A stretch of DNA of 64,000 nt from Selenomonas ruminantium subsp. lactilytica TAM6421. GTDB taxonomy: Bacteria > Bacillota > Negativicutes > Selenomonadales > Selenomonadaceae. A program made the position numbers and the translations under genes. The DNA lies in NCBI RefSeq assembly GCF_000284095.1, contig NC_017068.1, positions 806,001-870,000 of the forward strand, in the 5' to 3' direction. Numbering within the stretch: the first letter of the stretch is position 1; every line of letters begins with the position of its first letter. The notes beneath the pieces are model-generated. The model worked only from the letters and a program-made list of their open reading frames with translations. It was not told the DNA's origin and did not search any database. This document shows, piece after piece, positions 1 through 64,000 of this stretch.

Positions 1-650
1 TGATCAGCTCCCAGGATCACAAACGTGCTTATGATGGGGACAAGGGCCCAAATACCGGCGGTATGGGCACCTATGCACCGGCGCCGGTCATGACGGACAA
101 GATGGTGCAGGAAGCCTACGATAAGATCCTTGTGCCCACCATCAAGGCCATGGAAGCAGAGGGCAAGCCCTATAAAGGCTGCCTCTATGCCGGCCTGATG
201 ATTACGGCCGAGGGCCCAAAAGTGGTGGAATTCAACGCCCGTTTCGGCGATCCCGAAACCCAGGTGGTACTGCCATTGCTGAACAGTGATCTGGTGGACA
301 TCATGCTGGCCTGTGCGGACGGCACGCTGGCAGAGCAGGATATCCAGTGGAGCGATGGCGCGGCAGTCTGTGTGGTTATGGCCGCTGGCGGCTATCCTAA
401 GGCCTACAAGAAGGGCGATGCCATTACCGGTCTGGATGATGCCAAGGCTGCCGGCGCTTTGATCTTCCATGCGGGCACGGCCCATAAGGATGGACAGATC
501 GTTACAGACGGCGGTCGTGTGCTGGGCGTAGTAGCCAAAGCAGACACGGTGCGGGCGGCTGTGGACAAGGCCTATGCGGGTGTAGAGAAGATCTCCTTTA
601 AGGACGCTTTTTACCGCAAGGATATTGCCCATCGGGCTTTGGAACGTTAA
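1..650 (+). CDS. purD: Phosphoribosylamine--glycine ligase, C-terminal part (5' truncated)
   Basis: The window opens inside this gene; the frame is open from base 3 and gives 215 residues to the TAA at 648-650. PurD joins glycine to 5-phosphoribosylamine with ATP to make GAR in purine synthesis in the cytoplasm. The ATP-grasp motif SQDHKRAYDGDKGPNTGGMG lies at the very start, followed by the metal-binding VVEFNARFGDPETQ stretch and the C-terminal domain (GAAVCVVMAAGGYP), in the family order. The N-terminal half is outside the window. It is followed by a strong promoter for the next gene, so it probably ends the pur operon. Confidence 0.97.
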   Translation, partial: ISSQDHKRAYDGDKGPNTGGMGTYAPAPVMTDKMVQEAYDKILVPTIKAMEAEGKPYKGCLYAGLMITAEGPKVVEFNARFGDPETQVVLPLLNSDLVDIMLACADGTLAEQDIQWSDGAAVCVVMAAGGYPKAYKKGDAITGLDDAKAAGALIFHAGTAHKDGQIVTDGGRVLGVVAKADTVRAAVDKAYAGVEKISFKDAFYRKDIAHRALER

Positions 651-667
651 GTATACATAAATTTTTA

Positions 668-696
668 TTTACAACTTCATGCAGGTCTATTATAAT
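668..696 (+). promoter_or_regulatory. Sigma-A type promoter of the AGCS symporter gene
   Basis: TTTACA (668-673) and TATAAT (691-696) are separated by 17 bp. The predicted start near 703 leaves a leader of about 85 nt before the ATG at 790, which holds the hairpin at 724-757. Confidence 0.7.
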
Positions 697-723
697 ACTA
701 CATATAGACGTCAACGAAGGACG

Positions 724-757
724 CTCTTCTGCGGGATTCATAGCAGAAGAGTTTTCT
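724..757 (+). terminator. Leader hairpin with T-rich tail (possible attenuator)
   Basis: CTCTTCTGC (724-732) pairs perfectly with GCAGAAGAG (743-751) across a 10-nt loop and is followed by TTTTCTTAT. It lies between the promoter and the coding start of the symporter, so it would end transcripts before the gene unless antiterminated. No ligand-binding aptamer was recognised upstream of it; the space is only about 20 nt. Confidence 0.5.
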
Positions 758-789
758 TATGTTATAGCTTAAAAAAGGGATGTGAGAAT

Positions 790-2211
790 ATGGACTTTGC
801 AACTTTAATGGCTGACATCAACAATTTTGTTTGGGGGCCTGTGATGCTGGCCCTGCTGGTGGGAACAGGGGTGTTCCTGACCGTAAGACTGAAATTCCTG
901 CCTTGGCGCAACCTTGCTTACGCCATTCGCATGATCTTCCGTCACCGGGATGAACATGAAGGGGATATTTCGCCTTTCCAGTCTTTGATGACGGCGCTTT
1001 CCGCCACTGTGGGTACTGGTAACATTGTGGGTGTGGCTACCGCTATGGTATTGGGTGGCCCCGGCGCTTTGGTCTGGATGTGGATCAGTGCTGCTTTTGG
1101 CTTGTCCACGAAATATGCGGAATCCGTTTTGGCGGTAAAATACCGGGAAACCAACTCTGTCGGCGAGATGTCCGGCGGCCCCATGTATGCCATGCGCCAC
1201 GGCATCAAGAACAAATATGCCGGCCGTACATTGGCTTTCCTGTTTGCCCTGTTTGTGGTACTGTCTTCCTTCGGTATCGGCAATATGACTCAGGCCAATT
1301 CCATTGCGGCAGCTCTGTCTTCCAGCTATGCTGTGCCTTCCTGGCTTACGGGCGGTGTGATTGCCGCTTTGGCCCTGGTGGTGCTTATTCGGGGCATCCG
1401 CAGCATTGGCAAGGTGTCCAGCGTAGTGGTGCCGGGCATGGCAGCCTTCTACTTTGTGATGGCTGCTATCGTCATCATTGCCAATTTTGAGGCAGTGCCT
1501 GCCGGGATTGCCGAGATGTTCCGCATGGCCTTCTCCTTTGATTCCGTGGCTGGCGGCGTGGGCGGCTCCATTGTGGCCACCATGCTGACCTCCATGCGCT
1601 GGGGCGTGGCCCGGGGCGTTTTCTCCAATGAGGCAGGTCTTGGCTCGGCTCCTATTGCGGCGGCTGCTGCCCGCACGGACCATGCCTCCCGTCAGGGCTA
1701 TGTCAATATGACGGGTACCTTCTTCGACACCATGATCGTCTGCATGCTGACGGGCCTCGTTATTGCATCCTCCGGCATGCTGGGCGCAACGAATCCTGCC
1801 ACTGGCGAACTGCTCTCCGGTGCTGAGCTTACCATTGCGGCCTTCAGCACGGTGTTCGGCGAATACGGCAAGCTGATCATCTCCATTTCCTTGAGCCTCT
1901 TTGCCTTCTCCACCATCCTGGGCTGGGAATATTACGGCGAAAAGGCCCTGGAATACCTCATCAAGAAGCGTCCGGTCATCATGGGCTATCGCGTGCTGTT
2001 TGCCCTTGTGACCTTCGTGGGTGCCACCACGGCTCTGGAAGTGGTTTGGAACTTCTCCGATACCATGAACGGCCTGATGGCCATTCCGAACCTTATCTGC
2101 CTGCTCTGGCTCAATAAGGATATCGCCGACGAATGCTTTGAGTTCCAGCGTGAAGTGGTAATCAAGGAAAAAAACGGTGAAGTCGTGGACCTGACCTGCG
2201 AATCCGAGTAA
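790..2211 (+). CDS. Sodium:alanine/glycine symporter, AGCS family
   Basis: A 473-aa polytopic membrane protein that imports alanine, glycine or a similar small amino acid with Na+. The start at 790 is chosen because AAGGGA lies 9 bp upstream; longer in-frame starts would run through the leader hairpin. Family signatures include SALSATVGTGNIVGVATA near residue 80, SGGPMYAMRHG near 130, and RWGVARGVFSNEAGLGSAP near 275, the conserved stretch that lines the ion and substrate path. Length is typical of the family. It has its own promoter and a strong terminator, so it appears monocistronic. The exact amino acid cannot be read from sequence. Confidence 0.93.
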   Translation: MDFATLMADINNFVWGPVMLALLVGTGVFLTVRLKFLPWRNLAYAIRMIFRHRDEHEGDISPFQSLMTALSATVGTGNIVGVATAMVLGGPGALVWMWISAAFGLSTKYAESVLAVKYRETNSVGEMSGGPMYAMRHGIKNKYAGRTLAFLFALFVVLSSFGIGNMTQANSIAAALSSSYAVPSWLTGGVIAALALVVLIRGIRSIGKVSSVVVPGMAAFYFVMAAIVIIANFEAVPAGIAEMFRMAFSFDSVAGGVGGSIVATMLTSMRWGVARGVFSNEAGLGSAPIAAAAARTDHASRQGYVNMTGTFFDTMIVCMLTGLVIASSGMLGATNPATGELLSGAELTIAAFSTVFGEYGKLIISISLSLFAFSTILGWEYYGEKALEYLIKKRPVIMGYRVLFALVTFVGATTALEVVWNFSDTMNGLMAIPNLICLLWLNKDIADECFEFQREVVIKEKNGEVVDLTCESE

Positions 2212-2240
2212 GGTCATCAAAGAATAAATCGCATAAGCAA

Positions 2241-2318
2241 AAAAAGCCCGGTGCAACTGTTTCTGGAGCGTTTGGCGCGTAAGCGTCTTAGCGGAAGAAA
2301 TAGTTGCACCGGGTTTTT
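2241..2318. terminator. Bidirectional terminator between converging genes
   Basis: A 17-bp near-perfect stem (2247-2263 with 2297-2313, CCCGGTGCAACTGTTTC side) carries an A-run on its left and GGGTTTTT on its right. It can serve both the symporter and the convergent LptA-like gene. Confidence 0.85.
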
Positions 2319-2349
2319 CAGCAACGATGTAAACAAAAACTATAGCGGA

Positions 2350-2886
2350 TTATCTTGCTACATCATCTTTTTCTAAGTCGAATTCTAGGTGAGTGGTGGT
2401 ATTGCTTTTTCCCTTATGTACCCACAGTACATGACCGTCGAAAATCACGATATGGGTTTTCCAATTGTACTGCATATTGTCTCCGTGAATCATCAGCCCC
2501 GGCCGTTCCACGCCGCAGCGGTTGCCGAAGAACCAGACGGTGTTGCCGGAAAGTTCAGCATAGAGGGCGTCACTGGTGAAGGTCAGTTCCCCTTCCGTGA
2601 TTGTTGCACGCCCATCAGCCCAAACCTGCAGGGTGTTGGCATTTATCTTGGCATTGTTAGCCGTAATCAGGCGCCCCTCACATTGAATGCGGACATTGCC
2701 TGAGAGGTTATAGAGACCACTTTCTTCGTTATAGGTACTGCGGTCTGCCGTGACCACAGGCTGGTACTTGCTTTGGGCCATGTCCGTATTGATGGTATGG
2801 CCGGGCGTTCCGGCTTTTACAAGACAGGGATATATCAAAAGTAGGAATAAGGCGATTATCAGTTGAGGAATGCGTATTTTTTCCAT
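2350..2886 (-). CDS. LptA/OstA-like periplasmic LPS-transport protein
   Basis: A 178-aa protein with a signal peptide (basic MEKIRIPQ, then a hydrophobic stretch ending near CLVKAG) followed by an OstA/LptA-type beta-jellyroll. Typical repeats are visible: VVTADRSTYNEESGLYNLSG, NVRIQCEGRLITANNAKI, and later DGHVLWVHKG. LptA proteins bridge lipopolysaccharide across the periplasm, so this supports a diderm organism. It stands alone on the minus strand, away from other lpt genes, and could be a second LptA/LptC-like paralogue rather than the main one. The call rests on the repeat pattern and the signal peptide. Confidence 0.75.
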   Translation of the reverse strand: MEKIRIPQLIIALFLLLIYPCLVKAGTPGHTINTDMAQSKYQPVVTADRSTYNEESGLYNLSGNVRIQCEGRLITANNAKINANTLQVWADGRATITEGELTFTSDALYAELSGNTVWFFGNRCGVERPGLMIHGDNMQYNWKTHIVIFDGHVLWVHKGKSNTTTHLEFDLEKDDVAR

Positions 2887-3155
2887 AGAATCCGCTCCTT
2901 CTGCGCTTAGTTTACTTATATTTTACCGCAAAATCATGGTTTTGGCAAAAAACAAGCTAAAACTGCTGTTATAGTGAAGAAGTGGAGAATAGGCTGAGTA
3001 TACCGTGCTGTTGGGCCACGGTCGTTGCAATGACGGCAAAAAAAGATTGCCATTATGAGTAAAGCGCAGGAGATTTTAAAATTTTACAGAATATATAATA
3101 AAGTGTACACACATTTGCAGATAAAGTCCCAGACAGTGGGGAGGGGGAGACATTT
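2887..3155. other. Divergent intergenic region
   Basis: This spacer separates the minus-strand LptA-like gene from the pheC-like gene. A TATAAT (3094-3099) could be the -10 of the pheC-like gene, but no good -35 stands 17 bp upstream. A GGGAGGGGGAG ribosome-binding site precedes the ATG at 3156. I see no ORF or stable RNA here. Confidence 0.35.
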
Positions 3156-3950
3156 ATGCTGAGAAAAGTTGTGCCGGTTAATATGATCTGCTTGCTGCTG
3201 ATGGCAGTGCTGATGTTGACCGGGATAAGGGCAGAGGCTGGCCATCTTGAGGATATTTCTGCCAGAGGAACGATTCGAATTGGCACCACCGGGGATTACA
3301 TTCCCATGTCATACTTAAACCCGCAAACCGGAGAGTATGAAGGGATTGATGCAGAGCTGTCACAGCTTATTGCCGATTCTCTGGGGGTAAAGATCCAGTA
3401 TGTGCTGACAACCTGGCCGACCCTTGCTGCCGATACGCAGGCAGGAAAATTCGATATCGCCCTCTGCGGCATTTCCCGCAATTACAACCGGGCAAGAACC
3501 ATGGCCATGTCGGATGCCTATGGGGAAGGGATCTTTGGCAAGACCATCCTCTGCCGCGCCAAGGATGCCGAGCGCTTTCAAAGCCTGGCAGACATTGACA
3601 GGCCGGAAGTGCGCGTGATGATCAACCCGGGCGGGACAAATGAGAAGTTTGCCCATGCGAATCTGAAAAAGGCTAAAATCATTGTTTACAATGACAATGC
3701 GGATATTCCCCGCCAGATTGCAGAGGGCAAAGCCGATATCATGATCACAGAAACCGTGGAAGCTGCTCATTATGTCCGCATGGACAAGCGGCTGGCCGCG
3801 CCTCTCAAGGATAAGCCCTTCACCCGTCACTCTTGCGGCATACTGATGAAAAAAGGCGATCAGGAATGGCTGAATTACATCAATTTCGTTCTGGCAGAGC
3901 TGAAGATGGACGGCACCATGGAGAAGCTGGAGAAAAAGTATCTGAAATAA
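3156..3950 (+). CDS. pheC: Periplasmic cyclohexadienyl (arogenate/prephenate) dehydratase, PheC-like
   Basis: A 264-aa secreted protein of the periplasmic solute-binding fold with an N-terminal signal peptide (MLRKVV, then a hydrophobic run to about residue 28). It would generally be called an amino-acid ABC-transporter binding protein, but it carries NPGGTNEKFAHANLKKAKI near residue 155 and DNADIPRQIAEGKADIMITE after it. That is the signature of the PheC cyclohexadienyl dehydratases, which turn prephenate into phenylpyruvate and arogenate into phenylalanine. TTGDY near the mature N-terminus also fits PheC. No permease or ATPase gene lies nearby, which favours an enzyme over a transporter subunit. 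Confidence 0.75.
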   Translation: MLRKVVPVNMICLLLMAVLMLTGIRAEAGHLEDISARGTIRIGTTGDYIPMSYLNPQTGEYEGIDAELSQLIADSLGVKIQYVLTTWPTLAADTQAGKFDIALCGISRNYNRARTMAMSDAYGEGIFGKTILCRAKDAERFQSLADIDRPEVRVMINPGGTNEKFAHANLKKAKIIVYNDNADIPRQIAEGKADIMITETVEAAHYVRMDKRLAAPLKDKPFTRHSCGILMKKGDQEWLNYINFVLAELKMDGTMEKLEKKYLK

Positions 3951-3962
3951 TAAAATGAAGAC

Positions 3963-3992
3963 GGCACGGGCAAAAGTCCCGTGCCCATTTTA
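3963..3992 (+). terminator. Intrinsic terminator after the pheC-like gene
   Basis: GGCACGGG (3963-3970) pairs with CCCGTGCC (3978-3985) across a 7-nt loop and is followed by CATTTTAT. Confidence 0.8.
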
Positions 3993-4045
3993 TATCTTTG
4001 TGGTAAAAAGGTGTAAATCAATCGTTCTGCTGATATCAAATGTCT

Positions 4046-4074
4046 TTGTGTTTCCGCCTGTTTTGTGGTATCAT
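4046..4074 (+). promoter_or_regulatory. Promoter of the tgt-yajC-secDF cluster
   Basis: TTGTGT (4046-4051) and TATCAT (4069-4074) are 17 bp apart, about 60 bp before the tgt start. Both hexamers differ from consensus. Confidence 0.45.
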
Positions 4075-4117
4075 TTACAGTTGGTAGCGGTCTATCATCG
4101 GACTGCTGAACAGCTGA

Positions 4118-5251
<1,134 letters not shown>

Positions 5252-5275
5252 TAATTTGAAGAAGAGGTGCTTACT

Positions 5276-5563
5276 ATGACTCCGGAAACCATGACAGCTT
5301 TGGGCACTTGGGGCCCTATCTTTGTGATGATCGCCATTTTCTATTTCCTGCTGTACCGCCCGCAGAAGGCGGCCCAGAAACGCCGCATGAGCATGCTGGA
5401 TACACTGGAAAAGGGCAACAAGGTAATGACCATCGGCGGCATCTATGGGACTATCGCAGGCATTGACGAGAAGGTCATCAAGCTGAAGATCGCGGAAAAT
5501 ACCGTGATTGAGGTTTCCCGGGCTTCCATCAACGCCAATATCACCCAGGACAAGCAGGCCTGA
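5276..5563 (+). CDS. yajC: SecDF-associated protein YajC
   Basis: A 95-aa single-span membrane protein: one helix (PIFVMIAIFYFLLYRP) with the family FYFLLYRPQKAAQKRR junction, then a small cytoplasmic domain (KGNKVMTIGGIYGTIAGID). YajC joins SecD and SecF in the accessory translocase complex. The ATG at 5276 is preferred because GAAGAGG lies 8 bp upstream; the in-frame GTG at 5267 overlaps that site. It is downstream of tgt by 24 bp and upstream of fthC by 3 bp. Confidence 0.95.
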   Translation: MTPETMTALGTWGPIFVMIAIFYFLLYRPQKAAQKRRMSMLDTLEKGNKVMTIGGIYGTIAGIDEKVIKLKIAENTVIEVSRASINANITQDKQA

Positions 5564-5566
5564 GCC

Positions 5567-6160
5567 ATGGACGGGGTAAATAAGGAACTGCAGGCTGAGA
5601 AAAAGGCCTTGCGGTCAAAGATCCTTGCCGCCCGCCGGGAGCTCAAGGAGGCTTACCGGCAAAAGGCCAGCCAGCGCATGATTGATGTGTTCTGTGCCTT
5701 GCCGGATTTCAAGGCGCCCAAAACGGTGCTCTGCTATGCGTCCATGGCGGACGAAGTACAGCTAAAGCCCCTGGTGGAGCGCTTTCTGGCAGCAGGTGTG
5801 ACGGTGGCTATGCCGCATGTTATCGGCAAGGGGCAGATGGAGGCCGTGACGCTGGCCAGCCTTGACAATCTGGTGGAGGGGGAATATGGCATATTGACGC
5901 CGGATCTGGCCAAGGGGAAGGTCGTTCCTCCAGAGCAGCTGGATCTGATTATCGTGCCCGGTGTGGCCTTTGATACCAGAGGCGAACGCCTGGGCATGGG
6001 GGCCGGGTTCTATGATGCGTATATAGCGCAGGCGGTTAACGCCAAGCGAGTTGCATTGGCTTATTCGTGCCAATTGGTGGCGGATGTGCCCATGGAAGAA
6101 CATGATGTCCTGGTGCATAAGATCATTACTGAGCAGGGGATTTATAACTGTCTCTTGTAG
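5567..6160 (+). CDS. fthC: 5-formyltetrahydrofolate cyclo-ligase
   Basis: A 197-aa enzyme that converts 5-formyl-THF to 5,10-methenyl-THF with ATP. The N-terminal basic KKALRSKILAARREL and the C-terminal VPGVAFDTRGERLGMGAGFY, with the glycine-rich nucleotide loop and the YDAYI continuation, are characteristic. Length is normal. Its ATG follows the yajC stop by 3 bp, so it is in the same operon although its function is unrelated to secretion. An alternative name is ygfA. Confidence 0.93.
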   Translation: MDGVNKELQAEKKALRSKILAARRELKEAYRQKASQRMIDVFCALPDFKAPKTVLCYASMADEVQLKPLVERFLAAGVTVAMPHVIGKGQMEAVTLASLDNLVEGEYGILTPDLAKGKVVPPEQLDLIIVPGVAFDTRGERLGMGAGFYDAYIAQAVNAKRVALAYSCQLVADVPMEEHDVLVHKIITEQGIYNCLL

Positions 6161-6173
6161 GGGAGTGTGTATT

Positions 6174-6884
6174 ATGGAAGTAAAGATTGGCATGGCCAAG
6201 ACTTCTAAGTATGCAACGGAAGTCTGTGGCGATACTTGTGATATTGTTGAGCGTCCTCATGGGGGGATTTCGGCAATCATTGCGGATGGGCAGGGCAATG
6301 GGCTGGCGGCCCATCATACCAGCAGTTGGGTGGTGAATAAGGCCACGCAGCTGATTTCCGACGGAGCCCGTGACGGGGCGGTGGCCCGGGCGGTGCATGA
6401 TTATCTTTATGCCATGAAGGACAAGAAGGTGTCCTGCACCTTGACGGTGGTCAGTGCCGATCTCGATACGGAGACGGCGGTGATCAGCCGCAATTCCAAC
6501 TGTCCGGTCATCATCAGGACGCCGGAGTATGAGACGGTCTATGATGAGAATGTGGAGCCCATTGGTGTCAACCGTCATATGAAGCCTTTGATGTATGAGG
6601 TGCCGCTGACGGCAGGCATGATCATCGTGTCCTATACCGATGGCATTGCCCATGCGGGGAAGAAGCGCAGCGGCCGTCCGGCAGAGTTTGAGAAAATCAT
6701 GGAGATTGTCCGCAAGAACGAGGCAGAGGATGCGGCGTTTATTGCCAAGAGCATTATGGATTATGCCTTGTCGCTGGATGCGGATAAGGCTAGTGATGAC
6801 ATGACGGTTCTCGTCATGGGGATAACGGACGGCTCTCCGTCCAGCCCCAAGATAGAGCAGCTTGAGGTAACATATCCATATTAA
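6174..6884 (+). CDS. SpoIIE/PP2C-like serine phosphatase
   Basis: A 236-aa soluble protein with the stage II E-type phosphatase fold. AIIADGQGNGLAAHHTS near residue 35 carries the metal-binding Asp, IIVSYTDGIAHAGKK near 160 matches the second Asp motif, and KASDDMTVLVMG near 210 the third Asp, so the catalytic residues look intact. The start at 6174 gives a complete domain and follows GGGGAG. No anti-sigma factor or antagonist gene is adjacent, so its substrate is unknown. It sits inside the tgt-secDF run, 13 bp after fthC. Confidence 0.75.
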   Translation: MEVKIGMAKTSKYATEVCGDTCDIVERPHGGISAIIADGQGNGLAAHHTSSWVVNKATQLISDGARDGAVARAVHDYLYAMKDKKVSCTLTVVSADLDTETAVISRNSNCPVIIRTPEYETVYDENVEPIGVNRHMKPLMYEVPLTAGMIIVSYTDGIAHAGKKRSGRPAEFEKIMEIVRKNEAEDAAFIAKSIMDYALSLDADKASDDMTVLVMGITDGSPSSPKIEQLEVTYPY

Positions 6885-6894
6885 GTTAATGAGT

Positions 6895-7001
6895 AGTTGT
6901 GTACTTTTCTTTGGTGCAAAGAAAAGTACCAAAAGAAACTGCGGCCTGAAATTCCTTCCGGGAATTTACGGCCGCAGGGCGCTCATCCTTGAGCGCCAGG
7001 G
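6895..7001. repeat. Chain of three hairpins (REP/MITE-like intergenic repeat)
   Basis: Three dyads follow one another. GTACTTTTCTTTG (6901-6913) pairs with CAAAGAAAAGTAC (6917-6929) over 3 nt. TGCGGCC (6940-6946) pairs with GGCCGCA near 6976, with an inner AAATTCC/GGAATTT. GGCGCTCA pairs with TGAGCGCC near 6979-6999. No open frame here looks coding. The arrangement resembles dispersed intergenic repeats; only one copy is visible in the window. Confidence 0.55.
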
Positions 7002-7141
7002 AAACCGTAGCTGGCCCCATAGCCCGCCACTTTGGGGAGGGGGGGAATATGCCGGTGGCATATTTCTGGCGTCAGCGGTGGGAGGGGCATTTGCCTCTTA
7101 TTCCCTTATAAATTTTATATAACTGGATAGGAGTGATTGTC

Positions 7142-7510
7142 TTGAAGATTGCGATTGTAGGAGTTTGTGCTTCGGGGAAGACTACGCTTGTGGCTGGATT
7201 AAAGGCTGCTGGGTATGATGCTTATAATGTGGCGCAGGAACATTCCGGGATTCATGATTTTTGGGCGAAGCGCCATCCAGATATTTTGGTGATGATTGAT
7301 GCGACCATGCCTGCTATCCATAAGCGGCGGGTGGTTTATTGGGATGAATCCCGGTTGGAAGTCCAGCATAAGCGGCTGGCGGATGCCAAGGCGCATGCGG
7401 ATCTCTACATTCAGACTGATAAATACAATGCCCAGCAGGTGCGGGATAAGGTCATCAACTTTATCCAAGAATACAGAAAACGAAAGACAAAAGGGGATGA
7501 AATCTCTTGA
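7142..7510 (+). CDS. Small P-loop NTPase of unknown role
   Basis: A 122-aa protein that begins MKIAIVGVCASGKTTL, a Walker A motif at residues 7-14, and contains PDILVMIDATM, which may serve as Walker B. The last third is basic and helical. The start at TTG 7142 is chosen because ATAGGAG stands 8 bp upstream. The stop overlaps the start of secD by 3 bases, so the two are co-translated. It is reminiscent of small nucleotide-kinase-like P-loop proteins, but I cannot assign a reaction. A link to secretion is suggested only by position. Confidence 0.7.
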   Translation: MKIAIVGVCASGKTTLVAGLKAAGYDAYNVAQEHSGIHDFWAKRHPDILVMIDATMPAIHKRRVVYWDESRLEVQHKRLADAKAHADLYIQTDKYNAQQVRDKVINFIQEYRKRKTKGDEIS

Positions 7511-8766
7511 GAAAGAACAATCTCATGAAACTGATTGTCTGTGTCGTTGCCATCATTGGCATTTTCCTGGCCTTTGTGAAGCCGTTGGCTTTCTCCATCC
7601 GTCAGGGACTTGACCTGCAGGGCGGTACCCATGTGGTACTCGAAGCAGAGGACACAGATATTGCCAAGGTAAATGATGATGCCATGAACCGCGTGGTCAC
7701 CATCATGGAAAAGCGTGTAAACTCTTTGGGCCTTACGGAGCCGATTATCCAGCGTGAAGGTGAGCGCCGGGTCATCATCGAACTGCCGGGCGTCAAAGAT
7801 CCCGATGCGGCCATCAAGACCATCGGCAAGACCGCTATGCTGGAATTCAAAGATGAGGAAGGCAACACCGTCCTCACGGGTACGGATCTGAAAGATGCTC
7901 AGGCAGCTACCAATCAGCAGAGCGGCCAGAATGTGGTCAATCTGGAATTCTCCGATGAGGGCGCTAAGAAATTTGCGGATCTCACCACGAAAAACGTGGG
8001 GCGCACCATTGCCATCCTGCTGGACGGCGAAGTGCTGACGGCGCCGAATGTGCGTGAGCCGATTGTAGGTGGCAAGGCAGAAATCACGGGGCAGAAGACG
8101 CTGGAAGAAGCCCAGAACCTGGCTGTGGTGCTGCGCAGCGGTGCCCTGCCGGTGAAGGTCAACATCATCGAAACCCGTACCGTTGGCCCGACGCTCGGCC
8201 AGGATTCCAAGGATAAATCCGTCTTTGCCTTTGCTGTAGGTATTGGCGCCGTCCTGATCTTCATGCTCTTATTCTACCGTTTGTCCGGTTTTATCGCTGA
8301 CGTGGCTTTGATGGCTTATACGGTGGTGCTGCTGGCACTGTTGTATCTGCTGGATGCAACCCTGACACTGCCTGGTGTGGCCGGTATCATCCTGTCCATC
8401 GGTATGGCCGTTGACGCCAATGTGTTGATTTTCGAGCATTTCAAAGAAGAGTATCAGATTCAGGGAAAGACCTTGCGTCTGTCCATGGATGCGGGCTTCA
8501 AGCGTGCCTTCACGACCATCTTTGACTCCAATATCACCACGATCATCGCTGCTGGCGTGCTGTTCTTCTTAGGCACGGGCACGATTCGCGGCTTTGCCAT
8601 CACCCTTGGTCTGGGCACCATGCTCTCCATGCTGACGGCTATCACGCTTTCGCAGTATCTGCTGAAGCTCATGATCAATTCCAAGATTTCGGAAAATCCC
8701 AGTGCATATGGCGCTAACGGCTATATGCTGTGGAAAAAGGAGGACTTGAAGCATGAACAAGCTTGA
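7507..8766 (+). CDS. secD: Protein translocase subunit SecD
   Basis: A 419-aa membrane protein that uses the proton-motive force to pull preproteins out of SecYEG. It has an N-terminal TM helix, the D1 motif RQGLDLQGGTHVVLEA, a periplasmic P1 domain, and a C-terminal five-helix RND-type bundle with GIILSIGMAVDANVLIFEHF. The TTG start at 7507 overlaps the preceding stop, with AAGGGGA upstream; ATG at 7525 is an alternative. The C-terminus overlaps secF by 14 bp. Confidence 0.96.
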   Translation: MRKNNLMKLIVCVVAIIGIFLAFVKPLAFSIRQGLDLQGGTHVVLEAEDTDIAKVNDDAMNRVVTIMEKRVNSLGLTEPIIQREGERRVIIELPGVKDPDAAIKTIGKTAMLEFKDEEGNTVLTGTDLKDAQAATNQQSGQNVVNLEFSDEGAKKFADLTTKNVGRTIAILLDGEVLTAPNVREPIVGGKAEITGQKTLEEAQNLAVVLRSGALPVKVNIIETRTVGPTLGQDSKDKSVFAFAVGIGAVLIFMLLFYRLSGFIADVALMAYTVVLLALLYLLDATLTLPGVAGIILSIGMAVDANVLIFEHFKEEYQIQGKTLRLSMDAGFKRAFTTIFDSNITTIIAAGVLFFLGTGTIRGFAITLGLGTMLSMLTAITLSQYLLKLMINSKISENPSAYGANGYMLWKKEDLKHEQA

Positions 8767-9670
8767 TATTGCCGGACGCTCCAAACTCTGGTTTGCTATT
8801 TCCAGCATCATCATCGTCGCCGGGCTTATCTGTATGTTTACCCGGGGCTTTAACTTCGGTATCGACTTTACCGGCGGTACCATCATCGATTTGAAATTCG
8901 AACGGCCCGTGGCCATTGCCGAAGTGCGTACGAGCCTGGCGAAATTCGGCCTGGAAGGCTCCCAGATCCAGCTCACGGGGGCTGAATCCGGTGTGACGGA
9001 AGCCGAAAATGTCATGATCCGTACCACGGATATGGAAGAGGCTCAGCGCAAGGAAGTCATGGCGGCCATCAAGACCGATGTGGGCAATTACGATGTGCTG
9101 CGCGAGGAAAAAGTGGGCGCTACCATTGGTGGCGAGCTCATAACCAATGCCGTGCTGGCTCTGGTGGTTTCCTGGGCACTGATCATCGCCTATGTGGCTT
9201 ATCGCTTTGAATGGCGCTTCGGTGTGTCGGCGGTGCTGGCCCTGATTCACGATATCCTGATTGTATTGGCGGTATTCTCCTTCACGGGACGTCAGATCGA
9301 TTCGTCCTTCATTGCGGCACTCCTGACGATTGTCGGTTATTCCATCAACGATACCATCGTTATCTTTGACCGCATCCGCGAGAATCTGAAGCTGCATTTC
9401 CGCCGCGGCGGCGATGTGGTGCAGCTGGTGAATACCTCCATCTTCCAGACGCTGACCCGTTCCCTCTATACGGTGTTCACTGTTATGTTCACGACCTTTG
9501 CCCTCTACTTCTTCGGCGGCGAAACGACGAAAGATTTCGCCTTTGCCCTGCTGGTTGGCTTTGGCTGTGGCTGCTATTCTTCCATTTTCATTGCCAGCCC
9601 CCTGTGGATTGTGCTTCGTAAAATGGGAGACAAGAAAAAAGCTGTGGCCAGTGCGGCTGTGGCAAAGTAA
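8753..9670 (+). CDS. secF: Protein translocase subunit SecF
   Basis: A 305-aa partner of SecD. It shows FNFGIDFTGGTIIDLKFE near residue 35, a short periplasmic domain, and a five-helix bundle with LLTIVGYSINDTIVIFDRI near 195. The ATG follows AAGGAGG inside the secD 3' end. The C-terminal tail is basic (RKMGDKKK), as is common. It ends the tgt-secDF run; a large hairpin follows. Confidence 0.96.
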   Translation: MNKLDIAGRSKLWFAISSIIIVAGLICMFTRGFNFGIDFTGGTIIDLKFERPVAIAEVRTSLAKFGLEGSQIQLTGAESGVTEAENVMIRTTDMEEAQRKEVMAAIKTDVGNYDVLREEKVGATIGGELITNAVLALVVSWALIIAYVAYRFEWRFGVSAVLALIHDILIVLAVFSFTGRQIDSSFIAALLTIVGYSINDTIVIFDRIRENLKLHFRRGGDVVQLVNTSIFQTLTRSLYTVFTVMFTTFALYFFGGETTKDFAFALLVGFGCGCYSSIFIASPLWIVLRKMGDKKKAVASAAVAK

Positions 9671-9696
9671 GAAGCAGTTTGTATTGATAGGATAAG

Positions 9697-9785
9697 ATGC
9701 CCGGTGGGCAGATGATATTTTTTGAGCTTTGGCAGGTTTGCCGAACATTGTGGAAAAGTCATCTGCTCACCGGGCTTATTGTTTT
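9697..9785 (+). terminator. Long hairpin terminator after secF
   Basis: CCCGGTGGGCAGATGA (9700-9715) pairs with TCATCTGCTCACCGGG (9759-9774), with one mismatch. The intervening 43 nt contain a second small dyad (GGCA/TGCC). TTATTGTTTT follows. Confidence 0.75.
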
Positions 9786-9810
9786 CAAAGCGTATAAATG
9801 CATGTATAAT
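9782..9810 (+). promoter_or_regulatory. Promoter of the CAP-domain gene
   Basis: TATAAT (9805-9810) stands 17 bp after TTTTCA (9782-9787). The -35 is weak, while the -10 is perfect. Confidence 0.5.
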
Positions 9811-9846
9811 ATATATGATGTTGTTTTTGGCAGAGGAGGTTATACT

Positions 9847-10443
9847 ATGTATTGTGGGAATATTTTGAATAGGTTATTGATATTATTTTTTGCAGCGGCA
9901 ATGATTTTTTCACCAGCCGAGGCAGCGGCGGAATGTCAGATGGACGATGAATGTACGGAAAGCAGTGCGTGTGATGAATGGGTGGAATGTGATGACGATG
10001 CGGAGGAAGCGGATTGTAACGTCGAGGAAGAAGCGTCAGCAGATGTTCCCTATTCGACTGACAATGCACAGGCACAGGGCGTTCTGGACCTTGTCAATAA
10101 GGAGCGGGAGGCACGTGGCCTTTCGCCGCTGCATCTTTCCCAGGAGTTGATGCAGGCTGCCGCCATACGTGCCGAAGAGATTACGCAGGAATTTTCCCAT
10201 ACTCGTCCCAATGGCGAATCCTGTACGGATATGATTGACAATGGCCGGGGCAGCGTGGGGGAAAATATTGCGGCCGGGGTGGCAACGCCGGTGGCGGTCG
10301 TCGACATGTGGATGAATAGTTCCGGCCATCGGGCGAATATCCTGAATCCGGCCTACGAGGAACTGGGTGTGGGTTACCTCAAGCAGGACGGCTCGCAGTA
10401 TACGCATTATTGGGTGCAGCTGTTCAGAGGCTCAGGAGAATAG
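9847..10443 (+). CDS. Secreted CAP (SCP/PR-1) domain protein
   Basis: A 198-aa exported protein. The signal peptide runs to about AEAAA, then comes an acidic, cysteine-bearing linker (ECQMDDECTESSACDEWVEC) and a CAP domain from about residue 75. CAP hallmarks are LVNKEREARGLSPL, FSHTRPNGES, GENIAAG, WMNSSGHRANILNP and YWVQLF, including the His and Glu residues of the conserved cleft. Bacterial CAP proteins of this type are common in spore-forming and diderm Firmicutes, but their activity is not settled. The start has AGAGGAGG 6 bp upstream. The Cys/Asp/Glu-rich linker is unusual and may bind metal. Confidence 0.85.
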   Translation: MYCGNILNRLLILFFAAAMIFSPAEAAAECQMDDECTESSACDEWVECDDDAEEADCNVEEEASADVPYSTDNAQAQGVLDLVNKEREARGLSPLHLSQELMQAAAIRAEEITQEFSHTRPNGESCTDMIDNGRGSVGENIAAGVATPVAVVDMWMNSSGHRANILNPAYEELGVGYLKQDGSQYTHYWVQLFRGSGE

Positions 10444-10459
10444 ATTGTAAAAAATGTTT

Positions 10460-10488
10460 TTGAAAAATTTCTAAATTTATGTTAAAAT
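10460..10488 (+). promoter_or_regulatory. Promoter of the CarD-like gene
   Basis: TTGAAA (10460-10465) and TAAAAT (10483-10488) are 17 bp apart, 57 bp before the start codon. Confidence 0.65.
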
Positions 10489-10544
10489 AATAGTAATGGG
10501 TTCCTGAATCGTTATTATTTCTTCTTGATAATGGGGGTGGGTGC

Positions 10545-11036
10545 TTGTTACAAATCGGTGATAAGGTGGTCTATCCAATGCATGGTGCCGGTATCATTGC
10601 CGGTATTGAGAAGTGTGATTTTTTAGGCGAGGGCAGGTCTTATTATGTATTGCAGATGCCGCTGGGGGACATGAAGGTGATGATTCCTGCGGATCGGGCA
10701 GATCATATCGGCCTGCGTGATGTGATTTCGGAAGAACGGGTGGATGAAGTGCGGGATGTGCTTGAGGACGAGCCTGACCGGCTGATGGGCACCTGGAACC
10801 GGCGGTATCATACGAATCTGGAGCGGCTGAAATCCGGTGATATCTGCGATGCAGCCGCAGTGGCAAGAAATCTCGTGGTGCAGGAACGGGAGCGGCGGAT
10901 ATCGGCAGGTGAACGCAGGCTTTTGGATCTGGCACGGCAGATTGTCGTGAGTGAGTTGGTCTATGCCTGCGACAAGAGTCCGGCCGAAGTGGAAGGCTGG
11001 ATGGATGATATCCTGGCGGCTAACGGCAGCAAGTGA
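10545..11036 (+). CDS. CarD/CdnL-family RNA-polymerase-binding regulator
   Basis: A 163-aa cytoplasmic protein whose N-terminus, IGDKVVYPMHGAGIIAGIEK, is the Tudor-like RNA-polymerase-interaction domain shared with TRCF. The helical C-terminal half (LDLARQIVVSELVYACDKS) matches the DNA-binding part of CarD/CdnL proteins. These stabilise open complexes, often at rRNA promoters. It begins at TTG after a G-rich Shine-Dalgarno. It has its own promoter and terminator. Confidence 0.9.
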   Translation: MLQIGDKVVYPMHGAGIIAGIEKCDFLGEGRSYYVLQMPLGDMKVMIPADRADHIGLRDVISEERVDEVRDVLEDEPDRLMGTWNRRYHTNLERLKSGDICDAAAVARNLVVQERERRISAGERRLLDLARQIVVSELVYACDKSPAEVEGWMDDILAANGSK

Positions 11037-11040
11037 ATGA

Positions 11041-11070
11041 AGGCAGATAGTTGTAGCTATCTGCCTTTTT
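11041..11070 (+). terminator. Intrinsic terminator after the CarD-like gene
   Basis: AGGCAGATAG (11041-11050) pairs perfectly with CTATCTGCCT (11057-11066), with a T-run following. Confidence 0.9.
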
Positions 11071-11074
11071 ATCG

Positions 11075-11104
11075 TTGACAGTGGCAGGCAAAATTTACTA
11101 TACT
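11075..11104 (+). promoter_or_regulatory. Promoter of the PIN-TRAM gene and isoprenoid cluster
   Basis: Consensus TTGACA (11075-11080) and TATACT (11099-11104) are separated by 18 bp, about 40 bp before the ATG at 11146. Confidence 0.7.
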
Positions 11105-11145
11105 TAAAGTTATGCAAGTAAATATCGCAGGAAGGAGGTGATTGT

Positions 11146-12294
11146 ATGTTAGACCGAGTTTTGCGTTTCTTCATTATCATGCTGCTGGCGATAGCAGGCG
11201 GAGCACTTCTGAATATGGCGACGCCGCTGTTGACCTTTTTTATCAGTACGGAGATCCTGGAAACAGAGATGGGCTTTTTCAAGCTGTCCATTGCCGGTTT
11301 CCTGAGCATTCTCTTTGGGGCGGCCTTGGGCGCTGCTTTTGGTTTTCTCTTATCTCCTTTTTTTATCCGCAAACTCAAGGGCTTTGCCGTGTTTGTGGAG
11401 GCCCAGCTGAACAAAATGCCAACCCATGATGTGATTGCTGGTGCCATTGGTTTACTTATCGGACTCATTATTGCAAATTTGCTGGGTTATGCTTTCTCGA
11501 AGATTCCCGTGGTGGGCGAGTATATCCCGGTGGTGTTCAGCATCGTGCTGGGCTATCTTGGTATTCATATCATGATAAAAAAGCGTTCGGAGCTTGTGAG
11601 CATCTTTGACTTCATTCCGAAGTTCATGAAGGAATTGGTCAAGATCCGGGAGGCTAAGCAGGCGGCAGCACCGAAGCTTCCGGCGGCAGAGGCTGGTGAA
11701 CAGCCCTGTTACAAGCTGCTGGATACCAGCGTCATCATCGATGGCCGCATTGCCGATATCTGCGAGACGGGCTTTTTGGAAGGTACGCTTCTGATTCCGG
11801 TATTCGTGCTGGAGGAACTGCAGCACATCGCCGATTCTGCCGATGCGCTGAAGCGGGTGCGGGGCCGGCGGGGGCTGGATATCCTGCAGAAGATCCGTCA
11901 GGAGACGCGCATGAAGGTGCAGATCACCGAGGAAGATTTCGAGGATATTCCCGAGGTGGATTCCAAGCTGGTACAGCTGGCCCAGCAGGTGGGGGGCAAG
12001 ATCATCACCAATGATTTCAACCTCAACAAGGTGGCGCAGCTGCGGGGCGTGGAAGTGCTCAATATCAACGCTCTGTCCAATGCCGTTAAGCCTGTGGTCA
12101 TCCCTGGGGAGGCCATGCAGGTGGCGATTGTCAAATCCGGCAAGGAAGCAGGTCAGGGGGTTGCGTATCTTGAGGATGGCACCATGATTGTCGTGGAAAA
12201 CGGCAACCGCTATATGGGTGAGACCATCGAGGTGGAAGTGACGTCTGCCCTGCAGACGGCGGCAGGCAGAATGATTTTTGCCAAGCCGAAATAG
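11146..12294 (+). CDS. Membrane PIN-TRAM domain protein (YacL-type)
   Basis: A 382-aa protein with four predicted N-terminal membrane helices (residues about 5-130), then a PIN nuclease domain starting KLLDTSVIIDGRIADICETG and a C-terminal TRAM domain (EVEVTSALQTAAGRMIFAKP). Acidic PIN residues are visible (DTS...DGR, VLEELQHIADS, GRRGLD, TNDFNLNKVA), so nuclease activity is plausible. The standard Firmicutes order CarD-PIN/TRAM-ispD-ispF-cysS-mrnC is kept. ATG 11146 follows GGAGGTG. Confidence 0.92.
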   Translation: MLDRVLRFFIIMLLAIAGGALLNMATPLLTFFISTEILETEMGFFKLSIAGFLSILFGAALGAAFGFLLSPFFIRKLKGFAVFVEAQLNKMPTHDVIAGAIGLLIGLIIANLLGYAFSKIPVVGEYIPVVFSIVLGYLGIHIMIKKRSELVSIFDFIPKFMKELVKIREAKQAAAPKLPAAEAGEQPCYKLLDTSVIIDGRIADICETGFLEGTLLIPVFVLEELQHIADSADALKRVRGRRGLDILQKIRQETRMKVQITEEDFEDIPEVDSKLVQLAQQVGGKIITNDFNLNKVAQLRGVEVLNINALSNAVKPVVIPGEAMQVAIVKSGKEAGQGVAYLEDGTMIVVENGNRYMGETIEVEVTSALQTAAGRMIFAKPK

Positions 12295-12307
12295 TATGTA
12301 CAGGATG

Positions 12308-12346
12308 CTGTGAATAAGCCTGCCCTCGGGGCAGGCTGTTTCACAG
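12308..12346 (+). terminator. Nested hairpin between the PIN-TRAM gene and ispD
   Basis: GCCTGCCC (12318-12325) pairs with GGGCAGGC (12329-12336), and outer CTGTGAA pairs with TTCACAG. There is no long T-run, so it may be an RNA-processing or partial-termination site instead. Confidence 0.5.
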
Positions 12347-12369
12347 TTTCGTGACTTAGGAGTGATAAT

Positions 12370-13125
12370 ATGGTCAGTGTTATTTTCCCCGCCGCCGGGC
12401 AGGGAAAACGAATGCAGGCTGGTATAAATAAAGTGCTGCTGACTTTGGCAGGGGAGCCCATTCTCGTGCGCACGCTGAAAACTTTTTCGGCGGTGGCAGA
12501 AGTCGGAGAGCTTATCGTGGTGGTGGCTGCGGATGAAGTGGCGGCGGTGGAGGAACAGCTGCGCAAGGTCAGCGGCTTGAAGCCTTTTCAGGTAGTGGCC
12601 GGTGGCAGTGAACGCCAGTATTCCATCTGTAATGGATTGCAGCAGGTCAGTGAAAGTGCCGATGTGGTGCTGGTGCATGATGCCGCCCGCCCGCTGGTGA
12701 CCCCAAAGACCATTCAGGCGGTTATCGATACAGCCCGTGACAAAGGGGGAGCTATTGCGGCGGTACCCGCCAAGAACACCATCAAGGTGGTGGACGCAGA
12801 CGGGCTGGTGGTGGATACGCCGCCCCGCAGCACCCTTTGGGAAGTGCAGACACCGCAGGGGTTCCGCAAGGATATTTTAGTGAAGGCCAATGAGGCGGCT
12901 ATCGTCGATGATTTCCTGGGCACCGATGATGCCAGCCTTGTGGAGCGCATCGGCGCTCCGGTGGCCGTGGTGCAGAGCGATTACCGCAATATCAAGGTGA
13001 CCACGCCGGAAGATCTGCTGATTGCCGAAGCGTTTTTGCAGTGTACGGCCGAGGATGAGGCAAAGAGCCTGCAGGCGGCTGCCGCTGAAGCTCGTGAGGC
13101 GTGGTTGAAGGAGGCTGACAAATGA
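12370..13125 (+). CDS. ispD: 2-C-methyl-D-erythritol 4-phosphate cytidylyltransferase
   Basis: A 251-aa MEP-pathway enzyme that attaches CMP to methylerythritol phosphate. It begins with the nucleotide-binding [20 protein letters not shown]. It carries [13 protein letters not shown] near residue 100, [10 protein letters not shown], and [10 protein letters not shown] near 165, all typical. The C-terminal 25 residues are an Ala/Glu-rich extension. The stop overlaps ispF by 4 bases. Confidence 0.96.
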
Positions 13126-13598
13126 CAAGATTTGGCATGGGCTATGATGTCCATCGTTTAGTGGAAGGCCGTAAGCTCATTATCGGGGGCGTGGAAATCC
13201 CCCATACCTTAGGGCTGTTGGGCCATTCCGATGCGGATGTGCTGCTGCATGCCGTGGCTGATGCCCTTTTAGGGGCAGCGGCGTTAGGTGATATCGGCCG
13301 TCATTTCCCCGATACCGATCCGCGCTTCAAGGGAGCGGACAGCATGAAGCTCCTGGCCCATGTGGCAGAGCTTATCAAAGAAAAAGGCTATGTCACGGGC
13401 AATGTGGATGCCACCATCGTGGCCCAGAAGCCCAAGATGAAGGACTTTATCCCGCAGATGAACGCAAATATCGCCCGTGTATTGGGCGTTGATATTGACC
13501 AGGTTAATGTAAAGGCCACCACTGAGGAAAAGCTGGGCTTTACCGGCAGTGAGGAAGGTATCTCCGCCTACGCGGTGGCAGGTATCGAAAAGGCTTGA
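13122..13598 (+). CDS. ispF: 2-C-methyl-D-erythritol 2,4-cyclodiphosphate synthase
   Basis: A 158-aa MEP-pathway cyclase. The zinc-site motif GMGYDVHRL (residues 5-13), then [20 protein letters not shown] and [10 protein letters not shown], and the C-terminal [12 protein letters not shown], are all present. It overlaps ispD by ATGA and follows it in the pathway order IspD, (IspE), IspF; ispE is not in this window. Confidence 0.97.
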
Positions 13599-13623
13599 TC
13601 AAGGTCAAGCAGGAGGAATCTTA

Positions 13624-15051
13624 ATGTTAAAAGTTTATAATACCATGAGTCGCAGCAAGGAAGAATTCAAGCCCCTGAAAGAGGGGGAGGCCAGCATCTA
13701 TTGCTGCGGCGTTACGCCCTATAACCATCCCCATATCGGCAATGCTCGTCCCTTTGTGACCTGGGATGTGATCCGCCGCTATCTGGCACATAAGGGCTAT
13801 AAGGTCCGCTATATCCAGAACTTCACCGATGTGGATGACAAGATCATCCGCACCGCCAATGAAGAGGGCGTGAAATGGAGTGATATTTCCGGCCGTTATA
13901 TCGATGCTTACTTCAAGGCTATGGATGCCCTGAATGTGAAGCGGGCGGATATCTATCCGCGCGTCAGCGAAACAATCCCCGACATCATCGCCATGGTGCA
14001 GAAGCTGGTGGACAAGGGCTACGCCTATGCCGTGGACAACGGTGACGTGTTCTATCGGGTGGAAAAATTTGCCGGCTATGGCAAACTCAGCGGCCGCAAG
14101 CTGGAAGATATGCAGGCCGGTGCCCGCATTGATGTGGATGAGCGCAAGGAACATCCCATGGACTTTGCCCTCTGGAAGGCAGCCAAACCCGGCGAACCCA
14201 GTTGGGACAGCCCTTGGGGCAAAGGTCGCCCGGGCTGGCATATCGAGTGCTCCACCATGTCCCTGAAATATCTTGGGGAGAAATTTGACTTCCATGGCGG
14301 CGGCAGCGACCTGATCTTCCCGCATCATGAAAACGAGATTGCCCAGAGTCAGGCCTGCATCGGCGATGAGCACAGCTTTGCCCAGTATTGGCTCCACAAT
14401 GGTTTCATCACCATCCATAACGAGAAGATGTCCAAGTCCAAGAACAATTTCTTCACCGTCAAGGACATCCTGGCTGAATACCCGGGCGAAGTCGTGCGCT
14501 TCTTCATCCTGCAGACCCATTACAGAAGCCCCCTGGACTTCAGCGACGAGCGCCTCAAGGAAGCCCAGACCAGCCTGAACCGTCTGGCCCAGTCCAAGGG
14601 CTTTATGGATGAGCTGCTGGCCAAAGCCGGCAAGAGCGATACGGCCAAGGAATTGGCGGACAAGGCCGCAGGCTATGTCAAGGAATTCCATGAAGCCATG
14701 GACGATGACTTCAATACGGCGTTGGCCATCAGCCAGATCTTTGCCCTGTCCAAGGACATCAACATCTACTATCAGGATGTCATGAACAAGGGCACAGCCT
14801 TCGACAGCGAGAACTTTGCCAAAGTGGCAGAGGCCTACAAGCTGATGACGGGCATTATCGGCATCTTCGAGCAGGAAGAGGCCGCTGATGATGGCTTAGC
14901 GAATAAATTAATGGATCTTATCATCAATATCCGGCAGGATGCCCGCAAGGAAAAGAACTGGGCTCTGGCGGACAAGATCCGTGATGAACTCAAGGAAGCC
15001 GGGGTAATCCTCGAAGATACACCCCAGGGCGTACGGTGGAAAAAAGCATGA
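13624..15051 (+). CDS. cysS: Cysteinyl-tRNA synthetase
   Basis: A 475-aa class I synthetase. The start at 13624 follows AGGAGG by 7 bp. It shows CCGVTPYNHPHIGNARPF with the HIGN signature, the zinc ligands (first Cys of that motif, later IECSTMS and the HHENE His/Glu), and NEKMSKSKNN (KMSKS loop) near residue 275. The anticodon-binding helical region follows. The stop overlaps the start of mrnC (ATGA). Confidence 0.97.
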   Translation: MLKVYNTMSRSKEEFKPLKEGEASIYCCGVTPYNHPHIGNARPFVTWDVIRRYLAHKGYKVRYIQNFTDVDDKIIRTANEEGVKWSDISGRYIDAYFKAMDALNVKRADIYPRVSETIPDIIAMVQKLVDKGYAYAVDNGDVFYRVEKFAGYGKLSGRKLEDMQAGARIDVDERKEHPMDFALWKAAKPGEPSWDSPWGKGRPGWHIECSTMSLKYLGEKFDFHGGGSDLIFPHHENEIAQSQACIGDEHSFAQYWLHNGFITIHNEKMSKSKNNFFTVKDILAEYPGEVVRFFILQTHYRSPLDFSDERLKEAQTSLNRLAQSKGFMDELLAKAGKSDTAKELADKAAGYVKEFHEAMDDDFNTALAISQIFALSKDINIYYQDVMNKGTAFDSENFAKVAEAYKLMTGIIGIFEQEEAADDGLANKLMDLIINIRQDARKEKNWALADKIRDELKEAGVILEDTPQGVRWKKA

Positions 15052-15536
15052 AGTTTGACCATTTCAAGATGCTCGTTGAGATGATGTTCCAGCCCGATGG
15101 GGACGGGGGCATCCTGCAGCGTTACAAAGATGTGGATGTGAAGCAGCTGAACCCGCTGGTTTTGGCCTATGTGGGGGATGCCTACTTCCATCTCTTCGTG
15201 CGCACGCGGCTGCTTTCCTATGAGCAGGCCAAGGTGCAGGCGTTGCACTCCTTCAGTGCCCAGATGGTGTCGGCAGTCTGGCAGGCCAAGGCCTATCAGG
15301 GGATTGAGGATAAGCTCACCGAAGAAGAGAAGGCTATCTATCGCCGGGGGCGCAATGCCAAGAGCCATGCACCCCGCAGTGCCTCTGTGGCGGAATACCA
15401 TGCCAGTACCGGCTTTGAAGCCCTGCTCGGCAGTCTTTATCTCTCCGAGCAGAATGAACGGCTCTACGAGATTGCGGAAATGTCCTTCCAGATCATCTCG
15501 CAGGCCATGATGAAGGAAATACGGGAGAAGAATTAA
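15048..15536 (+). CDS. mrnC: Mini-ribonuclease III
   Basis: A 162-aa RNase III domain protein lacking the dsRNA-binding domain, which in Firmicutes matures 23S rRNA. Motifs include LNPLVLAYVGDAYFHLFVR with the catalytic Asp, GRNAKSHAPRSASVAEYHAS, and TGFEALLGSLYL with the second acidic residue. The start at 15048 overlaps the cysS stop and has GGTGGA upstream; an upstream GTG in frame is less likely. It directly follows cysS, as in Bacillus. Confidence 0.95.
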   Translation: MKFDHFKMLVEMMFQPDGDGGILQRYKDVDVKQLNPLVLAYVGDAYFHLFVRTRLLSYEQAKVQALHSFSAQMVSAVWQAKAYQGIEDKLTEEEKAIYRRGRNAKSHAPRSASVAEYHASTGFEALLGSLYLSEQNERLYEIAEMSFQIISQAMMKEIREKN

Positions 15537-15539
15537 CGA

Positions 15540-16235
15540 ATGATAAAAGTAAAACTTTTGAACTATACGCCGGAGCCGGAGCGGGCAGTGGCCATGGCGG
15601 CACGGCTCTGCTATTCGGCCAGCGGTGCGGAGGAGCTGGCGGAAAAGCTCAGCGATGATAAAGTGAAGGAAATGGTGCGCCGCATGGTGGCCTTAGGCCA
15701 CGGCTCCACCCTGGAACATGCCAGCTTCACCTTCGGCATTGAAGGTGTCAGCCGGGTGCTGACCCATCAGCTCGTGCGCCACCGCATTGCTTCCTATGAC
15801 CAGCAGTCCCAGCGCTATGTGGCCGCTCATGGCTTCCAGTACATCACGCCGCCCTCCATTGCGGAAAAGCCTGAGGCTATGGCCAAATACGAAGCCCTGC
15901 TGGAGGAAATCCGCAAGACCTATGACGAGCTCACGGAAATGGGCGTGCCCAAGGAAGATGCCCGCTATGTGCTGGCCAATGCCACGGAGACGAAAATCCT
16001 CGTGACCATGAACGCCCGCAGCCTCATGCATTTCTTCAATCTGCGCTGCTGCAACCGGGCCCAGTGGGAAATCCGGGACATGGCCTATAAGATGCTGGCT
16101 GAGGCCAAGAAAGTGGCGCCGACGCTGTTCTTCAATGCGGGCGCCAGCTGCGTCAACACGGGGCGCTGTCCGGAAGGGGCCATGACCTGCGGCAAGCTCA
16201 GTGAGATGCTGAAATTACGGGAGAAAGAAGCATGA
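15540..16235 (+). CDS. thyX: Flavin-dependent thymidylate synthase
   Basis: A 231-aa enzyme that methylates dUMP with methylene-THF and FAD/NAD(P)H. The ThyX signature [14 protein letters not shown] near residue 79 fits RHRxxSxxxxSxR exactly. [20 protein letters not shown] in the C-terminal half is the other conserved block. It is 3 bp from mrnC and overlaps rlmB by 4 bp. Confidence 0.96.
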
Positions 16236-17131
16236 GAAACGATAACCGTAAGGATAAGCCGCGTTTCAAGAAGCGCGATAACAAAGACAGCAAAAAGCCC
16301 TTGGAAAAATTGACCCGTCAGATGCTGGCCAACCAGAAAATGACCAGTAAGAAAATGGCGGACCAGGGCGCAGAAGCTCGGGAATTGCCCGAAGATGTGC
16401 TGATTGGCCGCAATGCGGTGACGGAAGCCCTGCGGGCCGGGCGCGGCATCAATAAGATCCTGCTGGCCGATGGCGACCGGGAAGGTCAGGTCAGCGAAAT
16501 CGTGGCCCTGGCCAAGGAACGGGGCATTGTGCTGCAGTTCGTGGAGCGCGGCAAGATTGAGTCCGTAGCCGGTGGTTTGCGTCATCAGGGCGTGCTGGCT
16601 TATGTGGCTCCTGTAGCCTATGCGGAACTTGACGATATCCTGGCCAAGGCGGAAGCGGCTGGCGAGCCGCCTTTCCTGTTGCTGCTGGACGAATTGGAAG
16701 ATCCCCATAATCTGGGTGCGCTGCTGCGTACGGCAGACGCCACCGGTGTACATGGGGTGCTGATCCCGAAGCGCCGCAGTGTTCCCCTGACGGCCACCGT
16801 GGCCAAGACCTCGGCCGGGGCGGTAGAATACGTGCCGGTAGCCCGCATCGGCAATATTTCCCAGACATTGAAGGCCTTGAAGGAAAAAGGTTTCTGGGTG
16901 GCTGGCGCCGATATGGATGGCAGCCAGAATTATTATGAAGCTGACCTGACGGGCCCGCTGGTGCTGGTGGTGGGCAGCGAAGGCAAGGGCATGGGGCGTC
17001 TGACCAAGGAGCAATGTGACTTCATCGTGAAGATGCCCATGGTGGGAAAGATCAATTCCCTCAATGCTTCTGTGGCTGGCTCAATTTTGATGTATGAATC
17101 CATGCGTCAGCGTTTGGCCAAGAAAAGTTGA
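16232..17131 (+). CDS. rlmB: 23S rRNA 2'-O-ribose methyltransferase, RlmB/TrmH-type SpoU
   Basis: A 299-aa protein. A basic N-terminal extension ([20 protein letters not shown]) precedes the substrate-binding domain ([20 protein letters not shown]), and the SpoU knot domain carries [33 protein letters not shown] and [16 protein letters not shown]. The trefoil-knot SAM motifs are complete. Members methylate G2251-type positions, though the exact site cannot be read. It ends the ispD-to-rlmB run. Confidence 0.93.
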
Positions 17132-17180
17132 TACTTTACAACAAATATTGCTCAAGGGGACTAAAGTCCTATGACCTTCC

Positions 17181-17210
17181 TTGACTATTACCTTACAATA
17201 GGGGTATAAT
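17181..17210 (+). promoter_or_regulatory. Promoter of sigH
   Basis: TTGACT (17181-17186) and TATAAT (17205-17210) are 18 bp apart, 35 bp before the first start codon. Confidence 0.7.
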
Positions 17211-17245
17211 CAAAACGTACTGAAAAGTATAAGGGGATTGCAAGA

Positions 17246-18034
17246 ATGAAAACTGGGGAAGTTTTCAGTAAAGGGGAACGTGCGATGGAAGCAGAACAAA
17301 CTACAGAAGATTTATTTGTAGAAGAAATCTACAGTGAATTCGCCAAGCTCACGGATGAGGAGATACTGCTGGCCATCAAGGATAGCAACGACAAAGCCGC
17401 GCTGGATTATTTGATCAACAAATACCGTAATTTCGTGCGTGCCAAGGCTCGTTCCTATTTCTTGATCGGGGCAGATCGTGAAGATATCATTCAGGAAGGT
17501 ATGATTGGCTTTTACAAGGCGATACGGGATTTTCGCAATGACAAGCTGTCCTCCTTCCGGGCTTTTGCGGAGTTGTGTGTGACACGGCAGATCATTACGG
17601 CTATCAAGACCGCAACGCGGCAGAAGCACATTCCGCTGAACTCTTATATCTCGCTGAACAAGCCCATCTATGATGAGGATTCGGACAGAACCCTCTTAGA
17701 TGTCCTTTCCGGAGCCAAGGTTACGGATCCGGAAGAACTGGTCATCAGCCGTGAGGAGTTTGTGGATATCGAGAAGAAGATGGAGGAGATACTCTCCGAC
17801 CTGGAGTGGAAGGTTCTCATGAGCTATCTCGATGGCAAGAGCTATCAGGAGATTGCCGAAGACCTGCACCGCCATGTGAAATCCATCGACAACGCTTTGC
17901 AGCGGGTGAAGCGGAAGCTGGAGAAGTACATGGAGAAGCGCGGGGATGAACTCGATGTGACCACCATCTATCGGGGCCTTAGCTCCATTAACCGCCGTTT
18001 GCGGGGCATTGATGAAGACGATTATCTGCGTTGA
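17246..18034 (+). CDS. sigH: RNA polymerase sigma factor SigH (sigma-30)
   Basis: A sigma-70-family factor of 262 aa. Region 2 (LINKYRNFVRAKARSYFLIG, then ADREDIIQEGMIGFYKAIRD) and the stretch TRQIITAIKTATRQKHIPLN are almost identical to those of Bacillus SigH. Region 4 contains LDGKSYQEIAEDLHRHVKSI. In spore formers SigH starts sporulation; in Negativicutes its role is less clear. Two starts with equally good Shine-Dalgarno sites exist, 17246 and 17285; the second removes 13 residues. A C-terminal extension of about 30 residues (TIYRGLSSINRRLRGIDEDD) goes beyond the Bacillus protein. Confidence 0.95.
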   Translation: MKTGEVFSKGERAMEAEQTTEDLFVEEIYSEFAKLTDEEILLAIKDSNDKAALDYLINKYRNFVRAKARSYFLIGADREDIIQEGMIGFYKAIRDFRNDKLSSFRAFAELCVTRQIITAIKTATRQKHIPLNSYISLNKPIYDEDSDRTLLDVLSGAKVTDPEELVISREEFVDIEKKMEEILSDLEWKVLMSYLDGKSYQEIAEDLHRHVKSIDNALQRVKRKLEKYMEKRGDELDVTTIYRGLSSINRRLRGIDEDDYLR

Positions 18035-18057
18035 AATCATTTATATGCATTATAGGA

Positions 18058-18088
18058 CTGACCGGTCAATTGACTGGTCAGTTTTTTT
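18058..18088 (+). terminator. Intrinsic terminator after sigH
   Basis: CTGACCGGTC (18058-18067) pairs with GACTGGTCAG (18072-18081) with one G-T mismatch, followed by seven T. Confidence 0.9.
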
Positions 18089-18126
18089 GCAACAAGAACA
18101 AACAATAATGTCTATGACAAAACGCA

Positions 18127-18155
18127 TTGAAGGGGAAAAATATCTATGTTATAAT
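18127..18155 (+). promoter_or_regulatory. Promoter of modABC
   Basis: TTGAAG (18127-18132) and TATAAT (18150-18155) are exactly 17 bp apart. The transcript would start just before the structured leader at 18166. Confidence 0.7.
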
Positions 18156-18165
18156 TTTTTTGGTA

Positions 18166-18274
18166 ATGTCTCCGAGCTGGTATATCTAAGGCAGCGGCGC
18201 AATCTGCTAGGATGGCCAGCCGGAACGGTTTTCCGTTCCCGGGTGCGGGGAGAAATCCCTGTGCCTTCCGCGAT
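18166..18274 (+). ncRNA. Probable Moco/tungsten-cofactor riboswitch
   Basis: A structured leader of about 110 nt in front of modA. It begins TCTCCGAGCTGG and ends GTGCCTTCCGCG, blocks I associate with the Moco RNA motif. Internal dyads are GGAACGG/CCGTTCC around a TTTT loop and GGTGCGGGGA/TCCCTGTGCC around GAAA. Location before a molybdate importer fits. The ribosome-binding site AGGAG follows 7 nt after the motif, so control of translation is more likely than termination. Assignment is from memory of the motif, not from a model search. Confidence 0.6.
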
Positions 18275-18293
18275 TTGAAAAGGAGTGGTAATG

Positions 18294-19079
18294 ATGAAAA
18301 AGATTTTTGCGCTGATCCTGTCGATGATGGTGCTGCTGGCCGCAGGCTGTGGCGGTGAGCAGGCTCAGACGGAGAAAAAAGCCGAGCCGGTGGAACTGCA
18401 TGTGGCGGCGGCGGCCAGCCTGACGGATGTCATGCAGGAAATGGCAGCCAACTATGAGAAGGAACACCCAAATGTGAAGATTGTCTTCAATTTCGGCAGT
18501 TCCGGTGCCTTGCAGCAGGCTATCCAGAACGGCGGACAGACGGATCTGTTTTTCTCGGCGGCCCAGAAGCAGATGAATGCTTTGGAAAAGGACGGGCTGC
18601 TGGCTGAGGGTACCCGCAAGGATCTGTTGGTCAATGAGGTGGTGCTGATCGTGCCGGCGGAAGGCGGCAAGGTTATCAAGGATTTCAGACAGCTGACGGA
18701 GGCGGATATCCGGCATATTGCCTTGGGTGAGCCCAAGGGCGTGCCGGTGGGACAGTATTCCGAGGAAGTCTTCACGAAGCTGGGGATTCTCGAGGCAATC
18801 AAAACCAAGGCCGTCTATGGCTCGGATGTGCGGCAGGTGCTGTCCTGGGTAGAATCCGGTGATGCGGATTGCGGTGTGGTCTATGCTACGGATGCGGCTG
18901 TATCCAAAAAGGTCAAAGTCGTGGCCACGGCGCCGGCAGATACTCATAAGCCCATCATCTATCCGGCAGCAGCGCTTAAAGATTCCAAGCAGCTGGACGC
19001 TGCCAAGGATTTCCTGGCCTTTGTTTCCAATGATGTAAATAAGAAGCTCTTTGAAAAATACGGCTTTGAAGTGAAATAA
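18294..19079 (+). CDS. modA: Molybdate/tungstate ABC transporter, substrate-binding lipoprotein
   Basis: A 261-aa lipoprotein: signal peptide with lipobox LAAGC, then LHVAAAASLTDVMQEMA, which carries the oxyanion-binding Ser, and FNFGSSGALQQAIQNG, the second binding loop. The ATG at 18294 is 8 bp from AGGAG; the ATG at 18291 is too close. It captures molybdate or tungstate in the periplasm for ModBC. Confidence 0.95.
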   Translation: MKKIFALILSMMVLLAAGCGGEQAQTEKKAEPVELHVAAAASLTDVMQEMAANYEKEHPNVKIVFNFGSSGALQQAIQNGGQTDLFFSAAQKQMNALEKDGLLAEGTRKDLLVNEVVLIVPAEGGKVIKDFRQLTEADIRHIALGEPKGVPVGQYSEEVFTKLGILEAIKTKAVYGSDVRQVLSWVESGDADCGVVYATDAAVSKKVKVVATAPADTHKPIIYPAAALKDSKQLDAAKDFLAFVSNDVNKKLFEKYGFEVK

Positions 19080-19101
19080 GAGATGGTTTAAGAGGTGGAT
19101 T

Positions 19102-19773
19102 ATGGAACTGGCACCACTGATGATTACCCTGCAGACGGCAGGTGTGGCAACGGTGGCGACGTTCTTTCTCGGCATTGGCCTGGCCCTGATGGTGGTTCGT
19201 ATGCAGCGCTTTCAGGGACTGGCTGATGCCGTTATTACGTTGCCCATGGTTTTGCCCCCCACTGTTGTGGGCTTTTTCCTGCTGCTGCTGTTTGGCAAGC
19301 GCAGCATGATTGGCAGATTTCTGCTGCAATTTGATATCACGCTGGTCTTTACCTGGAAGGCGGCGGTCATAGCCGCGATTGTCGTTTCGCTGCCCCTGAT
19401 GTATCGGACAGCCCGGGGGGCTTTTGAGCAGATCGACGTGAATATCATCAATGCCGCCCGCACATTGGGTGTATCGGATTGGCGCATCTTCTGGCATATC
19501 CTGCTGCCCAATGCCCGGGCGGGCATTTTGGCAGGACTGGTTCTGTCCTTTACCCGGGCCTTGGGAGAGTTTGGCGCTACCATCATGTTTGCAGGCAATA
19601 TCCCCGGCGTCACCCAGACCATGAGTACGGCTATCTATGCGGCGGTGCAGGCCAACGATTATGAACTGGCGGGGCAGTGGGCCATGGTTATCGTGGCCTT
19701 CTCTCTTGTGTTTGTCGTGCTGATGAACTGGTGGATTGCTCGGCAGAATAAGGGGGCAGCACTATGGAACTGA
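19102..19773 (+). CDS. modB: Molybdate ABC transporter permease
   Basis: A 223-aa inner-membrane permease with five to six helices. TLPMVLPPTVVGFFLLLLFG and the EAA loop (ARTLGVSDWRIFWHILLPNA) are typical of ModB, as is RALGEFGATIMFAGNIPG. It lies 22 bp after modA and overlaps modC by 10 bp. Confidence 0.95.
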   Translation: MELAPLMITLQTAGVATVATFFLGIGLALMVVRMQRFQGLADAVITLPMVLPPTVVGFFLLLLFGKRSMIGRFLLQFDITLVFTWKAAVIAAIVVSLPLMYRTARGAFEQIDVNIINAARTLGVSDWRIFWHILLPNARAGILAGLVLSFTRALGEFGATIMFAGNIPGVTQTMSTAIYAAVQANDYELAGQWAMVIVAFSLVFVVLMNWWIARQNKGAALWN

Positions 19774-20810
19774 GCGTGGATATCGAAAAGAAGCTGCGCA
19801 GTTTCACCCTGCAGGCGGATTTCACTGTGCAAGACGAAATCTTTGCCCTGCTGGGGGCTTCCGGCTGCGGCAAGAGCATGACACTCAAATGTATCGCCGG
19901 GCTGGAAACGCCGGATAGGGGACGCATTGTGCTGAATGGCCGGGTGCTCTTCGACAGCGAAGCAGGCATCAATCTGAAGCCTCAGGCCCGCAAGGTGGGG
20001 TATCTCTTCCAGAATTACGCCCTGTTTCCCAATATGACCATTGCGGAAAATATCGCCTTTGTGGCCTGCGGGAATGAAAGGGAAAAATCCTGCAAGGTAC
20101 AGGAAAATCTGGCGCGGTTCAAACTGGAGAACCTTGCACAGGCCTATCCCCATGAACTGTCCGGCGGCCAGCAGCAGCGGGCGGCGTTGGCCCGGATTCT
20201 GGCGGCAGATGCTGAGCTTCTGCTGCTGGATGAACCCTTTTCGGCTTTGGACAGTTATTTGAAATGGCAGCTGGAAATAGAGCTTGGCGATGTGCTGCAG
20301 GATTACGATGGTGCCGCCCTGCTGGTATCCCATGACCGGGGAGAGGTCTATCGTTTGGCTGACCGTATCGCCGTAATCAACCAGGGGCAGATGGAGGCAG
20401 TCCACACGAAGCATGGCCTCTTCAAAAATCCCGACACCCTGGCCGCAACTTTGCTGACTGGCTGCAAAAATATATCTGCTGCGAAAAAAATTGCCCCGGA
20501 CAAAATTGCAGCCCTCGATTGGCAGCTGGAGCTGCATGTGGCTGGAGAAGTGCCGGATCATGTGCAGTTTGCCGGCATTCGGGCCCATTATATGGAAGTG
20601 GTCACAGGGCCGGGGGAGAATATCTTTGCCATGGAGGTGGTCAAAGTGGTGGAGGATGTCTTTTCCTATCTGATCATGCTGCGCAGGCAGGGAACTTCCG
20701 GCAGACCTTTGCGGTTGGAACTTTCCAAGGAGTCCTGGAAAAAATTACAAAATCCCGCCAGCCTTTATCTGCGCCTGCCGCCAGCTGAAATCATGTTGAT
20801 GGAACGGTGA
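19764..20810 (+). CDS. modC: Molybdate ABC transporter ATPase
   Basis: A 348-aa ATPase with Walker A GASGCGKSM, Q-loop YLFQNYALFP, signature LSGGQQQRAALARI, Walker B LLLLDEPFSALD and H-loop VSHDRGEVYRLA. The C-terminal 100 residues would hold one mop/TOBE oxyanion-binding domain (FAGIRAHYMEV onward). It ends the mod operon. Confidence 0.94.
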   Translation: MELSVDIEKKLRSFTLQADFTVQDEIFALLGASGCGKSMTLKCIAGLETPDRGRIVLNGRVLFDSEAGINLKPQARKVGYLFQNYALFPNMTIAENIAFVACGNEREKSCKVQENLARFKLENLAQAYPHELSGGQQQRAALARILAADAELLLLDEPFSALDSYLKWQLEIELGDVLQDYDGAALLVSHDRGEVYRLADRIAVINQGQMEAVHTKHGLFKNPDTLAATLLTGCKNISAAKKIAPDKIAALDWQLELHVAGEVPDHVQFAGIRAHYMEVVTGPGENIFAMEVVKVVEDVFSYLIMLRRQGTSGRPLRLELSKESWKKLQNPASLYLRLPPAEIMLMER

Positions 20811-20826
20811 TGGACAATATTTGATG

Positions 20827-20855
20827 TTGCGCAATGGACAGGAATTTGCTACAAT
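20827..20855 (+). promoter_or_regulatory. Promoter of nrdD
   Basis: TTGCGC (20827-20832) and TACAAT (20850-20855) are 17 bp apart. The -10 is embedded in the first NrdR-like box (20848-20863), which would let NrdR block polymerase. Confidence 0.5.
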
Positions 20856-20926
20856 ATATACCGTTACGACAAGTCTTAACCACAATATATAGAGGGAGCG
20901 TGAGGGAAAACCACAAATATAGTGGT
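20848..20926 (+). promoter_or_regulatory. Tandem NrdR boxes upstream of nrdD
   Basis: Three related sites repeat every 31-32 bp: CTACAATATATACCGT (20848-20863), CCACAATATATAGAGG (20880-20895) and CCACAAATATAGTGGT (20911-20926). The second matches the NrdR consensus acaCwATATaTwGtgt well, and the third is one base short between its conserved C and G. Three helical turns is the spacing known for NrdR box pairs, so nrdD is probably repressed by NrdR when (d)ATP is high. Confidence 0.75.
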
Positions 20927-20937
20927 ATCCATTATTT

Positions 20938-23199
20938 ATGAATTTGAAAACTGTTACGAAGCGTTCCGGTCATACTGTACCTTATAACCGGGAGAAGATT
21001 TATAACGCCATTGCCGGAGCCAATAACGACGGCGGCCACAAAATGTCTGAAAAGGATATCGACGAAGTCACCAGTCAGGTGGAATGGGATATCCAGGACC
21101 GGGAAAATGTCAGCGTGGAGGAAATTCAGGATATCGTCGAGCAGGAGCTCATGAAGTACGACTTCTACGATATCGCCAAGAAATACATCACCTACCGCCA
21201 GAAACATGCGGAGCGCCGCATCGCTCAGAAGCATCTGATGTCCTCCTATAGGGATATCTTCTTTGCTGATGCTGTGGATGTGGACTCCAAGCGCGACAAT
21301 GCCAACATCAATACGGACGCTTCCATGGGTATCATGCTGAAGCTGGGCGCTGAGGGAGCCAAGCACTTCGTGGATAACTACGTCCTCACCGACGAGTTCC
21401 GCGAGGCAGACAAGGAGAACTGGATCCATATCCACGATAAGGATTTCTCCCTGATCACCTTCAACTGCTGCCAGATTGACCTGCTGAAGCTCTTCAAGGG
21501 CGGTTTTTCCACGGGGCACGGCTTCCTGCGCGAGCCCAATTCCATCCGTTCCTATGCCTCCCTGGCGGCCATTGCCATTCAGTCCAACCAGAATGACATG
21601 TTCGGCGGTCAGGCCATCAACGCTTTCGACTATGCCATGGCCGATGGTGTGCGCAAATCCTTCCGCAAGGCCGTGATTTCGGAGTCCCATAAGGCGCTGA
21701 TGTATCAGTTCGATACCCATGATTTCGGCACGGAAAAGGAATTCAAGACCCATTTCAAGCCGGCTATGGATTTTGCGGCTTGCAGCTATACGGAATCGCA
21801 GGCTGATCCGAAAGCCGCTGCATCCATAGACGCCATCAAGGCAGCTTTGGAAACGGTACTCAGTGAAACCTATCAGCTGCCGAATGATGAAGCGGAGCGC
21901 CTGGCCCGCAATGTCTACCGTCTGGCCTGCGCCGATGTGGTGGAAGAAACCCATCAGGCCATGGAAGCCATGATCCATAACTTCAACACCCTCCATAGTC
22001 GTGCCGGTGCGCAGGTGCCCTTCAGCTCCCTGAACTACGGCATGGACACGAGCCCCGAGGGAAGACTGGCTACCCGTGAGGTACTCAACGCCATCTGGGC
22101 CGGTCTGGGCAACGGGGAAACGCCGATTTTCCCGATTTCCGTATTCCAGCTCAAGGCTGGTGTCAACTACAATCCGGAAGATCCCAATTACGATCTCTTC
22201 CAGCAGGCCTGCAAGACCAGTGCCAAGCGCCTGTTCCCGAACTTCGTGAACATCGATGCACCATACAATCTGCAGTATTATAAGCCCGGCGATTATAATT
22301 CCACCGTGGCCACCATGGGTTGCAGAACGCGTGTCATGAGCAATGTGAACGGCCCGGAAGAGTCCGGCAGCCGCGGCAATTTCGCTTTCACCACGCTGAA
22401 TCTGCCGAAATTTGCCCTCGAAGCCAAGGGCGATATGGACAAGTTCTGGCAGCTGTTGGATAAGTACATCGAGGTCAGCCATGACTATATCCTGGCCCGA
22501 CTGGATGTCATTGCCGACAAGCATGTCTACAACTACCCGTTCCTCATGGGACAGGGGGTCTGGATGGACAGTGAAAAGCTTAAATCTGACGACAGCATCA
22601 AGGATGTATTGAAGCATGCTTCCTATTCCGTTGGTTTCTGCGGTCTGGCTGAGTGCCTCAAGGCCCTTGTCGGCAAGCATCATGGCGAAAGTGCGGAAGC
22701 CCAGGAACTGGGCCTGAAGATCGTGGGCCATATCCGCGAGCGGATGGACAAATACACGGCAGAGGAGCATATGAACTGGTCCTGCTTCGGCACGCCGGCA
22801 GAATCCACCGCCGGCCAGTTCCAGCGCTCCAACCGCAAGCAGTATGGTGTGATTGAAGGGATCACGGATCGTGATTATATGACCAACAGCAGTCATGTGC
22901 CCGTTTACTATCCCATCAAGGCCATCGACAAGATCCGCATCGAAGCGCCTTATCATGCTTTGGAAAATGCCGGTCATATCGCCTATATCGAAATGGACGG
23001 GGATCCCACGAAGAATGTCAAAGCCTTCGAACGTCTGGTACGTGCCATGCATGATGCGGACATGGGCTATTTCTCCATCAATCACCCGGTGGACCGCGAT
23101 CCTGTCTGCGGTTATACTGGTCTTATTGAAAACGAATGCCCCCATTGCCATCGCAAGGAAGTGGAAAGCGGCCGTTTTACCATCAAACGCATGAAATAA
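20938..23199 (+). CDS. nrdD: Anaerobic ribonucleoside-triphosphate reductase, large subunit lacking the glycyl-radical C-terminus
   Basis: A 753-aa class III reductase. It has an N-terminal ATP-cone (VTKRSGHTVPYNREKIYNAI), the NrdD barrel with NWIHIHDKDF and FNCCQIDLLKLFKGGFSTGH, the active-site stretch VATMGCRTRVMSN near residue 460, and a C-terminal CGYTGLIENECPHCHRKEV that corresponds to the zinc-binding region. The protein ends at FTIKRMK, where other NrdD proteins go on to the GYLG glycyl-radical loop and about 30 more residues. That segment is absent in all three frames downstream. No nrdG activase gene follows. It would reduce NTPs anaerobically if a radical-carrying partner exists. 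Confidence 0.9.
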   Translation: MNLKTVTKRSGHTVPYNREKIYNAIAGANNDGGHKMSEKDIDEVTSQVEWDIQDRENVSVEEIQDIVEQELMKYDFYDIAKKYITYRQKHAERRIAQKHLMSSYRDIFFADAVDVDSKRDNANINTDASMGIMLKLGAEGAKHFVDNYVLTDEFREADKENWIHIHDKDFSLITFNCCQIDLLKLFKGGFSTGHGFLREPNSIRSYASLAAIAIQSNQNDMFGGQAINAFDYAMADGVRKSFRKAVISESHKALMYQFDTHDFGTEKEFKTHFKPAMDFAACSYTESQADPKAAASIDAIKAALETVLSETYQLPNDEAERLARNVYRLACADVVEETHQAMEAMIHNFNTLHSRAGAQVPFSSLNYGMDTSPEGRLATREVLNAIWAGLGNGETPIFPISVFQLKAGVNYNPEDPNYDLFQQACKTSAKRLFPNFVNIDAPYNLQYYKPGDYNSTVATMGCRTRVMSNVNGPEESGSRGNFAFTTLNLPKFALEAKGDMDKFWQLLDKYIEVSHDYILARLDVIADKHVYNYPFLMGQGVWMDSEKLKSDDSIKDVLKHASYSVGFCGLAECLKALVGKHHGESAEAQELGLKIVGHIRERMDKYTAEEHMNWSCFGTPAESTAGQFQRSNRKQYGVIEGITDRDYMTNSSHVPVYYPIKAIDKIRIEAPYHALENAGHIAYIEMDGDPTKNVKAFERLVRAMHDADMGYFSINHPVDRDPVCGYTGLIENECPHCHRKEVESGRFTIKRMK

Positions 23200-23212
23200 G
23201 CATAAGATTCTT

Positions 23213-23242
23213 TGGCCGGCAGCATCGTCTGCCGGCTGTTTC
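23213..23242 (+). terminator. Hairpin after nrdD
   Basis: GCCGGCAG (23215-23222) pairs with CTGCCGGC (23229-23236) over six nucleotides, followed by TGTTTC. The T-run is weak, so termination may be partial and mnmA may be co-transcribed. Confidence 0.55.
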
Positions 23243-23257
23243 ATAGGAGGAGCTATT

Positions 23258-24361
23258 TTGGACAAGAAGACAGTGGCCGTGGCCATGAGCGGCGGCGTGG
23301 ACAGTTCCCTGACAGCGGCATTGCTGCTGGAGCAGGGCTATGAGGTGCTGGGCATAACCATGCTGCTGACGGAGGAAGGCCGCAGCGAGACCGTTGATGT
23401 GGCTGCCGGCGAGGAGCCGGATTGCGTACGGGATGCCAAAAAAGTCGCGGAGGCTTTGGGGATCCGGCATTATGTGGCGGATTTCCGGCAGGAGTTCCGG
23501 AAAAATGTCATCGATTATTTCCTGGATGAATATGCCAAGGGGCGCACGCCCAATCCCTGTGTCATGTGCAACCCGTCCATGAAGTTTGGCCTGCTGCTGG
23601 ATAAGGCGAAGGAATTGGGGGCGGATTTCCTGGCTACGGGGCATTATGCCCGCATTGGCCAGCTGGACAATGGACGCTATGTGGTGAAGAAGGGCCTGGA
23701 CGAGCATAAGGATCAGTCCTATGCCCTGCACCGCCTGCCTCAGCCCATCCTGCAGCATATCCTGCTGCCCTTGGGGGATATGACCAAGGAGCATGTGCGG
23801 GAGCTGGCAGAGAACATGGATCTGCCCGTGGCCCATAAGGCTGAGAGCCAGGAAATCTGCTTTGTGCCCCATGATGATTACAAGGCCTTCCTGCGCAAGC
23901 ATAAGCCGGGCTGCCTGCACAAGGGCAATATCGTCAATGATGCCGGTGATGTGCTGGGCAGGCATGAGGGCGTGCCCCTTTATACCATTGGCCAGCGCAA
24001 GGGCTTGGGCATTGCCGCTCCCGAACCCCTTTATGTGCATAAGCTGGATGTGAAGCGCAATGAAGTGGTGGTAGGCGGCAATAAGTCTGTTTTCGCAACT
24101 GGTCTGCTGGCCAGCGATCCGAACTGGATTGCTATCGATAAGCTGGAAGACGGCATGGAATTTGGCGCCAAGATCCGCTATGGCAAGCGGGAGGCCAAGG
24201 CAAAGCTTTCCCTGCAGGCAGATGGCCTGCTGAAAGTGGAGTTTGCCGAACCCCAGCGGGCGGTTACGCCGGGACAGTTCGTAGTCTTCTATGAAGGCGA
24301 TGTGCTGGTGGGCGGCGCCATGATCGAGCAGCCGCTTGGCGCACAAGAGAAGACGAAATGA
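23258..24361 (+). CDS. mnmA: tRNA-specific 2-thiouridylase
   Basis: A 367-aa enzyme that thiolates U34 of tRNA(Lys/Glu/Gln). The PP-loop AMSGGVDSSLTAALLLEQGY is at residues 8-27, the first catalytic cysteine is in NPCVMCNPSMKFG, the second in ESQEICFVP, and FLATGHYARI is also conserved. It starts at TTG after TAGGAGGAG. Length is normal. Confidence 0.96.
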   Translation: MDKKTVAVAMSGGVDSSLTAALLLEQGYEVLGITMLLTEEGRSETVDVAAGEEPDCVRDAKKVAEALGIRHYVADFRQEFRKNVIDYFLDEYAKGRTPNPCVMCNPSMKFGLLLDKAKELGADFLATGHYARIGQLDNGRYVVKKGLDEHKDQSYALHRLPQPILQHILLPLGDMTKEHVRELAENMDLPVAHKAESQEICFVPHDDYKAFLRKHKPGCLHKGNIVNDAGDVLGRHEGVPLYTIGQRKGLGIAAPEPLYVHKLDVKRNEVVVGGNKSVFATGLLASDPNWIAIDKLEDGMEFGAKIRYGKREAKAKLSLQADGLLKVEFAEPQRAVTPGQFVVFYEGDVLVGGAMIEQPLGAQEKTK

Positions 24362-24391
24362 GAGAAAACAGGCATAAATTGGCGGATTTTC

Positions 24392-24420
24392 TTGACAAAT
24401 TAAATAATTAGTATTAATAT
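24392..24420 (+). promoter_or_regulatory. Promoter of the riboswitch-mutAB transcript
   Basis: Consensus TTGACA (24392-24397) and TAATAT (24415-24420) are 17 bp apart, just upstream of the cobalamin aptamer. Confidence 0.65.
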
Positions 24421-24440
24421 TAACATTAGATTTGAATATT

Positions 24441-24665
24441 TTGGGGAACAGGTGTCCTAAGGACTTAATAGGGAATCCGGTATAAGCCGGAGCGGTCCCG
24501 CCACTGTAAGGTGGAGTCCTGCACAATATGTCACTGGGGTAGATAAGCGTACCTTGGGAAGGCGATGCAGGATGATGAAACCGAGCCAGGAGAACTGCCT
24601 GTTCTGGCATCACCGTGACTCTCTTTCAGAGTCGTACCTGCGAGCGATGGGTAGGGGATTGAATC
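24441..24665 (+). ncRNA. Cobalamin riboswitch upstream of methylmalonyl-CoA mutase
   Basis: Characteristic blocks in order: GGTGTCC, TTAATAGGGAATCCGGT, AAGCCGGAGCGGTCCCGCC then ACTGTAA, and the B12 box GAGCCAGGAGAACTGCC at 24582-24598. A tail follows with a small hairpin and GCGAGCGATGGGTAGGGG, which the second riboswitch of this window shares. An intrinsic terminator lies between it and mutA, so regulation by termination is expected. Together with the tail it fills the gap between mnmA and mutA; no other gene is present there. Confidence 0.95.
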
Positions 24666-24726
24666 TAGTGTGGGGTATTCAGGCCGACGGCTGTTTGTCG
24701 TATGTTCTGTTTGGCACGATTATTAG

Positions 24727-24773
24727 ACGGCAATCTTTTTGCATTCGCGAAAAGGTTGCCGTTTTTATTTTTG
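24727..24773 (+). terminator. Riboswitch expression-platform terminator
   Basis: ACGGCAATCTTTT pairs with AAAAGGTTGCCGT (one G-T pair) around GCATTCGCG, followed by TTTTTATTTTTG. It stands 30 bp before the mutA start. Confidence 0.85.
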
Positions 24774-24803
24774 TGTTTACCCCGAAAAAGAGGAGGCTGT
24801 GCT

Positions 24804-26981
24804 ATGAGTAACGAAACCGGTGGCGAGCTGGATCTGCAGGCTATCTTGAAGAAAGCCGAGCAGCAGACAGACTTTCCCGATGTGCCTTTGGACGAGTTTA
24901 CCCCGCCCACTTATGAGGAGTGGAAGGAAGCCTGTATCGCCCTCTTGAAGGGAGCGCCCTTTGAGAAGAAAATGTACACCAAAACCTATGAGGGCATTAC
25001 CTTTGATCCCATGTATTTCCGCAAGGATACCGAAGACATCCTGCCGAAGAATTCCTTCCCGGGTATGGACGATTTCCTGCGTGGTGCCCAGCCCAGCGGA
25101 TATCTGGGAAAACCCTGGGGGATAGCGCAGGCCTGTGATGAAACCATGCCCGCAGAAAACAATGAGCTGCTGCGCCACGAGCAGGAGAAAGGCTCCACCA
25201 TCTACCATATCAAGCTGGACAGTGCCAGCCTGAAGGCGCAGGATGTGCGCAAGGCAGCTGCCCCCGGGGACGAGGGCGTGTCGGTGACCACCCTGGATGA
25301 TATGCACACCTTGCTCAATGGCCTGAAACTCGATAAATATCCTCTTTACCTCTATGCTGGGGAATCGGCGCTGCCGATGCTTTCCCTGTTTGCCGGGGCT
25401 TTGAAGGCCTCTGGTCAGGATCTAAAGCAGATCCGGGGCATCGTCGGGGCTGATCCCTTAGGGGAATTGGCTGCTGGCGGCAAGAATAGCAAAGATACGG
25501 CGAGCCTTTACGATGAAATGGCCCGCTGTGCCAAATGGGCCATTGCCCATGCTCCGGGGCTCAAGACTGTGTTCGTGCGCAGTGATGTCTACAGCCGGGG
25601 CGGTGCCAACGACGTGCAGGAGTCGGCTTATACCCTGGCCACGGCCGTAGCCTATCTGCGGGCCATGCTGGAACGGGGGCTCTCCATTGAAGAAGCTGCC
25701 GGGCAGATCATGTTCGGTTTCTCCATGGGGGCCAACTTCTTCCTGCAGATTGCCAAGCTCCGTGCCCTGCGTCCGCTCTGGTCGCAGATCGTGGAGGCCT
25801 TTGGTGGCAGCAAGGAAGCCCAGCGCATGCATATCCATGCCCGTCCGGCCTTGTTCTTCAAGACCGTCTATGATCCCTATGTCAATATGCTTCGGAATAC
25901 CACGGAAATCTTCTCCGGTGTCGTGGGCGGTGTGGATTCCTTTGAGAGCTCGCCCTTTGATGAGCCCATCCGCAAAGGCGACGAATTCTCCCGCCGCATT
26001 GCCCGGAATGTGCAGATCATCCTGCAGGAGGAATTCGGCCTGCTACAGCCCATCGATCCCGCAGGCGGTTCCTGGGCTGTGGAGACTTTGACCAAGCAGA
26101 TGAAGGAAAAGATCTGGGCTGAGTTCCAGGTCATCGAGGGCAAGGGCGGCATCCTGAAAGCCTTGCAGGAAGGGTATCCGCAAAGTGAGATTGCGGGCGT
26201 TCTGGCGGCCCGTTTCAAGGCTTCGGAAACCCGCAAGGACAGGATCGTAGGCAACAATATGTATCCGAATATGACGGAAACCCTGCTGGATCCGCGTCCC
26301 GAAGATATGGCTGAGAATAAGAAACAGCGCACGGCTCAGGTAGAGGAATATCTGGCTGATATTGATGAAGCCTTCAAGCTTGAAATGCTGACAGCCCTGA
26401 AGGCTGGCAAGGACGAAGGGGAACTGGCCATTGCTGCGGCTCTGGCTGGCGCCACTACGGAAGAGATTGCCGGTGCTCTGGCTGGCGGAGTGAGCGAAGA
26501 AGTCGCGTCCATTGCCCCCCATCGCTGGAGCGAGCGCTTTGAAGCCCTGCGGAAGCTGACGGAGGATTACAAGGCAGAACATCACGACAATGTCAAGATC
26601 TTCCTGGCCAATATGGGGCCCATCCCACAGCACAAGGCCAGAGCGGATTTCACCACGGGCTTCCTGCAGGTAGGTGCCTTTGAGGTGCTGACCAATAACG
26701 GCTTCCCCACGGTGGAGGAAGCAGCCCAGGCAGCCAAGGAATCCGGGGCGGATGCCGTGGTTATCTGCTCCACGGATGCGACTTATCCCGAAATCGTGCC
26801 GGAGCTGGCACCGAAACTTCATGAGGTCCTGCCCAATGCCACGGTATTCTTGGCCGGAGCGGCACCGAAAGACCTGCTTGAAACCTACAATGAAGCGGGC
26901 ATTGATGAGTATATCTCCGTCAAGGCCAACTGCTATAAGATCCTGCAGCTCCTGCAGCAGAAGAAAGGGATGATTGCATAA
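24804..26981 (+). CDS. mutA: Methylmalonyl-CoA mutase, small (beta) subunit
   Basis: A 725-aa non-catalytic subunit of the adenosylcobalamin-dependent mutase that interconverts succinyl-CoA and (R)-methylmalonyl-CoA, the central step of propionate formation by the succinate route. The barrel domain begins near [35 protein letters not shown] and [14 protein letters not shown] are family motifs. The C-terminal B12-like domain lacks the DxHxxG cobalamin ligand, as expected of MutA. The start at 24804 follows AGGAGG. Its stop shares one base with the mutB start. Confidence 0.95.
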
Positions 26982-29182
26982 TGGGAAGCTTTACGAACCC
27001 TGACTTTACCAATATGAGCCTGCGGGAACCTACGGGGGCTGATGTCAAAGAGTGGGAAAAACTCTTCAGCGCACAGGCCGGTGCAGATTTCGACGCTTAT
27101 ACCCGCCGCACCATGGAACACATTCCGGTAAAGCCTTTATATAACCATGACGAATATGACCATATGAACCATCTGGATTTTGCCAGCGGCATTCCGCCCT
27201 GCCTGCGCGGGCCGTACTCCACCATGTACGTCTTCCGTCCCTGGACCGTGCGTCAGTACGCCGGTTTCTCCACGGCAGAGGAATCCAACGCATTCTATCG
27301 GCGCAATCTGGCAGCCGGTCAGAAAGGTCTGTCCATTGCCTTTGACCTGCCGACGCACCGCGGCTACGATGCGGATAACCCCCGTGTTGTAGGTGATGTG
27401 GGTAAGGCTGGCGTATCCGTGTGCTCCATGCTGGATATGAATATCCTGTTCTCGGGGATTCCTCTCGATCAGATGTCCGTATCCATGACCATGAACGGCG
27501 CCGTGCTGCCGATTCTGGCCTTCTTTATCCAGTCCGGCGTGGAGCAGGGTGTGGATAAGAAGATCATGGCGGGCACCATCCAGAACGATATCCTGAAAGA
27601 GTTCATGGTGCGTAACACCTATATCTATCCGCCGGAAATGTCCATGCGCATCATCGGTGATATCTTCGAATACACCACGAAATACATGCCGAAGTTCAAC
27701 AGCATCTCAATTTCCGGTTACCATATGCAGGAGGCCGGTGCTCCGGCCGATATCGAGCTGGGCTATACCCTGGCAGATGGTCTGGAATACATCCGCACGG
27801 GTATCAATGCCGGCCTGCCGGTGGATGCCTTTGCCAAGCGTCTGTCCTTCTTCTGGGCCATCGGCAAGAACTACTTCATGGAAGTGGCCAAGATGCGGGC
27901 GGCGCGCGTGCTCTGGGCGAAGATCGTCAAATCCTTTGGCGCTCAGGAACCCAAGTCCATGGCACTTCGTACCCATTGTCAGACTTCGGGTTGGTCCCTT
28001 ACGGCACAGGATCCCTTCAACAATATCTCCCGCACGGCTATGGAGGCCATGGGCGCGGCCCTGGGCCATACCCAGTCCCTGCATACCAATGCCCTGGACG
28101 AGGCCATTGCCCTGCCGACGGACTTCTCGGCCCGCATTGCCCGCAATACGCAGCTCTATATCCAGGACGAGACCAAGGTCTGCAAGATCATCGATCCCTG
28201 GGGCGGCTCCTATTATGTGGAGGCCCTTACCAACGAGATCATTCGCCGTGCCTGGGCCCATATTCAGGAAGTCGAGGCCTTGGGCGGCATGGCCAAGGCT
28301 ATCTCCACGGGTTTGCCCAAGATGCGTATCGAGGAAGCGGCAGCCCGCCGTCAGGCTCAGATCGACTCGGGCAACGAGACCATTGTGGGCTTGAACAAAT
28401 ACCGGCTGGAGAAGGAAGATCCCCTGGAGATCCTGGCCATCGACAATACTGCCGTGCGCAATGCCCAGGTGGAACGCCTCGAAAAACTGCGGCGTGAACG
28501 CAATGAGGACGATGTGCGCCGGGCCCTTGAGGCCATCACGAAAGCAGCCGATAGCCGTGATAACGGCAATCTGCTGGAATGCGCTGTGGAAGCTGCTCGG
28601 GTGCGTGCGTCTTTGGGCGAGATTTCCGACGCAGTGGAAAAGGTTTCTGGCCGCTATCAGGCGGTTATTCATACCATTTCGGGAGTCTATTCTTCCGAGT
28701 TCACAGACAAGACCGAGCTGGATAAAGCCCGGGCTATGGCCGACGAGTTCGAAGAACTCACAGGCCGCCGTCCCCGCATCTTTGTAGCCAAGATGGGACA
28801 GGACGGTCACGACCGCGGTCAGAAAGTTATTGCTTCGTCCTTCGCCGATATGGGCTGGGACGTTGATGTGGGCCCGCTGTTCCAGACACCGGAGGAAACG
28901 GCACAGGATGCTGTGGATAACGATGTGCATATGGTGGGCTTCAGTTCACTGGCGGCGGGGCATAACACCCTCCTGCCCCAGCTGGTGGATGAACTCAAAA
29001 AACTGGGCCGTGAGGATATCATGGTCTGCATCGGCGGTGTCATCCCCGTGCAGGATTATGACAACCTCTATAAACACGGCGCAGTAGCTATCTTTGCCCC
29101 AGGAACCAATATTCCTGAGGCTGGTATAAAGCTTTTGAACCTGCTGCTTGACCGGGCGAAAGAAGAACTGGCCGAGGAGTAA
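26981..29182 (+). CDS. mutB: Methylmalonyl-CoA mutase, large (alpha) catalytic subunit
   Basis: A 733-aa catalytic subunit. The barrel carries [40 protein letters not shown] and [19 protein letters not shown]. The C-terminal cobalamin domain has [19 protein letters not shown] with the DxHxxG histidine ligand near residue 608, and [16 protein letters not shown]. It is translationally coupled to mutA (TAATG). Confidence 0.98.
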
Positions 29183-29270
29183 ACAGCCACAGGCTGACGA
29201 AAGGGGCTGATAGGATCGCAAGCCAATCCCCTTCCGCCGCTGCGGGGGGAGGCTTTATAAGGAGGCCATG

Positions 29271-30464
29271 ATGGAACAGAAATACACAACAAGCAAGCCC
29301 AGCTGGGTGCCGGAGGAGAAGAACGATAAGTTCGCCTGCTCGGTGATGGGCGGCATTGAGGGAATCAAGGACACTACCGTGGGCAATATCAATCCTGCTC
29401 TGCAGAGCGGGAAGATGAAGCCGAAAAGACGGCTCGTCATGTCCGAGGATGACTATGTGGAAGGGGTCTTAAATGGGGATAGGATGACCCTTTCCCGGGC
29501 CATCACCTTGATTGAAAGCAACAGCCCCCGTCACTTTGCCAAGGCCCAGCGGGTGCTGCAGCGGCTTCTGCCTCATACGGGAAAAGCCCTGCGCATTGGT
29601 ATTACGGGCGTGCCCGGAGCCGGGAAAAGCACCATGATCGAGGCCTTTGGCAATATGCTTTGCGATGCAGGGCATCGCGTGGCGGTGTTGACTGTCGATC
29701 CCACAAGTTCCGTGACGAAAGGCTCTATACTGGGGGATAAGACTCGGATGGGGACCTTATCACGGCGGCGGGAAGCCTTTATCCGGCCTTCACCTGCGGG
29801 CGGCACATTGGGGGGCGTTGCTCGCAAGAGCCGGGAGACCATGCTGATGTGCGAGGCGGCAGGTTATGATGTCATCATCATCGAGACCGTCGGGGTGGGA
29901 CAGTCAGAAACCACCGTGCGCTCGATGGTGGACTTCTTCCTGCTCGTGGTGCTCACGGGTGCCGGGGATGAATTGCAGGGAATCAAGAAGGGAATCATGG
30001 AACTGGCTGATGCTATTGTCGTAAACAAGGCGGATGGGGATAACCTTGTGAAGGCACAAGTATCGCGGGGGCAGTATGAGCGGATGCTCGAATACATCCG
30101 CCCGGCTACTCCCGGCTGGCCAACCCATGCCTATATGTGCTCGGCTGTGGAAAAGACCGGCCTCAGGGAACTTTGGGAAGTCATCAAGGGGTTCCGGGAC
30201 AATACACAGAAGAGCGGTATCTGGAGCAAGCGCCGGGATGGGCAGCTGCTGGATTGGATGCACAGCATGATTGATGAGCATCTGCATAATCTGTTCTTTG
30301 AAGATCCCGTGATCACAGGCAGGATGCCGGAGGTGCGGGAAGCGGTGCTCGATGGCACTATATCGCCCACGCAGGCGGTGGCAGAGCTCGTGAAGCTCTT
30401 TGATGTGGAGCGGGCGGCCCGCCGGCAGGTGGATATCTTCCATCCGGAGCAGGAAAAGGGGTGA
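29271..30464 (+). CDS. meaB: MeaB/ArgK-type GTPase chaperone of methylmalonyl-CoA mutase
   Basis: A 397-aa G3E-type GTPase that protects and reloads methylmalonyl-CoA mutase with cofactor. P-loop GITGVPGAGKSTMIEAFG near residue 107, LTVDPTSSVTKGSILGDKTR, VIIIETVGVGQSE (switch/Walker B), and VNKADGDN as base-recognition motif are clear. About 60 extra N-terminal residues, before the usual helical start, make it longer than most MeaB. ATG 29271 is preferred to 29268 because the ribosome-binding site AAGGAGG is very close. Confidence 0.94.
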   Translation: MEQKYTTSKPSWVPEEKNDKFACSVMGGIEGIKDTTVGNINPALQSGKMKPKRRLVMSEDDYVEGVLNGDRMTLSRAITLIESNSPRHFAKAQRVLQRLLPHTGKALRIGITGVPGAGKSTMIEAFGNMLCDAGHRVAVLTVDPTSSVTKGSILGDKTRMGTLSRRREAFIRPSPAGGTLGGVARKSRETMLMCEAAGYDVIIIETVGVGQSETTVRSMVDFFLLVVLTGAGDELQGIKKGIMELADAIVVNKADGDNLVKAQVSRGQYERMLEYIRPATPGWPTHAYMCSAVEKTGLRELWEVIKGFRDNTQKSGIWSKRRDGQLLDWMHSMIDEHLHNLFFEDPVITGRMPEVREAVLDGTISPTQAVAELVKLFDVERAARRQVDIFHPEQEKG

Positions 30465-30468
30465 GTAT

Positions 30469-31032
30469 TTGTATACGAAGAAAATCTATTTTTCCGGCGG
30501 GGATTTCCATGAATTGCAGGCGGTCTTCCGTCATGTTCCGGGGGTGATATCTGTATGCACCGGCTATATCAATGGGGAAGGCGAAGGTGATTTTGCGGCT
30601 ATAGCCAGCGGACAGGTCAGGGCTTATATGGGGGTGGAGGTAAGTTATAATCCCAAGAAGGTGGATATCTCCAAGCTGATGGACCTGCTCTTTGCCGTGG
30701 TGAATCCGTATGTTCCCGATGGTCAGGGGAAGGCCAGAGGGGAGATGTACCGGGCGGGCGTATTCTATGCGTCGGCCGAGGATGAACCACAGGTGCAGCT
30801 GCATATGAACTTCCTTGCCAACCGCGGCAAGGCGCCAACAGCGGGAAATGTGGGGCTGATTGTCAACGATCCCAACAGCAATCCCAAGCTGGCAAGAAAA
30901 CTGTATGCATTGGCTGAGCCAATCAAGAGTTTTCAGGCAGCGGAAGCGGAACATCAGGATTATCTCATCCGCCATCCCGAAACAGAGACTTATATTGATT
31001 TTGTAAAATTACGGTCATATGTGAAATTTTGA
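30469..31032 (+). CDS. MsrA-fold protein lacking the catalytic cysteine
   Basis: A 187-aa protein that follows MsrA peptide-methionine sulfoxide reductase along most of its length: YFSGGDFHELQAVFRHVPGV (family pattern aGGCFWGvE..f...pGV), GYINGEG, VEVSYNPKKVDISKLMDLLF, and GEMYRAGVFYAS. The catalytic Cys of GCFWG is replaced by Asp and the Trp-Gly by His-Glu, so the usual chemistry is impossible. The start is TTG 30469, 8 bp after AAAGGGG and 4 bp after meaB. Position in the mut operon suggests a role with the mutase or its substrate, possibly binding, but this is inference. Confidence 0.75.
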   Translation: MYTKKIYFSGGDFHELQAVFRHVPGVISVCTGYINGEGEGDFAAIASGQVRAYMGVEVSYNPKKVDISKLMDLLFAVVNPYVPDGQGKARGEMYRAGVFYASAEDEPQVQLHMNFLANRGKAPTAGNVGLIVNDPNSNPKLARKLYALAEPIKSFQAAEAEHQDYLIRHPETETYIDFVKLRSYVKF

Positions 31033-31038
31033 CAACAA

Positions 31039-31070
31039 AGCCCGCTGGTGAAAGTGCCAACGGGCTTTTT
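31039..31070 (+). terminator. Terminator of the mut operon
   Basis: AGCCCGCTGG (31039-31048) pairs with CCAACGGGCT (31057-31066) with one mismatch, and four further T follow the stem. Confidence 0.85.
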
Positions 31071-31072
31071 GC

Positions 31073-31679
31073 AAATTGCAGTTTGTGAGTGAGTTCGTGC
31101 TGAAGGTATCCCGTTCATACGCAGTCAGGGGTTCACGGGGGAGTACTTTTTCTGTTTCCGCTAAAACGACCCTCTCGGCAATTTTAGAGCTGTTTAGCCA
31201 GATGGCGCCGGGCAAGACCGGCGGCGCGTCTTTCAGCGTGCTTTCTGGTAACTGCCTGCCTCGGGCCGGTCTTCGCTGCGCTCAGACAGTCGCTCCCACA
31301 GAAAAAGCACTCCCCCGTTCGCCCCCAGCCACGATTTTTGCAATTGGCACGAACCCGGTTCTCCCGTAACAAGAACATCGATGTACTTGTATCCTCCAGC
31401 CGGAACATAGCAGCATTGACAAACGTAACTCTGGGTGACGGTGGGGATGCTTTTCCGCCGGCGGAACGACTGCCTGAACGAAGTGAAGGCTGGCCCGCAA
31501 ACAGCATGTGCTGGATACTTCGTTGATGGACGCGCCGCCGGACTTGCCCGGCGCAGGTTACTGGAAGATGCGTACTTCTGATGGCGGGTCATTTAGTGCA
31601 GCGACGGAAAAGTATTCCCACCGCCGCCCCACTGCTCTATGCCAATTGCATTCCAGCTCGCACCGTCAAACTGCAATTT
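31073..31679. repeat. Non-coding element of about 600 bp made of inverted repeats
   Basis: Terminal inverted repeats of 13 bp (AAATTGCAGTTTG, 31073-31085, and its complement at 31667-31679) enclose nested arms. A 26-bp arm at 31205-31230 pairs with 31529-31554 with a single mismatch. A 20-bp arm at 31135-31154 pairs with 31299-31318 with one mismatch. A roughly 40-bp imperfect arm at 31257-31297 pairs with 31455-31500. TTTTGCAATTGGCA near 31335 faces TGCCAATTGCA near 31639. Open frames inside are short, differ by strand and have no credible start. There is no transposase. It could be a MITE-like element or a highly structured RNA. Confidence 0.7.
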
Positions 31680-31681
31680 TT

Positions 31682-31728
31682 ATATCCCCCCGGGGGGCTT
31701 GTGGAGTTGTTGTCGCACTTGCTATCAT
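31682..31728 (+). promoter_or_regulatory. C/G-tract operator and promoter of the MATE gene
   Basis: ATATCCCCCCGGGGGGCTTG (31682-31701) directly overlaps the -35 TTGTGG (31699-31704); the -10 TATCAT (31723-31728) lies 18 bp further. The same palindrome precedes three other promoters in this window (38483, 42518 on the minus strand, 42621). Confidence 0.7.
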
Positions 31729-31766
31729 GGAATTGATACTGATTTTCGGTGATAAGGAGTGATGGC

Positions 31767-33101
31767 GTGCGCTTGAAGGATGAAGACAGACATTATTTGG
31801 GGATTGCGATGCCTGCCGCTTGGGAAGGACTGTTCATGGTGCTTCTGAGCTCGGTGGATATCATTATGGTGGGCGCATTGGGCACGTCGGCGATTGCGGC
31901 GGTGAGCATCTTTACCCAGCCACGCATGATGCTCTTATGCGTGGTGCGTTCGGTGGCTTCGGTGCTGACCTTGCTGACCGCCCGGAAGTTTGGGGCGCAA
32001 AAGCTTTCGGAGGTGCCTGCACTGCTCTCGCGGACAATTTTTTGCATGGTCATCCTGATGGGGGCGCTGCATCTGTTGTTCTTCTGGCAACTGGAGGGGA
32101 TACTGAGCTGGATGGGGGCCAAGGAGGATTATATGGCAGCGGCCCTGTCCTATGGGGATATTGCCCTGCTGGGCGTGTTTTTGACCACGCTGTCTACAAT
32201 CTTACAGGCGGTGCAGCTGGGCTATGGCCATACGAAACAGGTGATGAGTGCCAATGTGCAGGGCAATGTGGTCAATATCATCGGCAATGCCCTGTTCATC
32301 TTCGGCTTGGGGCCCTTCCCGGAGCTGGGCGTTGTGGGAGCGGCGGTGGGCACGGTGCTGGGCACGGGCTGGACACTTTTGCTCACCGGCTATCAGCTGC
32401 GCGAAAGTGAATGGGCCGACTGGGGGAGCTTCCTGCCGACACGGGCGTATTTCCGGGAGTTCCTGCCGGTGTTTGCCGGGGTATTCAGCGAGCAGGGCTT
32501 CGAACGTATCGGCATGGTGCTCTATACCCGCATGGTGGCAGAGCTGGGGACGGCGGCTTATGCGGTGCATGCCATCTGCATGAACTTTTGCGATTTCTAT
32601 TACTGCTTTGCTGGCGGCTTGGGCAAGGCCAATATGGTCATGGCCGGCCATGCGCATGGAGCCGGGGATTGGGCTTATTGGCAGCGCCAGCTCAGAGCCG
32701 GGCTTAAGTGGAGCGTACTGTTCTCTATGGTTTCCTTTGTGCTGACCTTTGCCCTGCGGGAAGAAATCTTCAGCCTCTATTCCCATGAGGCTGAGCTTTT
32801 GCCCTTGGGCGCGATGATCATGATCTTTGTGGCCGCGGTGAGCTTCCCCGAAGCGCATGCGATGGTCTGTGCGGGCGTCCTGCGCGGGAGCGGGCAGACC
32901 AGCCAGGTCGCGGCTTATTCCTTTGTGAGCATCGCGTTCCTGCGGCCGCTGATCACGGCTTTTTTCCTGCAGGTATTGGAGCTGGGACTTGCTGGGGCAT
33001 GGCTGGCATTGGCTATCGACCAGTCCATCCGGGCTGGCTGTGCGTCCTTCCTGCTCTGGCGTTTGTGGCGCAGCCGGCCGCAGGCAGCCTATGAGACTTG
33101 A
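31767..33101 (+). CDS. MATE-family multidrug/metabolite exporter
   Basis: A 444-aa polytopic membrane protein with twelve predicted helices in two homologous halves. The N-terminal LGIAMPAAWEGLFMVLLSSV, DIIMVGALGTSAIAAVSI and the repeat in the second half (PVFAGVFSEQGFERIGMVLY) fit the MATE/MOP family, whose members exchange organic cations or other metabolites for Na+ or H+. The GTG start at 31767 has AAGGAG 7 bp upstream. Its C/G-tract operator groups it with the hydrogenase and importer operons, which hints at a metal-linked or chelator-export role, not tested here. Confidence 0.88.
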   Translation: MRLKDEDRHYLGIAMPAAWEGLFMVLLSSVDIIMVGALGTSAIAAVSIFTQPRMMLLCVVRSVASVLTLLTARKFGAQKLSEVPALLSRTIFCMVILMGALHLLFFWQLEGILSWMGAKEDYMAAALSYGDIALLGVFLTTLSTILQAVQLGYGHTKQVMSANVQGNVVNIIGNALFIFGLGPFPELGVVGAAVGTVLGTGWTLLLTGYQLRESEWADWGSFLPTRAYFREFLPVFAGVFSEQGFERIGMVLYTRMVAELGTAAYAVHAICMNFCDFYYCFAGGLGKANMVMAGHAHGAGDWAYWQRQLRAGLKWSVLFSMVSFVLTFALREEIFSLYSHEAELLPLGAMIMIFVAAVSFPEAHAMVCAGVLRGSGQTSQVAAYSFVSIAFLRPLITAFFLQVLELGLAGAWLALAIDQSIRAGCASFLLWRLWRSRPQAAYET

Positions 33102-33169
33102 CACAGGTCCATGATGATGATAAAATTGTGCGTGTTTGTGATATTTATCATACGATTACAGCTGAATAT

Positions 33170-33405
33170 GGATTGAATCCGGTGTCGGAAGACTTAATAG
33201 AGAAGCTGGTATAAGCCAGCGCGGTCCCGCCACTGTAACAGGGAGTCATATGGCATTTAGGTCACTGAAAGGGGCAAAGCACTTTCGGGAAGGCGCGATA
33301 TGATGATGAACTGGAGCCAGGAGAACTGCCGGATTGACAATCACCGCTGGGAGCTGCACTGCGGCTCCCGATACCCGCGAGCGATGGGGATGGGGATTTT
33401 GCTGG
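33170..33405 (+). ncRNA. Cobalamin riboswitch upstream of the first Nik/Opp-type importer
   Basis: Blocks: GGTGTCGGAAGACTTAATAG, AAGCTGGTATAAGCCAGCGC, GGTCCCGCCACTGTAA, and the B12 box GAGCCAGGAGAACTGCC near 33313-33329. The downstream tail has a GGGAGCtgcactgcGGCTCCC hairpin (one G-G mismatch) and CGCGAGCGATGGGGATGGGG, matching the tail of the first riboswitch. It ends before an intrinsic terminator, so the importer should be shut off when cobalamin is plentiful. Confidence 0.95.
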
Positions 33406-33419
33406 AGTAGTTTATGGTG

Positions 33420-33453
33420 AGCCTGTCTGTTTTTATGCGGACAGGCTTTTTTA
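33420..33453 (+). terminator. Riboswitch expression-platform terminator
   Basis: AGCCTGTC (33420-33427) pairs with GACAGGCT (33440-33447) and is followed by TTTTTTATATTATTTTTT. It lies 30 bp before the first importer gene. Confidence 0.85.
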
Positions 33454-33481
33454 TATTATTTTTTATGAGGAGTGGGATGTT

Positions 33482-34420
33482 TTGCAAAAAATCATCGGCA
33501 AGATGTCACAAATGCTGGTGACGCTTGTAGGCGTCAGCTTTTTGACCTTTTGCCTGACCTATCTGGCGCCGGGGGATCCGGCGGCGATGCTCTTAGAGGC
33601 TGGGGATACCATCGTGTCCCAGGAGACTTTGGACAAGACGCGTGCGGAATTAGGTCTGGACAAGCCCTTTCTGGTGCAGTATGCCAACTGGGCCGGGGGC
33701 GTGCTGCATGGGGATATGGGCATGTCCTATTCGGCCAAGAAACCGGTGACGGACAAGTTGTTGGAGGGCTTTGCCGGAACCTTGACGCTGGCGGCTGTGA
33801 CCATCGTGTTCGTGCTGCTGATTTCCCTGCCCTTGGGCATCTGGTCGGCAGTACACCGCAATGGCTGGCAGGATTATCTGGTGCGGGGCGTGTCCTTTAT
33901 CGGCGTGTCCATGCCGAGCTTTTGGATTGGTCTGATCTTTCTCTATGTGTTTGGCCTGAGGCTGGGCTGGTTCCCCATAGCCAAATCCGCCGTGACGGCG
34001 GAGGGCATCGTACTGCCTGCGCTGACGCTGGCGCTCTATATGTCTTCCAAGTACATCCGTCAGGTGCGCACGGTATTTCTGGAAGAACTGCGGCAGGATT
34101 ATGTGGTGGGCGCCCGGGCCAGAGGCCTTTCGGAGCAGGCCATCCTTTGGAAGCATGTGCTGCCCAATGCCGTATTGCCCTTGATTACCTTGCTGGGCAT
34201 GTCCATTGGCTGGCTGCTGGGCGGTGTGGCCGTCATCGAGATGGTGTTTTCCTGGCCGGGCATCGGCAATATGGCGGTGCGGGCGATTTCCATGCGGGAT
34301 TATCCGCTGATTGAAGGCTTCGTGCTCTGGATTTCTATCGTCTACATGGGCATCAATGCGCTGGTGGATCTATCCTATGTCTATCTGGATCCGCGGCTGA
34401 AAAAGGAGGGCAGGGCATGA
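33482..34420 (+). CDS. nikB: Nik/Opp-type ABC transporter permease 1 (riboswitch operon)
   Basis: A 312-aa inner-membrane permease of the dipeptide/nickel family: N-terminal QKIIGKMSQMLVTLVGVSFL, the long periplasmic segment with LGLDKPFLVQYANW, and the EAA loop GARARGLSEQAILWKHVLPN. The TTG start has GAGGAG 9 bp upstream. Being under a cobalamin riboswitch, it probably imports cobalt (free or chelated) or a corrinoid precursor rather than peptide or nickel; the symbol is by family only. Confidence 0.85.
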   Translation: MQKIIGKMSQMLVTLVGVSFLTFCLTYLAPGDPAAMLLEAGDTIVSQETLDKTRAELGLDKPFLVQYANWAGGVLHGDMGMSYSAKKPVTDKLLEGFAGTLTLAAVTIVFVLLISLPLGIWSAVHRNGWQDYLVRGVSFIGVSMPSFWIGLIFLYVFGLRLGWFPIAKSAVTAEGIVLPALTLALYMSSKYIRQVRTVFLEELRQDYVVGARARGLSEQAILWKHVLPNAVLPLITLLGMSIGWLLGGVAVIEMVFSWPGIGNMAVRAISMRDYPLIEGFVLWISIVYMGINALVDLSYVYLDPRLKKEGRA

Positions 34421-35232
34421 CGGTTTTTCGGGAAAATAAATTATTTGCCTTCTATACGGCGCTGGTCGCATTGATCGTGCTATTGGCGTTGTTTGCGCCC
34501 TTCCTGGCGCCGCAGGATCCCATGGCCGGCGATATGAAGCTGGTCCTGCAGACGCCGTCGGCCCAGCATGTACTCGGTACGGATAAACTGGGGCGGGATA
34601 TTTTCTCCCGCATACTCTGCGGCACGCAGATTTCCTTGTTTATGGCTTTGTGCCTGGTGGCCCTGATTGCCGTCGTAGGCACATTGGTGGGAGTATTGGC
34701 CGGTTACTTCGGCGGCTGGCTGGAAACGATCCTGATGCGCTTTGCGGATATGATGCTGGCGTTCCCCGGCATCGTGCTGGCCATCGCCATTGCCGGTATC
34801 CTGGGCGGCAGTGTGGTCAATACCATCCTGGCTCTGCTGGTGGTGAGCTGGGCCAAATACGCGCGGCTGGTCAGGAGCCTGGTCATTCGCCTGCGCGGCC
34901 AGGATTTCATTTTGGCCGCCAAGATTCAGGGCGCGCGAACGGCGAGCATTCTCTGGCGTCATATCCTGCCCAATGTTCTGCCCATGGTGGTAATTACGGG
35001 GGCCATGGACATCGGCACGATGATGATGGAGATCGCCGGTCTGTCCTTCCTGGGCTTTGGTGCTCAGCCGCCGACACCGGAATGGGGACTGATGCTCAAT
35101 GAGGGGCGGCAGTATATCCAGTCGGCACCCTGGCTGATGATTTATCCGGGGCTGGCTATTTTTATCGTGGTGGCGATATTCAATCTGTGGGGAGACAGCC
35201 TGCGGGATGTGCTTGACCCACGGCAGGAATAA
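34417..35232 (+). CDS. nikC: Nik/Opp-type ABC transporter permease 2 (riboswitch operon)
   Basis: A 271-aa permease that overlaps the preceding gene by 4 bp. The N-terminus has VLALFAPFLAPQDPMAGDMK followed by HVLGTDKLGRDIFSRILCGT, the signature of DppC/NikC, and the EAA loop AKIQGARTASILWRHILPN. Six helices are expected. It pairs with the first permease to form the channel. Confidence 0.86.
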   Translation: MTVFRENKLFAFYTALVALIVLLALFAPFLAPQDPMAGDMKLVLQTPSAQHVLGTDKLGRDIFSRILCGTQISLFMALCLVALIAVVGTLVGVLAGYFGGWLETILMRFADMMLAFPGIVLAIAIAGILGGSVVNTILALLVVSWAKYARLVRSLVIRLRGQDFILAAKIQGARTASILWRHILPNVLPMVVITGAMDIGTMMMEIAGLSFLGFGAQPPTPEWGLMLNEGRQYIQSAPWLMIYPGLAIFIVVAIFNLWGDSLRDVLDPRQE

Positions 35233-35262
35233 ACTATTTTAGCAAAGGGGAAGTTTTGAGAA

Positions 35263-36849
35263 ATGAAGATTTTTAATGCGAAGAAGTTATGGAAAGCCGT
35301 GAGCCTTGGTCTCTGCGGTGCGGCTCTGACTGTGATGCTGGCCGGCTGCGGTGCGGATAACAGCAGCTCGGTGGATAAGGGCGTGCTCAAGGTTGGTGTG
35401 ACGAATTTTGCCGATACCTTAGAGCCTACGCAGAATTTCTTTGGCTGGGTGGTCATGCGCTATGGCCTGGGCGAATGCCTGACGAAATTTGACGAGAAGA
35501 TGAACGTGCAGCCCTGGCTGGCTGAAAGCTGGAGCATCAGCGATGACCATACGACCTGGACATTCAAGATCCGTGAGGGCGTGAAGTTCTCCAATGGCAA
35601 TCCGCTGACGGCTGATGCGGTCAAGAAATCCATCGAACGCGCCTTCGAGAAGAACAACCGCGCCGCGACTTTCTTCAAGTACAAGGAAATCAAGGCCGAA
35701 GGCCAGACACTGACCATCGTGACGGAAAAGCCCATGCCGAATATGCCGGGCTTTTTGGCCGATCCCCTGTTCATCATCGTGGATACCAGCGCTGAGGGCA
35801 GCCGTGACTTTGCCAAGGAAGGCCCCATCTGCACCGGCCCCTATATGGTGGAATCCTTCGTGAAGGAAAAGGCCGTAATGAAGAAGAACCCGAACTATTG
35901 GGATGGCGAAGTGCCGTTTGAAACCGTAGAGATCCCGTCCATCGACGATCCGAACACCCGCGCTATGGCGCTGCAGTCCGGCGAGGTGGATATGGCCGTG
36001 AACATTGCCGCTGGCGATATGGATACGTTCCGCGGCAACGACAAGTTCTTCGTGGATGAGATTTCCTCCCTGCGTACGGTGCTGGCCCGTCTGAACCATA
36101 AGGGCATCCTGAAGGATGACAAGGTGCGTGCCGCGCTGATCTGCGGCTGCGACCGGGAAACCTACAATAATGTGCTCCTGAAGGGCACCTTCCTGCCAGG
36201 CAAGGCCCCGGTACCGCCGTCCATGGACTATGGCTTTGACCAGCTGACCGATCCTAACGCCTACAATCCGGAACGGGCAGCCAAGCTCCTCGATGAAGCT
36301 GGCTGGAAGGATACCAATGGCGATGGCATCCGCGAAAAGGATGGCCAGCCGCTGAAGCTGGACTTCGTGGTCTACAACAGCCGCGCCGAACTGCCGCTCT
36401 ATGCCGAAGCTGTGCAGGCTGACCTCAAGAAGCTGGGCTTTGACATCAATATCAAGACCGTGGATTACAATCTTGTAGACCAGATGGGCATCAAGGGCGA
36501 ATATGACCTCTTGATTTCCAACATCACGACGGCCAACACGGGCGATCCGGAAATCTTCCTGTCCTGGTATTGGAAGACCAACCACAATGGCGATAATCCG
36601 CAGAATGGTTCCGGTTACAGCAATCCGGCCCTCGATACCAAGTTCAATGAACTGGCCGCTGAATTTGACAAGAGCAAACGTCGTCAGCTGATCATCGACA
36701 TCCAGCAGATCCTGCTGAATGATGGTGCGGCTCTGTTCCTGGGCTATCCGCAGACCAATATCGTCAGCAACAAGGCTCTGGCCAATGTGAAGATGTATCC
36801 GTCTGACTACTATTGGATCACGAATATCATCAAACCGGCTGGTAAATAA
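35263..36849 (+). CDS. nikA: Nik/Opp-type substrate-binding lipoprotein (riboswitch operon)
   Basis: A 528-aa SBP_bac_5 lipoprotein with lipobox LAGCG. The family signature appears as LTKFDEKMNVQPWLAESWSI, DDHTTWTFKIREGVKFSNG, and CTGPYMVESFVKEKAVMKKN. The ligand cannot be read from sequence; NikA-like proteins bind metal through small chelators. The cobalamin riboswitch upstream points to cobalt or a cobalamin-related compound. Its similarity to the second binding protein of the window (46172) indicates duplication. Confidence 0.85.
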   Translation: MKIFNAKKLWKAVSLGLCGAALTVMLAGCGADNSSSVDKGVLKVGVTNFADTLEPTQNFFGWVVMRYGLGECLTKFDEKMNVQPWLAESWSISDDHTTWTFKIREGVKFSNGNPLTADAVKKSIERAFEKNNRAATFFKYKEIKAEGQTLTIVTEKPMPNMPGFLADPLFIIVDTSAEGSRDFAKEGPICTGPYMVESFVKEKAVMKKNPNYWDGEVPFETVEIPSIDDPNTRAMALQSGEVDMAVNIAAGDMDTFRGNDKFFVDEISSLRTVLARLNHKGILKDDKVRAALICGCDRETYNNVLLKGTFLPGKAPVPPSMDYGFDQLTDPNAYNPERAAKLLDEAGWKDTNGDGIREKDGQPLKLDFVVYNSRAELPLYAEAVQADLKKLGFDINIKTVDYNLVDQMGIKGEYDLLISNITTANTGDPEIFLSWYWKTNHNGDNPQNGSGYSNPALDTKFNELAAEFDKSKRRQLIIDIQQILLNDGAALFLGYPQTNIVSNKALANVKMYPSDYYWITNIIKPAGK

Positions 36850-36859
36850 GGGATAAATC

Positions 36860-37648
36860 ATGTTGTTGAATGTAAAAGAGCTTGCCATTGACTATCAAGG
36901 CAAAAACACCGTGGCAAATGTCAATTTTGACTTGTCAGCCGGGGAAATCATGGCCATTGTCGGTGAATCCGGCAGTGGCAAGACTTCTGTGATTCGCGCT
37001 ATCTTAGGCTGCCTTTCGGGCACGGGGCAGGTATCTGCCGGGGAAATCAACTTCAACGGCCGCGATATCGCGCATCTCTCGAATAAGGAATGGCTCGCCA
37101 TCCGGGGCAAGGATATGGCCATGATCTTCCAGGACAGCGGAAATATGCTCAATCCTGTGCAGACCATCGGCCGGCAGTTTGTGGAATACATCCAGCTGCA
37201 TAGCAAGCTGAGCCATAGTGAGGCCGTGAAAAAGGCCTGCGGCCTGCTCGCCCGCATGAATCTGCCGGATCCGGCCCGCGTGATGGACTCCTATGCCTTT
37301 GAACTCAGTGGCGGCATGCGCCAGCGCGTAGGTATTGCAATGGCGCTGACTTTCTCGCCGCAGCTGCTGCTCGCAGATGAACCGACGTCGGCGCTCGATG
37401 TGACCACTCAGGCGCAGATCGTCGATGAGCTGATGCAGGTGGTCCACGAAGCCGGTTCGGCCATGATCATCGTCACTCATAATATCGGCGTGGCGGCCCA
37501 TATGGCCGATAAGATCATGGTCATGGCCGGCGGCAAGGTCGTGGAATACGGCAAAACGGATGAAATCATCAAAAATCCGCAGGCTGAATACACCCGTACT
37601 TTGCTGGGTTCCGTGCCGGAGATTGGAGGTCAGCGCTATGTCAGCTAA
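36860..37648 (+). CDS. nikD: Nik/Opp-type ABC transporter ATPase 1 (riboswitch operon)
   Basis: A 262-aa ATPase: Walker A GESGSGKTS, Q-loop MIFQDSGNMLNPVQTIG, signature LSGGMRQRVGIAMAL, Walker B LLLADEPTSALD and H-loop VTHNIGVAAHMA. The Met-Leu-Asn-Pro region is typical of NikD/DppD. It follows the binding protein by 10 bp and overlaps the next ATPase. Confidence 0.88.
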   Translation: MLLNVKELAIDYQGKNTVANVNFDLSAGEIMAIVGESGSGKTSVIRAILGCLSGTGQVSAGEINFNGRDIAHLSNKEWLAIRGKDMAMIFQDSGNMLNPVQTIGRQFVEYIQLHSKLSHSEAVKKACGLLARMNLPDPARVMDSYAFELSGGMRQRVGIAMALTFSPQLLLADEPTSALDVTTQAQIVDELMQVVHEAGSAMIIVTHNIGVAAHMADKIMVMAGGKVVEYGKTDEIIKNPQAEYTRTLLGSVPEIGGQRYVS

Positions 37649-38417
37649 GGAAGTCCTGCTCGCCACTGACAAGGTAAGCAAAATCTTTAACTTGAAGGAT
37701 GGGACGAGATTCACAGCCTGCAATGAGGTGAGCATCAGCCTGCACAAGGGCGAGACGCTGGGACTCGTAGGCGAATCCGGCTGCGGCAAGTCCACCTTCG
37801 TCCGCACGATCATGGGGCTGCATCCCGCGACCAGCGGCAAGATCCTGTTCAAGGGGGAGGATATCACCAATCTGACGGGCGAAAAGCGCCGGGAGATGGC
37901 CAAGCATATCCAGATGATCTTCCAGGATCCGGCGACGGCTTTCAATCCCAAAATGCGCATCAAGGACATCATCTGCGAGCCCTTGCGTAATTTTGAGCGC
38001 GTCAGTGATAAGGAAGCCGAGGCCAGGGCCGTTGACCTATTGCGGCAGGTGGAACTGGCGCCGGAAATCGCCCTGCGCTATCCGCATGAGCTCTCTGGCG
38101 GTCAGCGTCAGCGTGTCGGCATTGCCCGGGCACTGATCTTAGAGCCGGAAATCATCATCTGCGATGAGGCCACCAGCGCGCTCGATGTGTCCGTGCAGGA
38201 CAGCATCGCCAAACTGCTGGCCAAGATCCAGCGGGAAAAGGGTGTCAGCTATATCTTCATCTGCCATGACCTGGCCCTCGTGAGTCTGATCAGCCATCGG
38301 GTGATGGTGATGCAGAAGGGCAATGTGGTGGAGGAACTGCCGGGGAATAAGCTGCAGTCCTGCCAGCATCCCTATACGAAAAAATTATTGGCCTCGGTGT
38401 TTACCGTGCATAGATAA
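37638..38417 (+). CDS. nikE: Nik/Opp-type ABC transporter ATPase 2 (riboswitch operon)
   Basis: A 259-aa ATPase with Walker A GESGCGKST, MIFQDPATAFNPKMRI, signature LSGGQRQRVGIARALILEPE and Walker B IIICDEATSALD. ATG 37638 follows GGAGGT by 7 bp and overlaps the preceding gene by 11 bp. It completes a five-gene importer in the order B-C-A-D-E. Confidence 0.88.
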   Translation: MSAKEVLLATDKVSKIFNLKDGTRFTACNEVSISLHKGETLGLVGESGCGKSTFVRTIMGLHPATSGKILFKGEDITNLTGEKRREMAKHIQMIFQDPATAFNPKMRIKDIICEPLRNFERVSDKEAEARAVDLLRQVELAPEIALRYPHELSGGQRQRVGIARALILEPEIIICDEATSALDVSVQDSIAKLLAKIQREKGVSYIFICHDLALVSLISHRVMVMQKGNVVEELPGNKLQSCQHPYTKKLLASVFTVHR

Positions 38418-38422
38418 ATAGG

Positions 38423-38465
38423 AACAGCCTATGAAAACCGTGTGTTTTCATAGGCTGTTTTTTAT
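38423..38465 (+). terminator. Terminator of the riboswitch importer operon
   Basis: ACAGCCTATGAAAA (38424-38437) pairs perfectly with TTTTCATAGGCTGT over a short loop, followed by TTTTTTAT. Confidence 0.92.
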
Positions 38466-38482
38466 GGAAAAATATGCAATTC

Positions 38483-38528
38483 ATATCCCCCGGGGGAGCT
38501 TGTGAGAATATTTGAAATTTTTTAAAAT
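38483..38528 (+). promoter_or_regulatory. C/G-tract operator and promoter of the hydrogenase operon
   Basis: ATATCCCCCGGGGGAGCTTG (38483-38502) overlaps the -35 TTGTGA (38500-38505); -10 TAAAAT (38523-38528) is 17 bp further. Confidence 0.7.
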
Positions 38529-38590
38529 GGATTTAAGGATTTGACATGGTCAGAGACTGAGATTTTTTGGGACAGGGAGGTAAGGAAATT

Positions 38591-39850
38591 ATGCCAAGAT
38601 CCTATCAGGAGAATGAACTATCCAGCATCATCAGGATTGATGAAACGAAATGCAAGGGCTGTGACACCTGCAAATCGTTTTGTCCGGCTGATGCGATCGA
38701 TGGCCCCTATGGTGCGAATCACCGCATCAACAGTGACCGCTGCTTGCAGTGCGGGCAGTGTCTGGTGAATTGCCCCTTCGGTGCCATTGAGGACACCGCG
38801 GATGTGGTGGATCAGGTGATCGAGAAACTGCAGGATGGCAAAACCACGGTGGTGGCCACGGTAGCGCCAGCTGTGCGCGTGGCGCTAGGGGAAGAGTTCG
38901 GGATGGAACCGGGGAAACTGATAACCGAGCAGATGTATGGCGCGCTGAAACAGGCGGGCTTCAAGATCATGGATGTCAATTTTGCGGCGGATAACACCAT
39001 TCTGGAGGAAGGTACAGAACTCATCCATAAGATCCAGAAATATGTGCTGAACAAGCCGGTAACGGAGGAGTTGGGACCGCTGCCTCAGTTTACTTCCTGC
39101 TGTCCGGCCTGGGTGCGGTATATGGAACTTTATCATCCGGATTTGCGCCAGCATCTGTCCTCGGCGAAATCCCCGCAGGGGATGGCAGGGCCCGTGGCAA
39201 AAATCTACGGTGCCAAGGAAATCTGGAAGGTCGAGCCGGAGCGGATTTTCTGTGTGGGCGTCTATCCCTGCACCGCCAAGAAACTGGAAGCCTCGCGGCC
39301 GGAATTTACCGCGGCGGCGGACTATTGGAAGAAGCAGGGACATACCGCTGCTTATCAGGATACGGATGTGGTGCTGACGACCAGAGACCTGGCAAGATTG
39401 CTCAAGAAGCTGGATATTGATATCCGCAATGTGCAGCCTGCCGAGGAAAAAGACAATCCACTCGCAGAGTATACCGGGGCGGGAACGATATTCGGCGCCA
39501 CGGGCGGTGTGATGGAGGCTGCCTTGCGCACGGCGTACTTTGTCTTGACCGGTCAGGAGCTGGCCGACCTAGACTATGAGCCTGTGCGTGGCCTGGACGA
39601 AGTGAAATCTGCCGAAATCCCGTTGAAGCTCAAGGATGGCGGTCAGGAAATCACCTTGAAGATTGCGGTGGTTCATGGCACGAAAAATGTGGAACCCCTG
39701 TTGGCGGAAATCAAGGCCGGGAAATCGAGCTATCATTTCATCGAAGTCATGAACTGTCCGGGCGGCTGCGTGAATGGCGGCGGTCAGCCCATCAATCCTA
39801 TGGGGACGTCATGGACAGGCAAGTTCAAGGCAATTCTGCCGTGGTCGTAG
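38591..39850 (+). CDS. hydA: [FeFe] hydrogenase, catalytic large subunit
   Basis: A 419-aa protein. Two [4Fe-4S] ferredoxin clusters use Cys 21/24/27/31 and 51/54/57/61. The H-cluster motifs follow: TSCCPAW (Cys 170/171), VYPCTAKKLE (Cys 227, canonical MPC with Met to Tyr change) and EVMNCPGGCVNGGG (Cys 389/393). It lacks its own signal peptide; the next gene supplies a twin-arginine signal, so the pair would be exported together, as in Desulfovibrio HydAB. ATG 38591 follows GGGAGGTAAGG. It would take up or evolve H2 at the membrane. Confidence 0.94.
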   Translation: MPRSYQENELSSIIRIDETKCKGCDTCKSFCPADAIDGPYGANHRINSDRCLQCGQCLVNCPFGAIEDTADVVDQVIEKLQDGKTTVVATVAPAVRVALGEEFGMEPGKLITEQMYGALKQAGFKIMDVNFAADNTILEEGTELIHKIQKYVLNKPVTEELGPLPQFTSCCPAWVRYMELYHPDLRQHLSSAKSPQGMAGPVAKIYGAKEIWKVEPERIFCVGVYPCTAKKLEASRPEFTAAADYWKKQGHTAAYQDTDVVLTTRDLARLLKKLDIDIRNVQPAEEKDNPLAEYTGAGTIFGATGGVMEAALRTAYFVLTGQELADLDYEPVRGLDEVKSAEIPLKLKDGGQEITLKIAVVHGTKNVEPLLAEIKAGKSSYHFIEVMNCPGGCVNGGGQPINPMGTSWTGKFKAILPWS

Positions 39851-39860
39851 GAGGTGCACC

Positions 39861-40169
39861 ATGAAACGATATTCCTATGAAGAAAAAGGCGTGAAGATCA
39901 GCCGCCGGGAGTTTTTGGGCTTTGTGGGTGTGGTGACCGCTTTCCTTTGGACCGGTATCTACACGATGACCGATCTGGTCGTTGACCGGACGAAATACAT
40001 CAAGATGCGCACGGCGGGGCTTTATCAGGATGATGAGAAGCAGGCGAAGCGGCAGAGCCATAACAATCAAAGCCTGTTGAACATGTATAAGAGCCTGAAC
40101 TTCCAGCCCATGAGCCCGCTGGCCGAAGAATTGTTCCATACCCATTATATAGACCGCAGCATCCTGTAA
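39861..40169 (+). CDS. hydB: [FeFe] hydrogenase small subunit with Tat signal
   Basis: A 102-aa protein with the twin-arginine motif ISRREFLGFVGVV, a hydrophobic stretch, and then the Fe-hydrogenase small-subunit region (KYIKMRTAGLYQDDEKQAKR, QSHNNQSLLNMYKSLNFQP, and AEELFHTHY). In related enzymes this chain wraps round the catalytic subunit. It begins 10 bp after hydA behind GGAGGT. Export through Tat puts the complex on the periplasmic face. Confidence 0.88.
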   Translation: MKRYSYEEKGVKISRREFLGFVGVVTAFLWTGIYTMTDLVVDRTKYIKMRTAGLYQDDEKQAKRQSHNNQSLLNMYKSLNFQPMSPLAEELFHTHYIDRSIL

Positions 40170-40182
40170 GAAAGGCGGGAGA

Positions 40183-40848
40183 ATGATGAAAAAATTCAAA
40201 GGAAATGAGCGCATCCTGCATCATAAATTGCCGACAAGACTATTCCACTGGTGTTTGGTGTTGAGCTTTTTGCCGGCTGGTTTTACCGGGCTGATCCTGT
40301 TCTTCCGTCCGCTGGGAGATGCTGGCATGAATCTGGCGATGCAGGTGCATATCGTGGGCGGCTGGATCTTGTTTATCGCCTGTGCCTTGTTCTTCTTGCT
40401 CTGTCCCGGGCGCGTAATTGCCTTCTGGCGGGAAATCACCACCTGGACGGATGATGATTATTCCTGGATGAAGATTTCCGGCGGTTATATCCATAAATTC
40501 CTGATGCTGGAATATGAGGTTCCGCCCATGAATAAGCTCAATTCCGGGCAGAAAATGATGGGGGTTATGGTGCTGGTCGGCACCATGCTGCTCATCCTGA
40601 CCGGTTTGGTGCTCTATGTGGCTCTGCCGCTGGTGCCCAAGGAAATTGCCTTCTATGCTGACCGCATCCATTTGGTGGTGGGCATATTCCTGTTCCTGTG
40701 CATTGTCGGGGGCCATATCCCACTGGGCATCTATAACTGGCCGGAGTTCTGCAGCATGTTTGGTGATGGGACCATCAACGCCCAGCATGCGCAGGAACAT
40801 CATCCGCTGTGGACGAAACATGAGATCAAAGAGACCAATAAGAATTGA
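40183..40848 (+). CDS. Membrane cytochrome b subunit of the hydrogenase
   Basis: A 221-aa protein with four helices of the formate-dehydrogenase-gamma/HydC b561 type. Candidate haem ligands are in RLFHWCLVLSF, MQVHIVGGW, RIHLVVGIF and GGHIPLG. It would pass electrons between periplasmic H2 oxidation and the quinone pool. The operon hydA-hydB-cytochrome b is complete and ends with a terminator. Two adjacent ATGs (40183, 40186) are possible. Confidence 0.85.
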   Translation: MMKKFKGNERILHHKLPTRLFHWCLVLSFLPAGFTGLILFFRPLGDAGMNLAMQVHIVGGWILFIACALFFLLCPGRVIAFWREITTWTDDDYSWMKISGGYIHKFLMLEYEVPPMNKLNSGQKMMGVMVLVGTMLLILTGLVLYVALPLVPKEIAFYADRIHLVVGIFLFLCIVGGHIPLGIYNWPEFCSMFGDGTINAQHAQEHHPLWTKHEIKETNKN

Positions 40849-40866
40849 TTGATGAGATGAAGGAAA

Positions 40867-40908
40867 CTGCCATACCGCAGAATGTTCTGTGGTATGGCAG
40901 CTTTTCTT
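40867..40908. terminator. Bidirectional terminator between the hydrogenase operon and hydG
   Basis: CTGCCATACCGCAGAA (from 40867) pairs with TTCTGTGGTATGGCAG (to 40900) with one mismatch, with CTTTTCTTTA following on the plus strand. Confidence 0.85.
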
Positions 40909-42323
40909 TAGAAGCGGAAATCCCGTTCGCCCTGTTCGATTTTCTGTAAACGCGTTTGCAATGTCTTTTGGGCCACGGGATTACTTACTTCCGGAATGTT
41001 TTTGGCGATAAGCTTCTCGCCGGCGGCTTTTGTTTCCGGGGAGGCGTAGTCTTCCAGATATTCCTTCAGCGTCATCAGGGCATTGGGCAGGCAGCAGTTC
41101 TGGATCTGCTTAGCCTTGCAGAGGGCCATGAACCGGTCGCCGGTACGGCCTTCCCGATAGCAGGCGGTGCAGAAGGAGGGGACATAGTCCATATCGATCA
41201 GCCACTTCATCACTTCGTCCAATGAGCGGGTATCGGATACATCAAACTGCACGGTGTCTTCGGGGCGGGTTTCCTGTGTGTAGCCGCCGACAGAAGTACG
41301 GGAACCGCCGGAAATCTGGGAAATGCCCAGATGCAGGACACGTTTCCGGGACTTTTGTGACTCGCGGGTGGAAACGATCATGCCCGTATAGGGCACGGCA
41401 ATCCGGATGCAGGCGACGATCTTGGCGAAGGTGTCATCATCGATAGCATTGCTGAAGGTGCTCACATCGATGTCTTCGGCTGGGCATATCCTGGGCACGG
41501 AAATGGTATGGGGGCCGACGCCGAATTTGGCTTCCAGATGCTCCGCGTGCATCAGGAGACCGGCGTATTCGTAGCGATATTTATCCAGGCCAAAGAGAAC
41601 GCCGAGCCCCACATCATCAATGCCGCCTTCCATGGCGCGGTCCATAGCTTCAGTATGGTAGGCATAATCATGTTTGGGGCCGGTGGGATGGAGCACTTCA
41701 TAGGAGTCTTTATGATAGGTTTCCTGAAACAGGATATAAGTGCCAATGCCAGCTTCGTGCAGGCGGCGGTAATTTTCTACGGTGGTGGCGGCAATATTCA
41801 CATTGACGCGGCGGATGGCGCCGTTCTTATGTTTGACGGAATAAATGGTATGAATGCAGTCGAGGATGTATTCGATGGGATTGTTCACCGGATCTTCGCC
41901 AGCTTCGATGGCCAGCCGCTTGTGGCCCATTTCCTGCAGGGCAATGACTTCCTCCCGGACTTGTTCCTGGCTGAGTTTCACGCGGGGAATATTCTTGTTA
42001 ATGCCATGATAGGGACAGTAGATGCAGCCATTGATGCAGTAGTTGGAGAGGTAAAGCGGTGCGAACAGGACGATGCGGTTGCCGTAGAATTCTTTTTTGA
42101 TTTCTTCGGCCAGATGATAGATCTCCTCGTTCTTGGCGGGAATATCGCAGGCCAGCAGCACGGAGGCCTCCCGGTGGTCAAGCCCCTTGCATTCCCGTGC
42201 CTTGGCCAGGATGGCATCGATAAGCGCCGTATCGTTCTTGTGCTGGTCTGCATAAGCAAGGGACGTGAGGATTTCCTCATGGTTGATGAATTCTTCCGCC
42301 TTGCTGGATTTCGGATTGTACAT
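40908..42323 (-). CDS. hydG: [FeFe] hydrogenase maturase HydG, radical SAM tyrosine lyase
   Basis: A 471-aa radical SAM enzyme that cleaves tyrosine to deliver CO and CN ligands for the H-cluster. The CX3CX2C motif is SNYCINGCIYCPYHG (Cys 96/100/103). The C-terminal auxiliary-cluster motif CX2CX22C starts at FCTACYREGRTGDRF and ends at the last of QNCC, as in true HydG. The start at 42323 is behind AAGGAG. Longer frames to 42488 would include the promoter, so they are rejected. HydE and HydF are not in the window. Transcribed convergently with the hydrogenase operon from a promoter with the same C/G-tract operator. Confidence 0.95.
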   Translation of the reverse strand: MYNPKSSKAEEFINHEEILTSLAYADQHKNDTALIDAILAKARECKGLDHREASVLLACDIPAKNEEIYHLAEEIKKEFYGNRIVLFAPLYLSNYCINGCIYCPYHGINKNIPRVKLSQEQVREEVIALQEMGHKRLAIEAGEDPVNNPIEYILDCIHTIYSVKHKNGAIRRVNVNIAATTVENYRRLHEAGIGTYILFQETYHKDSYEVLHPTGPKHDYAYHTEAMDRAMEGGIDDVGLGVLFGLDKYRYEYAGLLMHAEHLEAKFGVGPHTISVPRICPAEDIDVSTFSNAIDDDTFAKIVACIRIAVPYTGMIVSTRESQKSRKRVLHLGISQISGGSRTSVGGYTQETRPEDTVQFDVSDTRSLDEVMKWLIDMDYVPSFCTACYREGRTGDRFMALCKAKQIQNCCLPNALMTLKEYLEDYASPETKAAGEKLIAKNIPEVSNPVAQKTLQTRLQKIEQGERDFRF

Positions 42324-42493
42324 GTTATCGCTCTCCTTTACGCCAATATGAAACAAGACGCCGGGCATAGCAGGGATACTGCTGCGCGGCGCCTTAATAT
42401 TGCAGAGGACAAACGGGATCTTGTTTTCTGCACAGGGAGCGTTCCCCATCCAACCGAGCCACCGCAAGAAGGGGGATTGCTCTTTCATGAATC
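42324..42493 (-). other. hydG 5' leader of about 165 nt
   Basis: Transcription from the promoter at 42494-42522 gives a long untranslated leader. It contains an imperfect hairpin (42358-42374 with 42379-42393, GC-rich). No known riboswitch was recognised. Confidence 0.4.
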
Positions 42494-42539
42494 ATTATAA
42501 AAATTTTATGGAAGGTTCACAAGCTCCCCCAGGGGATAT
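42494..42539 (-). promoter_or_regulatory. C/G-tract operator and promoter of hydG
   Basis: Read on the minus strand, ATATCCCCTGGGGGAGCTTG (42539 to 42520) overlaps the -35 TTGTGA (42522 to 42517), with -10 TATAAT (42499 to 42494) exactly 17 bp away. Confidence 0.75.
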
Positions 42540-42620
42540 AAGTTCAAAAAAATAGAAAATTATATTTTATTTGACAATAATAAGGGCGAAAAAGCACGCG
42601 ATCAGGATAAACTGCTTCGC

Positions 42621-42666
42621 ATATCCCCCTGGGGGGCTTATTTTTCACGGAAAAATCCTGTATCAT
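42621..42666 (+). promoter_or_regulatory. C/G-tract operator and promoter of the second importer
   Basis: ATATCCCCCTGGGGGGCTTA (42621-42640) overlaps the -35 TTATTT (42638-42643), with -10 TATCAT (42661-42666) 17 bp away. It shares the operator and geometry of the MATE, hydA and hydG promoters. Confidence 0.7.
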
Positions 42667-42703
42667 AAAATATTAGAGAAAGAACAGGGAGGTCTTGACA
42701 AGC

Positions 42704-43645
42704 ATGAATTATGCGGTAAAACGCTTTATCCAGCTGATACCGATTTTGTTCGGCATTACGTTCTTATCGTTTTTGCTGATGTATCTGGCAGGCAGTGATG
42801 CGGTCACCGAGATGTATACTAACCGGGGCGTGGAAGTGGCCCAGGAAATCATCGATGAGAAAAAGACTGCGTTGGGGCTCAACCTGCCTTTCCTGCAGCA
42901 GTATCTCAACTGGCTCTGGGGCATGTTCCATGGCAATATGGGCGTAAGCTATGTGACCGGAGAAGACGTGCTGGGGGCCTTTATGAAGAAACTGCCGGCA
43001 ACCTTATTGCTGACGGCGCTTTCCATCGCCATGACGGTCGTTATTTCCCTGCCCTGCGGCATACTGGCAGCCGTGCGCCATGACAAGATCGCGGATATCG
43101 TACTGCGGTTTGGCAGTTTCCTGGGCAATGCCATGCCCAATTTCTTTGTGGGCATGCTCCTGATGGAATTCTTGGGCATCCAGTTGGGCATCCTGCCGGT
43201 GATTTCCAGCGGCACGGATATCAAGAGTGCCATCATGCCGACGCTGACGCTCGCGATTGCCATGTCGGCCAAATATCTGCGACAGGTGCGCAGTACGGTG
43301 CTCGAAGAGCTCAACAAGGATTATGTGCTGGGGGCCAGAGCGCGCGGCATAAGTGCCCAGGTTATCCTCTGGAAAAATGTGATGAAGGCTTCCATGCTGA
43401 CCATCATGACATTGCTGGCATTGTCCATTGGCAGCCTGCTCGGTGGTACGGCAATCATCGAGAGCATCTTCATGTGGGATGGCGTGGGCAAACTCGCCGT
43501 GGATGCCATCAATATGCGCGACTATCCCATCATTCAGGCCTATGTCATGTGGATGGCCATTATCTATGTGTTTGTCAATCTGGTGGCAGATCTTCTCTAC
43601 CATCATCTTGATCCGCGTATCCGTCTGGGGGTGAATGCCAAATGA
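42704..43645 (+). CDS. nikB: Nik/Opp-type ABC transporter permease 1 (second operon)
   Basis: A 313-aa permease similar to the protein at 33482: NYAVKRFIQLIPILFGITFL, LGLNLPFLQQYLNWLWG, and EAA loop GARARGISAQVILWKNVMKA. ATG 42704 is 10 bp after GGGAGGT. It forms the operon B-C-D-E-A, a different order from the first importer (B-C-A-D-E). The C/G-tract operator rather than a riboswitch controls it, so the ligand probably differs, with nickel a reasonable guess. Confidence 0.85.
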   Translation: MNYAVKRFIQLIPILFGITFLSFLLMYLAGSDAVTEMYTNRGVEVAQEIIDEKKTALGLNLPFLQQYLNWLWGMFHGNMGVSYVTGEDVLGAFMKKLPATLLLTALSIAMTVVISLPCGILAAVRHDKIADIVLRFGSFLGNAMPNFFVGMLLMEFLGIQLGILPVISSGTDIKSAIMPTLTLAIAMSAKYLRQVRSTVLEELNKDYVLGARARGISAQVILWKNVMKASMLTIMTLLALSIGSLLGGTAIIESIFMWDGVGKLAVDAINMRDYPIIQAYVMWMAIIYVFVNLVADLLYHHLDPRIRLGVNAK

Positions 43646-44499
43646 GTCAGGCGATAGCGCCGACGATCCGCGTGCAGAATGTGCGGCAGAACCGCCTGCA
43701 GCGCAAGCTCTATTTCTTTGGGGCCCTGGCCGTGTTGCTGATCGTGGCTTCATTCTTCAGCGAATACCTCTGTCCCTATGATCCCTATATGCAGGATATG
43801 TCACTGACCAAGGCGGCTCCCTCGGCTGAGCATCTATTGGGCACCGACCGCTATGGCCGGGATATGCTGTCCAGAGTCATTGCGGGCAGCAAGACCAGTA
43901 TATTCTCGACATTATTGCTGGTCGGTTTTATTACCGTCTTTGGCAGCCTGATTGGCATTATCTGTGCCTGGGCGGGGAAATGGGTGGATACCTTGCTTAT
44001 GCGCCTGTCCGATATGTTCCTGGCATTTCCCGGGTTGGTGTTTGCTTTAGCCGTAGCGGCAGTGCTGGGCGGCGGTGTCCATAATGCCATCTTTGCGCTG
44101 GCGGCCATCAGCTGGCCTAAATATGCGCGGCTCGCGCGCAGCCAGACCTTGGCGCTGCAATCGGCGGCCTTCATGCAGGCAGCGCAGATGGCGGGCAGCA
44201 GTACCTTCAAGATTATCCGCAAGCATGTGATACCCAATATCTCGGGGCCCATCCTCGTGACAGCCATGCTCGATATCGGCACCATGATGATGGAACTGGC
44301 CGGGCTGTCCTTTTTGGGACTCGGGGCTAAGCCGCCCATCCCGGAATGGGGCAGCATGATGAGCGATACCCGCAATCTTTTGCCCACCCAGCCATGGGTG
44401 ACCTTGGCGCCGGGCTTTGCAATCTTTCTCTCGGTGATGGTCTTTAATCTGCTCGGCGATACGGTGCGGGATTATCTCGATCCGAAGAACAGGAGATAG
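43642..44499 (+). CDS. nikC: Nik/Opp-type ABC transporter permease 2 (second operon)
   Basis: A 285-aa permease overlapping the previous gene by 4 bp. It has YLCPYDPYMQDMSLTKAAPS, EHLLGTDRYGRDMLSRVIAG and an EAA-type segment AQMAGSSTFKIIRKHVIPN. The N-terminal 30 residues before the first helix are basic. It pairs with the permease at 42704. Confidence 0.86.
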   Translation: MSQAIAPTIRVQNVRQNRLQRKLYFFGALAVLLIVASFFSEYLCPYDPYMQDMSLTKAAPSAEHLLGTDRYGRDMLSRVIAGSKTSIFSTLLLVGFITVFGSLIGIICAWAGKWVDTLLMRLSDMFLAFPGLVFALAVAAVLGGGVHNAIFALAAISWPKYARLARSQTLALQSAAFMQAAQMAGSSTFKIIRKHVIPNISGPILVTAMLDIGTMMMELAGLSFLGLGAKPPIPEWGSMMSDTRNLLPTQPWVTLAPGFAIFLSVMVFNLLGDTVRDYLDPKNRR

Positions 44500-44501
44500 G
44501 A

Positions 44502-45323
44502 ATGTCAGAAATCATTCGTTATGAACATGTGGATATCCGCTATAATGGTAATTTGACTGTTCAGGATATCAGCTTTTCCCTGCAGGAGGGGGAAATCCTG
44601 GGTATTGTGGGCGAAAGCGGCAGCGGCAAGTCCACGCTGCTGAAAGCGGCCCTCAATATGCTGGGCCGGGACGGTTTGGTCACGCGCGGGGATATCTATT
44701 ATAAGGGCTTGGATTTGCCGGATATCAGCGAGAAGGAAATGCAGAAGATCTGCGGTGCGGAAATCGGCATGATCTTCCAGCTGGCGGGAAACTCGTTCTG
44801 TCCCATCCGCACGGTGGGCGCCCAGATTCAAGAAATGATGGCCGCACATGGCCATGAGGATGCCCAAATGGTGGAGCGGGAAACCTGCGAACTGTTTACG
44901 AAGTTTGGCTTCAGCGAGCCCAAGCGCATCTGGGACAGCTATCCCTTTGAACTGTCCGGCGGCATGCAGCAGCGTGTCGGTGTAGCGGCAGCCATGTTGC
45001 TGCGGCCCAAGATCCTGCTGGCCGATGAGCCGACTTCAGCTCTCGATGTCACGGTGCAGAAACAGGTCATCGAGGAAATGCTGCTGGCCCGCAAGCTGTT
45101 CGGCACGGCAATCATCCTCGTCACCCATAATATCGGTGTGATTCGCGCCATGGCAGACAGCATGCTCGTGCTGCATCAGGGGAAGATGATGGAGTACGGT
45201 AAGGCCAAAGAGGTTTTGGCAAATCCCCAGTCTGCCTATACGAAAAAACTGCTGGCGGCGGTGCCCCGGCTTAGGAGGTCAGAGGCACGCAATGAACGAG
45301 ATCTTGCAAGTTGCGCATCTTAA
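44502..45323 (+). CDS. nikD: Nik/Opp-type ABC transporter ATPase 1 (second operon)
   Basis: A 273-aa ATPase: Walker A GESGSGKST, MIFQLAGNSFCPIRTVG, signature LSGGMQQRVGVAAAM, Walker B LLADEPTSALDV and VTHNIGVIRAMA. The Q-loop region reads LAGNSFCPIR in place of the more usual DPxxSLNP. The 3' end overlaps the next gene by 32 bp. Confidence 0.87.
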   Translation: MSEIIRYEHVDIRYNGNLTVQDISFSLQEGEILGIVGESGSGKSTLLKAALNMLGRDGLVTRGDIYYKGLDLPDISEKEMQKICGAEIGMIFQLAGNSFCPIRTVGAQIQEMMAAHGHEDAQMVERETCELFTKFGFSEPKRIWDSYPFELSGGMQQRVGVAAAMLLRPKILLADEPTSALDVTVQKQVIEEMLLARKLFGTAIILVTHNIGVIRAMADSMLVLHQGKMMEYGKAKEVLANPQSAYTKKLLAAVPRLRRSEARNERDLASCAS

Positions 45324-46053
45324 AAAAGTGTTTTCCCGTCAGGACGGTCCGGATATCATAGCGGTAGATGATGTCAGCTTTTCCCTGCAGAAAGGGGAGA
45401 AGCTGGCAATTATCGGTGAAAGCGGCAGCGGTAAGACCACTGTGGCCCGCATGATTGCCCGGCTCTTGGAAGCTGATGCCGGCAGCATCATGCTGGACGG
45501 AGAGGATATAACGCAGGCCAAGGGCACAAAGCTCAAACAGGCCTATACCCGGATGCAGATGGTGTTCCAAAATCCGCAGGACAGCTTTGATCCGCGCTGC
45601 ACATTGGGCGATGGCATCAGCGAGAGCCTGCGCAATCATGGCAAAAGCAAAAAACAGGCGGCAGATATGACGAAGAACCTGCTGGCCCTGTGCGGCTTGG
45701 GCGAAGAATTTGCCCGCCGTTATCCTCATGAGGTTAGCGGCGGCCAATGCCAGCGGGCGGCTATCGCCCGGGCCTTGGCTATCGAACCGGAACTCGTGAT
45801 CCTCGATGAAGCCACATCGGCATTGGATGTGACCGTGCAGGCAGAGGTCCTGGACCTATTGAACCGCCTGCAGCAGGACAGGGGCATAGCCTATCTCTTC
45901 ATCTGCCACGATATCGCCTTGGTGCAGGACTTCTGCGACCGGGTGATCGTCATGCACAATGGCCGGATTGTAGAAGAAGGAACGCCGGATGATGTTATTA
46001 GCAATCCTCAACAAACTTACACAAAAAACTTGATTGATAGTGTTTTGATGTAG
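45292..46053 (+). CDS. nikE: Nik/Opp-type ABC transporter ATPase 2 (second operon)
   Basis: A 253-aa ATPase with Walker A GESGSGKTT, Q-loop MVFQNPQDSFDPRCTLG, signature VSGGQCQRAAIARALAIEPE and Walker B LVILDEATSALD. GGAGGT lies just before the ATG at 45292 inside the preceding gene. Confidence 0.88.
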   Translation: MNEILQVAHLKKVFSRQDGPDIIAVDDVSFSLQKGEKLAIIGESGSGKTTVARMIARLLEADAGSIMLDGEDITQAKGTKLKQAYTRMQMVFQNPQDSFDPRCTLGDGISESLRNHGKSKKQAADMTKNLLALCGLGEEFARRYPHEVSGGQCQRAAIARALAIEPELVILDEATSALDVTVQAEVLDLLNRLQQDRGIAYLFICHDIALVQDFCDRVIVMHNGRIVEEGTPDDVISNPQQTYTKNLIDSVLM

Positions 46054-46150
46054 GCCTTCCCCTTGAGGGGGCGGCGAAGCCGCGGGAGTCCAGTGGACTC
46101 CCCGGGCAGTGTCAGCCTTCAGGCTGACGGATGAGGTGTATTTTCTTTAA
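46054..46150 (+). repeat. Palindrome-rich intergenic repeat within the second importer operon
   Basis: Consecutive dyads: CCTTCCCCTTGAGGGGGCGG, GGCGAAGCCGC, GGAGTCCAGTGGACTCC and GTCAGCCTTCAGGCTGAC. A partly similar stretch (GGCTGACG, CTTCCGCCGCTGCGG) precedes meaB at 29190-29250. It separates the ATPase genes from the binding-protein gene and may act in mRNA processing to set protein ratios. Confidence 0.5.
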
Positions 46151-46171
46151 CAAGGGGAAGGAGAATTATCA

Positions 46172-47725
46172 ATGAAATGGAAAAAACTATTGGCACTGGG
46201 CTTAGGCGTATGCCTTAGCGTGGGCGTGCTGGCTGGCTGCGGTAACGACACGGCCGGCAAGGGAAATGGGGAAAAGGTGCTCACTATCGGTGATACGACC
46301 TTCAACAGCTCCAATGAGGAGCCGGATGTGAACCCGCATAATGCTTATGCTGGCTGGGCCTGCATTCGCTATGGTATCGGTGAGACACTCATCAAATACT
46401 CCGACAATATGGAAATACAGCCCTGGCTGGCTGTGAAGTGGGAGAATGTCGATCCGCTGACCTGGAAATTCACGCTGCGGGATGGCGTGAAGTTCTCGAG
46501 TGGCCGTGCTATGGATGCGGCTGCGGTCAAGCAGTGCCTGGAGCATCTGATTGCCAATAACAAGCGGGCCGCGCAGGACCTGAAGATTGCCTCCATTGAG
46601 GCCAATGGGCAGGAACTCATCATCAAGACCAAGGAACCCAAACCGGCACTTTTGAACTATCTGGGCGATCCCTATGGCTGCATCATCGATGTCGATGCTG
46701 GCTTTGACAAAGGCATCGTAGCTGGTACGGGCCCGTACATCGCCGTGGATATGAAGACTGATGACCATCTGACGCTCAAGAAGAATGAGAATTATTGGGG
46801 CGGCACGCCGAAGCTGGACAAGCTGACCATCCGCACGATCACGGATGGCAATACGCTGTCTAATGCCCTGCAGTCCGGTGAGGTGCAGGCTGCTTACGGG
46901 ATGGCCTATGAAAGCTATCCGCTGTTCCGCAACGATAAATACACGATTTCCCAGATCGCTACGTCCCGCTGCTTCTTCGGCAAGATGAATTTCGATTCGG
47001 ATTCCGTATGTTCCGATCCTGCGGTGCGTCAGGCCATCTCCATGGGCATCGACAAGGAAAATTTCGTGGCCAAGCTGCTGGATGGCAATGGCTTCCCGGC
47101 TAATGGCGTATTCCCGGCAGGTCCGGCCTTTGGCGGCGACAAGGTCAAAGCGGAGAAATTCGATCCGGAAGGGGCCAAGAAGGTCCTCGAAGCTGCTGGC
47201 TGGGTGGATACCGACGGTGACGGAATCCGCGAAAAGAACGGCAAGAAGCTTATCGTGAAATGGCTGACCTATCCGAGCCGTCAGGAACTGCCGCTGCTGG
47301 CTGAATCCGCGCAGGCAACGCTCAAAGACATCGGCATGCAGGTGGAAGTCAACTGCACCGCTGATAACAATCAGGCTGTCAAGGATGTCAAGGGCTGGGA
47401 TGTCTACGCTATGGCCAACGTGCAGGCACCGACCGGTGATCCGGAATACTGGTTCACGGTATTTGCCACGGGCAATGCCACCAAGAATCAGGGCAAATAC
47501 CAGAGTGCCAAGCTCGATGCACTGGAAGCACAGCTGAGCCAGGAATTCGATCCGGCCAAACGTGCCCAGCTGGCCCTGGAGATGCAGCAGGTTGTCCTCG
47601 ATGACCATGCCTTCGTATTCTGCTCCTTCCTCAAGATGAGCATGATTTCCAAGGCAAATGTCAAGAACTATACCTCACATGCCTGCGATTACTATCAGGT
47701 AACGGCTGATTTGGATCTTGAATAA
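46172..47725 (+). CDS. nikA: Nik/Opp-type substrate-binding lipoprotein (second operon)
   Basis: A 517-aa SBP_bac_5 lipoprotein with lipobox LAGCG. It carries LIKYSDNMEIQPWLAVKWEN, PLTWKFTLRDGVKFSSG and GTGPYIAVDMKTDDHLTLKK. It is a paralogue of the protein at 35263 with clear divergence in the middle third. The start follows AAGGGGAAGGAG. Being last in the operon, behind a palindromic repeat, is unlike the first importer. Confidence 0.86.
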   Translation: MKWKKLLALGLGVCLSVGVLAGCGNDTAGKGNGEKVLTIGDTTFNSSNEEPDVNPHNAYAGWACIRYGIGETLIKYSDNMEIQPWLAVKWENVDPLTWKFTLRDGVKFSSGRAMDAAAVKQCLEHLIANNKRAAQDLKIASIEANGQELIIKTKEPKPALLNYLGDPYGCIIDVDAGFDKGIVAGTGPYIAVDMKTDDHLTLKKNENYWGGTPKLDKLTIRTITDGNTLSNALQSGEVQAAYGMAYESYPLFRNDKYTISQIATSRCFFGKMNFDSDSVCSDPAVRQAISMGIDKENFVAKLLDGNGFPANGVFPAGPAFGGDKVKAEKFDPEGAKKVLEAAGWVDTDGDGIREKNGKKLIVKWLTYPSRQELPLLAESAQATLKDIGMQVEVNCTADNNQAVKDVKGWDVYAMANVQAPTGDPEYWFTVFATGNATKNQGKYQSAKLDALEAQLSQEFDPAKRAQLALEMQQVVLDDHAFVFCSFLKMSMISKANVKNYTSHACDYYQVTADLDLE

Positions 47726-47748
47726 GCCAAAGTTTTTATAAGATTATC

Positions 47749-47796
47749 AAATGGTTCCAATAACTATTTTTTTAGTTATTGGAACCATTTCTTTTT
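47749..47796 (+). terminator. Strong terminator after the second importer
   Basis: An 18-bp perfect stem, AAATGGTTCCAATAACTA (47749-47766) with its complement at 47773-47790, and a CTTTTTT tail. It separates the transport region from the VWA/sheath cluster. Confidence 0.95.
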
Positions 47797-47878
47797 TATT
47801 CAGGGAAAATAGTCCTAACAAAAATGGGTTTACGTATAATTTTAATCAATTTTTTATGGAACTTTAATTTGCCTTTAA

Positions 47879-47907
47879 TTGACACTAATTATCACTGATA
47901 GTATCAT
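47879..47907 (+). promoter_or_regulatory. Promoter of the injection-system-like cluster
   Basis: TTGACA (47879-47884) and TATCAT (47902-47907) are 17 bp apart. It stands about 50 bp before the leader hairpin. Confidence 0.7.
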
Positions 47908-47957
47908 ATTATATGGATGCACAAGGGATACAAATGGTACAGTAAAATGTACAAAAG

Positions 47958-48007
47958 AGTACATCAGGTCAAGGAACATGTAACTTGCGTCTGATGTACT
48001 TTTTTTT
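47958..48007 (+). terminator. Leader terminator/attenuator ahead of the VWA gene
   Basis: AGTACATCAG (47958-47967) pairs perfectly with CTGATGTACT (47991-48000), with an 8-T run following. It would stop transcription about 95 nt after the promoter and produce a short RNA unless antiterminated. The upstream TGTAC repeats (near 47948) could form an alternative pairing. Confidence 0.65.
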
Positions 48008-49757
48008 GAAAAAATTTGACAGGTCGGGGGGAAACGAAACGGAACGGATTGATTTTTCTATTTTATGGAGAGGTTTGGCAGTATTGTTGACTGCCTTTTT
48101 TATGTTGAGCTGTCGGACAGAGGCATCACTGCCCAGAGAGCTGCAACGTCAGGAGGTCATTTTCCTGATTGATTCCAGTCAGTCGATGGTGGATTCAGAT
48201 CCGCTGCGGCTGATTCCGGAAACGGTGCTGGAGATGAGTGCAATTCTGCCCCGGCACTGTTCTGTGGGAATCTATGCCTACAGCAATGAGGTGAATAAGC
48301 TGCAGCCTTTGGCCGGGATGAGCGGACTGCCGGCCAAGTCCCTGCAGGCCATCAACTACGCGGGCTATACCAATACCGGAGCAGCTATGCAGCAGGCTGT
48401 GGCGGCTTTTTCGACGGAGGGGGAGGCTGCCCGCAGCATCGTGATCATCACCGATGGGGAAATCATGCTGCCCAGCAGTGGCGAGACATTAGCTTCGGTC
48501 AAAGCGTTCCAGGAGGCCATGACGGCCTGCCGGGAGCGGGGCATCAAGGTATATATGCTGGCTTTGGGCGGCAAGCAGACGACGCCGCAGGCCAATATCT
48601 ACGCGAGTGATATCATCTATGCCACGGCCCCAGACGCCTCGGCAGTCCCGCAGATGGGAGCCGGACTGATTGAGGCGAACTGGGCGGTGGGCAAGCTGCA
48701 GCGGACGGCGGACAACAGCGGCGTGGTGAATCTGTCCATGCCTGTACCGTCTGCGGCAGTCCGGCATTTGCGCGTCGTGGTCCGCAAGCAGGCAGGCGAT
48801 ACTGCCGCCGGTGGTCAATTGACCGGTCAGGAGGTTTATGATGGCCCGGCACTGCGCATCTTTGCGGTGCAGAATCCAGCACAGGATATCAAGCTGACAG
48901 GACTAAAAAATGGGGAAACGGTGGATGTTTATCCGCAGCTGGCAGCTGATCTGGAAACGGAAGTCGTGGAGGATAAGGAAGCGCAGAACGTCACTTTGAA
49001 GATTACCCCGGTAACTGTGGATGGTAACGGGCAGTCTTTGGTGGCGGATGCTTCTTTCAACGGCAGGGAAATACCGGTCTGGCTGGATGATGATTATTAT
49101 CCGGGGACGGTGCAGGATGGCAGTATCTGTGTGGAATTGCCGCAGGACTGGCAGGGCGCAGGCAGGATCTTGCCGGCTTTTGCCGAATGGGGCTGGAATG
49201 CAGATTGCCAGCCGGCAGCGGTGACGCGGGACATAGCCAAGGCAGAGAAACAGCCGATGCAGCCGGTTCTGCTGATCCTGGTGATTGGCGGCGTGGGAAT
49301 CTGTCTGCTGGCGGGACTGTTTATCGCCTTGCGGCTGAAAGCAGGCCGGCAGGCGAAACGGCGTCAGCCCCTCCCGCAGAACCGTCCGTCCTGGCCGGAA
49401 CATTACACGGGCGAATTGACCATCCGGGATATCCGCACGCGGTCGGGGCGCGATCATCGGGTGCGCGTCATCAATCTTTATCGTCATTTGGAGCATATTG
49501 CCCTGCCCTTGCGGAATATCTTCCGGGAATGTCAGCTGCCGGATACGATGCCGGAGCTGGATGGGCTGGAGTTGCATCCCGGGCGGAAGGGCATCTGGCT
49601 GGATAACGATTCCCGGGCGACGGTCCTCAAAGACGGGGACCTTGTCTTGCGGGGGACGAGCTGCTTCATGGGCTATGATGAGCCGGTGCAGCTTTCCTTC
49701 GGTGATGGGCAGCTGGCCCTGACCATGGTCCTGAAAGACCTCAAGCCACAATCTTAG
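48006..49757 (+). CDS. Envelope-anchored VWA-domain protein of the injection-like cluster
   Basis: The protein has an N-terminal hydrophobic stretch with a lipobox-like FFMLSC, a von Willebrand A domain and a late membrane helix (VLLILVIGGVGICLLAGLFI), then a basic cytoplasmic tail of about 140 residues. The VWA domain contains a full MIDAS: DSSQS, a Thr in YTNTGAAMQ, and IITDGE. Such proteins use metal-dependent adhesion or assembly contacts. The start is uncertain: no good Shine-Dalgarno precedes TTG 48006, and TTG 48084 lies 10 bp after GGAGAGG but cuts into the signal sequence. It heads the cluster. Its cytoplasmic tail could hand signals to the FHA and phosphatase proteins. Confidence 0.7.
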   Translation: MKKFDRSGGNETERIDFSILWRGLAVLLTAFFMLSCRTEASLPRELQRQEVIFLIDSSQSMVDSDPLRLIPETVLEMSAILPRHCSVGIYAYSNEVNKLQPLAGMSGLPAKSLQAINYAGYTNTGAAMQQAVAAFSTEGEAARSIVIITDGEIMLPSSGETLASVKAFQEAMTACRERGIKVYMLALGGKQTTPQANIYASDIIYATAPDASAVPQMGAGLIEANWAVGKLQRTADNSGVVNLSMPVPSAAVRHLRVVVRKQAGDTAAGGQLTGQEVYDGPALRIFAVQNPAQDIKLTGLKNGETVDVYPQLAADLETEVVEDKEAQNVTLKITPVTVDGNGQSLVADASFNGREIPVWLDDDYYPGTVQDGSICVELPQDWQGAGRILPAFAEWGWNADCQPAAVTRDIAKAEKQPMQPVLLILVIGGVGICLLAGLFIALRLKAGRQAKRRQPLPQNRPSWPEHYTGELTIRDIRTRSGRDHRVRVINLYRHLEHIALPLRNIFRECQLPDTMPELDGLELHPGRKGIWLDNDSRATVLKDGDLVLRGTSCFMGYDEPVQLSFGDGQLALTMVLKDLKPQS

Positions 49758-49802
49758 CTAATCGTATGATTACATAAACATAAATGAAAAGGAGTTAATG
49801 AA

Positions 49803-51995
49803 ATGGCAAAAATTATTTCGCAGACGAACCGCACGATGCTGTTCGAGGAAATCAACCCCGAAAAGCTGGACCTGCTCACGATGGTCGGGGATACGAAGGC
49901 CCTGGACAGCCTGAGCGATGAGAAGATCAAGGAGCTCAATGAAAAGCTGCTGGTTCATGACTTTCAGGAATTTTTGGATAAATTCGATCCGGTAGTCTAT
50001 TCATTCTTCAATGCCAATACCCAGCGTGTCATGTACACCTTGAAAAAGCCGGAGAATGTGCCAGAGGACCTGCTCACGGCCATTCATCTGAACATGCACA
50101 ATGATTTCCTGCGCATGCTCTTGACGCTGGTGGATACGAAGCGCTCGCAAGGTTTGCTGAACGTGGACTTCAAGTTTGAGAAGCTCACGGACCTGATTTC
50201 CCCGCATAAGGTCATGGAGGATATCAAGCAGGAACGCAAGGAACTGCGCTATGTCTACAGCAAGTATGTGGAACTCGAAGAGGGCGATCCGAAGAAGCTC
50301 GATTACGGCGACAAGCTCAATGTCATGTTTGAGGAAGCCAGCACCAACTACAACAATGTCATGGCCATGCTGCCGCTGGCCATTGAGGATATCAAGACGC
50401 GCCTGCTTTTGGGTACGGATCAGAACAATAAGCAGGATACGGCCTTGGCACTCGGCGTGCTGACCATGGGCGAGAGCGGCGAGCTCAAAGTCATCGAAGC
50501 ACCGAAGCCCGAGACCAATGCGCTGATGACGCTGGACGACAATATCAACGAAGGCTTGATTGCGGCAATCGAAGACGATTACGAAGCGCTGAATGAAGAA
50601 AATCACAACGATTATGTCAAGGCGCTCGTAACCCGCACCTTCTGCCCGCTGCCGTCCTCCATCGTTTCGGAAGTGGATGTGGCGCAGGAAATCGAGAACT
50701 ACAACACCTATCTGGATTTCTACAAGCAGGCCAAGGATGATTTCATCAAGACAGTGAAGCCGTTGATCGAAAAGATCCTGGGTGTGCGCATGTTCTTTGA
50801 ACAGTATCCGGCCCGCACCAAGGGGATGCGCCCGTCGCTCTTCATCACCAACGTGAAGAATGACCAGCTGGCCCAGGCATCCTATCTGCCGCGTCTGCGC
50901 ACCTTCCTCAACACGGTCAATGCCAAAAACGATTTCAAGAATACCGTCTGGTATGCCATCTATCCATCTTTGGAACTCGACCGTCCGGCCAAGGCCCGCA
51001 TCACCCGCCAGCGCTTTGCCGGCAACAACGCGCCGAAGAATACCGGCGCCAACAGTCTGGAATCGCTGAGTGCAATCCTCGATGTGCTCAAGGATTTCCG
51101 GGTGCAGTGCTTCTTCAATTTCGAGACGAGTGACAAGACGAGCTTCAGCAGCATGGCCACCGAGGGCATTGATAAATATGTGGAACGTTGCCAGCCGCTG
51201 ACGGATCATCTCTACAGCGAATATGCGATTCCCTGCCTGCCAAACTTCACGGTTATCCCGCGGGATAAATCCGGTGTGCTGTTGGATGCCAAGATGAAGA
51301 TCAACGAAGACAATCTCGTGGAACTGTCCAAGGATCAGCAGGATATCATGAAACTCTGGATCGATGGTGTCTATATCGACGCTTCCTATGTGGCAGCTGG
51401 CATTGAAGCGGCCTGCCAGGATCCGGCTTACCTGCGCGACGTGTTCCGCCGCGACGTGGACAGCGAGCTGCCGGGCGTGGCCTTTGACTTTGAATCCGGC
51501 GACCATGCACTGCAGGTACGCACGACGCTGGCCAAGGAAATCACGGGCTTCACGAATCCCATCAAGGATGAGATCAACCGCCGGGGCTTTGGCTTTGTCT
51601 TCTCCTCGGAAAATGCGGTGTTTGCCGGCCATAATATCACGAATATCATGGTCTACAAGGCCCGCAACCTGCTCTATGATGAGAATCTCGGTGTATTCGA
51701 GCCGGTGTACAAGACGCAGGTCACGACCTATATCGAGCGCGTCCTGCGCCATGCTTCCGGGGATTTCAAGCAGGACCATATCGTGGAATTCTTCAGCAAC
51801 AATCCCAACAGCCAGAAGAGCAAATGGCTCAGCAAGCGCAATATGGTCAATGCCATCATCGGCGTGGGCGACGATATCGACTATGCCATCGACGAGGAAA
51901 ACGGCATGTGCACGCTCGATATCACCTTCAATGGCAATATGCGCAATCTCACCATCGAGACCAACCGTATCACGACAGCTCATCGCGCTTCCTGA
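49803..51995 (+). CDS. Large contractile-sheath-like (TssC/phage-sheath-like) protein, divergent
   Basis: A 730-aa soluble, acidic protein that begins AKIISQTNRTMLFEEINPEK. I recognise no domain with certainty. Indications for a sheath subunit are its position next to tube-like genes, the C-terminal pattern NPIKDEINRRGFGFVFSSEN and VFAGHNITN (sheath proteins have a similar IN.RGi...G.rT strand), and a helix-rich N-terminal half. It is longer than the usual TssC of about 500 residues. It has no signal peptide. Alternatives are a large structural or regulatory protein of unknown fold. The ATG follows AAAGGAG. Confidence 0.5.
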   Translation: MAKIISQTNRTMLFEEINPEKLDLLTMVGDTKALDSLSDEKIKELNEKLLVHDFQEFLDKFDPVVYSFFNANTQRVMYTLKKPENVPEDLLTAIHLNMHNDFLRMLLTLVDTKRSQGLLNVDFKFEKLTDLISPHKVMEDIKQERKELRYVYSKYVELEEGDPKKLDYGDKLNVMFEEASTNYNNVMAMLPLAIEDIKTRLLLGTDQNNKQDTALALGVLTMGESGELKVIEAPKPETNALMTLDDNINEGLIAAIEDDYEALNEENHNDYVKALVTRTFCPLPSSIVSEVDVAQEIENYNTYLDFYKQAKDDFIKTVKPLIEKILGVRMFFEQYPARTKGMRPSLFITNVKNDQLAQASYLPRLRTFLNTVNAKNDFKNTVWYAIYPSLELDRPAKARITRQRFAGNNAPKNTGANSLESLSAILDVLKDFRVQCFFNFETSDKTSFSSMATEGIDKYVERCQPLTDHLYSEYAIPCLPNFTVIPRDKSGVLLDAKMKINEDNLVELSKDQQDIMKLWIDGVYIDASYVAAGIEAACQDPAYLRDVFRRDVDSELPGVAFDFESGDHALQVRTTLAKEITGFTNPIKDEINRRGFGFVFSSENAVFAGHNITNIMVYKARNLLYDENLGVFEPVYKTQVTTYIERVLRHASGDFKQDHIVEFFSNNPNSQKSKWLSKRNMVNAIIGVGDDIDYAIDEENGMCTLDITFNGNMRNLTIETNRITTAHRAS

Positions 51996-52052
51996 CGCGA
52001 TAGTTGCATAGATGTTTTTAGAAGATCCTGATTCCAAAGGAGGATAAAGATT

Positions 52053-52481
52053 ATGGGTTTTCGAGTTAATGTTACCGGCGGCGCCGAACAGATTTCGTTC
52101 GACGAACGCAGTATCACGAAAGTGGAGTTCTTCTCCGACACGCCGGATGATTCCAACGCCAGAGCCAGAGACATCCGTCTCAGTGTCAAGATCTGGGGCA
52201 AGATGAATTTCTCCCTGGGCGGTCAGGCCGTGGACAGCACCATGGGCGTGGCCAAATGGGCGCAGGTGCCGGCAGAACGTTCGGACTGCTACCGCAACGC
52301 CGTCGTGGATGTCGTCGCTGCGGGACAGATGGTGCGCCAGTATACCTTCCCCAACGCCTTTGTCGTGGAGTATACGGAAGACCTGGATGATGAAGCCGGT
52401 GTCGGTCAGTTCTATCTGCATATCAAGCAGAAGAAGGACCTCAACACTTCGGTACAGCTTAACGGCGGTTTTGGCGCTTGA
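52053..52481 (+). CDS. Hcp/tail-tube-like protein 1
   Basis: A 142-aa all-beta protein with the family pattern shared by three proteins of this cluster: GFRVNVTGGAEQISFDE at the N-terminus, VAKWAQVPAERSDCYRN in the middle, then YTFPNAFVVEYTEDLDDEAG and FYLHIKQKKDL at the end. The order of strands and the length match Hcp and phage tail-tube proteins, which stack as hexameric rings. It follows the sheath-like gene by 57 bp behind AAAGGAGG and precedes its paralogue by 18 bp. Assignment as a tube protein is inference from pattern and context. Confidence 0.6.
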   Translation: MGFRVNVTGGAEQISFDERSITKVEFFSDTPDDSNARARDIRLSVKIWGKMNFSLGGQAVDSTMGVAKWAQVPAERSDCYRNAVVDVVAAGQMVRQYTFPNAFVVEYTEDLDDEAGVGQFYLHIKQKKDLNTSVQLNGGFGA

Positions 52482-52499
52482 TAGAGGGAGGAAGAAACA

Positions 52500-52925
52500 A
52501 TGTCTTTTCAGGTACAGGTTACCGGCGCGGAACCTTTTTCCATTGAGCCGGAATGCACGAAGCACGTAAAATTCAGCACGGATATCCCCATGGATTCCGA
52601 TGCACGCACGAAAGATGTCGGCGCGACCTTGGTCATCTCCGGCAAGATCCTGGCCAATGCCACGGGCGCGGCTGCGGACAGCACCCGCCAGATGCTCCTG
52701 TGGTCGGTGGTTCCCGCAGAACGGGCCGAAGCTTATCGCAACGTCACGGTTACCTATGTAGCGGGCGGTGTGGTCGAACGCAAATACACCTTCACCAATG
52801 CCTTTGTGGTGGATTATCAGGAAGTCTATGATGATGGTGACGGCAATGGTACGTTCACGCTCTGGCTCAAACAGAAGAAGGACAAGATGGCTGAACTGCA
52901 GGTGGAAGGCGGATATTCTGCCTAA
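52500..52925 (+). CDS. Hcp/tail-tube-like protein 2
   Basis: A 141-aa paralogue of the preceding protein: SFQVQVTGAEPFSIEPE, LLWSVVPAERAEAYRN, YTFTNAFVVDYQEVYDDGDG and FTLWLKQKKDKM. Two adjacent copies could form mixed rings or a stack with distinct ends. GAGGGAGGAAG precedes the ATG. Confidence 0.6.
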   Translation: MSFQVQVTGAEPFSIEPECTKHVKFSTDIPMDSDARTKDVGATLVISGKILANATGAAADSTRQMLLWSVVPAERAEAYRNVTVTYVAGGVVERKYTFTNAFVVDYQEVYDDGDGNGTFTLWLKQKKDKMAELQVEGGYSA

Positions 52926-53006
52926 GACATGCGCATAGGCCATGGAGGAAAGCTGTGAAAAGCAGGCTATTTTTCACAGCTTTTCCTATTATCTGGAGAT
53001 AAGCAT

Positions 53007-53444
53007 ATGAAAGATTACTATAAGATCCTGGGGCTGACGCCGGATGCGGATAAAAAAGCCATCAAGAAGGCATTCCGCCAGCTGGCGAAAAAATATCATC
53101 CGGACCTCAATCCCGGCGATGCGGCGGCTGCCGAGCAGTTCAAGCTCATCAATGAGGCCTGTCAGGTATTGAGCGACGACAGCAAGCGTGCCCGCTATGA
53201 CCTCGACCGGAAACAACAGGGGCAGCGGCAGACTGGTACAAATGGAAGCGGGCAGGCACGTCCCCGGCAGCAGGCGGCAGGTGCAAGGCCGTTTGGTTCC
53301 GACTTTGGCAAGGCGTTCTCAAAAGAAGCCTTTGAAAAAGCATTCTTTGCCGGGATGCAGAACTCGGCAGATGGCAAGCAGGGAAAGAAGAAAGATCCGC
53401 TGGACACCAGCGATATGTTCCAGCGTTTCTTCGGTTTTTCCTAA
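53007..53444 (+). CDS. J-domain (DnaJ-like) co-chaperone of the cluster
   Basis: A 145-aa protein with an N-terminal J-domain (residues 1-65: [23 protein letters not shown] at 31-33, [14 protein letters not shown]) and a Gly/Gln-rich low-complexity tail. There is no zinc-finger or substrate-binding domain of full DnaJ, so it is probably a dedicated partner for an Hsp70. The large Hsp70-like gene at 60739 in the same cluster is the obvious candidate. Confidence 0.9.
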
Positions 53445-53474
53445 GTGATTTTCTACGGAAAGGAGAAAGCAATC

Positions 53475-54044
53475 ATGTATCGGAAACAGATTACAACAGC
53501 CCTTTTGGGCGTGGCCGGTATCCTGCTGGCGATGACCGCCTTCCTGACGGATTTAGGCAGTGAACTGGCAACAGGAATTTTGATGGCGATAGGTATTATT
53601 CTTTTTATTTGGTCTTTGGTCAGCCTGATCCTCTTCCTGCGCCAGCCCGCAGAGGAAATCGTGCCCGTGCAGGAGGAAAGTGAGCCGGAACCTGTAGCTG
53701 CCGCTGGCATTACGCAGCTCAACTGGCTCAGCGAAAAGGGCGATATCCTGAAAAGCTGGGATCTTTTCAACCGCACCGGCCTCGTGATTGGTAGGGACTG
53801 CCGGGAAAACATGGTGGATATCGACCTGACCAGGAGCCCTTATGCACCGCTTATCGATATCGAACATGCGGTGCTCAACTACGCCAATGCGGATTGGTAC
53901 GTGGAAGACCTCTCGAGCCGCAACGGCACCCAGCTCTGCAAAGTCCGCGACGGCCGCAAATATCAGCTCACAGCCGGTGAACCCTGCAAGGTGGAGATCG
54001 GCGACATCATCATTGTCGGCATGACACAGTTGGAATTAGCGTGA
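53475..54044 (+). CDS. Membrane-anchored FHA-domain protein
   Basis: A 189-aa protein with two N-terminal helices (ITTALLGVAGILLAMTAFL and a following hydrophobic run to about residue 60) and a C-terminal FHA domain: LVIGRDCREN, IEHAVLNYANADWYVEDLSS then RNGTQL. The Gly-Arg and Ser-Ser-Arg-Asn-Gly phosphothreonine-binding residues are present. The ATG at 53475 follows AAAGGAG. FHA proteins gate type VI systems by sensing Thr phosphorylation. Confidence 0.88.
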   Translation: MYRKQITTALLGVAGILLAMTAFLTDLGSELATGILMAIGIILFIWSLVSLILFLRQPAEEIVPVQEESEPEPVAAAGITQLNWLSEKGDILKSWDLFNRTGLVIGRDCRENMVDIDLTRSPYAPLIDIEHAVLNYANADWYVEDLSSRNGTQLCKVRDGRKYQLTAGEPCKVEIGDIIIVGMTQLELA

Positions 54045-54053
54045 GGGAAGACG

Positions 54054-54612
54054 ATGGCAGAAGAATATTTGGTCAGCGCTGACACAAATCCGGCTGATAG
54101 TGGCGGGCAGTGAGATAAATCTCAACAATCTCCATGACCATGGAGCGGATGGGAAAGTGTGGTATATCGGCACGACCTCGCAGGTCTTAGAGCCAATAAC
54201 GCAGCCAAGGAAAACCAATACGCCTAGAGGCCCGGATTTTAGTGATTTGGCTAATAATATACTGGGGACTGTAAAACAGTTTGTACAAGGATTTGCCGAT
54301 GCTACGTTGGACAATTTGTCCATGGGCGTACTATCACCCGAACCAGCGCAATGGACGACCAGCTATAAAGCCGGAAGGTTGGCAGGCGATGTAGTCGGCA
54401 TGGCAGCTGGAGCTGGTATGACAGGTGGCGGCACTGCTGTTAGTGTAGGCAGTGGTGGAACATTAGCTATTGCGGGAGCACCTATTGCTGCGGAAGGTGT
54501 TGCGGTCATAACTGCTAGTAGTGTTTTGACCGCTAAGTCTGTAGACCTGCTAGGGCGGATGAAATACCCAGTGATTATGTTAAGGAGTGATATATTACAT
54601 GTTATTTTCTGA
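54054..54612 (+). pseudogene. Remnant of a polymorphic toxin with PAAR-like start
   Basis: A 19-residue frame at 54054 (MAEEYLVSADTNPADSGGQ) ends at a TGA at 54111. The frame from GTG 54100 continues with a module typical of polymorphic toxins between trafficking and toxin domains: TLDNLSMGVLSPEPAQWTTS, YKAGRLAGDVVGMAAGAGM, then a Gly/Ala/Val stretch. It breaks off after LLGRMK and runs out-of-family to a stop at 54612. The MAEEYLV beginning recalls PAAR-like DUF4280 proteins. I read it as a toxin gene that has lost both its middle part and its C-terminal toxin domain. Confidence 0.55.
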
Positions 54613-55051
54613 TGATTTGATACCAGAATTTCAAGAGTGGGCTCGTGTGAATCCTAATGATGTAAAATGGAAATTTTTCTTGAATTATAAAACGGATTTA
54701 CAAACTGCACTAAGTGTCGCTAGATTATTTGCGCCGGATATTATAAAAAAAGATGGTTGTTACTTCCTAAGAGATACATATTCTGAAGATACTTATAATG
54801 GATGGAAAAAAGAACTTGGTGATGACAAGACGAAGATTGAGTACATGATGAATTACTGTGATGTATCAGATTTCTTTTGCCCGAATACAGAAAATGATGG
54901 AAATTATGATGCGGAAGTTCAAGCATTAGCGCATACACTCGAGTATTTTTGGACGAACTGGTTCCGTGACCAATATCCAGAAGCGCATTTGAAGGTTGGC
55001 TTTTTTGATGACGATGGAGAATTGTCAATCACTGTTTATGCAATACGGTAA
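54599..55051 (+). CDS. AT-rich hypothetical protein, possible immunity protein
   Basis: A 150-aa acidic soluble protein with no motif I recognise. It starts LFSDDLIPEFQEWARVNPND and ends in a beta-rich FFDDDGELSITVYAIR. The ATG at 54599 follows AAGGAG. Base composition is clearly more AT-rich than the surrounding genes, as in laterally acquired toxin/immunity cassettes. Position right after a broken toxin gene suggests an orphan immunity gene; the sequence itself does not prove it. Confidence 0.55.
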   Translation: MLFSDDLIPEFQEWARVNPNDVKWKFFLNYKTDLQTALSVARLFAPDIIKKDGCYFLRDTYSEDTYNGWKKELGDDKTKIEYMMNYCDVSDFFCPNTENDGNYDAEVQALAHTLEYFWTNWFRDQYPEAHLKVGFFDDDGELSITVYAIR

Positions 55052-55078
55052 ATAACTTTTTAATGTGGAGATATGATT

Positions 55079-55672
55079 GTGCAAGAAAGTATGGATTTAA
55101 ATAAAAAGATTTTTAAATTTTATTTCTCAAATATTGCAAAAAACAAGGATCGTAAAGATGTAAATGTATATGGATATTGGGATGAGAAGGAAGAAAATGA
55201 AATTGATATTGTATATGTAAACAATATGTGTGAAGAAGGACTGATAAGCTATGGAACAATAGGAACATATGCTCATAGCATTGGTTTGGTCGTTGATGGA
55301 AAGCCATTACGAGTTGAATTCTTGGGAATGGCACATCAGGAAGATGAATTTTTCCCACATATGCTAAGTACGTGTGCTTTTAATATCATCAATTCTCATT
55401 ATAGATGTGAGCCGGGGATGGTATATCCTGATGTAGTTAAGATGTATTATCCTAATGTCAATATGAAACATATATATTTAACATCACCTTTTATATGGGA
55501 TGGTGAGTACACTCTTGATATTGGTCCGTATATAGTCACTTTTTTGCAGGCAATATATATTTCTGATTCGGAATATGAATATATACGAAAAAATGGTAGT
55601 GATAATTTTGAGGATATATTAGAAGAAGCAAATGTGGATATTCTGGATTTGAATCGTCCATCGGTAGTTTGA
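55079..55672 (+). CDS. SUFU-family immunity-like protein
   Basis: A 197-aa protein with the bacterial SUFU (suppressor-of-fused-like) pattern: LISYGTIGTYAHSIGLVVDG, VEFLGMAHQEDEFFPHMLST, IYLTSPFIWDG, and the C-terminal ISDSEYEYIRKNGSDNFEDI then VDILDLNRPSVV. In polymorphic toxin systems SUFU domain proteins commonly serve as immunity proteins. The GTG at 55079 has GGAG 8 bp upstream; ATG 55073 is too close to that site. AT-rich like its neighbour. It belongs to the foreign cassette between the FHA genes. Confidence 0.8.
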   Translation: MQESMDLNKKIFKFYFSNIAKNKDRKDVNVYGYWDEKEENEIDIVYVNNMCEEGLISYGTIGTYAHSIGLVVDGKPLRVEFLGMAHQEDEFFPHMLSTCAFNIINSHYRCEPGMVYPDVVKMYYPNVNMKHIYLTSPFIWDGEYTLDIGPYIVTFLQAIYISDSEYEYIRKNGSDNFEDILEEANVDILDLNRPSVV

Positions 55673-55698
55673 AAATTTTTATTGAGGAGAATATAGAA

Positions 55699-56274
55699 AT
55701 GAGTGGACTTATTCGTTGCCCGAATGGGCATTTATTCAGTTCGCGGCGGTATGGTACGGTTTGTCCGTACTGCAATATCGAGACGGCGACGCAGGAGCGT
55801 AAGGAGACGGGGCAGGTAGGCCAGAGTGATATCGATGTGGACGAAATGCTGATGCTGGAGAAAATCGATCCGGTCTGCGGTTGGCTGGTCTGCATCGATG
55901 GGCCGCGTCAGGGAAAGGATTACAAGATAAAATCCGGCAAGAACTTCATCGGCCGTGCGGATGATATGGATATTCAGATTCTCGGTGATAACAAGATTTC
56001 CCGGCGCAACCATGCAATCCTGGTCTATGATCCGAAGAAACATGAAACGGTGCTGTTGCCGGGAGATTCCAATGGGCTGGTTTACCATAACGAAGCTGCG
56101 GTTTATACGCCGGTGGTGCTTTCGGTTTACGATGTGATTGAGATGGGCGAGAGCAAGTTCCTCTTCGTGCCCTTCTGCGGCGAGCATTTCCGTTGGGAAG
56201 ATCCGTCCAGTTACCCGGATGAGGGCGGTTATGAGACCGAGGGAGAAAGCGACGGTTCCTATGGGAATATATAG
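55699..56274 (+). CDS. Zinc-ribbon FHA-domain protein
   Basis: A 191-aa cytoplasmic protein. A short N-terminal zinc ribbon (LIRCPNGHLFSSRRYGTVCP and YCNIE) leads to an FHA domain from about residue 60: KNFIGRADDMDIQILGDNKI, SRRNHAIL and GDSNGLVYHNE. Gly-Arg, Ser-Arg and Asn of the phosphopeptide pocket are kept. The start at 55699 has GAGGAG 9 bp upstream. Its 3' end overlaps the phosphatase gene, which suggests that the two products work together. Confidence 0.88.
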   Translation: MSGLIRCPNGHLFSSRRYGTVCPYCNIETATQERKETGQVGQSDIDVDEMLMLEKIDPVCGWLVCIDGPRQGKDYKIKSGKNFIGRADDMDIQILGDNKISRRNHAILVYDPKKHETVLLPGDSNGLVYHNEAAVYTPVVLSVYDVIEMGESKFLFVPFCGEHFRWEDPSSYPDEGGYETEGESDGSYGNI

Positions 56275-57205
56275 TCTGATTGGTCTGAGCGTTATTATCG
56301 TACTGCTCTTGGTCGTCCGCTTTTGGCCCGAAAAACAGACGGTAGTAGAAACGGTGCCTGAAAAGGCAGCAGCATTGCCGTCAAATCCTATTGGCACCGC
56401 CGCTACCATTGGGCAGCGGCAGCTGCAGCAGGATCTGACGGGCAGTGCGCTGGGGGATGAGGGCGGCTTGCTGCTGCTGGCAGATGGCCGGGGACAGGCT
56501 GGCAAGATTGCGGCGAAGCTGGCCATTGATACCTGTCTGGATCTCTATCAGGAATGTCAGGGACAGGATAAGCCGCAGTATTATTTCCGCAAGGCGTTTC
56601 AGGCGGCCAATCACAAGATATTGAGCGTGCTCGAAGATGGCCGGGGGTCTACCTGCTTGGCTGCGGCTATCATCCAGCGGGGACTCCTTTACTATGCCCT
56701 GGTGGGCAACAGCCGCATTGCCTTGTTCCGTGATGGGGATCTGGTGCCGGTCACGGAGGGACAGACGATTGACATTTTAGCCCAGCATCGATATCAGCAG
56801 GGGCGGATCACCAAGGAGCAGGCCCTGAAGCTGCTGCATGAGCGGCGCTTGTATAATTTCGTAGGGCAGGATGGCTTTCATGACATCGAGTTTTTCAGTG
56901 AACCAATCGAACTGCAGCCCGGGGATATCGTGGTCATCCTGTCGGACGGTGTGACCGAGACGGCGCCCTGGCGGCAGATAGAGGATTGTCTGGGGCAGGC
57001 GGCATCGCCGCAGGAAAAAGCCCAGCAGATCATCGCGCTGGTAGAGGGAAGTTCCCGGGAAGACAAGGACAACGCCAGTGTGATTCTCTATGATACCTAT
57101 GATCCGGCGCAGATGCCGGTTGAGAAGAAACAGGGAAGAAAGAAGAAAAGGAGTAACCATCTTGAGAAAATCAAACAGCGACTTTCGGACAGCCTTTGCC
57201 TCTGA
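56261..57205 (+). CDS. Membrane-anchored PP2C-type Ser/Thr phosphatase
   Basis: A 314-aa protein with one N-terminal helix (SLIGLSVIIVLLLVVRF) and a PP2C domain: LLLLADGRGQAGKIAAKLAI (metal-binding Asp-Gly), GSTCLAAAIIQRGLLYYALV, GNSRIALFRDGDLVPVTEG, VVILSDGVTETAP, and DKDNASVILY. The catalytic metal residues appear intact. A basic tail (KKQGRKKKRSN) ends the protein. The ATG at 56261 lies inside the upstream FHA gene. It probably reverses phosphorylation read by the two FHA proteins, as PppA does in type VI systems. Confidence 0.8.
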   Translation: MGIYSLIGLSVIIVLLLVVRFWPEKQTVVETVPEKAAALPSNPIGTAATIGQRQLQQDLTGSALGDEGGLLLLADGRGQAGKIAAKLAIDTCLDLYQECQGQDKPQYYFRKAFQAANHKILSVLEDGRGSTCLAAAIIQRGLLYYALVGNSRIALFRDGDLVPVTEGQTIDILAQHRYQQGRITKEQALKLLHERRLYNFVGQDGFHDIEFFSEPIELQPGDIVVILSDGVTETAPWRQIEDCLGQAASPQEKAQQIIALVEGSSREDKDNASVILYDTYDPAQMPVEKKQGRKKKRSNHLEKIKQRLSDSLCL

Positions 57206-59132
57206 AGCAGGCAGCCAGCTGGTGAACAACGACTATTTTGCCTTCGTCGAACTTGACGATTACGCCTGCTATGTAATTGCTTCCGGGATTACGGATTTCA
57301 AGGAATCTGTCGGGGCCAAGCGGGCCGTGGAGAATATCCTGCTGAGTTTCCAGGAGCAGCCGGGAATCTCGAAGATGGCCCTCAAACGCTATCTGCAGGA
57401 TGCCAATGATCGGCTGGTGGCCAGTGCTTCGCGGGAGAAACTGCGGGCCTCTGTCGTCGTCGTGGTCACGGACTATGAGAAGATGCGTTATGGTGCGGCC
57501 GGCAATGCCCGCCTGCGCATGTATCGCCAGGGACGGATGAAACTGCAGTCCAAGGATCAGTCACTGGCGCAGGACCTCATGGATCAGGGCAAAGCTGTGA
57601 CGCCGGTAGCGAGGAGCAGGGAACGGGATAACCTCTATTCATACTTAGGCAAGCGGGACGATTTCGAGCCCTTTATCTCGCCGCAGATGAAGCTGATGGA
57701 TGCGGATATCATCAGCCTCTACACGGCGGGAATCTGGGAGAATGTAGACGAAGGGGAACTCGATGATGTCTTTGTCGATGCTACCAATGAACCGCAGGAA
57801 TCCGTGGACTATGTGGAAGAACTGCTGCTGTCCCGCCAGCCCAAGGAGCTGCGCAATTATACCATTGCTTCGATTTTCGTCAACAAGGTCTATTCCGATC
57901 CGGAACGCGCACGCAAACGCCGCCGCCGCATCCGGATTGCCATTGCCGCAGCCATCCTGTTCATCATGGTGGGCGGTTTCCTGTTCTATCGCTATCATGC
58001 CCATCAGACGGCTGTGCGGGAAATGTATGCGCAGGAACGGCGGGTGCTGGCCTATTGCAGTGCGGAGAATTTCGTACGCGCACAGAAAGAATGCGATGAC
58101 TGCGTGCAGAAGGCTGCGAAGCTCGAGGAAAACAGCGAAGCGGAAAAGCTGGAATCCTATCAGCAGACCATCGATGCCATCGTGCAGGGGGATGATTCCT
58201 TCCGTGATAAGGATTTTGAGACGGCCTATGACCGCTTCCAGTCGGCCAAGGAGCTTTCCCGGCAGGCGGATATGCTTGGCAGCGACTATATCGACCGCCG
58301 CATCCATCAGGCTGGCGAACATCTTTCCGTGGATGATCTGATCACGCTGGGCGACCATGCTTTGGCCTCTGGGGATCTGGACAAGGCCGAGGATTACTAC
58401 TTCCAGGCTCGGGACAAGGCCGAATGGCAGCATTATGATGAAGGCAAGAAAAAGGCGCTGGAAGCGTTAAACAAGCTCTATGATGCCAAAGCCAAGCAGC
58501 TAGGCAAGCAGGATGAGGCCAGCAAGGCGCTGATGCAGGCGGCCATAAGCAAGGGCGACAGCCTGCTTTCCGCCGGTGACTACAAGGGCGCTGAGGCCGC
58601 TTATCTCGAAGCCCGCCGCATGGCGGCCCAGCTCGGGGATAAAGGCGGCCGTGACCAGAGCATGAGCGGTTTGGAAAACCTGCACAAGGCACAGGGCGAT
58701 GCGCAGAAGGATATGCAGCAGAAGGCCGAGGAAAAAGCCAATGCCTTTGGCGCGGCGGCCGTAGCGGAAACCAATGGTGACCGGGCAGCGGCTAACGGCG
58801 ATTATTCCGGGGCTGTGGCTTACTATAACAGTGCCTATGGGAAGTATGCCGCCCTGCATGAATATGGCGAAGCCAGCAACGTCAGCGACAAGCTGGCCAA
58901 TGCACAGGCGAAGCTGCAGGCGATGACCGAGCAGCAGGAAAACGCCAGAAGCCTGGAAGATAAGGCGCAGAATCTCTACGGCGTCCATGATTACGAGAAT
59001 GCCAAGCAGGCAGCTGCACAGGCCAAGGCGGCTTATCAGCAGTGCGGCAACAGCCAGAAGGCTTCGGAGATGGACAGCCTGATCGCTGCGATTACCGCCG
59101 ATGAAGCCATCGATGGCGGTGAGGCGCAGTGA
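57162..59132 (+). CDS. Degenerate PP2C domain, TM helix and TPR-like repeats
   Basis: A 656-aa protein in three parts. Residues 1-240 follow the PP2C fold, but the expected Asp-Gly motif reads VIASGITDFKESVGAKRA, so it is likely a pseudophosphatase that may only bind. A membrane helix near residue 265 (IAIAAAILFIMVGGFLFY) follows a basic run. The C-terminal 380 residues form TPR-like helical repeats rich in Ala, Gln, Lys and Asp (LITLGDHALASGDLDKAEDY; KGDSLLSAGDYKGAEAAYLE). TTG 57162 is 8 bp after AAGGAG and overlaps the preceding gene by 44 bp. It would hold a periplasmic scaffold on a cytoplasmic sensor. Confidence 0.75.
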   Translation: MRKSNSDFRTAFASEAGSQLVNNDYFAFVELDDYACYVIASGITDFKESVGAKRAVENILLSFQEQPGISKMALKRYLQDANDRLVASASREKLRASVVVVVTDYEKMRYGAAGNARLRMYRQGRMKLQSKDQSLAQDLMDQGKAVTPVARSRERDNLYSYLGKRDDFEPFISPQMKLMDADIISLYTAGIWENVDEGELDDVFVDATNEPQESVDYVEELLLSRQPKELRNYTIASIFVNKVYSDPERARKRRRRIRIAIAAAILFIMVGGFLFYRYHAHQTAVREMYAQERRVLAYCSAENFVRAQKECDDCVQKAAKLEENSEAEKLESYQQTIDAIVQGDDSFRDKDFETAYDRFQSAKELSRQADMLGSDYIDRRIHQAGEHLSVDDLITLGDHALASGDLDKAEDYYFQARDKAEWQHYDEGKKKALEALNKLYDAKAKQLGKQDEASKALMQAAISKGDSLLSAGDYKGAEAAYLEARRMAAQLGDKGGRDQSMSGLENLHKAQGDAQKDMQQKAEEKANAFGAAAVAETNGDRAAANGDYSGAVAYYNSAYGKYAALHEYGEASNVSDKLANAQAKLQAMTEQQENARSLEDKAQNLYGVHDYENAKQAAAQAKAAYQQCGNSQKASEMDSLIAAITADEAIDGGEAQ

Positions 59133-59146
59133 GGGAGGTACGGAGC

Positions 59147-59977
59147 ATGATGAAGTCAAAGAAGCCGCTGATCGCCGCGAGCATGATGGCCTGCTTCCTT
59201 GTCCTGACCGGGACGGCTAGCGCCTCCTCGACTGAGGTGTTTGCCGATGTGGGTAAGATGGCCACGGCTGAGCAGGTATTCAGCAAGCTGCATCTGCCGG
59301 CAATCCATCCGAAAATGTCCCGGCAGGACAAGGCCGCCCGGAAGGCCCGCAAGGAGGAAAAAAAGAAGCAGGCCCAGCTCTTGCAGGCTTATCGAAAATA
59401 TGATTTTCAGCAGGTGCAGGCCTGGGCTGAGCAGGATGATCCTGAGGCTATGTTCATCGTTGCCTATGCCTGCCGCACAGGGCAGCAGGTTCCCCGGGAT
59501 GCCGGGCAGGCGGCCAGCTGGCAGCAGAAAGCTGCGCGGGCAAATGGAGAGCTGGCCAAGGTCTATGCAAGTCCGGCTTATACGAAAAAGACATTGCCCC
59601 TCTGCCGTCTCTATGCCATGGCTGGACGCCGGGCACATATCGGGGATGTGGTGCGGCAGAGTTATGACAAGGCCGTGCGCTGGAGCCAGCTGGGGGCCAG
59701 AGAGGGCGATCCGGCAGCCATTGCCTATATCGGTTCGGCCTATTATACCGGGCGCGGCCTGCCCAAAGATGAGAAAAAGGCCATCACATATTTTGAACGA
59801 GCGCCCCATGATCCGTTATCGGTACGCCTGCTGGCCGATGCCTACAAGAATGGCCATGGCGTGAAACGCAATCCGGAGAAGGGCGAGGAATACGAGACTT
59901 TCCTGCGCATTGCACAGGACAAAATGAACAGCCGCTATAAGAAAGGAGTTCCATCATGGGTTTCAGATTACAGGTAA
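59147..59977 (+). CDS. Secreted Sel1-repeat (TPR-like) protein
   Basis: A 276-aa protein with a signal peptide (MMKSKKPLIAASMMACFLVL, then TGTASASS) and Sel1-like repeats: DPEAMFIVAYACRTGQQVPR, DPAAIAYIGSAYYTGRGLPK, and SVRLLADAYKNGHGVKRNPE. Sel1 repeats bind proteins and often assemble cell-envelope complexes. ATG 59147 has GGGAGG 8 bp upstream. The end overlaps the start of the third tube-like gene. Confidence 0.82.
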   Translation: MMKSKKPLIAASMMACFLVLTGTASASSTEVFADVGKMATAEQVFSKLHLPAIHPKMSRQDKAARKARKEEKKKQAQLLQAYRKYDFQQVQAWAEQDDPEAMFIVAYACRTGQQVPRDAGQAASWQQKAARANGELAKVYASPAYTKKTLPLCRLYAMAGRRAHIGDVVRQSYDKAVRWSQLGAREGDPAAIAYIGSAYYTGRGLPKDEKKAITYFERAPHDPLSVRLLADAYKNGHGVKRNPEKGEEYETFLRIAQDKMNSRYKKGVPSWVSDYR

Positions 59978-60714
59978 CAGGTGCAGATACGATTTCGCTG
60001 GATGAGAATATGATCCGTACGGCGGAGACTGAGCTTTATACGCCGGAGGATTCACGAGCACGGGCTTCCAAAAGTCTTTCGACCATCGTGGTGACGGGCA
60101 AGCTCTATGCTGCAGCAGAGGGCAACGAGACCATGAAGCTTTTCAACTGGGCCCATGTGCCTGCTGAATCGGAGCAGGCCTACCGGGATGTCATGCTGAC
60201 CGTCGTCTTTGCGGGCAAGACCTTCCGGCAGGTACATCTGTCCAAGGCCTTTGTCGTGGATTACAAGGAAAGCTATGAAGATACTGAGGGCTTTGGCACC
60301 TTCCGTCTGGTGGTCCGGCAGAAAACGGACCTGGTGGATAAGGTGACTGCAGGCAGCACCGGTGCAGGCGGCGCTTTTGCTGCCGTTGGCGGCGGCTTCG
60401 GCGGAGCGCTGGGCAGTGCAATGGGCGGTGCGGTGTCTGGCATGGGAGGCAATATTATCAGCGCTGCCATGCCGCAGAACGGCTGCTTCGGTGATATCGG
60501 CAATGTGACAAGTTCCGGTCAAATCATGGGGCAAATCGCCAAACAGGCTGCGCAGGTAGAAGTGATCAAGCAGGCAGAGAAGATTTCGCCCCTGGCCGGT
60601 CAGGCAGCGCAGATAACCACCATGGCCGGCAATGCAGTTCAGCAGGCACAGAAACAGGCCCAAAAAGTAGTGACGAATGGCACGATGAATATCGACGACT
60701 TCATCATGCACTGA
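59956..60714 (+). CDS. Hcp/tail-tube-like protein 3 with Gly/Ala-rich C-terminal extension
   Basis: A 252-aa protein. The first 130 residues match the two tube-like proteins at 52053 and 52500 (GFRLQVTGADTISLDENM, FNWAHVPAESEQAYRD, KAFVVDYKESYEDTEGFGTF, VVRQKTD). The remaining 120 residues are a Gly/Ala-rich, weakly hydrophobic region (GGGFGGALGSAMGGAVSGMG) and a Gln/Ala helix. In type VI systems, extended Hcp proteins carry cargo domains. This tail could instead insert in a membrane or cap the tube. ATG 59956 follows AAAGGAG. Confidence 0.6.
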   Translation: MGFRLQVTGADTISLDENMIRTAETELYTPEDSRARASKSLSTIVVTGKLYAAAEGNETMKLFNWAHVPAESEQAYRDVMLTVVFAGKTFRQVHLSKAFVVDYKESYEDTEGFGTFRLVVRQKTDLVDKVTAGSTGAGGAFAAVGGGFGGALGSAMGGAVSGMGGNIISAAMPQNGCFGDIGNVTSSGQIMGQIAKQAAQVEVIKQAEKISPLAGQAAQITTMAGNAVQQAQKQAQKVVTNGTMNIDDFIMH

Positions 60715-60738
60715 AAATAACAGCAAGGGAAGAATGGT

Positions 60739-63513
60739 ATGGCTAGGAAGATTGGATATACGTTAAATCGCAATGGGAAAATTGAAACCAACAAAAGTGA
60801 AGGCTCGCGGCGTTATTATCGCCGGGAGCTTTTGGGCATGTCTACGGTGCAGCTGCGGGATATTGCCAGACGGGAAAAAGTGATTGCCGGCATTGTCAAT
60901 CCCATGGACAAGGAAGCATTGATTGAAACCATCCTGCGCTACCGCGGGGCGGATGAAAACCTCCTGATTCGCAAGTATTCAGAAAGAGGCTGGCAGACTT
61001 TGGAAAACGCCCTGCGCCGGACGAATCTGCAGCCGCAGCCAACGCTTCATCCGGAGTGCAGTGCCAAGTTCACCATCTGGCAGCAGCTGGCCGTGGATTA
61101 CTATGACAATCTGACGGTCAAATACACACCGGAGTTGATTGGCACCAATGCACTGGTGCTCGATGGTGAGCGGAATCTCTGCGGCATCTTCAACGTGGAA
61201 CCAAAAGGCAGGAATCAGGATTATCTCTATCTGCGAAAAGAAGCCGGACTGCCCTGCAAGGAAGCGGCGGTCAAACGCTACACCCTGCTTTTTTTTGACC
61301 GATCAGCTTCCGCGCAGATTTTCCGGATCTATAGTGGCGAGGCGGGCTATGTCCCTGAAAACATCCGCACGGCGCAGGTGCCGTTGGTGGATTTTACGGT
61401 GCGGGAACCCAAGACACTTCATCTGCCAGTGGCCATTGACTTTGGCACCTCCAATACCGCTGCCGGGGCGTATCTTGATCATCTCTACTTCGAGAGCCAG
61501 CAGCTCGAAACGCCGCCGGGCATTCGGGAAAATGAAATCAACTATGCCATCTTCTACGACCGGCTCCATGATTTTGCCGAAACGAATCTGCTCCCCAGCG
61601 TGGTTTCAGTGCTGTCCCTGAAAGATCAGGAAGAACCGCAGTATCTTTTCGGTTATGATGCGGTGGAGATGGCAGCAGACAGTTATATCGATGAGGGCTT
61701 CTGCGTTTTCTACGATATGAAGCGCTGGATCAGTGATTATGAAAAGGACGAGGAAATCACCGACCGCCATGGACGCCGAGCCTTTGTCCCCCGCAAGGAA
61801 ATCTTGCGGGCTTTTTTCCTCCATGTAATCCATGCCTTGGAGAACCGCCTGAAATGCCGCATTCAGGGTATCCATATCTCCAGCCCCGTCAAGCAGAAAT
61901 ACCTGTTCCAGAAGCTCTTCCGGGAAATCCTGCCGGAGTATGCGGTGGAGCATGATACCGTGGATGAAGGTGTTTCGGTTCTTTACAATACGGTCAGTGA
62001 ACTCATCGAGCAGAAAAAAGCCCGGAAGAATCAGCTTTACCATGCCTTGATCATCGACTGCGGCGGCGGTACCACCGACTTATCCTCCTGTAAGTTCCGG
62101 GTGGATGATCAAAGGGTTTCCTACAAGATCGATATCGAAACGGCCTACGAAAATGGCGATACGGATTTTGGCGGCAACAATCTGACCTACCGCATCATGC
62201 AGCTCTTGAAACTCAAGATTGCGGAACTTTTGGCGCAAACCTATGACCAGCAGCAGTCCGATGGCAACTGGGCCTTGCAGCATGAGGTATATGGCAATAA
62301 GGCTGCCTTTGATGCACAGACAAGGGAGCGTATGCGTCAGATTACAAGTTCCAAGGAACTGCTGCGGGGCTTTGATGTGGATATTTTCCGCAGTGTGGAC
62401 GAAAACGGTCCCGATGCTCTGTACCGTGGTATCGACAAGGCCTATGAAATGGCAGAGACCATCATTCCGACGAAATTCAAGGAGTGGGAGAAGGAAAGCC
62501 GCACGGATTATTTCAAGGTCAAGAACAACTTCTACTTCCTGTTCCATTGTGCCGAACAGGTCAAAAAAGCTTTCTTCGAGAAGGCTGGCGCCCTCAAGAT
62601 CATCCTGACCGCAGAAGGCAACCATGAAGCGCCGGGACGCAACTGGCAGCTCAGCCGGGAAATTCCCATTGATGACGGAGAATCTATCGTCCTGCATATG
62701 GACAAATGGAAACTAGCCGTGCATCAGGCGGGCGGCATGGTGACCATCAAGCAGCTTAGCGATATCGTATTCAGTATCTTTGACGTCAATCTGTTGCTGA
62801 CACCGGATATCTATGGCGTGATTCAGCGTTTTTTGGATCCGCTTTATGAAACTGGGGATATCGAAGATTACAACATCATCAAATTGACTGGTCAATCCTG
62901 CAAGATTGACTTGTTCCGCGATTCGCTCAAGGAATTCGTGCCGGGAAGAGTCATCAAGTCCAAACGCAAATCCGGTGATAGCTCCGACTGCCGGGAACTC
63001 AAGATGACCTGCATTGACGGTGCCCTGAAATACCTGCGGGATAAGAAATACGGCTATGCCGATGTCCATATCATCAGCCAGCCGCCGAAACTCCCATACC
63101 GGCTCACGGGCTTTACCCATAATGGTGAGGAGATTGACCTGATTGACGGCAGCCGGGGGATAAGTCACGGCGAACTATCCCGCAATATGGATAATCTGAC
63201 GCTGATGCTTTACCTCAAAGACCAGGACGGCAACAATCGCTATAACTTCACCTACACCTGCACGCAGGATGAATTCGAACCCAAAACGCAGGAAGAGATC
63301 GAAGCCATCTACGGTGAGCATATCCCGCAGGACGATACCGATACCATCATCCATCGCGAGGCCAAATTCTTCATCTGGTCCGAGCCAAAAGAATGGGGAT
63401 TCATGATCGTCCCCGTCTACCGCGAAGGCGAGACACTGATGCTGGGCAAAGAAAAATTCCAGAGCTTTGAAAATGACGGCTGGATGAACAGCTTCTTTGA
63501 TGGGACGAAGTAA
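60739..63513 (+). CDS. Large Hsp70/actin-fold ATPase with N-terminal SAP-like region
   Basis: A 924-aa protein. The N-terminal region has a SAP/Rho-N-like helix pair (LLGMSTVQLRDIARREKVIA). A Hsp70-type ATPase begins at VAIDFGTSNTAAGAYLD near residue 232 (phosphate 1) and continues with HISSPVKQKYLFQKLF and ALIIDCGGGTTDLSSCKF near 438 (phosphate 2). The last 300 residues do not look like the DnaK peptide-binding domain. No bacterial DnaK is this long or has this order. Together with the J-domain gene at 53007 it suggests a dedicated chaperone for assembly or disassembly, in place of the missing ClpV ATPase. Confidence 0.8.
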   Translation: MARKIGYTLNRNGKIETNKSEGSRRYYRRELLGMSTVQLRDIARREKVIAGIVNPMDKEALIETILRYRGADENLLIRKYSERGWQTLENALRRTNLQPQPTLHPECSAKFTIWQQLAVDYYDNLTVKYTPELIGTNALVLDGERNLCGIFNVEPKGRNQDYLYLRKEAGLPCKEAAVKRYTLLFFDRSASAQIFRIYSGEAGYVPENIRTAQVPLVDFTVREPKTLHLPVAIDFGTSNTAAGAYLDHLYFESQQLETPPGIRENEINYAIFYDRLHDFAETNLLPSVVSVLSLKDQEEPQYLFGYDAVEMAADSYIDEGFCVFYDMKRWISDYEKDEEITDRHGRRAFVPRKEILRAFFLHVIHALENRLKCRIQGIHISSPVKQKYLFQKLFREILPEYAVEHDTVDEGVSVLYNTVSELIEQKKARKNQLYHALIIDCGGGTTDLSSCKFRVDDQRVSYKIDIETAYENGDTDFGGNNLTYRIMQLLKLKIAELLAQTYDQQQSDGNWALQHEVYGNKAAFDAQTRERMRQITSSKELLRGFDVDIFRSVDENGPDALYRGIDKAYEMAETIIPTKFKEWEKESRTDYFKVKNNFYFLFHCAEQVKKAFFEKAGALKIILTAEGNHEAPGRNWQLSREIPIDDGESIVLHMDKWKLAVHQAGGMVTIKQLSDIVFSIFDVNLLLTPDIYGVIQRFLDPLYETGDIEDYNIIKLTGQSCKIDLFRDSLKEFVPGRVIKSKRKSGDSSDCRELKMTCIDGALKYLRDKKYGYADVHIISQPPKLPYRLTGFTHNGEEIDLIDGSRGISHGELSRNMDNLTLMLYLKDQDGNNRYNFTYTCTQDEFEPKTQEEIEAIYGEHIPQDDTDTIIHREAKFFIWSEPKEWGFMIVPVYREGETLMLGKEKFQSFENDGWMNSFFDGTK

Positions 63514-63753
63514 AGGAGTATAAAGGAAATCCATGCGGCAGAAATACTTGAGGGAAAAGAGCAATCGCTTGTTTGGCTGGAATATACGAATGAAACGGTA
63601 ACAGAACGCATGTATAACTGCCTGTTTTCCAGCGGCCTTGGCAGTGAGGCGGTTACAGGCTCTATCAGTTTTACCTATGCCCAGAGGAATTTTCGGGAGA
63701 TAGCGAAACAGATTGCCCTGTCATATAAGGATAATACAGCGAAGGGAGATTGA
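63514..63753 (+). pseudogene. Open frame without usual start codon after the Hsp70-like gene
   Basis: The frame continues from the stop of the Hsp70-like gene to the TGA at 63751 and has coding character (LVWLEYTNETVTERMYNCLF; FTYAQRNFREIAKQIALSYK). There is no ATG, GTG or TTG before ATG 63610, only an AGGAG at 63514 and ATA/ATC codons. The ATG at 63533 lies in another frame that stops after 22 codons. A truncated gene, a frameshift or a non-standard start are all possible. Confidence 0.4.
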
Positions 63754-63757
63754 TATT

Positions 63758-63994
63758 ATGGGCGCTAAGGAATACATGACCATGATGAGTGATTATACAA
63801 AGTGCCAATATGGAAGCATGAAGAATCAGATCAATATGATAAACGACCATGGTGTATTATCCAGAAAAACAGGAAAAGCCGTACTGAATGCCAATGACCA
63901 TAAATGGCAGGATAATATTTTGGGATATGGCATGTGCAGTGCTTTTTGCGATGACAACAACAAATTGACTAAAATGATCAATAGCGCCCAGTAA
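63758..63994 (+). CDS. Short PAAR-like (DUF4280-like) protein
   Basis: A 78-aa protein with the pattern CQYGS, NDHGVLSRKTGKAVLNANDH, then ILGYGMCSAFC. The order Cys-x-x-Gly, His-Gly-Val, Asn-x-x-Asp-His and Gly-Tyr-Gly-x-Cys recalls DUF4280 proteins, which form PAAR-like spike tips in type VI-like and polymorphic-toxin systems. It is shorter than usual. The ATG has GAAGGGAG upstream. A further ATG begins at 63996, so the cluster probably continues beyond the window. Confidence 0.55.
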   Translation: MGAKEYMTMMSDYTKCQYGSMKNQINMINDHGVLSRKTGKAVLNANDHKWQDNILGYGMCSAFCDDNNKLTKMINSAQ

Positions 63995-64000
63995 AATGAG

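What the first reader, a model, noticed from the sequence alone, without database searches (positions are those of the whole stretch)
20938..23199. NrdD that ends before the glycyl-radical loop
The reading frame stops right after FTIKRMK, where other class III reductases continue to the GYLG loop and its glycine. The barrel, ATP-cone and zinc-region blocks are otherwise intact, the NrdR boxes suggest it is expressed, and no glycyl segment exists in other frames to 23257. No nrdG follows. A separate small radical subunit (as YfiD does for pyruvate formate-lyase) or a non-glycyl mechanism is possible, as is a simple inactivating truncation.
Basis: partly seen in the sequence, partly recalled or inferred. 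Interest (0 to 1): 0.78.

Follow-up and report, generated by a model that had tools for sequence, protein, structure and literature searches.

The report
Split anaerobic DNA-precursor enzyme
The anaerobic enzyme that makes DNA building blocks here lacks the piece that should carry its radical; that piece appears to be encoded by a separate small gene far away in the genome, and many viruses of bacteria carry a copy of it.

Summary
In detail: the 753-aa NrdD at 20938-23199 ends between its zinc-site region and the glycyl-radical loop, and no such loop was found in any frame of the window. It is neither an assembly error nor a dead gene: orthologues end at the same place in 72 of 78 uncut named loci. 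The missing loop sits in a separate ~95-aa protein (...FERIRRITGYLVGTIDRWNDAKRAEEHDRVKH...) about 1.8 Mb away, directly upstream of the genome's only nrdG above cut-off. In 101 genomes of the family, all 96 with a truncated NrdD have this small gene (interrupted in 3); the 3 with only a full-length NrdD have none. In 76 of 101 the truncated NrdD is the only RNR catalytic subunit found, so it should work. I read this as a two-chain class III RNR: NrdG puts the radical on the small subunit, which docks into NrdD. The small protein also occurs without NrdD in viral records (26 of 28 tested), in a prophage of this genome, and beside full-length NrdD elsewhere. I found no report of a separate glycyl-radical subunit for class III RNR. 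Biochemistry is untested.

The parts
20938..23199 (+). nrdD catalytic subunit without glycyl loop (753 aa plus stop)
   Evidence: predicted fold matches P. copri NrdD 8p2s, Z 39.8, rmsd 2.6, 531 residues aligned, model range 127-716
20851..20891 (+). pair of NrdR-box-like sites (ACAATATATA, starts 31 bp apart) upstream of nrdD
20950..21210 (+). ATP-cone (residues 5-91)
   Evidence: PF03477, E 3.2e-23
21466..21468 (+). Cys177, aligned by me with catalytic Cys171 of P. copri NrdD; invariant in 36 of 36 rows
22321..22323 (+). Cys462 (MGCR), aligned with radical-initiator Cys416 of P. copri NrdD; invariant in 36 of 36 rows
22378..22380 (+). Asn481, aligned with Asn435 of P. copri NrdD (formate type); invariant in 36 of 36 rows
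23098..23148 (+). zinc-site region (Asp721...Cys724...Cys734-x2-Cys737); the chain ends 16 residues later
   Evidence: zinc binding inferred
23197..23199 (+). stop codon TAA where full-length NrdDs continue into the glycyl loop
   Evidence: Partner genes lie outside the window: small glycyl-loop protein G000:C1:2635873-2636160 (+), nrdG 2636162-2636656 (+), prophage copy 1211102-1211398 (+)

Best explanation
This is the catalytic chain of a two-chain class III ribonucleotide reductase. Its glycyl-radical loop is a separate protein of about 95 aa, encoded directly upstream of nrdG elsewhere in the chromosome. Inferred mechanism: NrdG with S-adenosylmethionine abstracts H from Gly68 of the small subunit (G of RITGY, numbered from the ATG at L003:1327); the loop inserts into the NrdD barrel beside Cys462; the thiyl radical formed there reduces NTPs with formate (Asn481 type). 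Both loci carry paired palindromes and may be co-regulated by NrdR. Shown: gene content, conserved motifs, co-occurrence, neighbourhood with nrdG, absence of another RNR catalytic subunit in most relatives sampled. Inferred: complex formation, radical installation and transfer, activity, regulation.
For: The own genome holds the missing C-terminal segment as small ORFs. The one before nrdG matches only the tail of NrdD models (NF011292 584-617 of 618; PF13597 532-562 of 562) and its neighbour is NrdG (TIGR02491 150.6 bits, cut-off 126.1), the only one above cut-off in the genome. A profile of 69 small proteins matches P. copri NrdD chain 8p23 at 695-739, E 9e-13, a stretch that holds radical Gly711, Tyr712 and Arg719. 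96 of 96 truncated-NrdD genomes have the small gene (28 adjacent, 68 not adjacent in the assembly); 3 of 3 fused-only genomes lack it. 20 of 101 genomes have class I/II RNR; in 76 of 101 truncated NrdD is the only RNR catalytic subunit found. Catalytic residues invariant in 36 rows. Fused and split NrdDs interleave on the tree: fewest 8 changes, 7 forced by starred branches. nrdG seen beside the small gene in 50 of 56 loci by strict script and 4 more by eye. nrdD-small-nrdG also in an Oscillospiraceae MAG (L082) and a Deltaproteobacteria MAG (L083), nrdD-small in L081 (nrdG there by motif).
Against: No biochemistry, expression data or model of the complex (only single chains could be folded; NrdD residues 735-739 and 741-753 are below pLDDT 50). 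The small protein's N-terminal module matched no solved fold (best E 0.35), so how it docks is unknown. In 68 of 96 genomes the two genes are not adjacent (a few nrdDs lie near contig ends). In 10 of the 96 the NrdD match is in pieces, and in 3 (G084, G088, G098) the small gene is interrupted. G022 has an nrdD cut by a contig end and no small gene found. nrdG was not seen beside the small gene in L087 and L125. The own genome also has a class II-like RNR, so NrdD need not be essential in this strain.
Confidence: 0.88

Rival explanations
1. Inactivating truncation or assembly error: NrdD is dead and the organism uses another RNR.
For: The own genome has a class II-like RNR on contig C6; the frame stops before an essential loop.
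Against: Same end in 72 of 78 uncut named orthologue loci; catalytic residues invariant; 76 of 101 genomes have no other RNR catalytic subunit found, including single-contig G085 of the same genus.
Confidence: 0.03
2. The small protein is only a repair 'spare part' (as YfiD for PFL), and NrdD works by a non-glycyl mechanism or with another radical source.
For: Small glycyl-loop proteins occur beside full-length NrdD in other genomes (G158, G173, G198, G231, G264, G278, G279), where a spare-part role is plausible.
Against: In the split genomes there is no loop in the chain to repair, and the small gene tracks the truncation; it usually sits beside nrdG.
Confidence: 0.06
3. The two pieces are joined after transcription or translation (trans-splicing, split intein, readthrough) into one ordinary NrdD.
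For: Split-intein genes are known elsewhere (recalled); Quinella-type small genes carry an insertion at RITG|YLVG; in L082 NrdD and small ORF share a frame with one stop between them.
Against: I see no intein-like sequence at either end (by eye); the small protein keeps its own start, a ribosome-binding-like sequence and a conserved ~60-aa N-terminal module not seen in the fused NrdD tails.
Confidence: 0.03

Closest known systems
Class III ribonucleotide reductase NrdD/NrdG (P. copri NrdD, PDB 8p23 series; T4 NrdD 1h78)
   Same: ATP-cone, barrel, both catalytic cysteines, formate-type Asn, zinc-site region, NrdG; loop sequence nearly identical to P. copri RITGYLVGTTDRWN (passages of PMC11226230).
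   Different: The glycyl loop and tail are on a second polypeptide with an extra ~60-aa N-terminal module; here the two genes are 1.8 Mb apart.
GrcA/YfiD of E. coli and Y06I of phage T4 (spare glycyl-radical parts for pyruvate formate-lyase)
   Same: Small free-standing glycyl-radical protein acting in trans, also carried by a phage (PMC8683613, passages read).
   Different: Matches NrdD and not Gly_radical models, usually lies beside nrdG, and in this family is apparently obligatory. PMC8683613 says that only YfiD/Y06I have been validated and that spare parts for other glycyl radical enzymes are possible.
Split class II RNR NrdJa/NrdJb (Pseudomonas aeruginosa, PMC4520616)
   Same: An RNR naturally split into two genes with the C-terminal part separate (search listing only; passage in PMC9669993).
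   Different: Class II, cobalamin radical; the separate C-terminal chain does not hold the radical.
Broken or interrupted phage RNR genes (PMC3653736)
   Same: nrdD in pieces: phage phiAS4 nrdD is reported as three broken coding regions of unknown cause, and Aeh1 nrdA as two genes that still work; [quoted passage not shown]
   Different: Those are neighbouring fragments, introns or inteins in single phages; nothing I read describes a conserved, separately located glycyl-radical subunit.

Membership tests
Class III RNR (NrdD) | NRDD barrel and ATP-cone | tested here: met
Class III RNR (NrdD) | finger-loop cysteine and first-strand cysteine | tested here: met
   Cys462, Cys177 invariant in 36 rows, aligned with Cys416, Cys171
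Class III RNR (NrdD) | glycyl-radical loop in the same chain | tested here: not met
   profile ends at 534 of 562; no loop in window; present as a second gene. So: class III RNR by descent and presumed function, in two chains, not a standard one-chain NrdD
Class III RNR (NrdD) | dedicated NrdG activase in the genome | tested here: met
Class III RNR (NrdD) | glycyl radical formed and NTPs reduced | not testable with these tools
   needs EPR and enzyme assay
GrcA/YfiD spare-part family | small free-standing protein with a glycyl loop | tested here: met
GrcA/YfiD spare-part family | Gly_radical (PFL-type) domain match | tested here: not met
   Pfam lists only NRDD for the two small proteins scanned, E up to 0.001; works like GrcA, not a member
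Pseudogene | loss of constraint or sporadic truncation | tested here: not met

The most novel reading that the evidence does not exclude
In class III RNR the radical cofactor can be an exchangeable subunit. One small protein serves two different NrdD chains in the same cell, chromosomal copies act as spare parts for full-length NrdD in other bacteria, and phages carry only this subunit to power or repair the host's RNR during infection.
Probability: 0.45. Interest if true: 0.88.

Novelty: new variant of a known kind. Interest (0 to 1): 0.78.

Why it matters
Class III RNR is described with the glycyl radical on a C-terminal domain of the catalytic chain (PMC9531940, passages read). Here a bacterial family seems to make DNA precursors with the radical on a separate subunit, formally like class I RNR. 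It would offer a natural in-trans system for studying radical installation and transfer, gives gene-level candidates for the stand-alone glycyl proteins that PMC8683613 thought possible for enzymes other than PFL, and suggests a minimal way for phages to support host nucleotide metabolism.

Tried and rejected
Assembly error or pseudogene: rejected. Loop hidden in another frame or strand of the window: none by pattern. A second full-length NrdD in this genome: none found. Known fold for the small protein's N-terminal module: no significant PDB match (best E 0.35). Self-splicing RNA in the interrupted small genes: no Rfam match at E up to 0.1 in L258-L263; nature of the insert left open. A NrdR-box consensus with mismatches was not specific (7 hits, 2.47 expected); the paired pattern was.

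Phage records with names: tblastn of the prophage copy against 50,697 INPHARED records gave 14 records, none covering 80% of the query; the two C. difficile phages carry the match in annotated nrdD/nrdG genes, 11 are unannotated gut phage sequences. So the stand-alone phage form rests mainly on IMG/VR fragments.

Literature: five searches, passages in PMC4390871, PMC9531940, PMC9669993, PMC12288474, PMC3653736 (plus its section 9, part 1), PMC11528403, PMC3019208, PMC11226230, PMC12662201 and PMC8683613. None describes a separate glycyl-radical subunit of class III RNR; [quoted passage not shown] The library lacks most subscription papers, so a report elsewhere is possible, and databases may already label the small ORFs as NrdD fragments.

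Corrections and drops. One search's script count of 60 of 80 viral loci stand-alone without NrdD/NrdG in the held flanks includes L211, cut by a contig end; L191, counted as stand-alone with NrdD, is a cut fused gene. One search used coordinates typed from the listings; one search's list was cut at its weakest matches, and 'adjacent' means within 400 bases downstream on the same strand. The tree left out ORFs over 860 aa or open at the 3' end, then rows over 93% identical (127 to 85); L265's label was corrected by hand from fused to split; quick LG+G4 tree with long branches, so the number of switches is rough. One search tested 28 of the 80 viral records, chosen by hand, mostly longer ones; the tally lists none as 90% complete. 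In one search my strict script missed overlapping nrdG frames in L103, L120, L128 and L138 that one search lists.

Full report
Observation. The frame at 20938-23199 encodes 753 aa with an ATP-cone and an NRDD barrel; the NRDD match stops at profile position 534 of 562. The last residues are the zinc-site region and FTIKRMK, then TAA. No glycyl-loop pattern is found in six frames of the window. Catalytic positions are intact: Cys177, Cys462 and Asn481 align with Cys171, Cys416 and Asn435 of Prevotella copri NrdD, a formate-dependent enzyme, and are invariant in 36 aligned NrdDs. The predicted structure matches P. copri NrdD (8p2s, Z 39.8, rmsd 2.6, 531 residues).

Not an error. Among 80 named orthologue loci, 2 are cut by contig ends, 6 carry the loop and 72 end before it. 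Titles are mostly Selenomonas, Mitsuokella, Centipeda, Anaerovibrio, Quinella and uncultured Selenomonadaceae; a few loci share an isolate. The window's family is therefore taken to be Selenomonadaceae (inferred; the genome itself is unnamed).

The missing piece. Searching the window's own genome with the NRDD model returns this gene and two small ORFs that match only the end of the model. One (G000:C1:2635873-2636160) encodes MMVNDVAVTVDGL...FERIRRITGYLVGTIDRWNDAKRAEEHDRVKHTIMH; nrdG (TIGR02491, 150.6 bits) starts two bases after its stop and is the only nrdG above cut-off in the genome. It is about 1.8 Mb from nrdD. A profile of 69 such proteins matches P. copri NrdD 695-739, which holds the radical Gly711, Tyr712 and Arg719 of the paper (the PDB chain is offset by 4, inferred from Cys416). 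The small protein has an additional conserved ~60-aa N-terminal module, predicted as beta-alpha-beta-beta (whole protein mean pLDDT 79, pTM 0.54), without a significant match in the PDB.

Co-occurrence. In 101 genomes of the family (100 drawn plus own), 96 have a truncated NrdD and all 96 have a stand-alone small gene: 28 directly downstream of nrdD, 68 not adjacent in the assembly. In 10 of the 96 the NrdD match is in pieces (broken contigs or insertions), and in G084, G088 and G098 the small gene is interrupted. The 3 genomes with only full-length NrdD have no small gene; G027 has neither; G022 has an nrdD cut by a contig end and no small gene found. Seven genomes have two truncated NrdDs and one small gene (G020, G052, G053, G060, G067, G086, G090). 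Among 61 fetched loci of this family (some from the same genome), 56 hold a stand-alone small gene; nrdG follows it in 50 by a strict script and in 4 more by the listing, and was not seen in 2. Only 20 of 101 genomes have a class I/II catalytic subunit; removing the 16 of these that are among the 96, and the 4 further genomes that also have a full-length NrdD, leaves 76 of 101 whose only RNR catalytic subunit found is the truncated NrdD, including the single-contig genomes G085 (same genus), G006, G007, G057, G083 and G100. The window's own genome does have a class II-like RNR on contig C6 (class read by eye).

Wider distribution. The same arrangement occurs outside the family: an Oscillospiraceae MAG (L082) and a Deltaproteobacteria MAG (L083) have nrdD-small-nrdG, another Oscillospiraceae MAG (L081) has nrdD-small (nrdG by motif). 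G132 and G174 (another family) have a truncated NrdD followed by a small ORF with a divergent loop (RVRRVTGYFCK in G132; match below the Pfam cut-off), and G132 has an nrdG-like ORF next to it. G190 has a truncated NrdD and an unlinked small gene. In a sample of 149 genomes of the phylum, 69 had a match to the loop, mostly in long frames, that is full-length NrdD. On a tree of 85 NrdDs the fused/split state needs at least 8 changes, 7 forced by starred branches; full-length L085 groups with split L087. The loop seems to have been detached or re-attached repeatedly, which fits similar function in either state.

Phages. In IMG/VR 282 stretches encode a relative of the small protein; of the best 80, a script found 60 stand-alone with neither NrdD nor NrdG in the held flanks (one of the 60, L211, is cut by a contig end), 10 in full-length NrdD, and 10 with NrdD nearby (one of these, L191, a cut fused gene). 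Of 28 whole viral records tested, 26 hold only the small gene and 2 also a truncated NrdD; the records may be fragments. Neighbours scanned include portal, integrase and tail genes. Among 50,697 named phage records only 14 matched, none over 80% of the query. The second copy in the window's genome lies in a prophage with integrase, terminase, portal and major head protein. Stand-alone copies also occur in genomes with full-length NrdD (G158, G173, G198, G231, G264, G278, G279); five of those loci looked chromosomal by eye and one (L267) phage-like. They would fit spare parts as thought possible for other glycyl radical enzymes in PMC8683613 (passages read).

Regulation. Upstream of nrdD lie two ACAATATATA sites with starts 31 bp apart. 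Upstream of small-nrdG, six genomes of the genus conserve two palindromes about 32 bp apart around TTGAC and TATAAT. Both look like NrdR boxes (label recalled), suggesting co-regulation (inferred).

Mechanism. NrdG would install the radical on the small subunit; the loop enters the NrdD barrel and passes the radical to Cys462; the ATP-cone regulates the catalytic chain. Only the gene-level facts are shown; complex, radical and activity are inferred. Having the loop on its own chain could let a cell replace an oxygen-cleaved radical subunit cheaply and let phages supply it; these are hypotheses.

Verdict. A two-chain class III RNR: a new variant of a known kind. I did not find a separate class III glycyl-radical subunit described in the papers I could search; a broken phage nrdD and split RNR genes of other sorts are on record (PMC3653736).

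Noticed in passing
L254 10073-10399; L256 13694-15394; L255 (own genome C1 about 1.199-1.233 Mb): A prophage carries a second copy of the small glycyl-loop protein right after ParA/ParB-like genes; it ends next to a pflB/pflA-like pair (pfl names recalled from sequence).
   Followed up: partly
L258, L259, L260, L262, L263 (Quinella-type and related genomes): The small gene is interrupted right after the radical glycine codon (RITG|YLVG) by roughly 0.25-0.8 kb; the insert in L258 holds an HNH-like ORF (by eye). No Rfam match; probably a self-splicing element.
   Followed up: partly
G058:C2, G088:C81, G098:C67, G084:C60: NrdD frames of about 940-1110 aa interrupted near profile position 259-265, intein-like.
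   Followed up: no
G020, G052, G053, G060 (L264), G067, G086, G090: Two truncated NrdDs with a single small gene in the genome: one radical subunit may serve two catalytic chains.
   Followed up: partly
L266, L268, L270, L271, L272: Stand-alone glycyl-loop proteins in genomes that have a full-length NrdD, by eye without phage neighbours: candidate spare parts for RNR.
   Followed up: partly
L274 (own genome C6:59737-61179): Class II-like RNR on another contig among short unknown genes; only 20 of 101 family genomes have any class I/II RNR.
   Followed up: partly
window 18285-20810 and 24702-29182: Neighbours look like a molybdate ABC transporter (modABC) upstream and the two methylmalonyl-CoA mutase subunits downstream (names recalled from sequence, not searched).
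   Followed up: no
window 23098-23148: The first zinc-site cysteine is replaced by Asp (DxxC...CxxC) in all 36 aligned NrdDs, fused ones included, so this is not linked to the split.
   Followed up: partly
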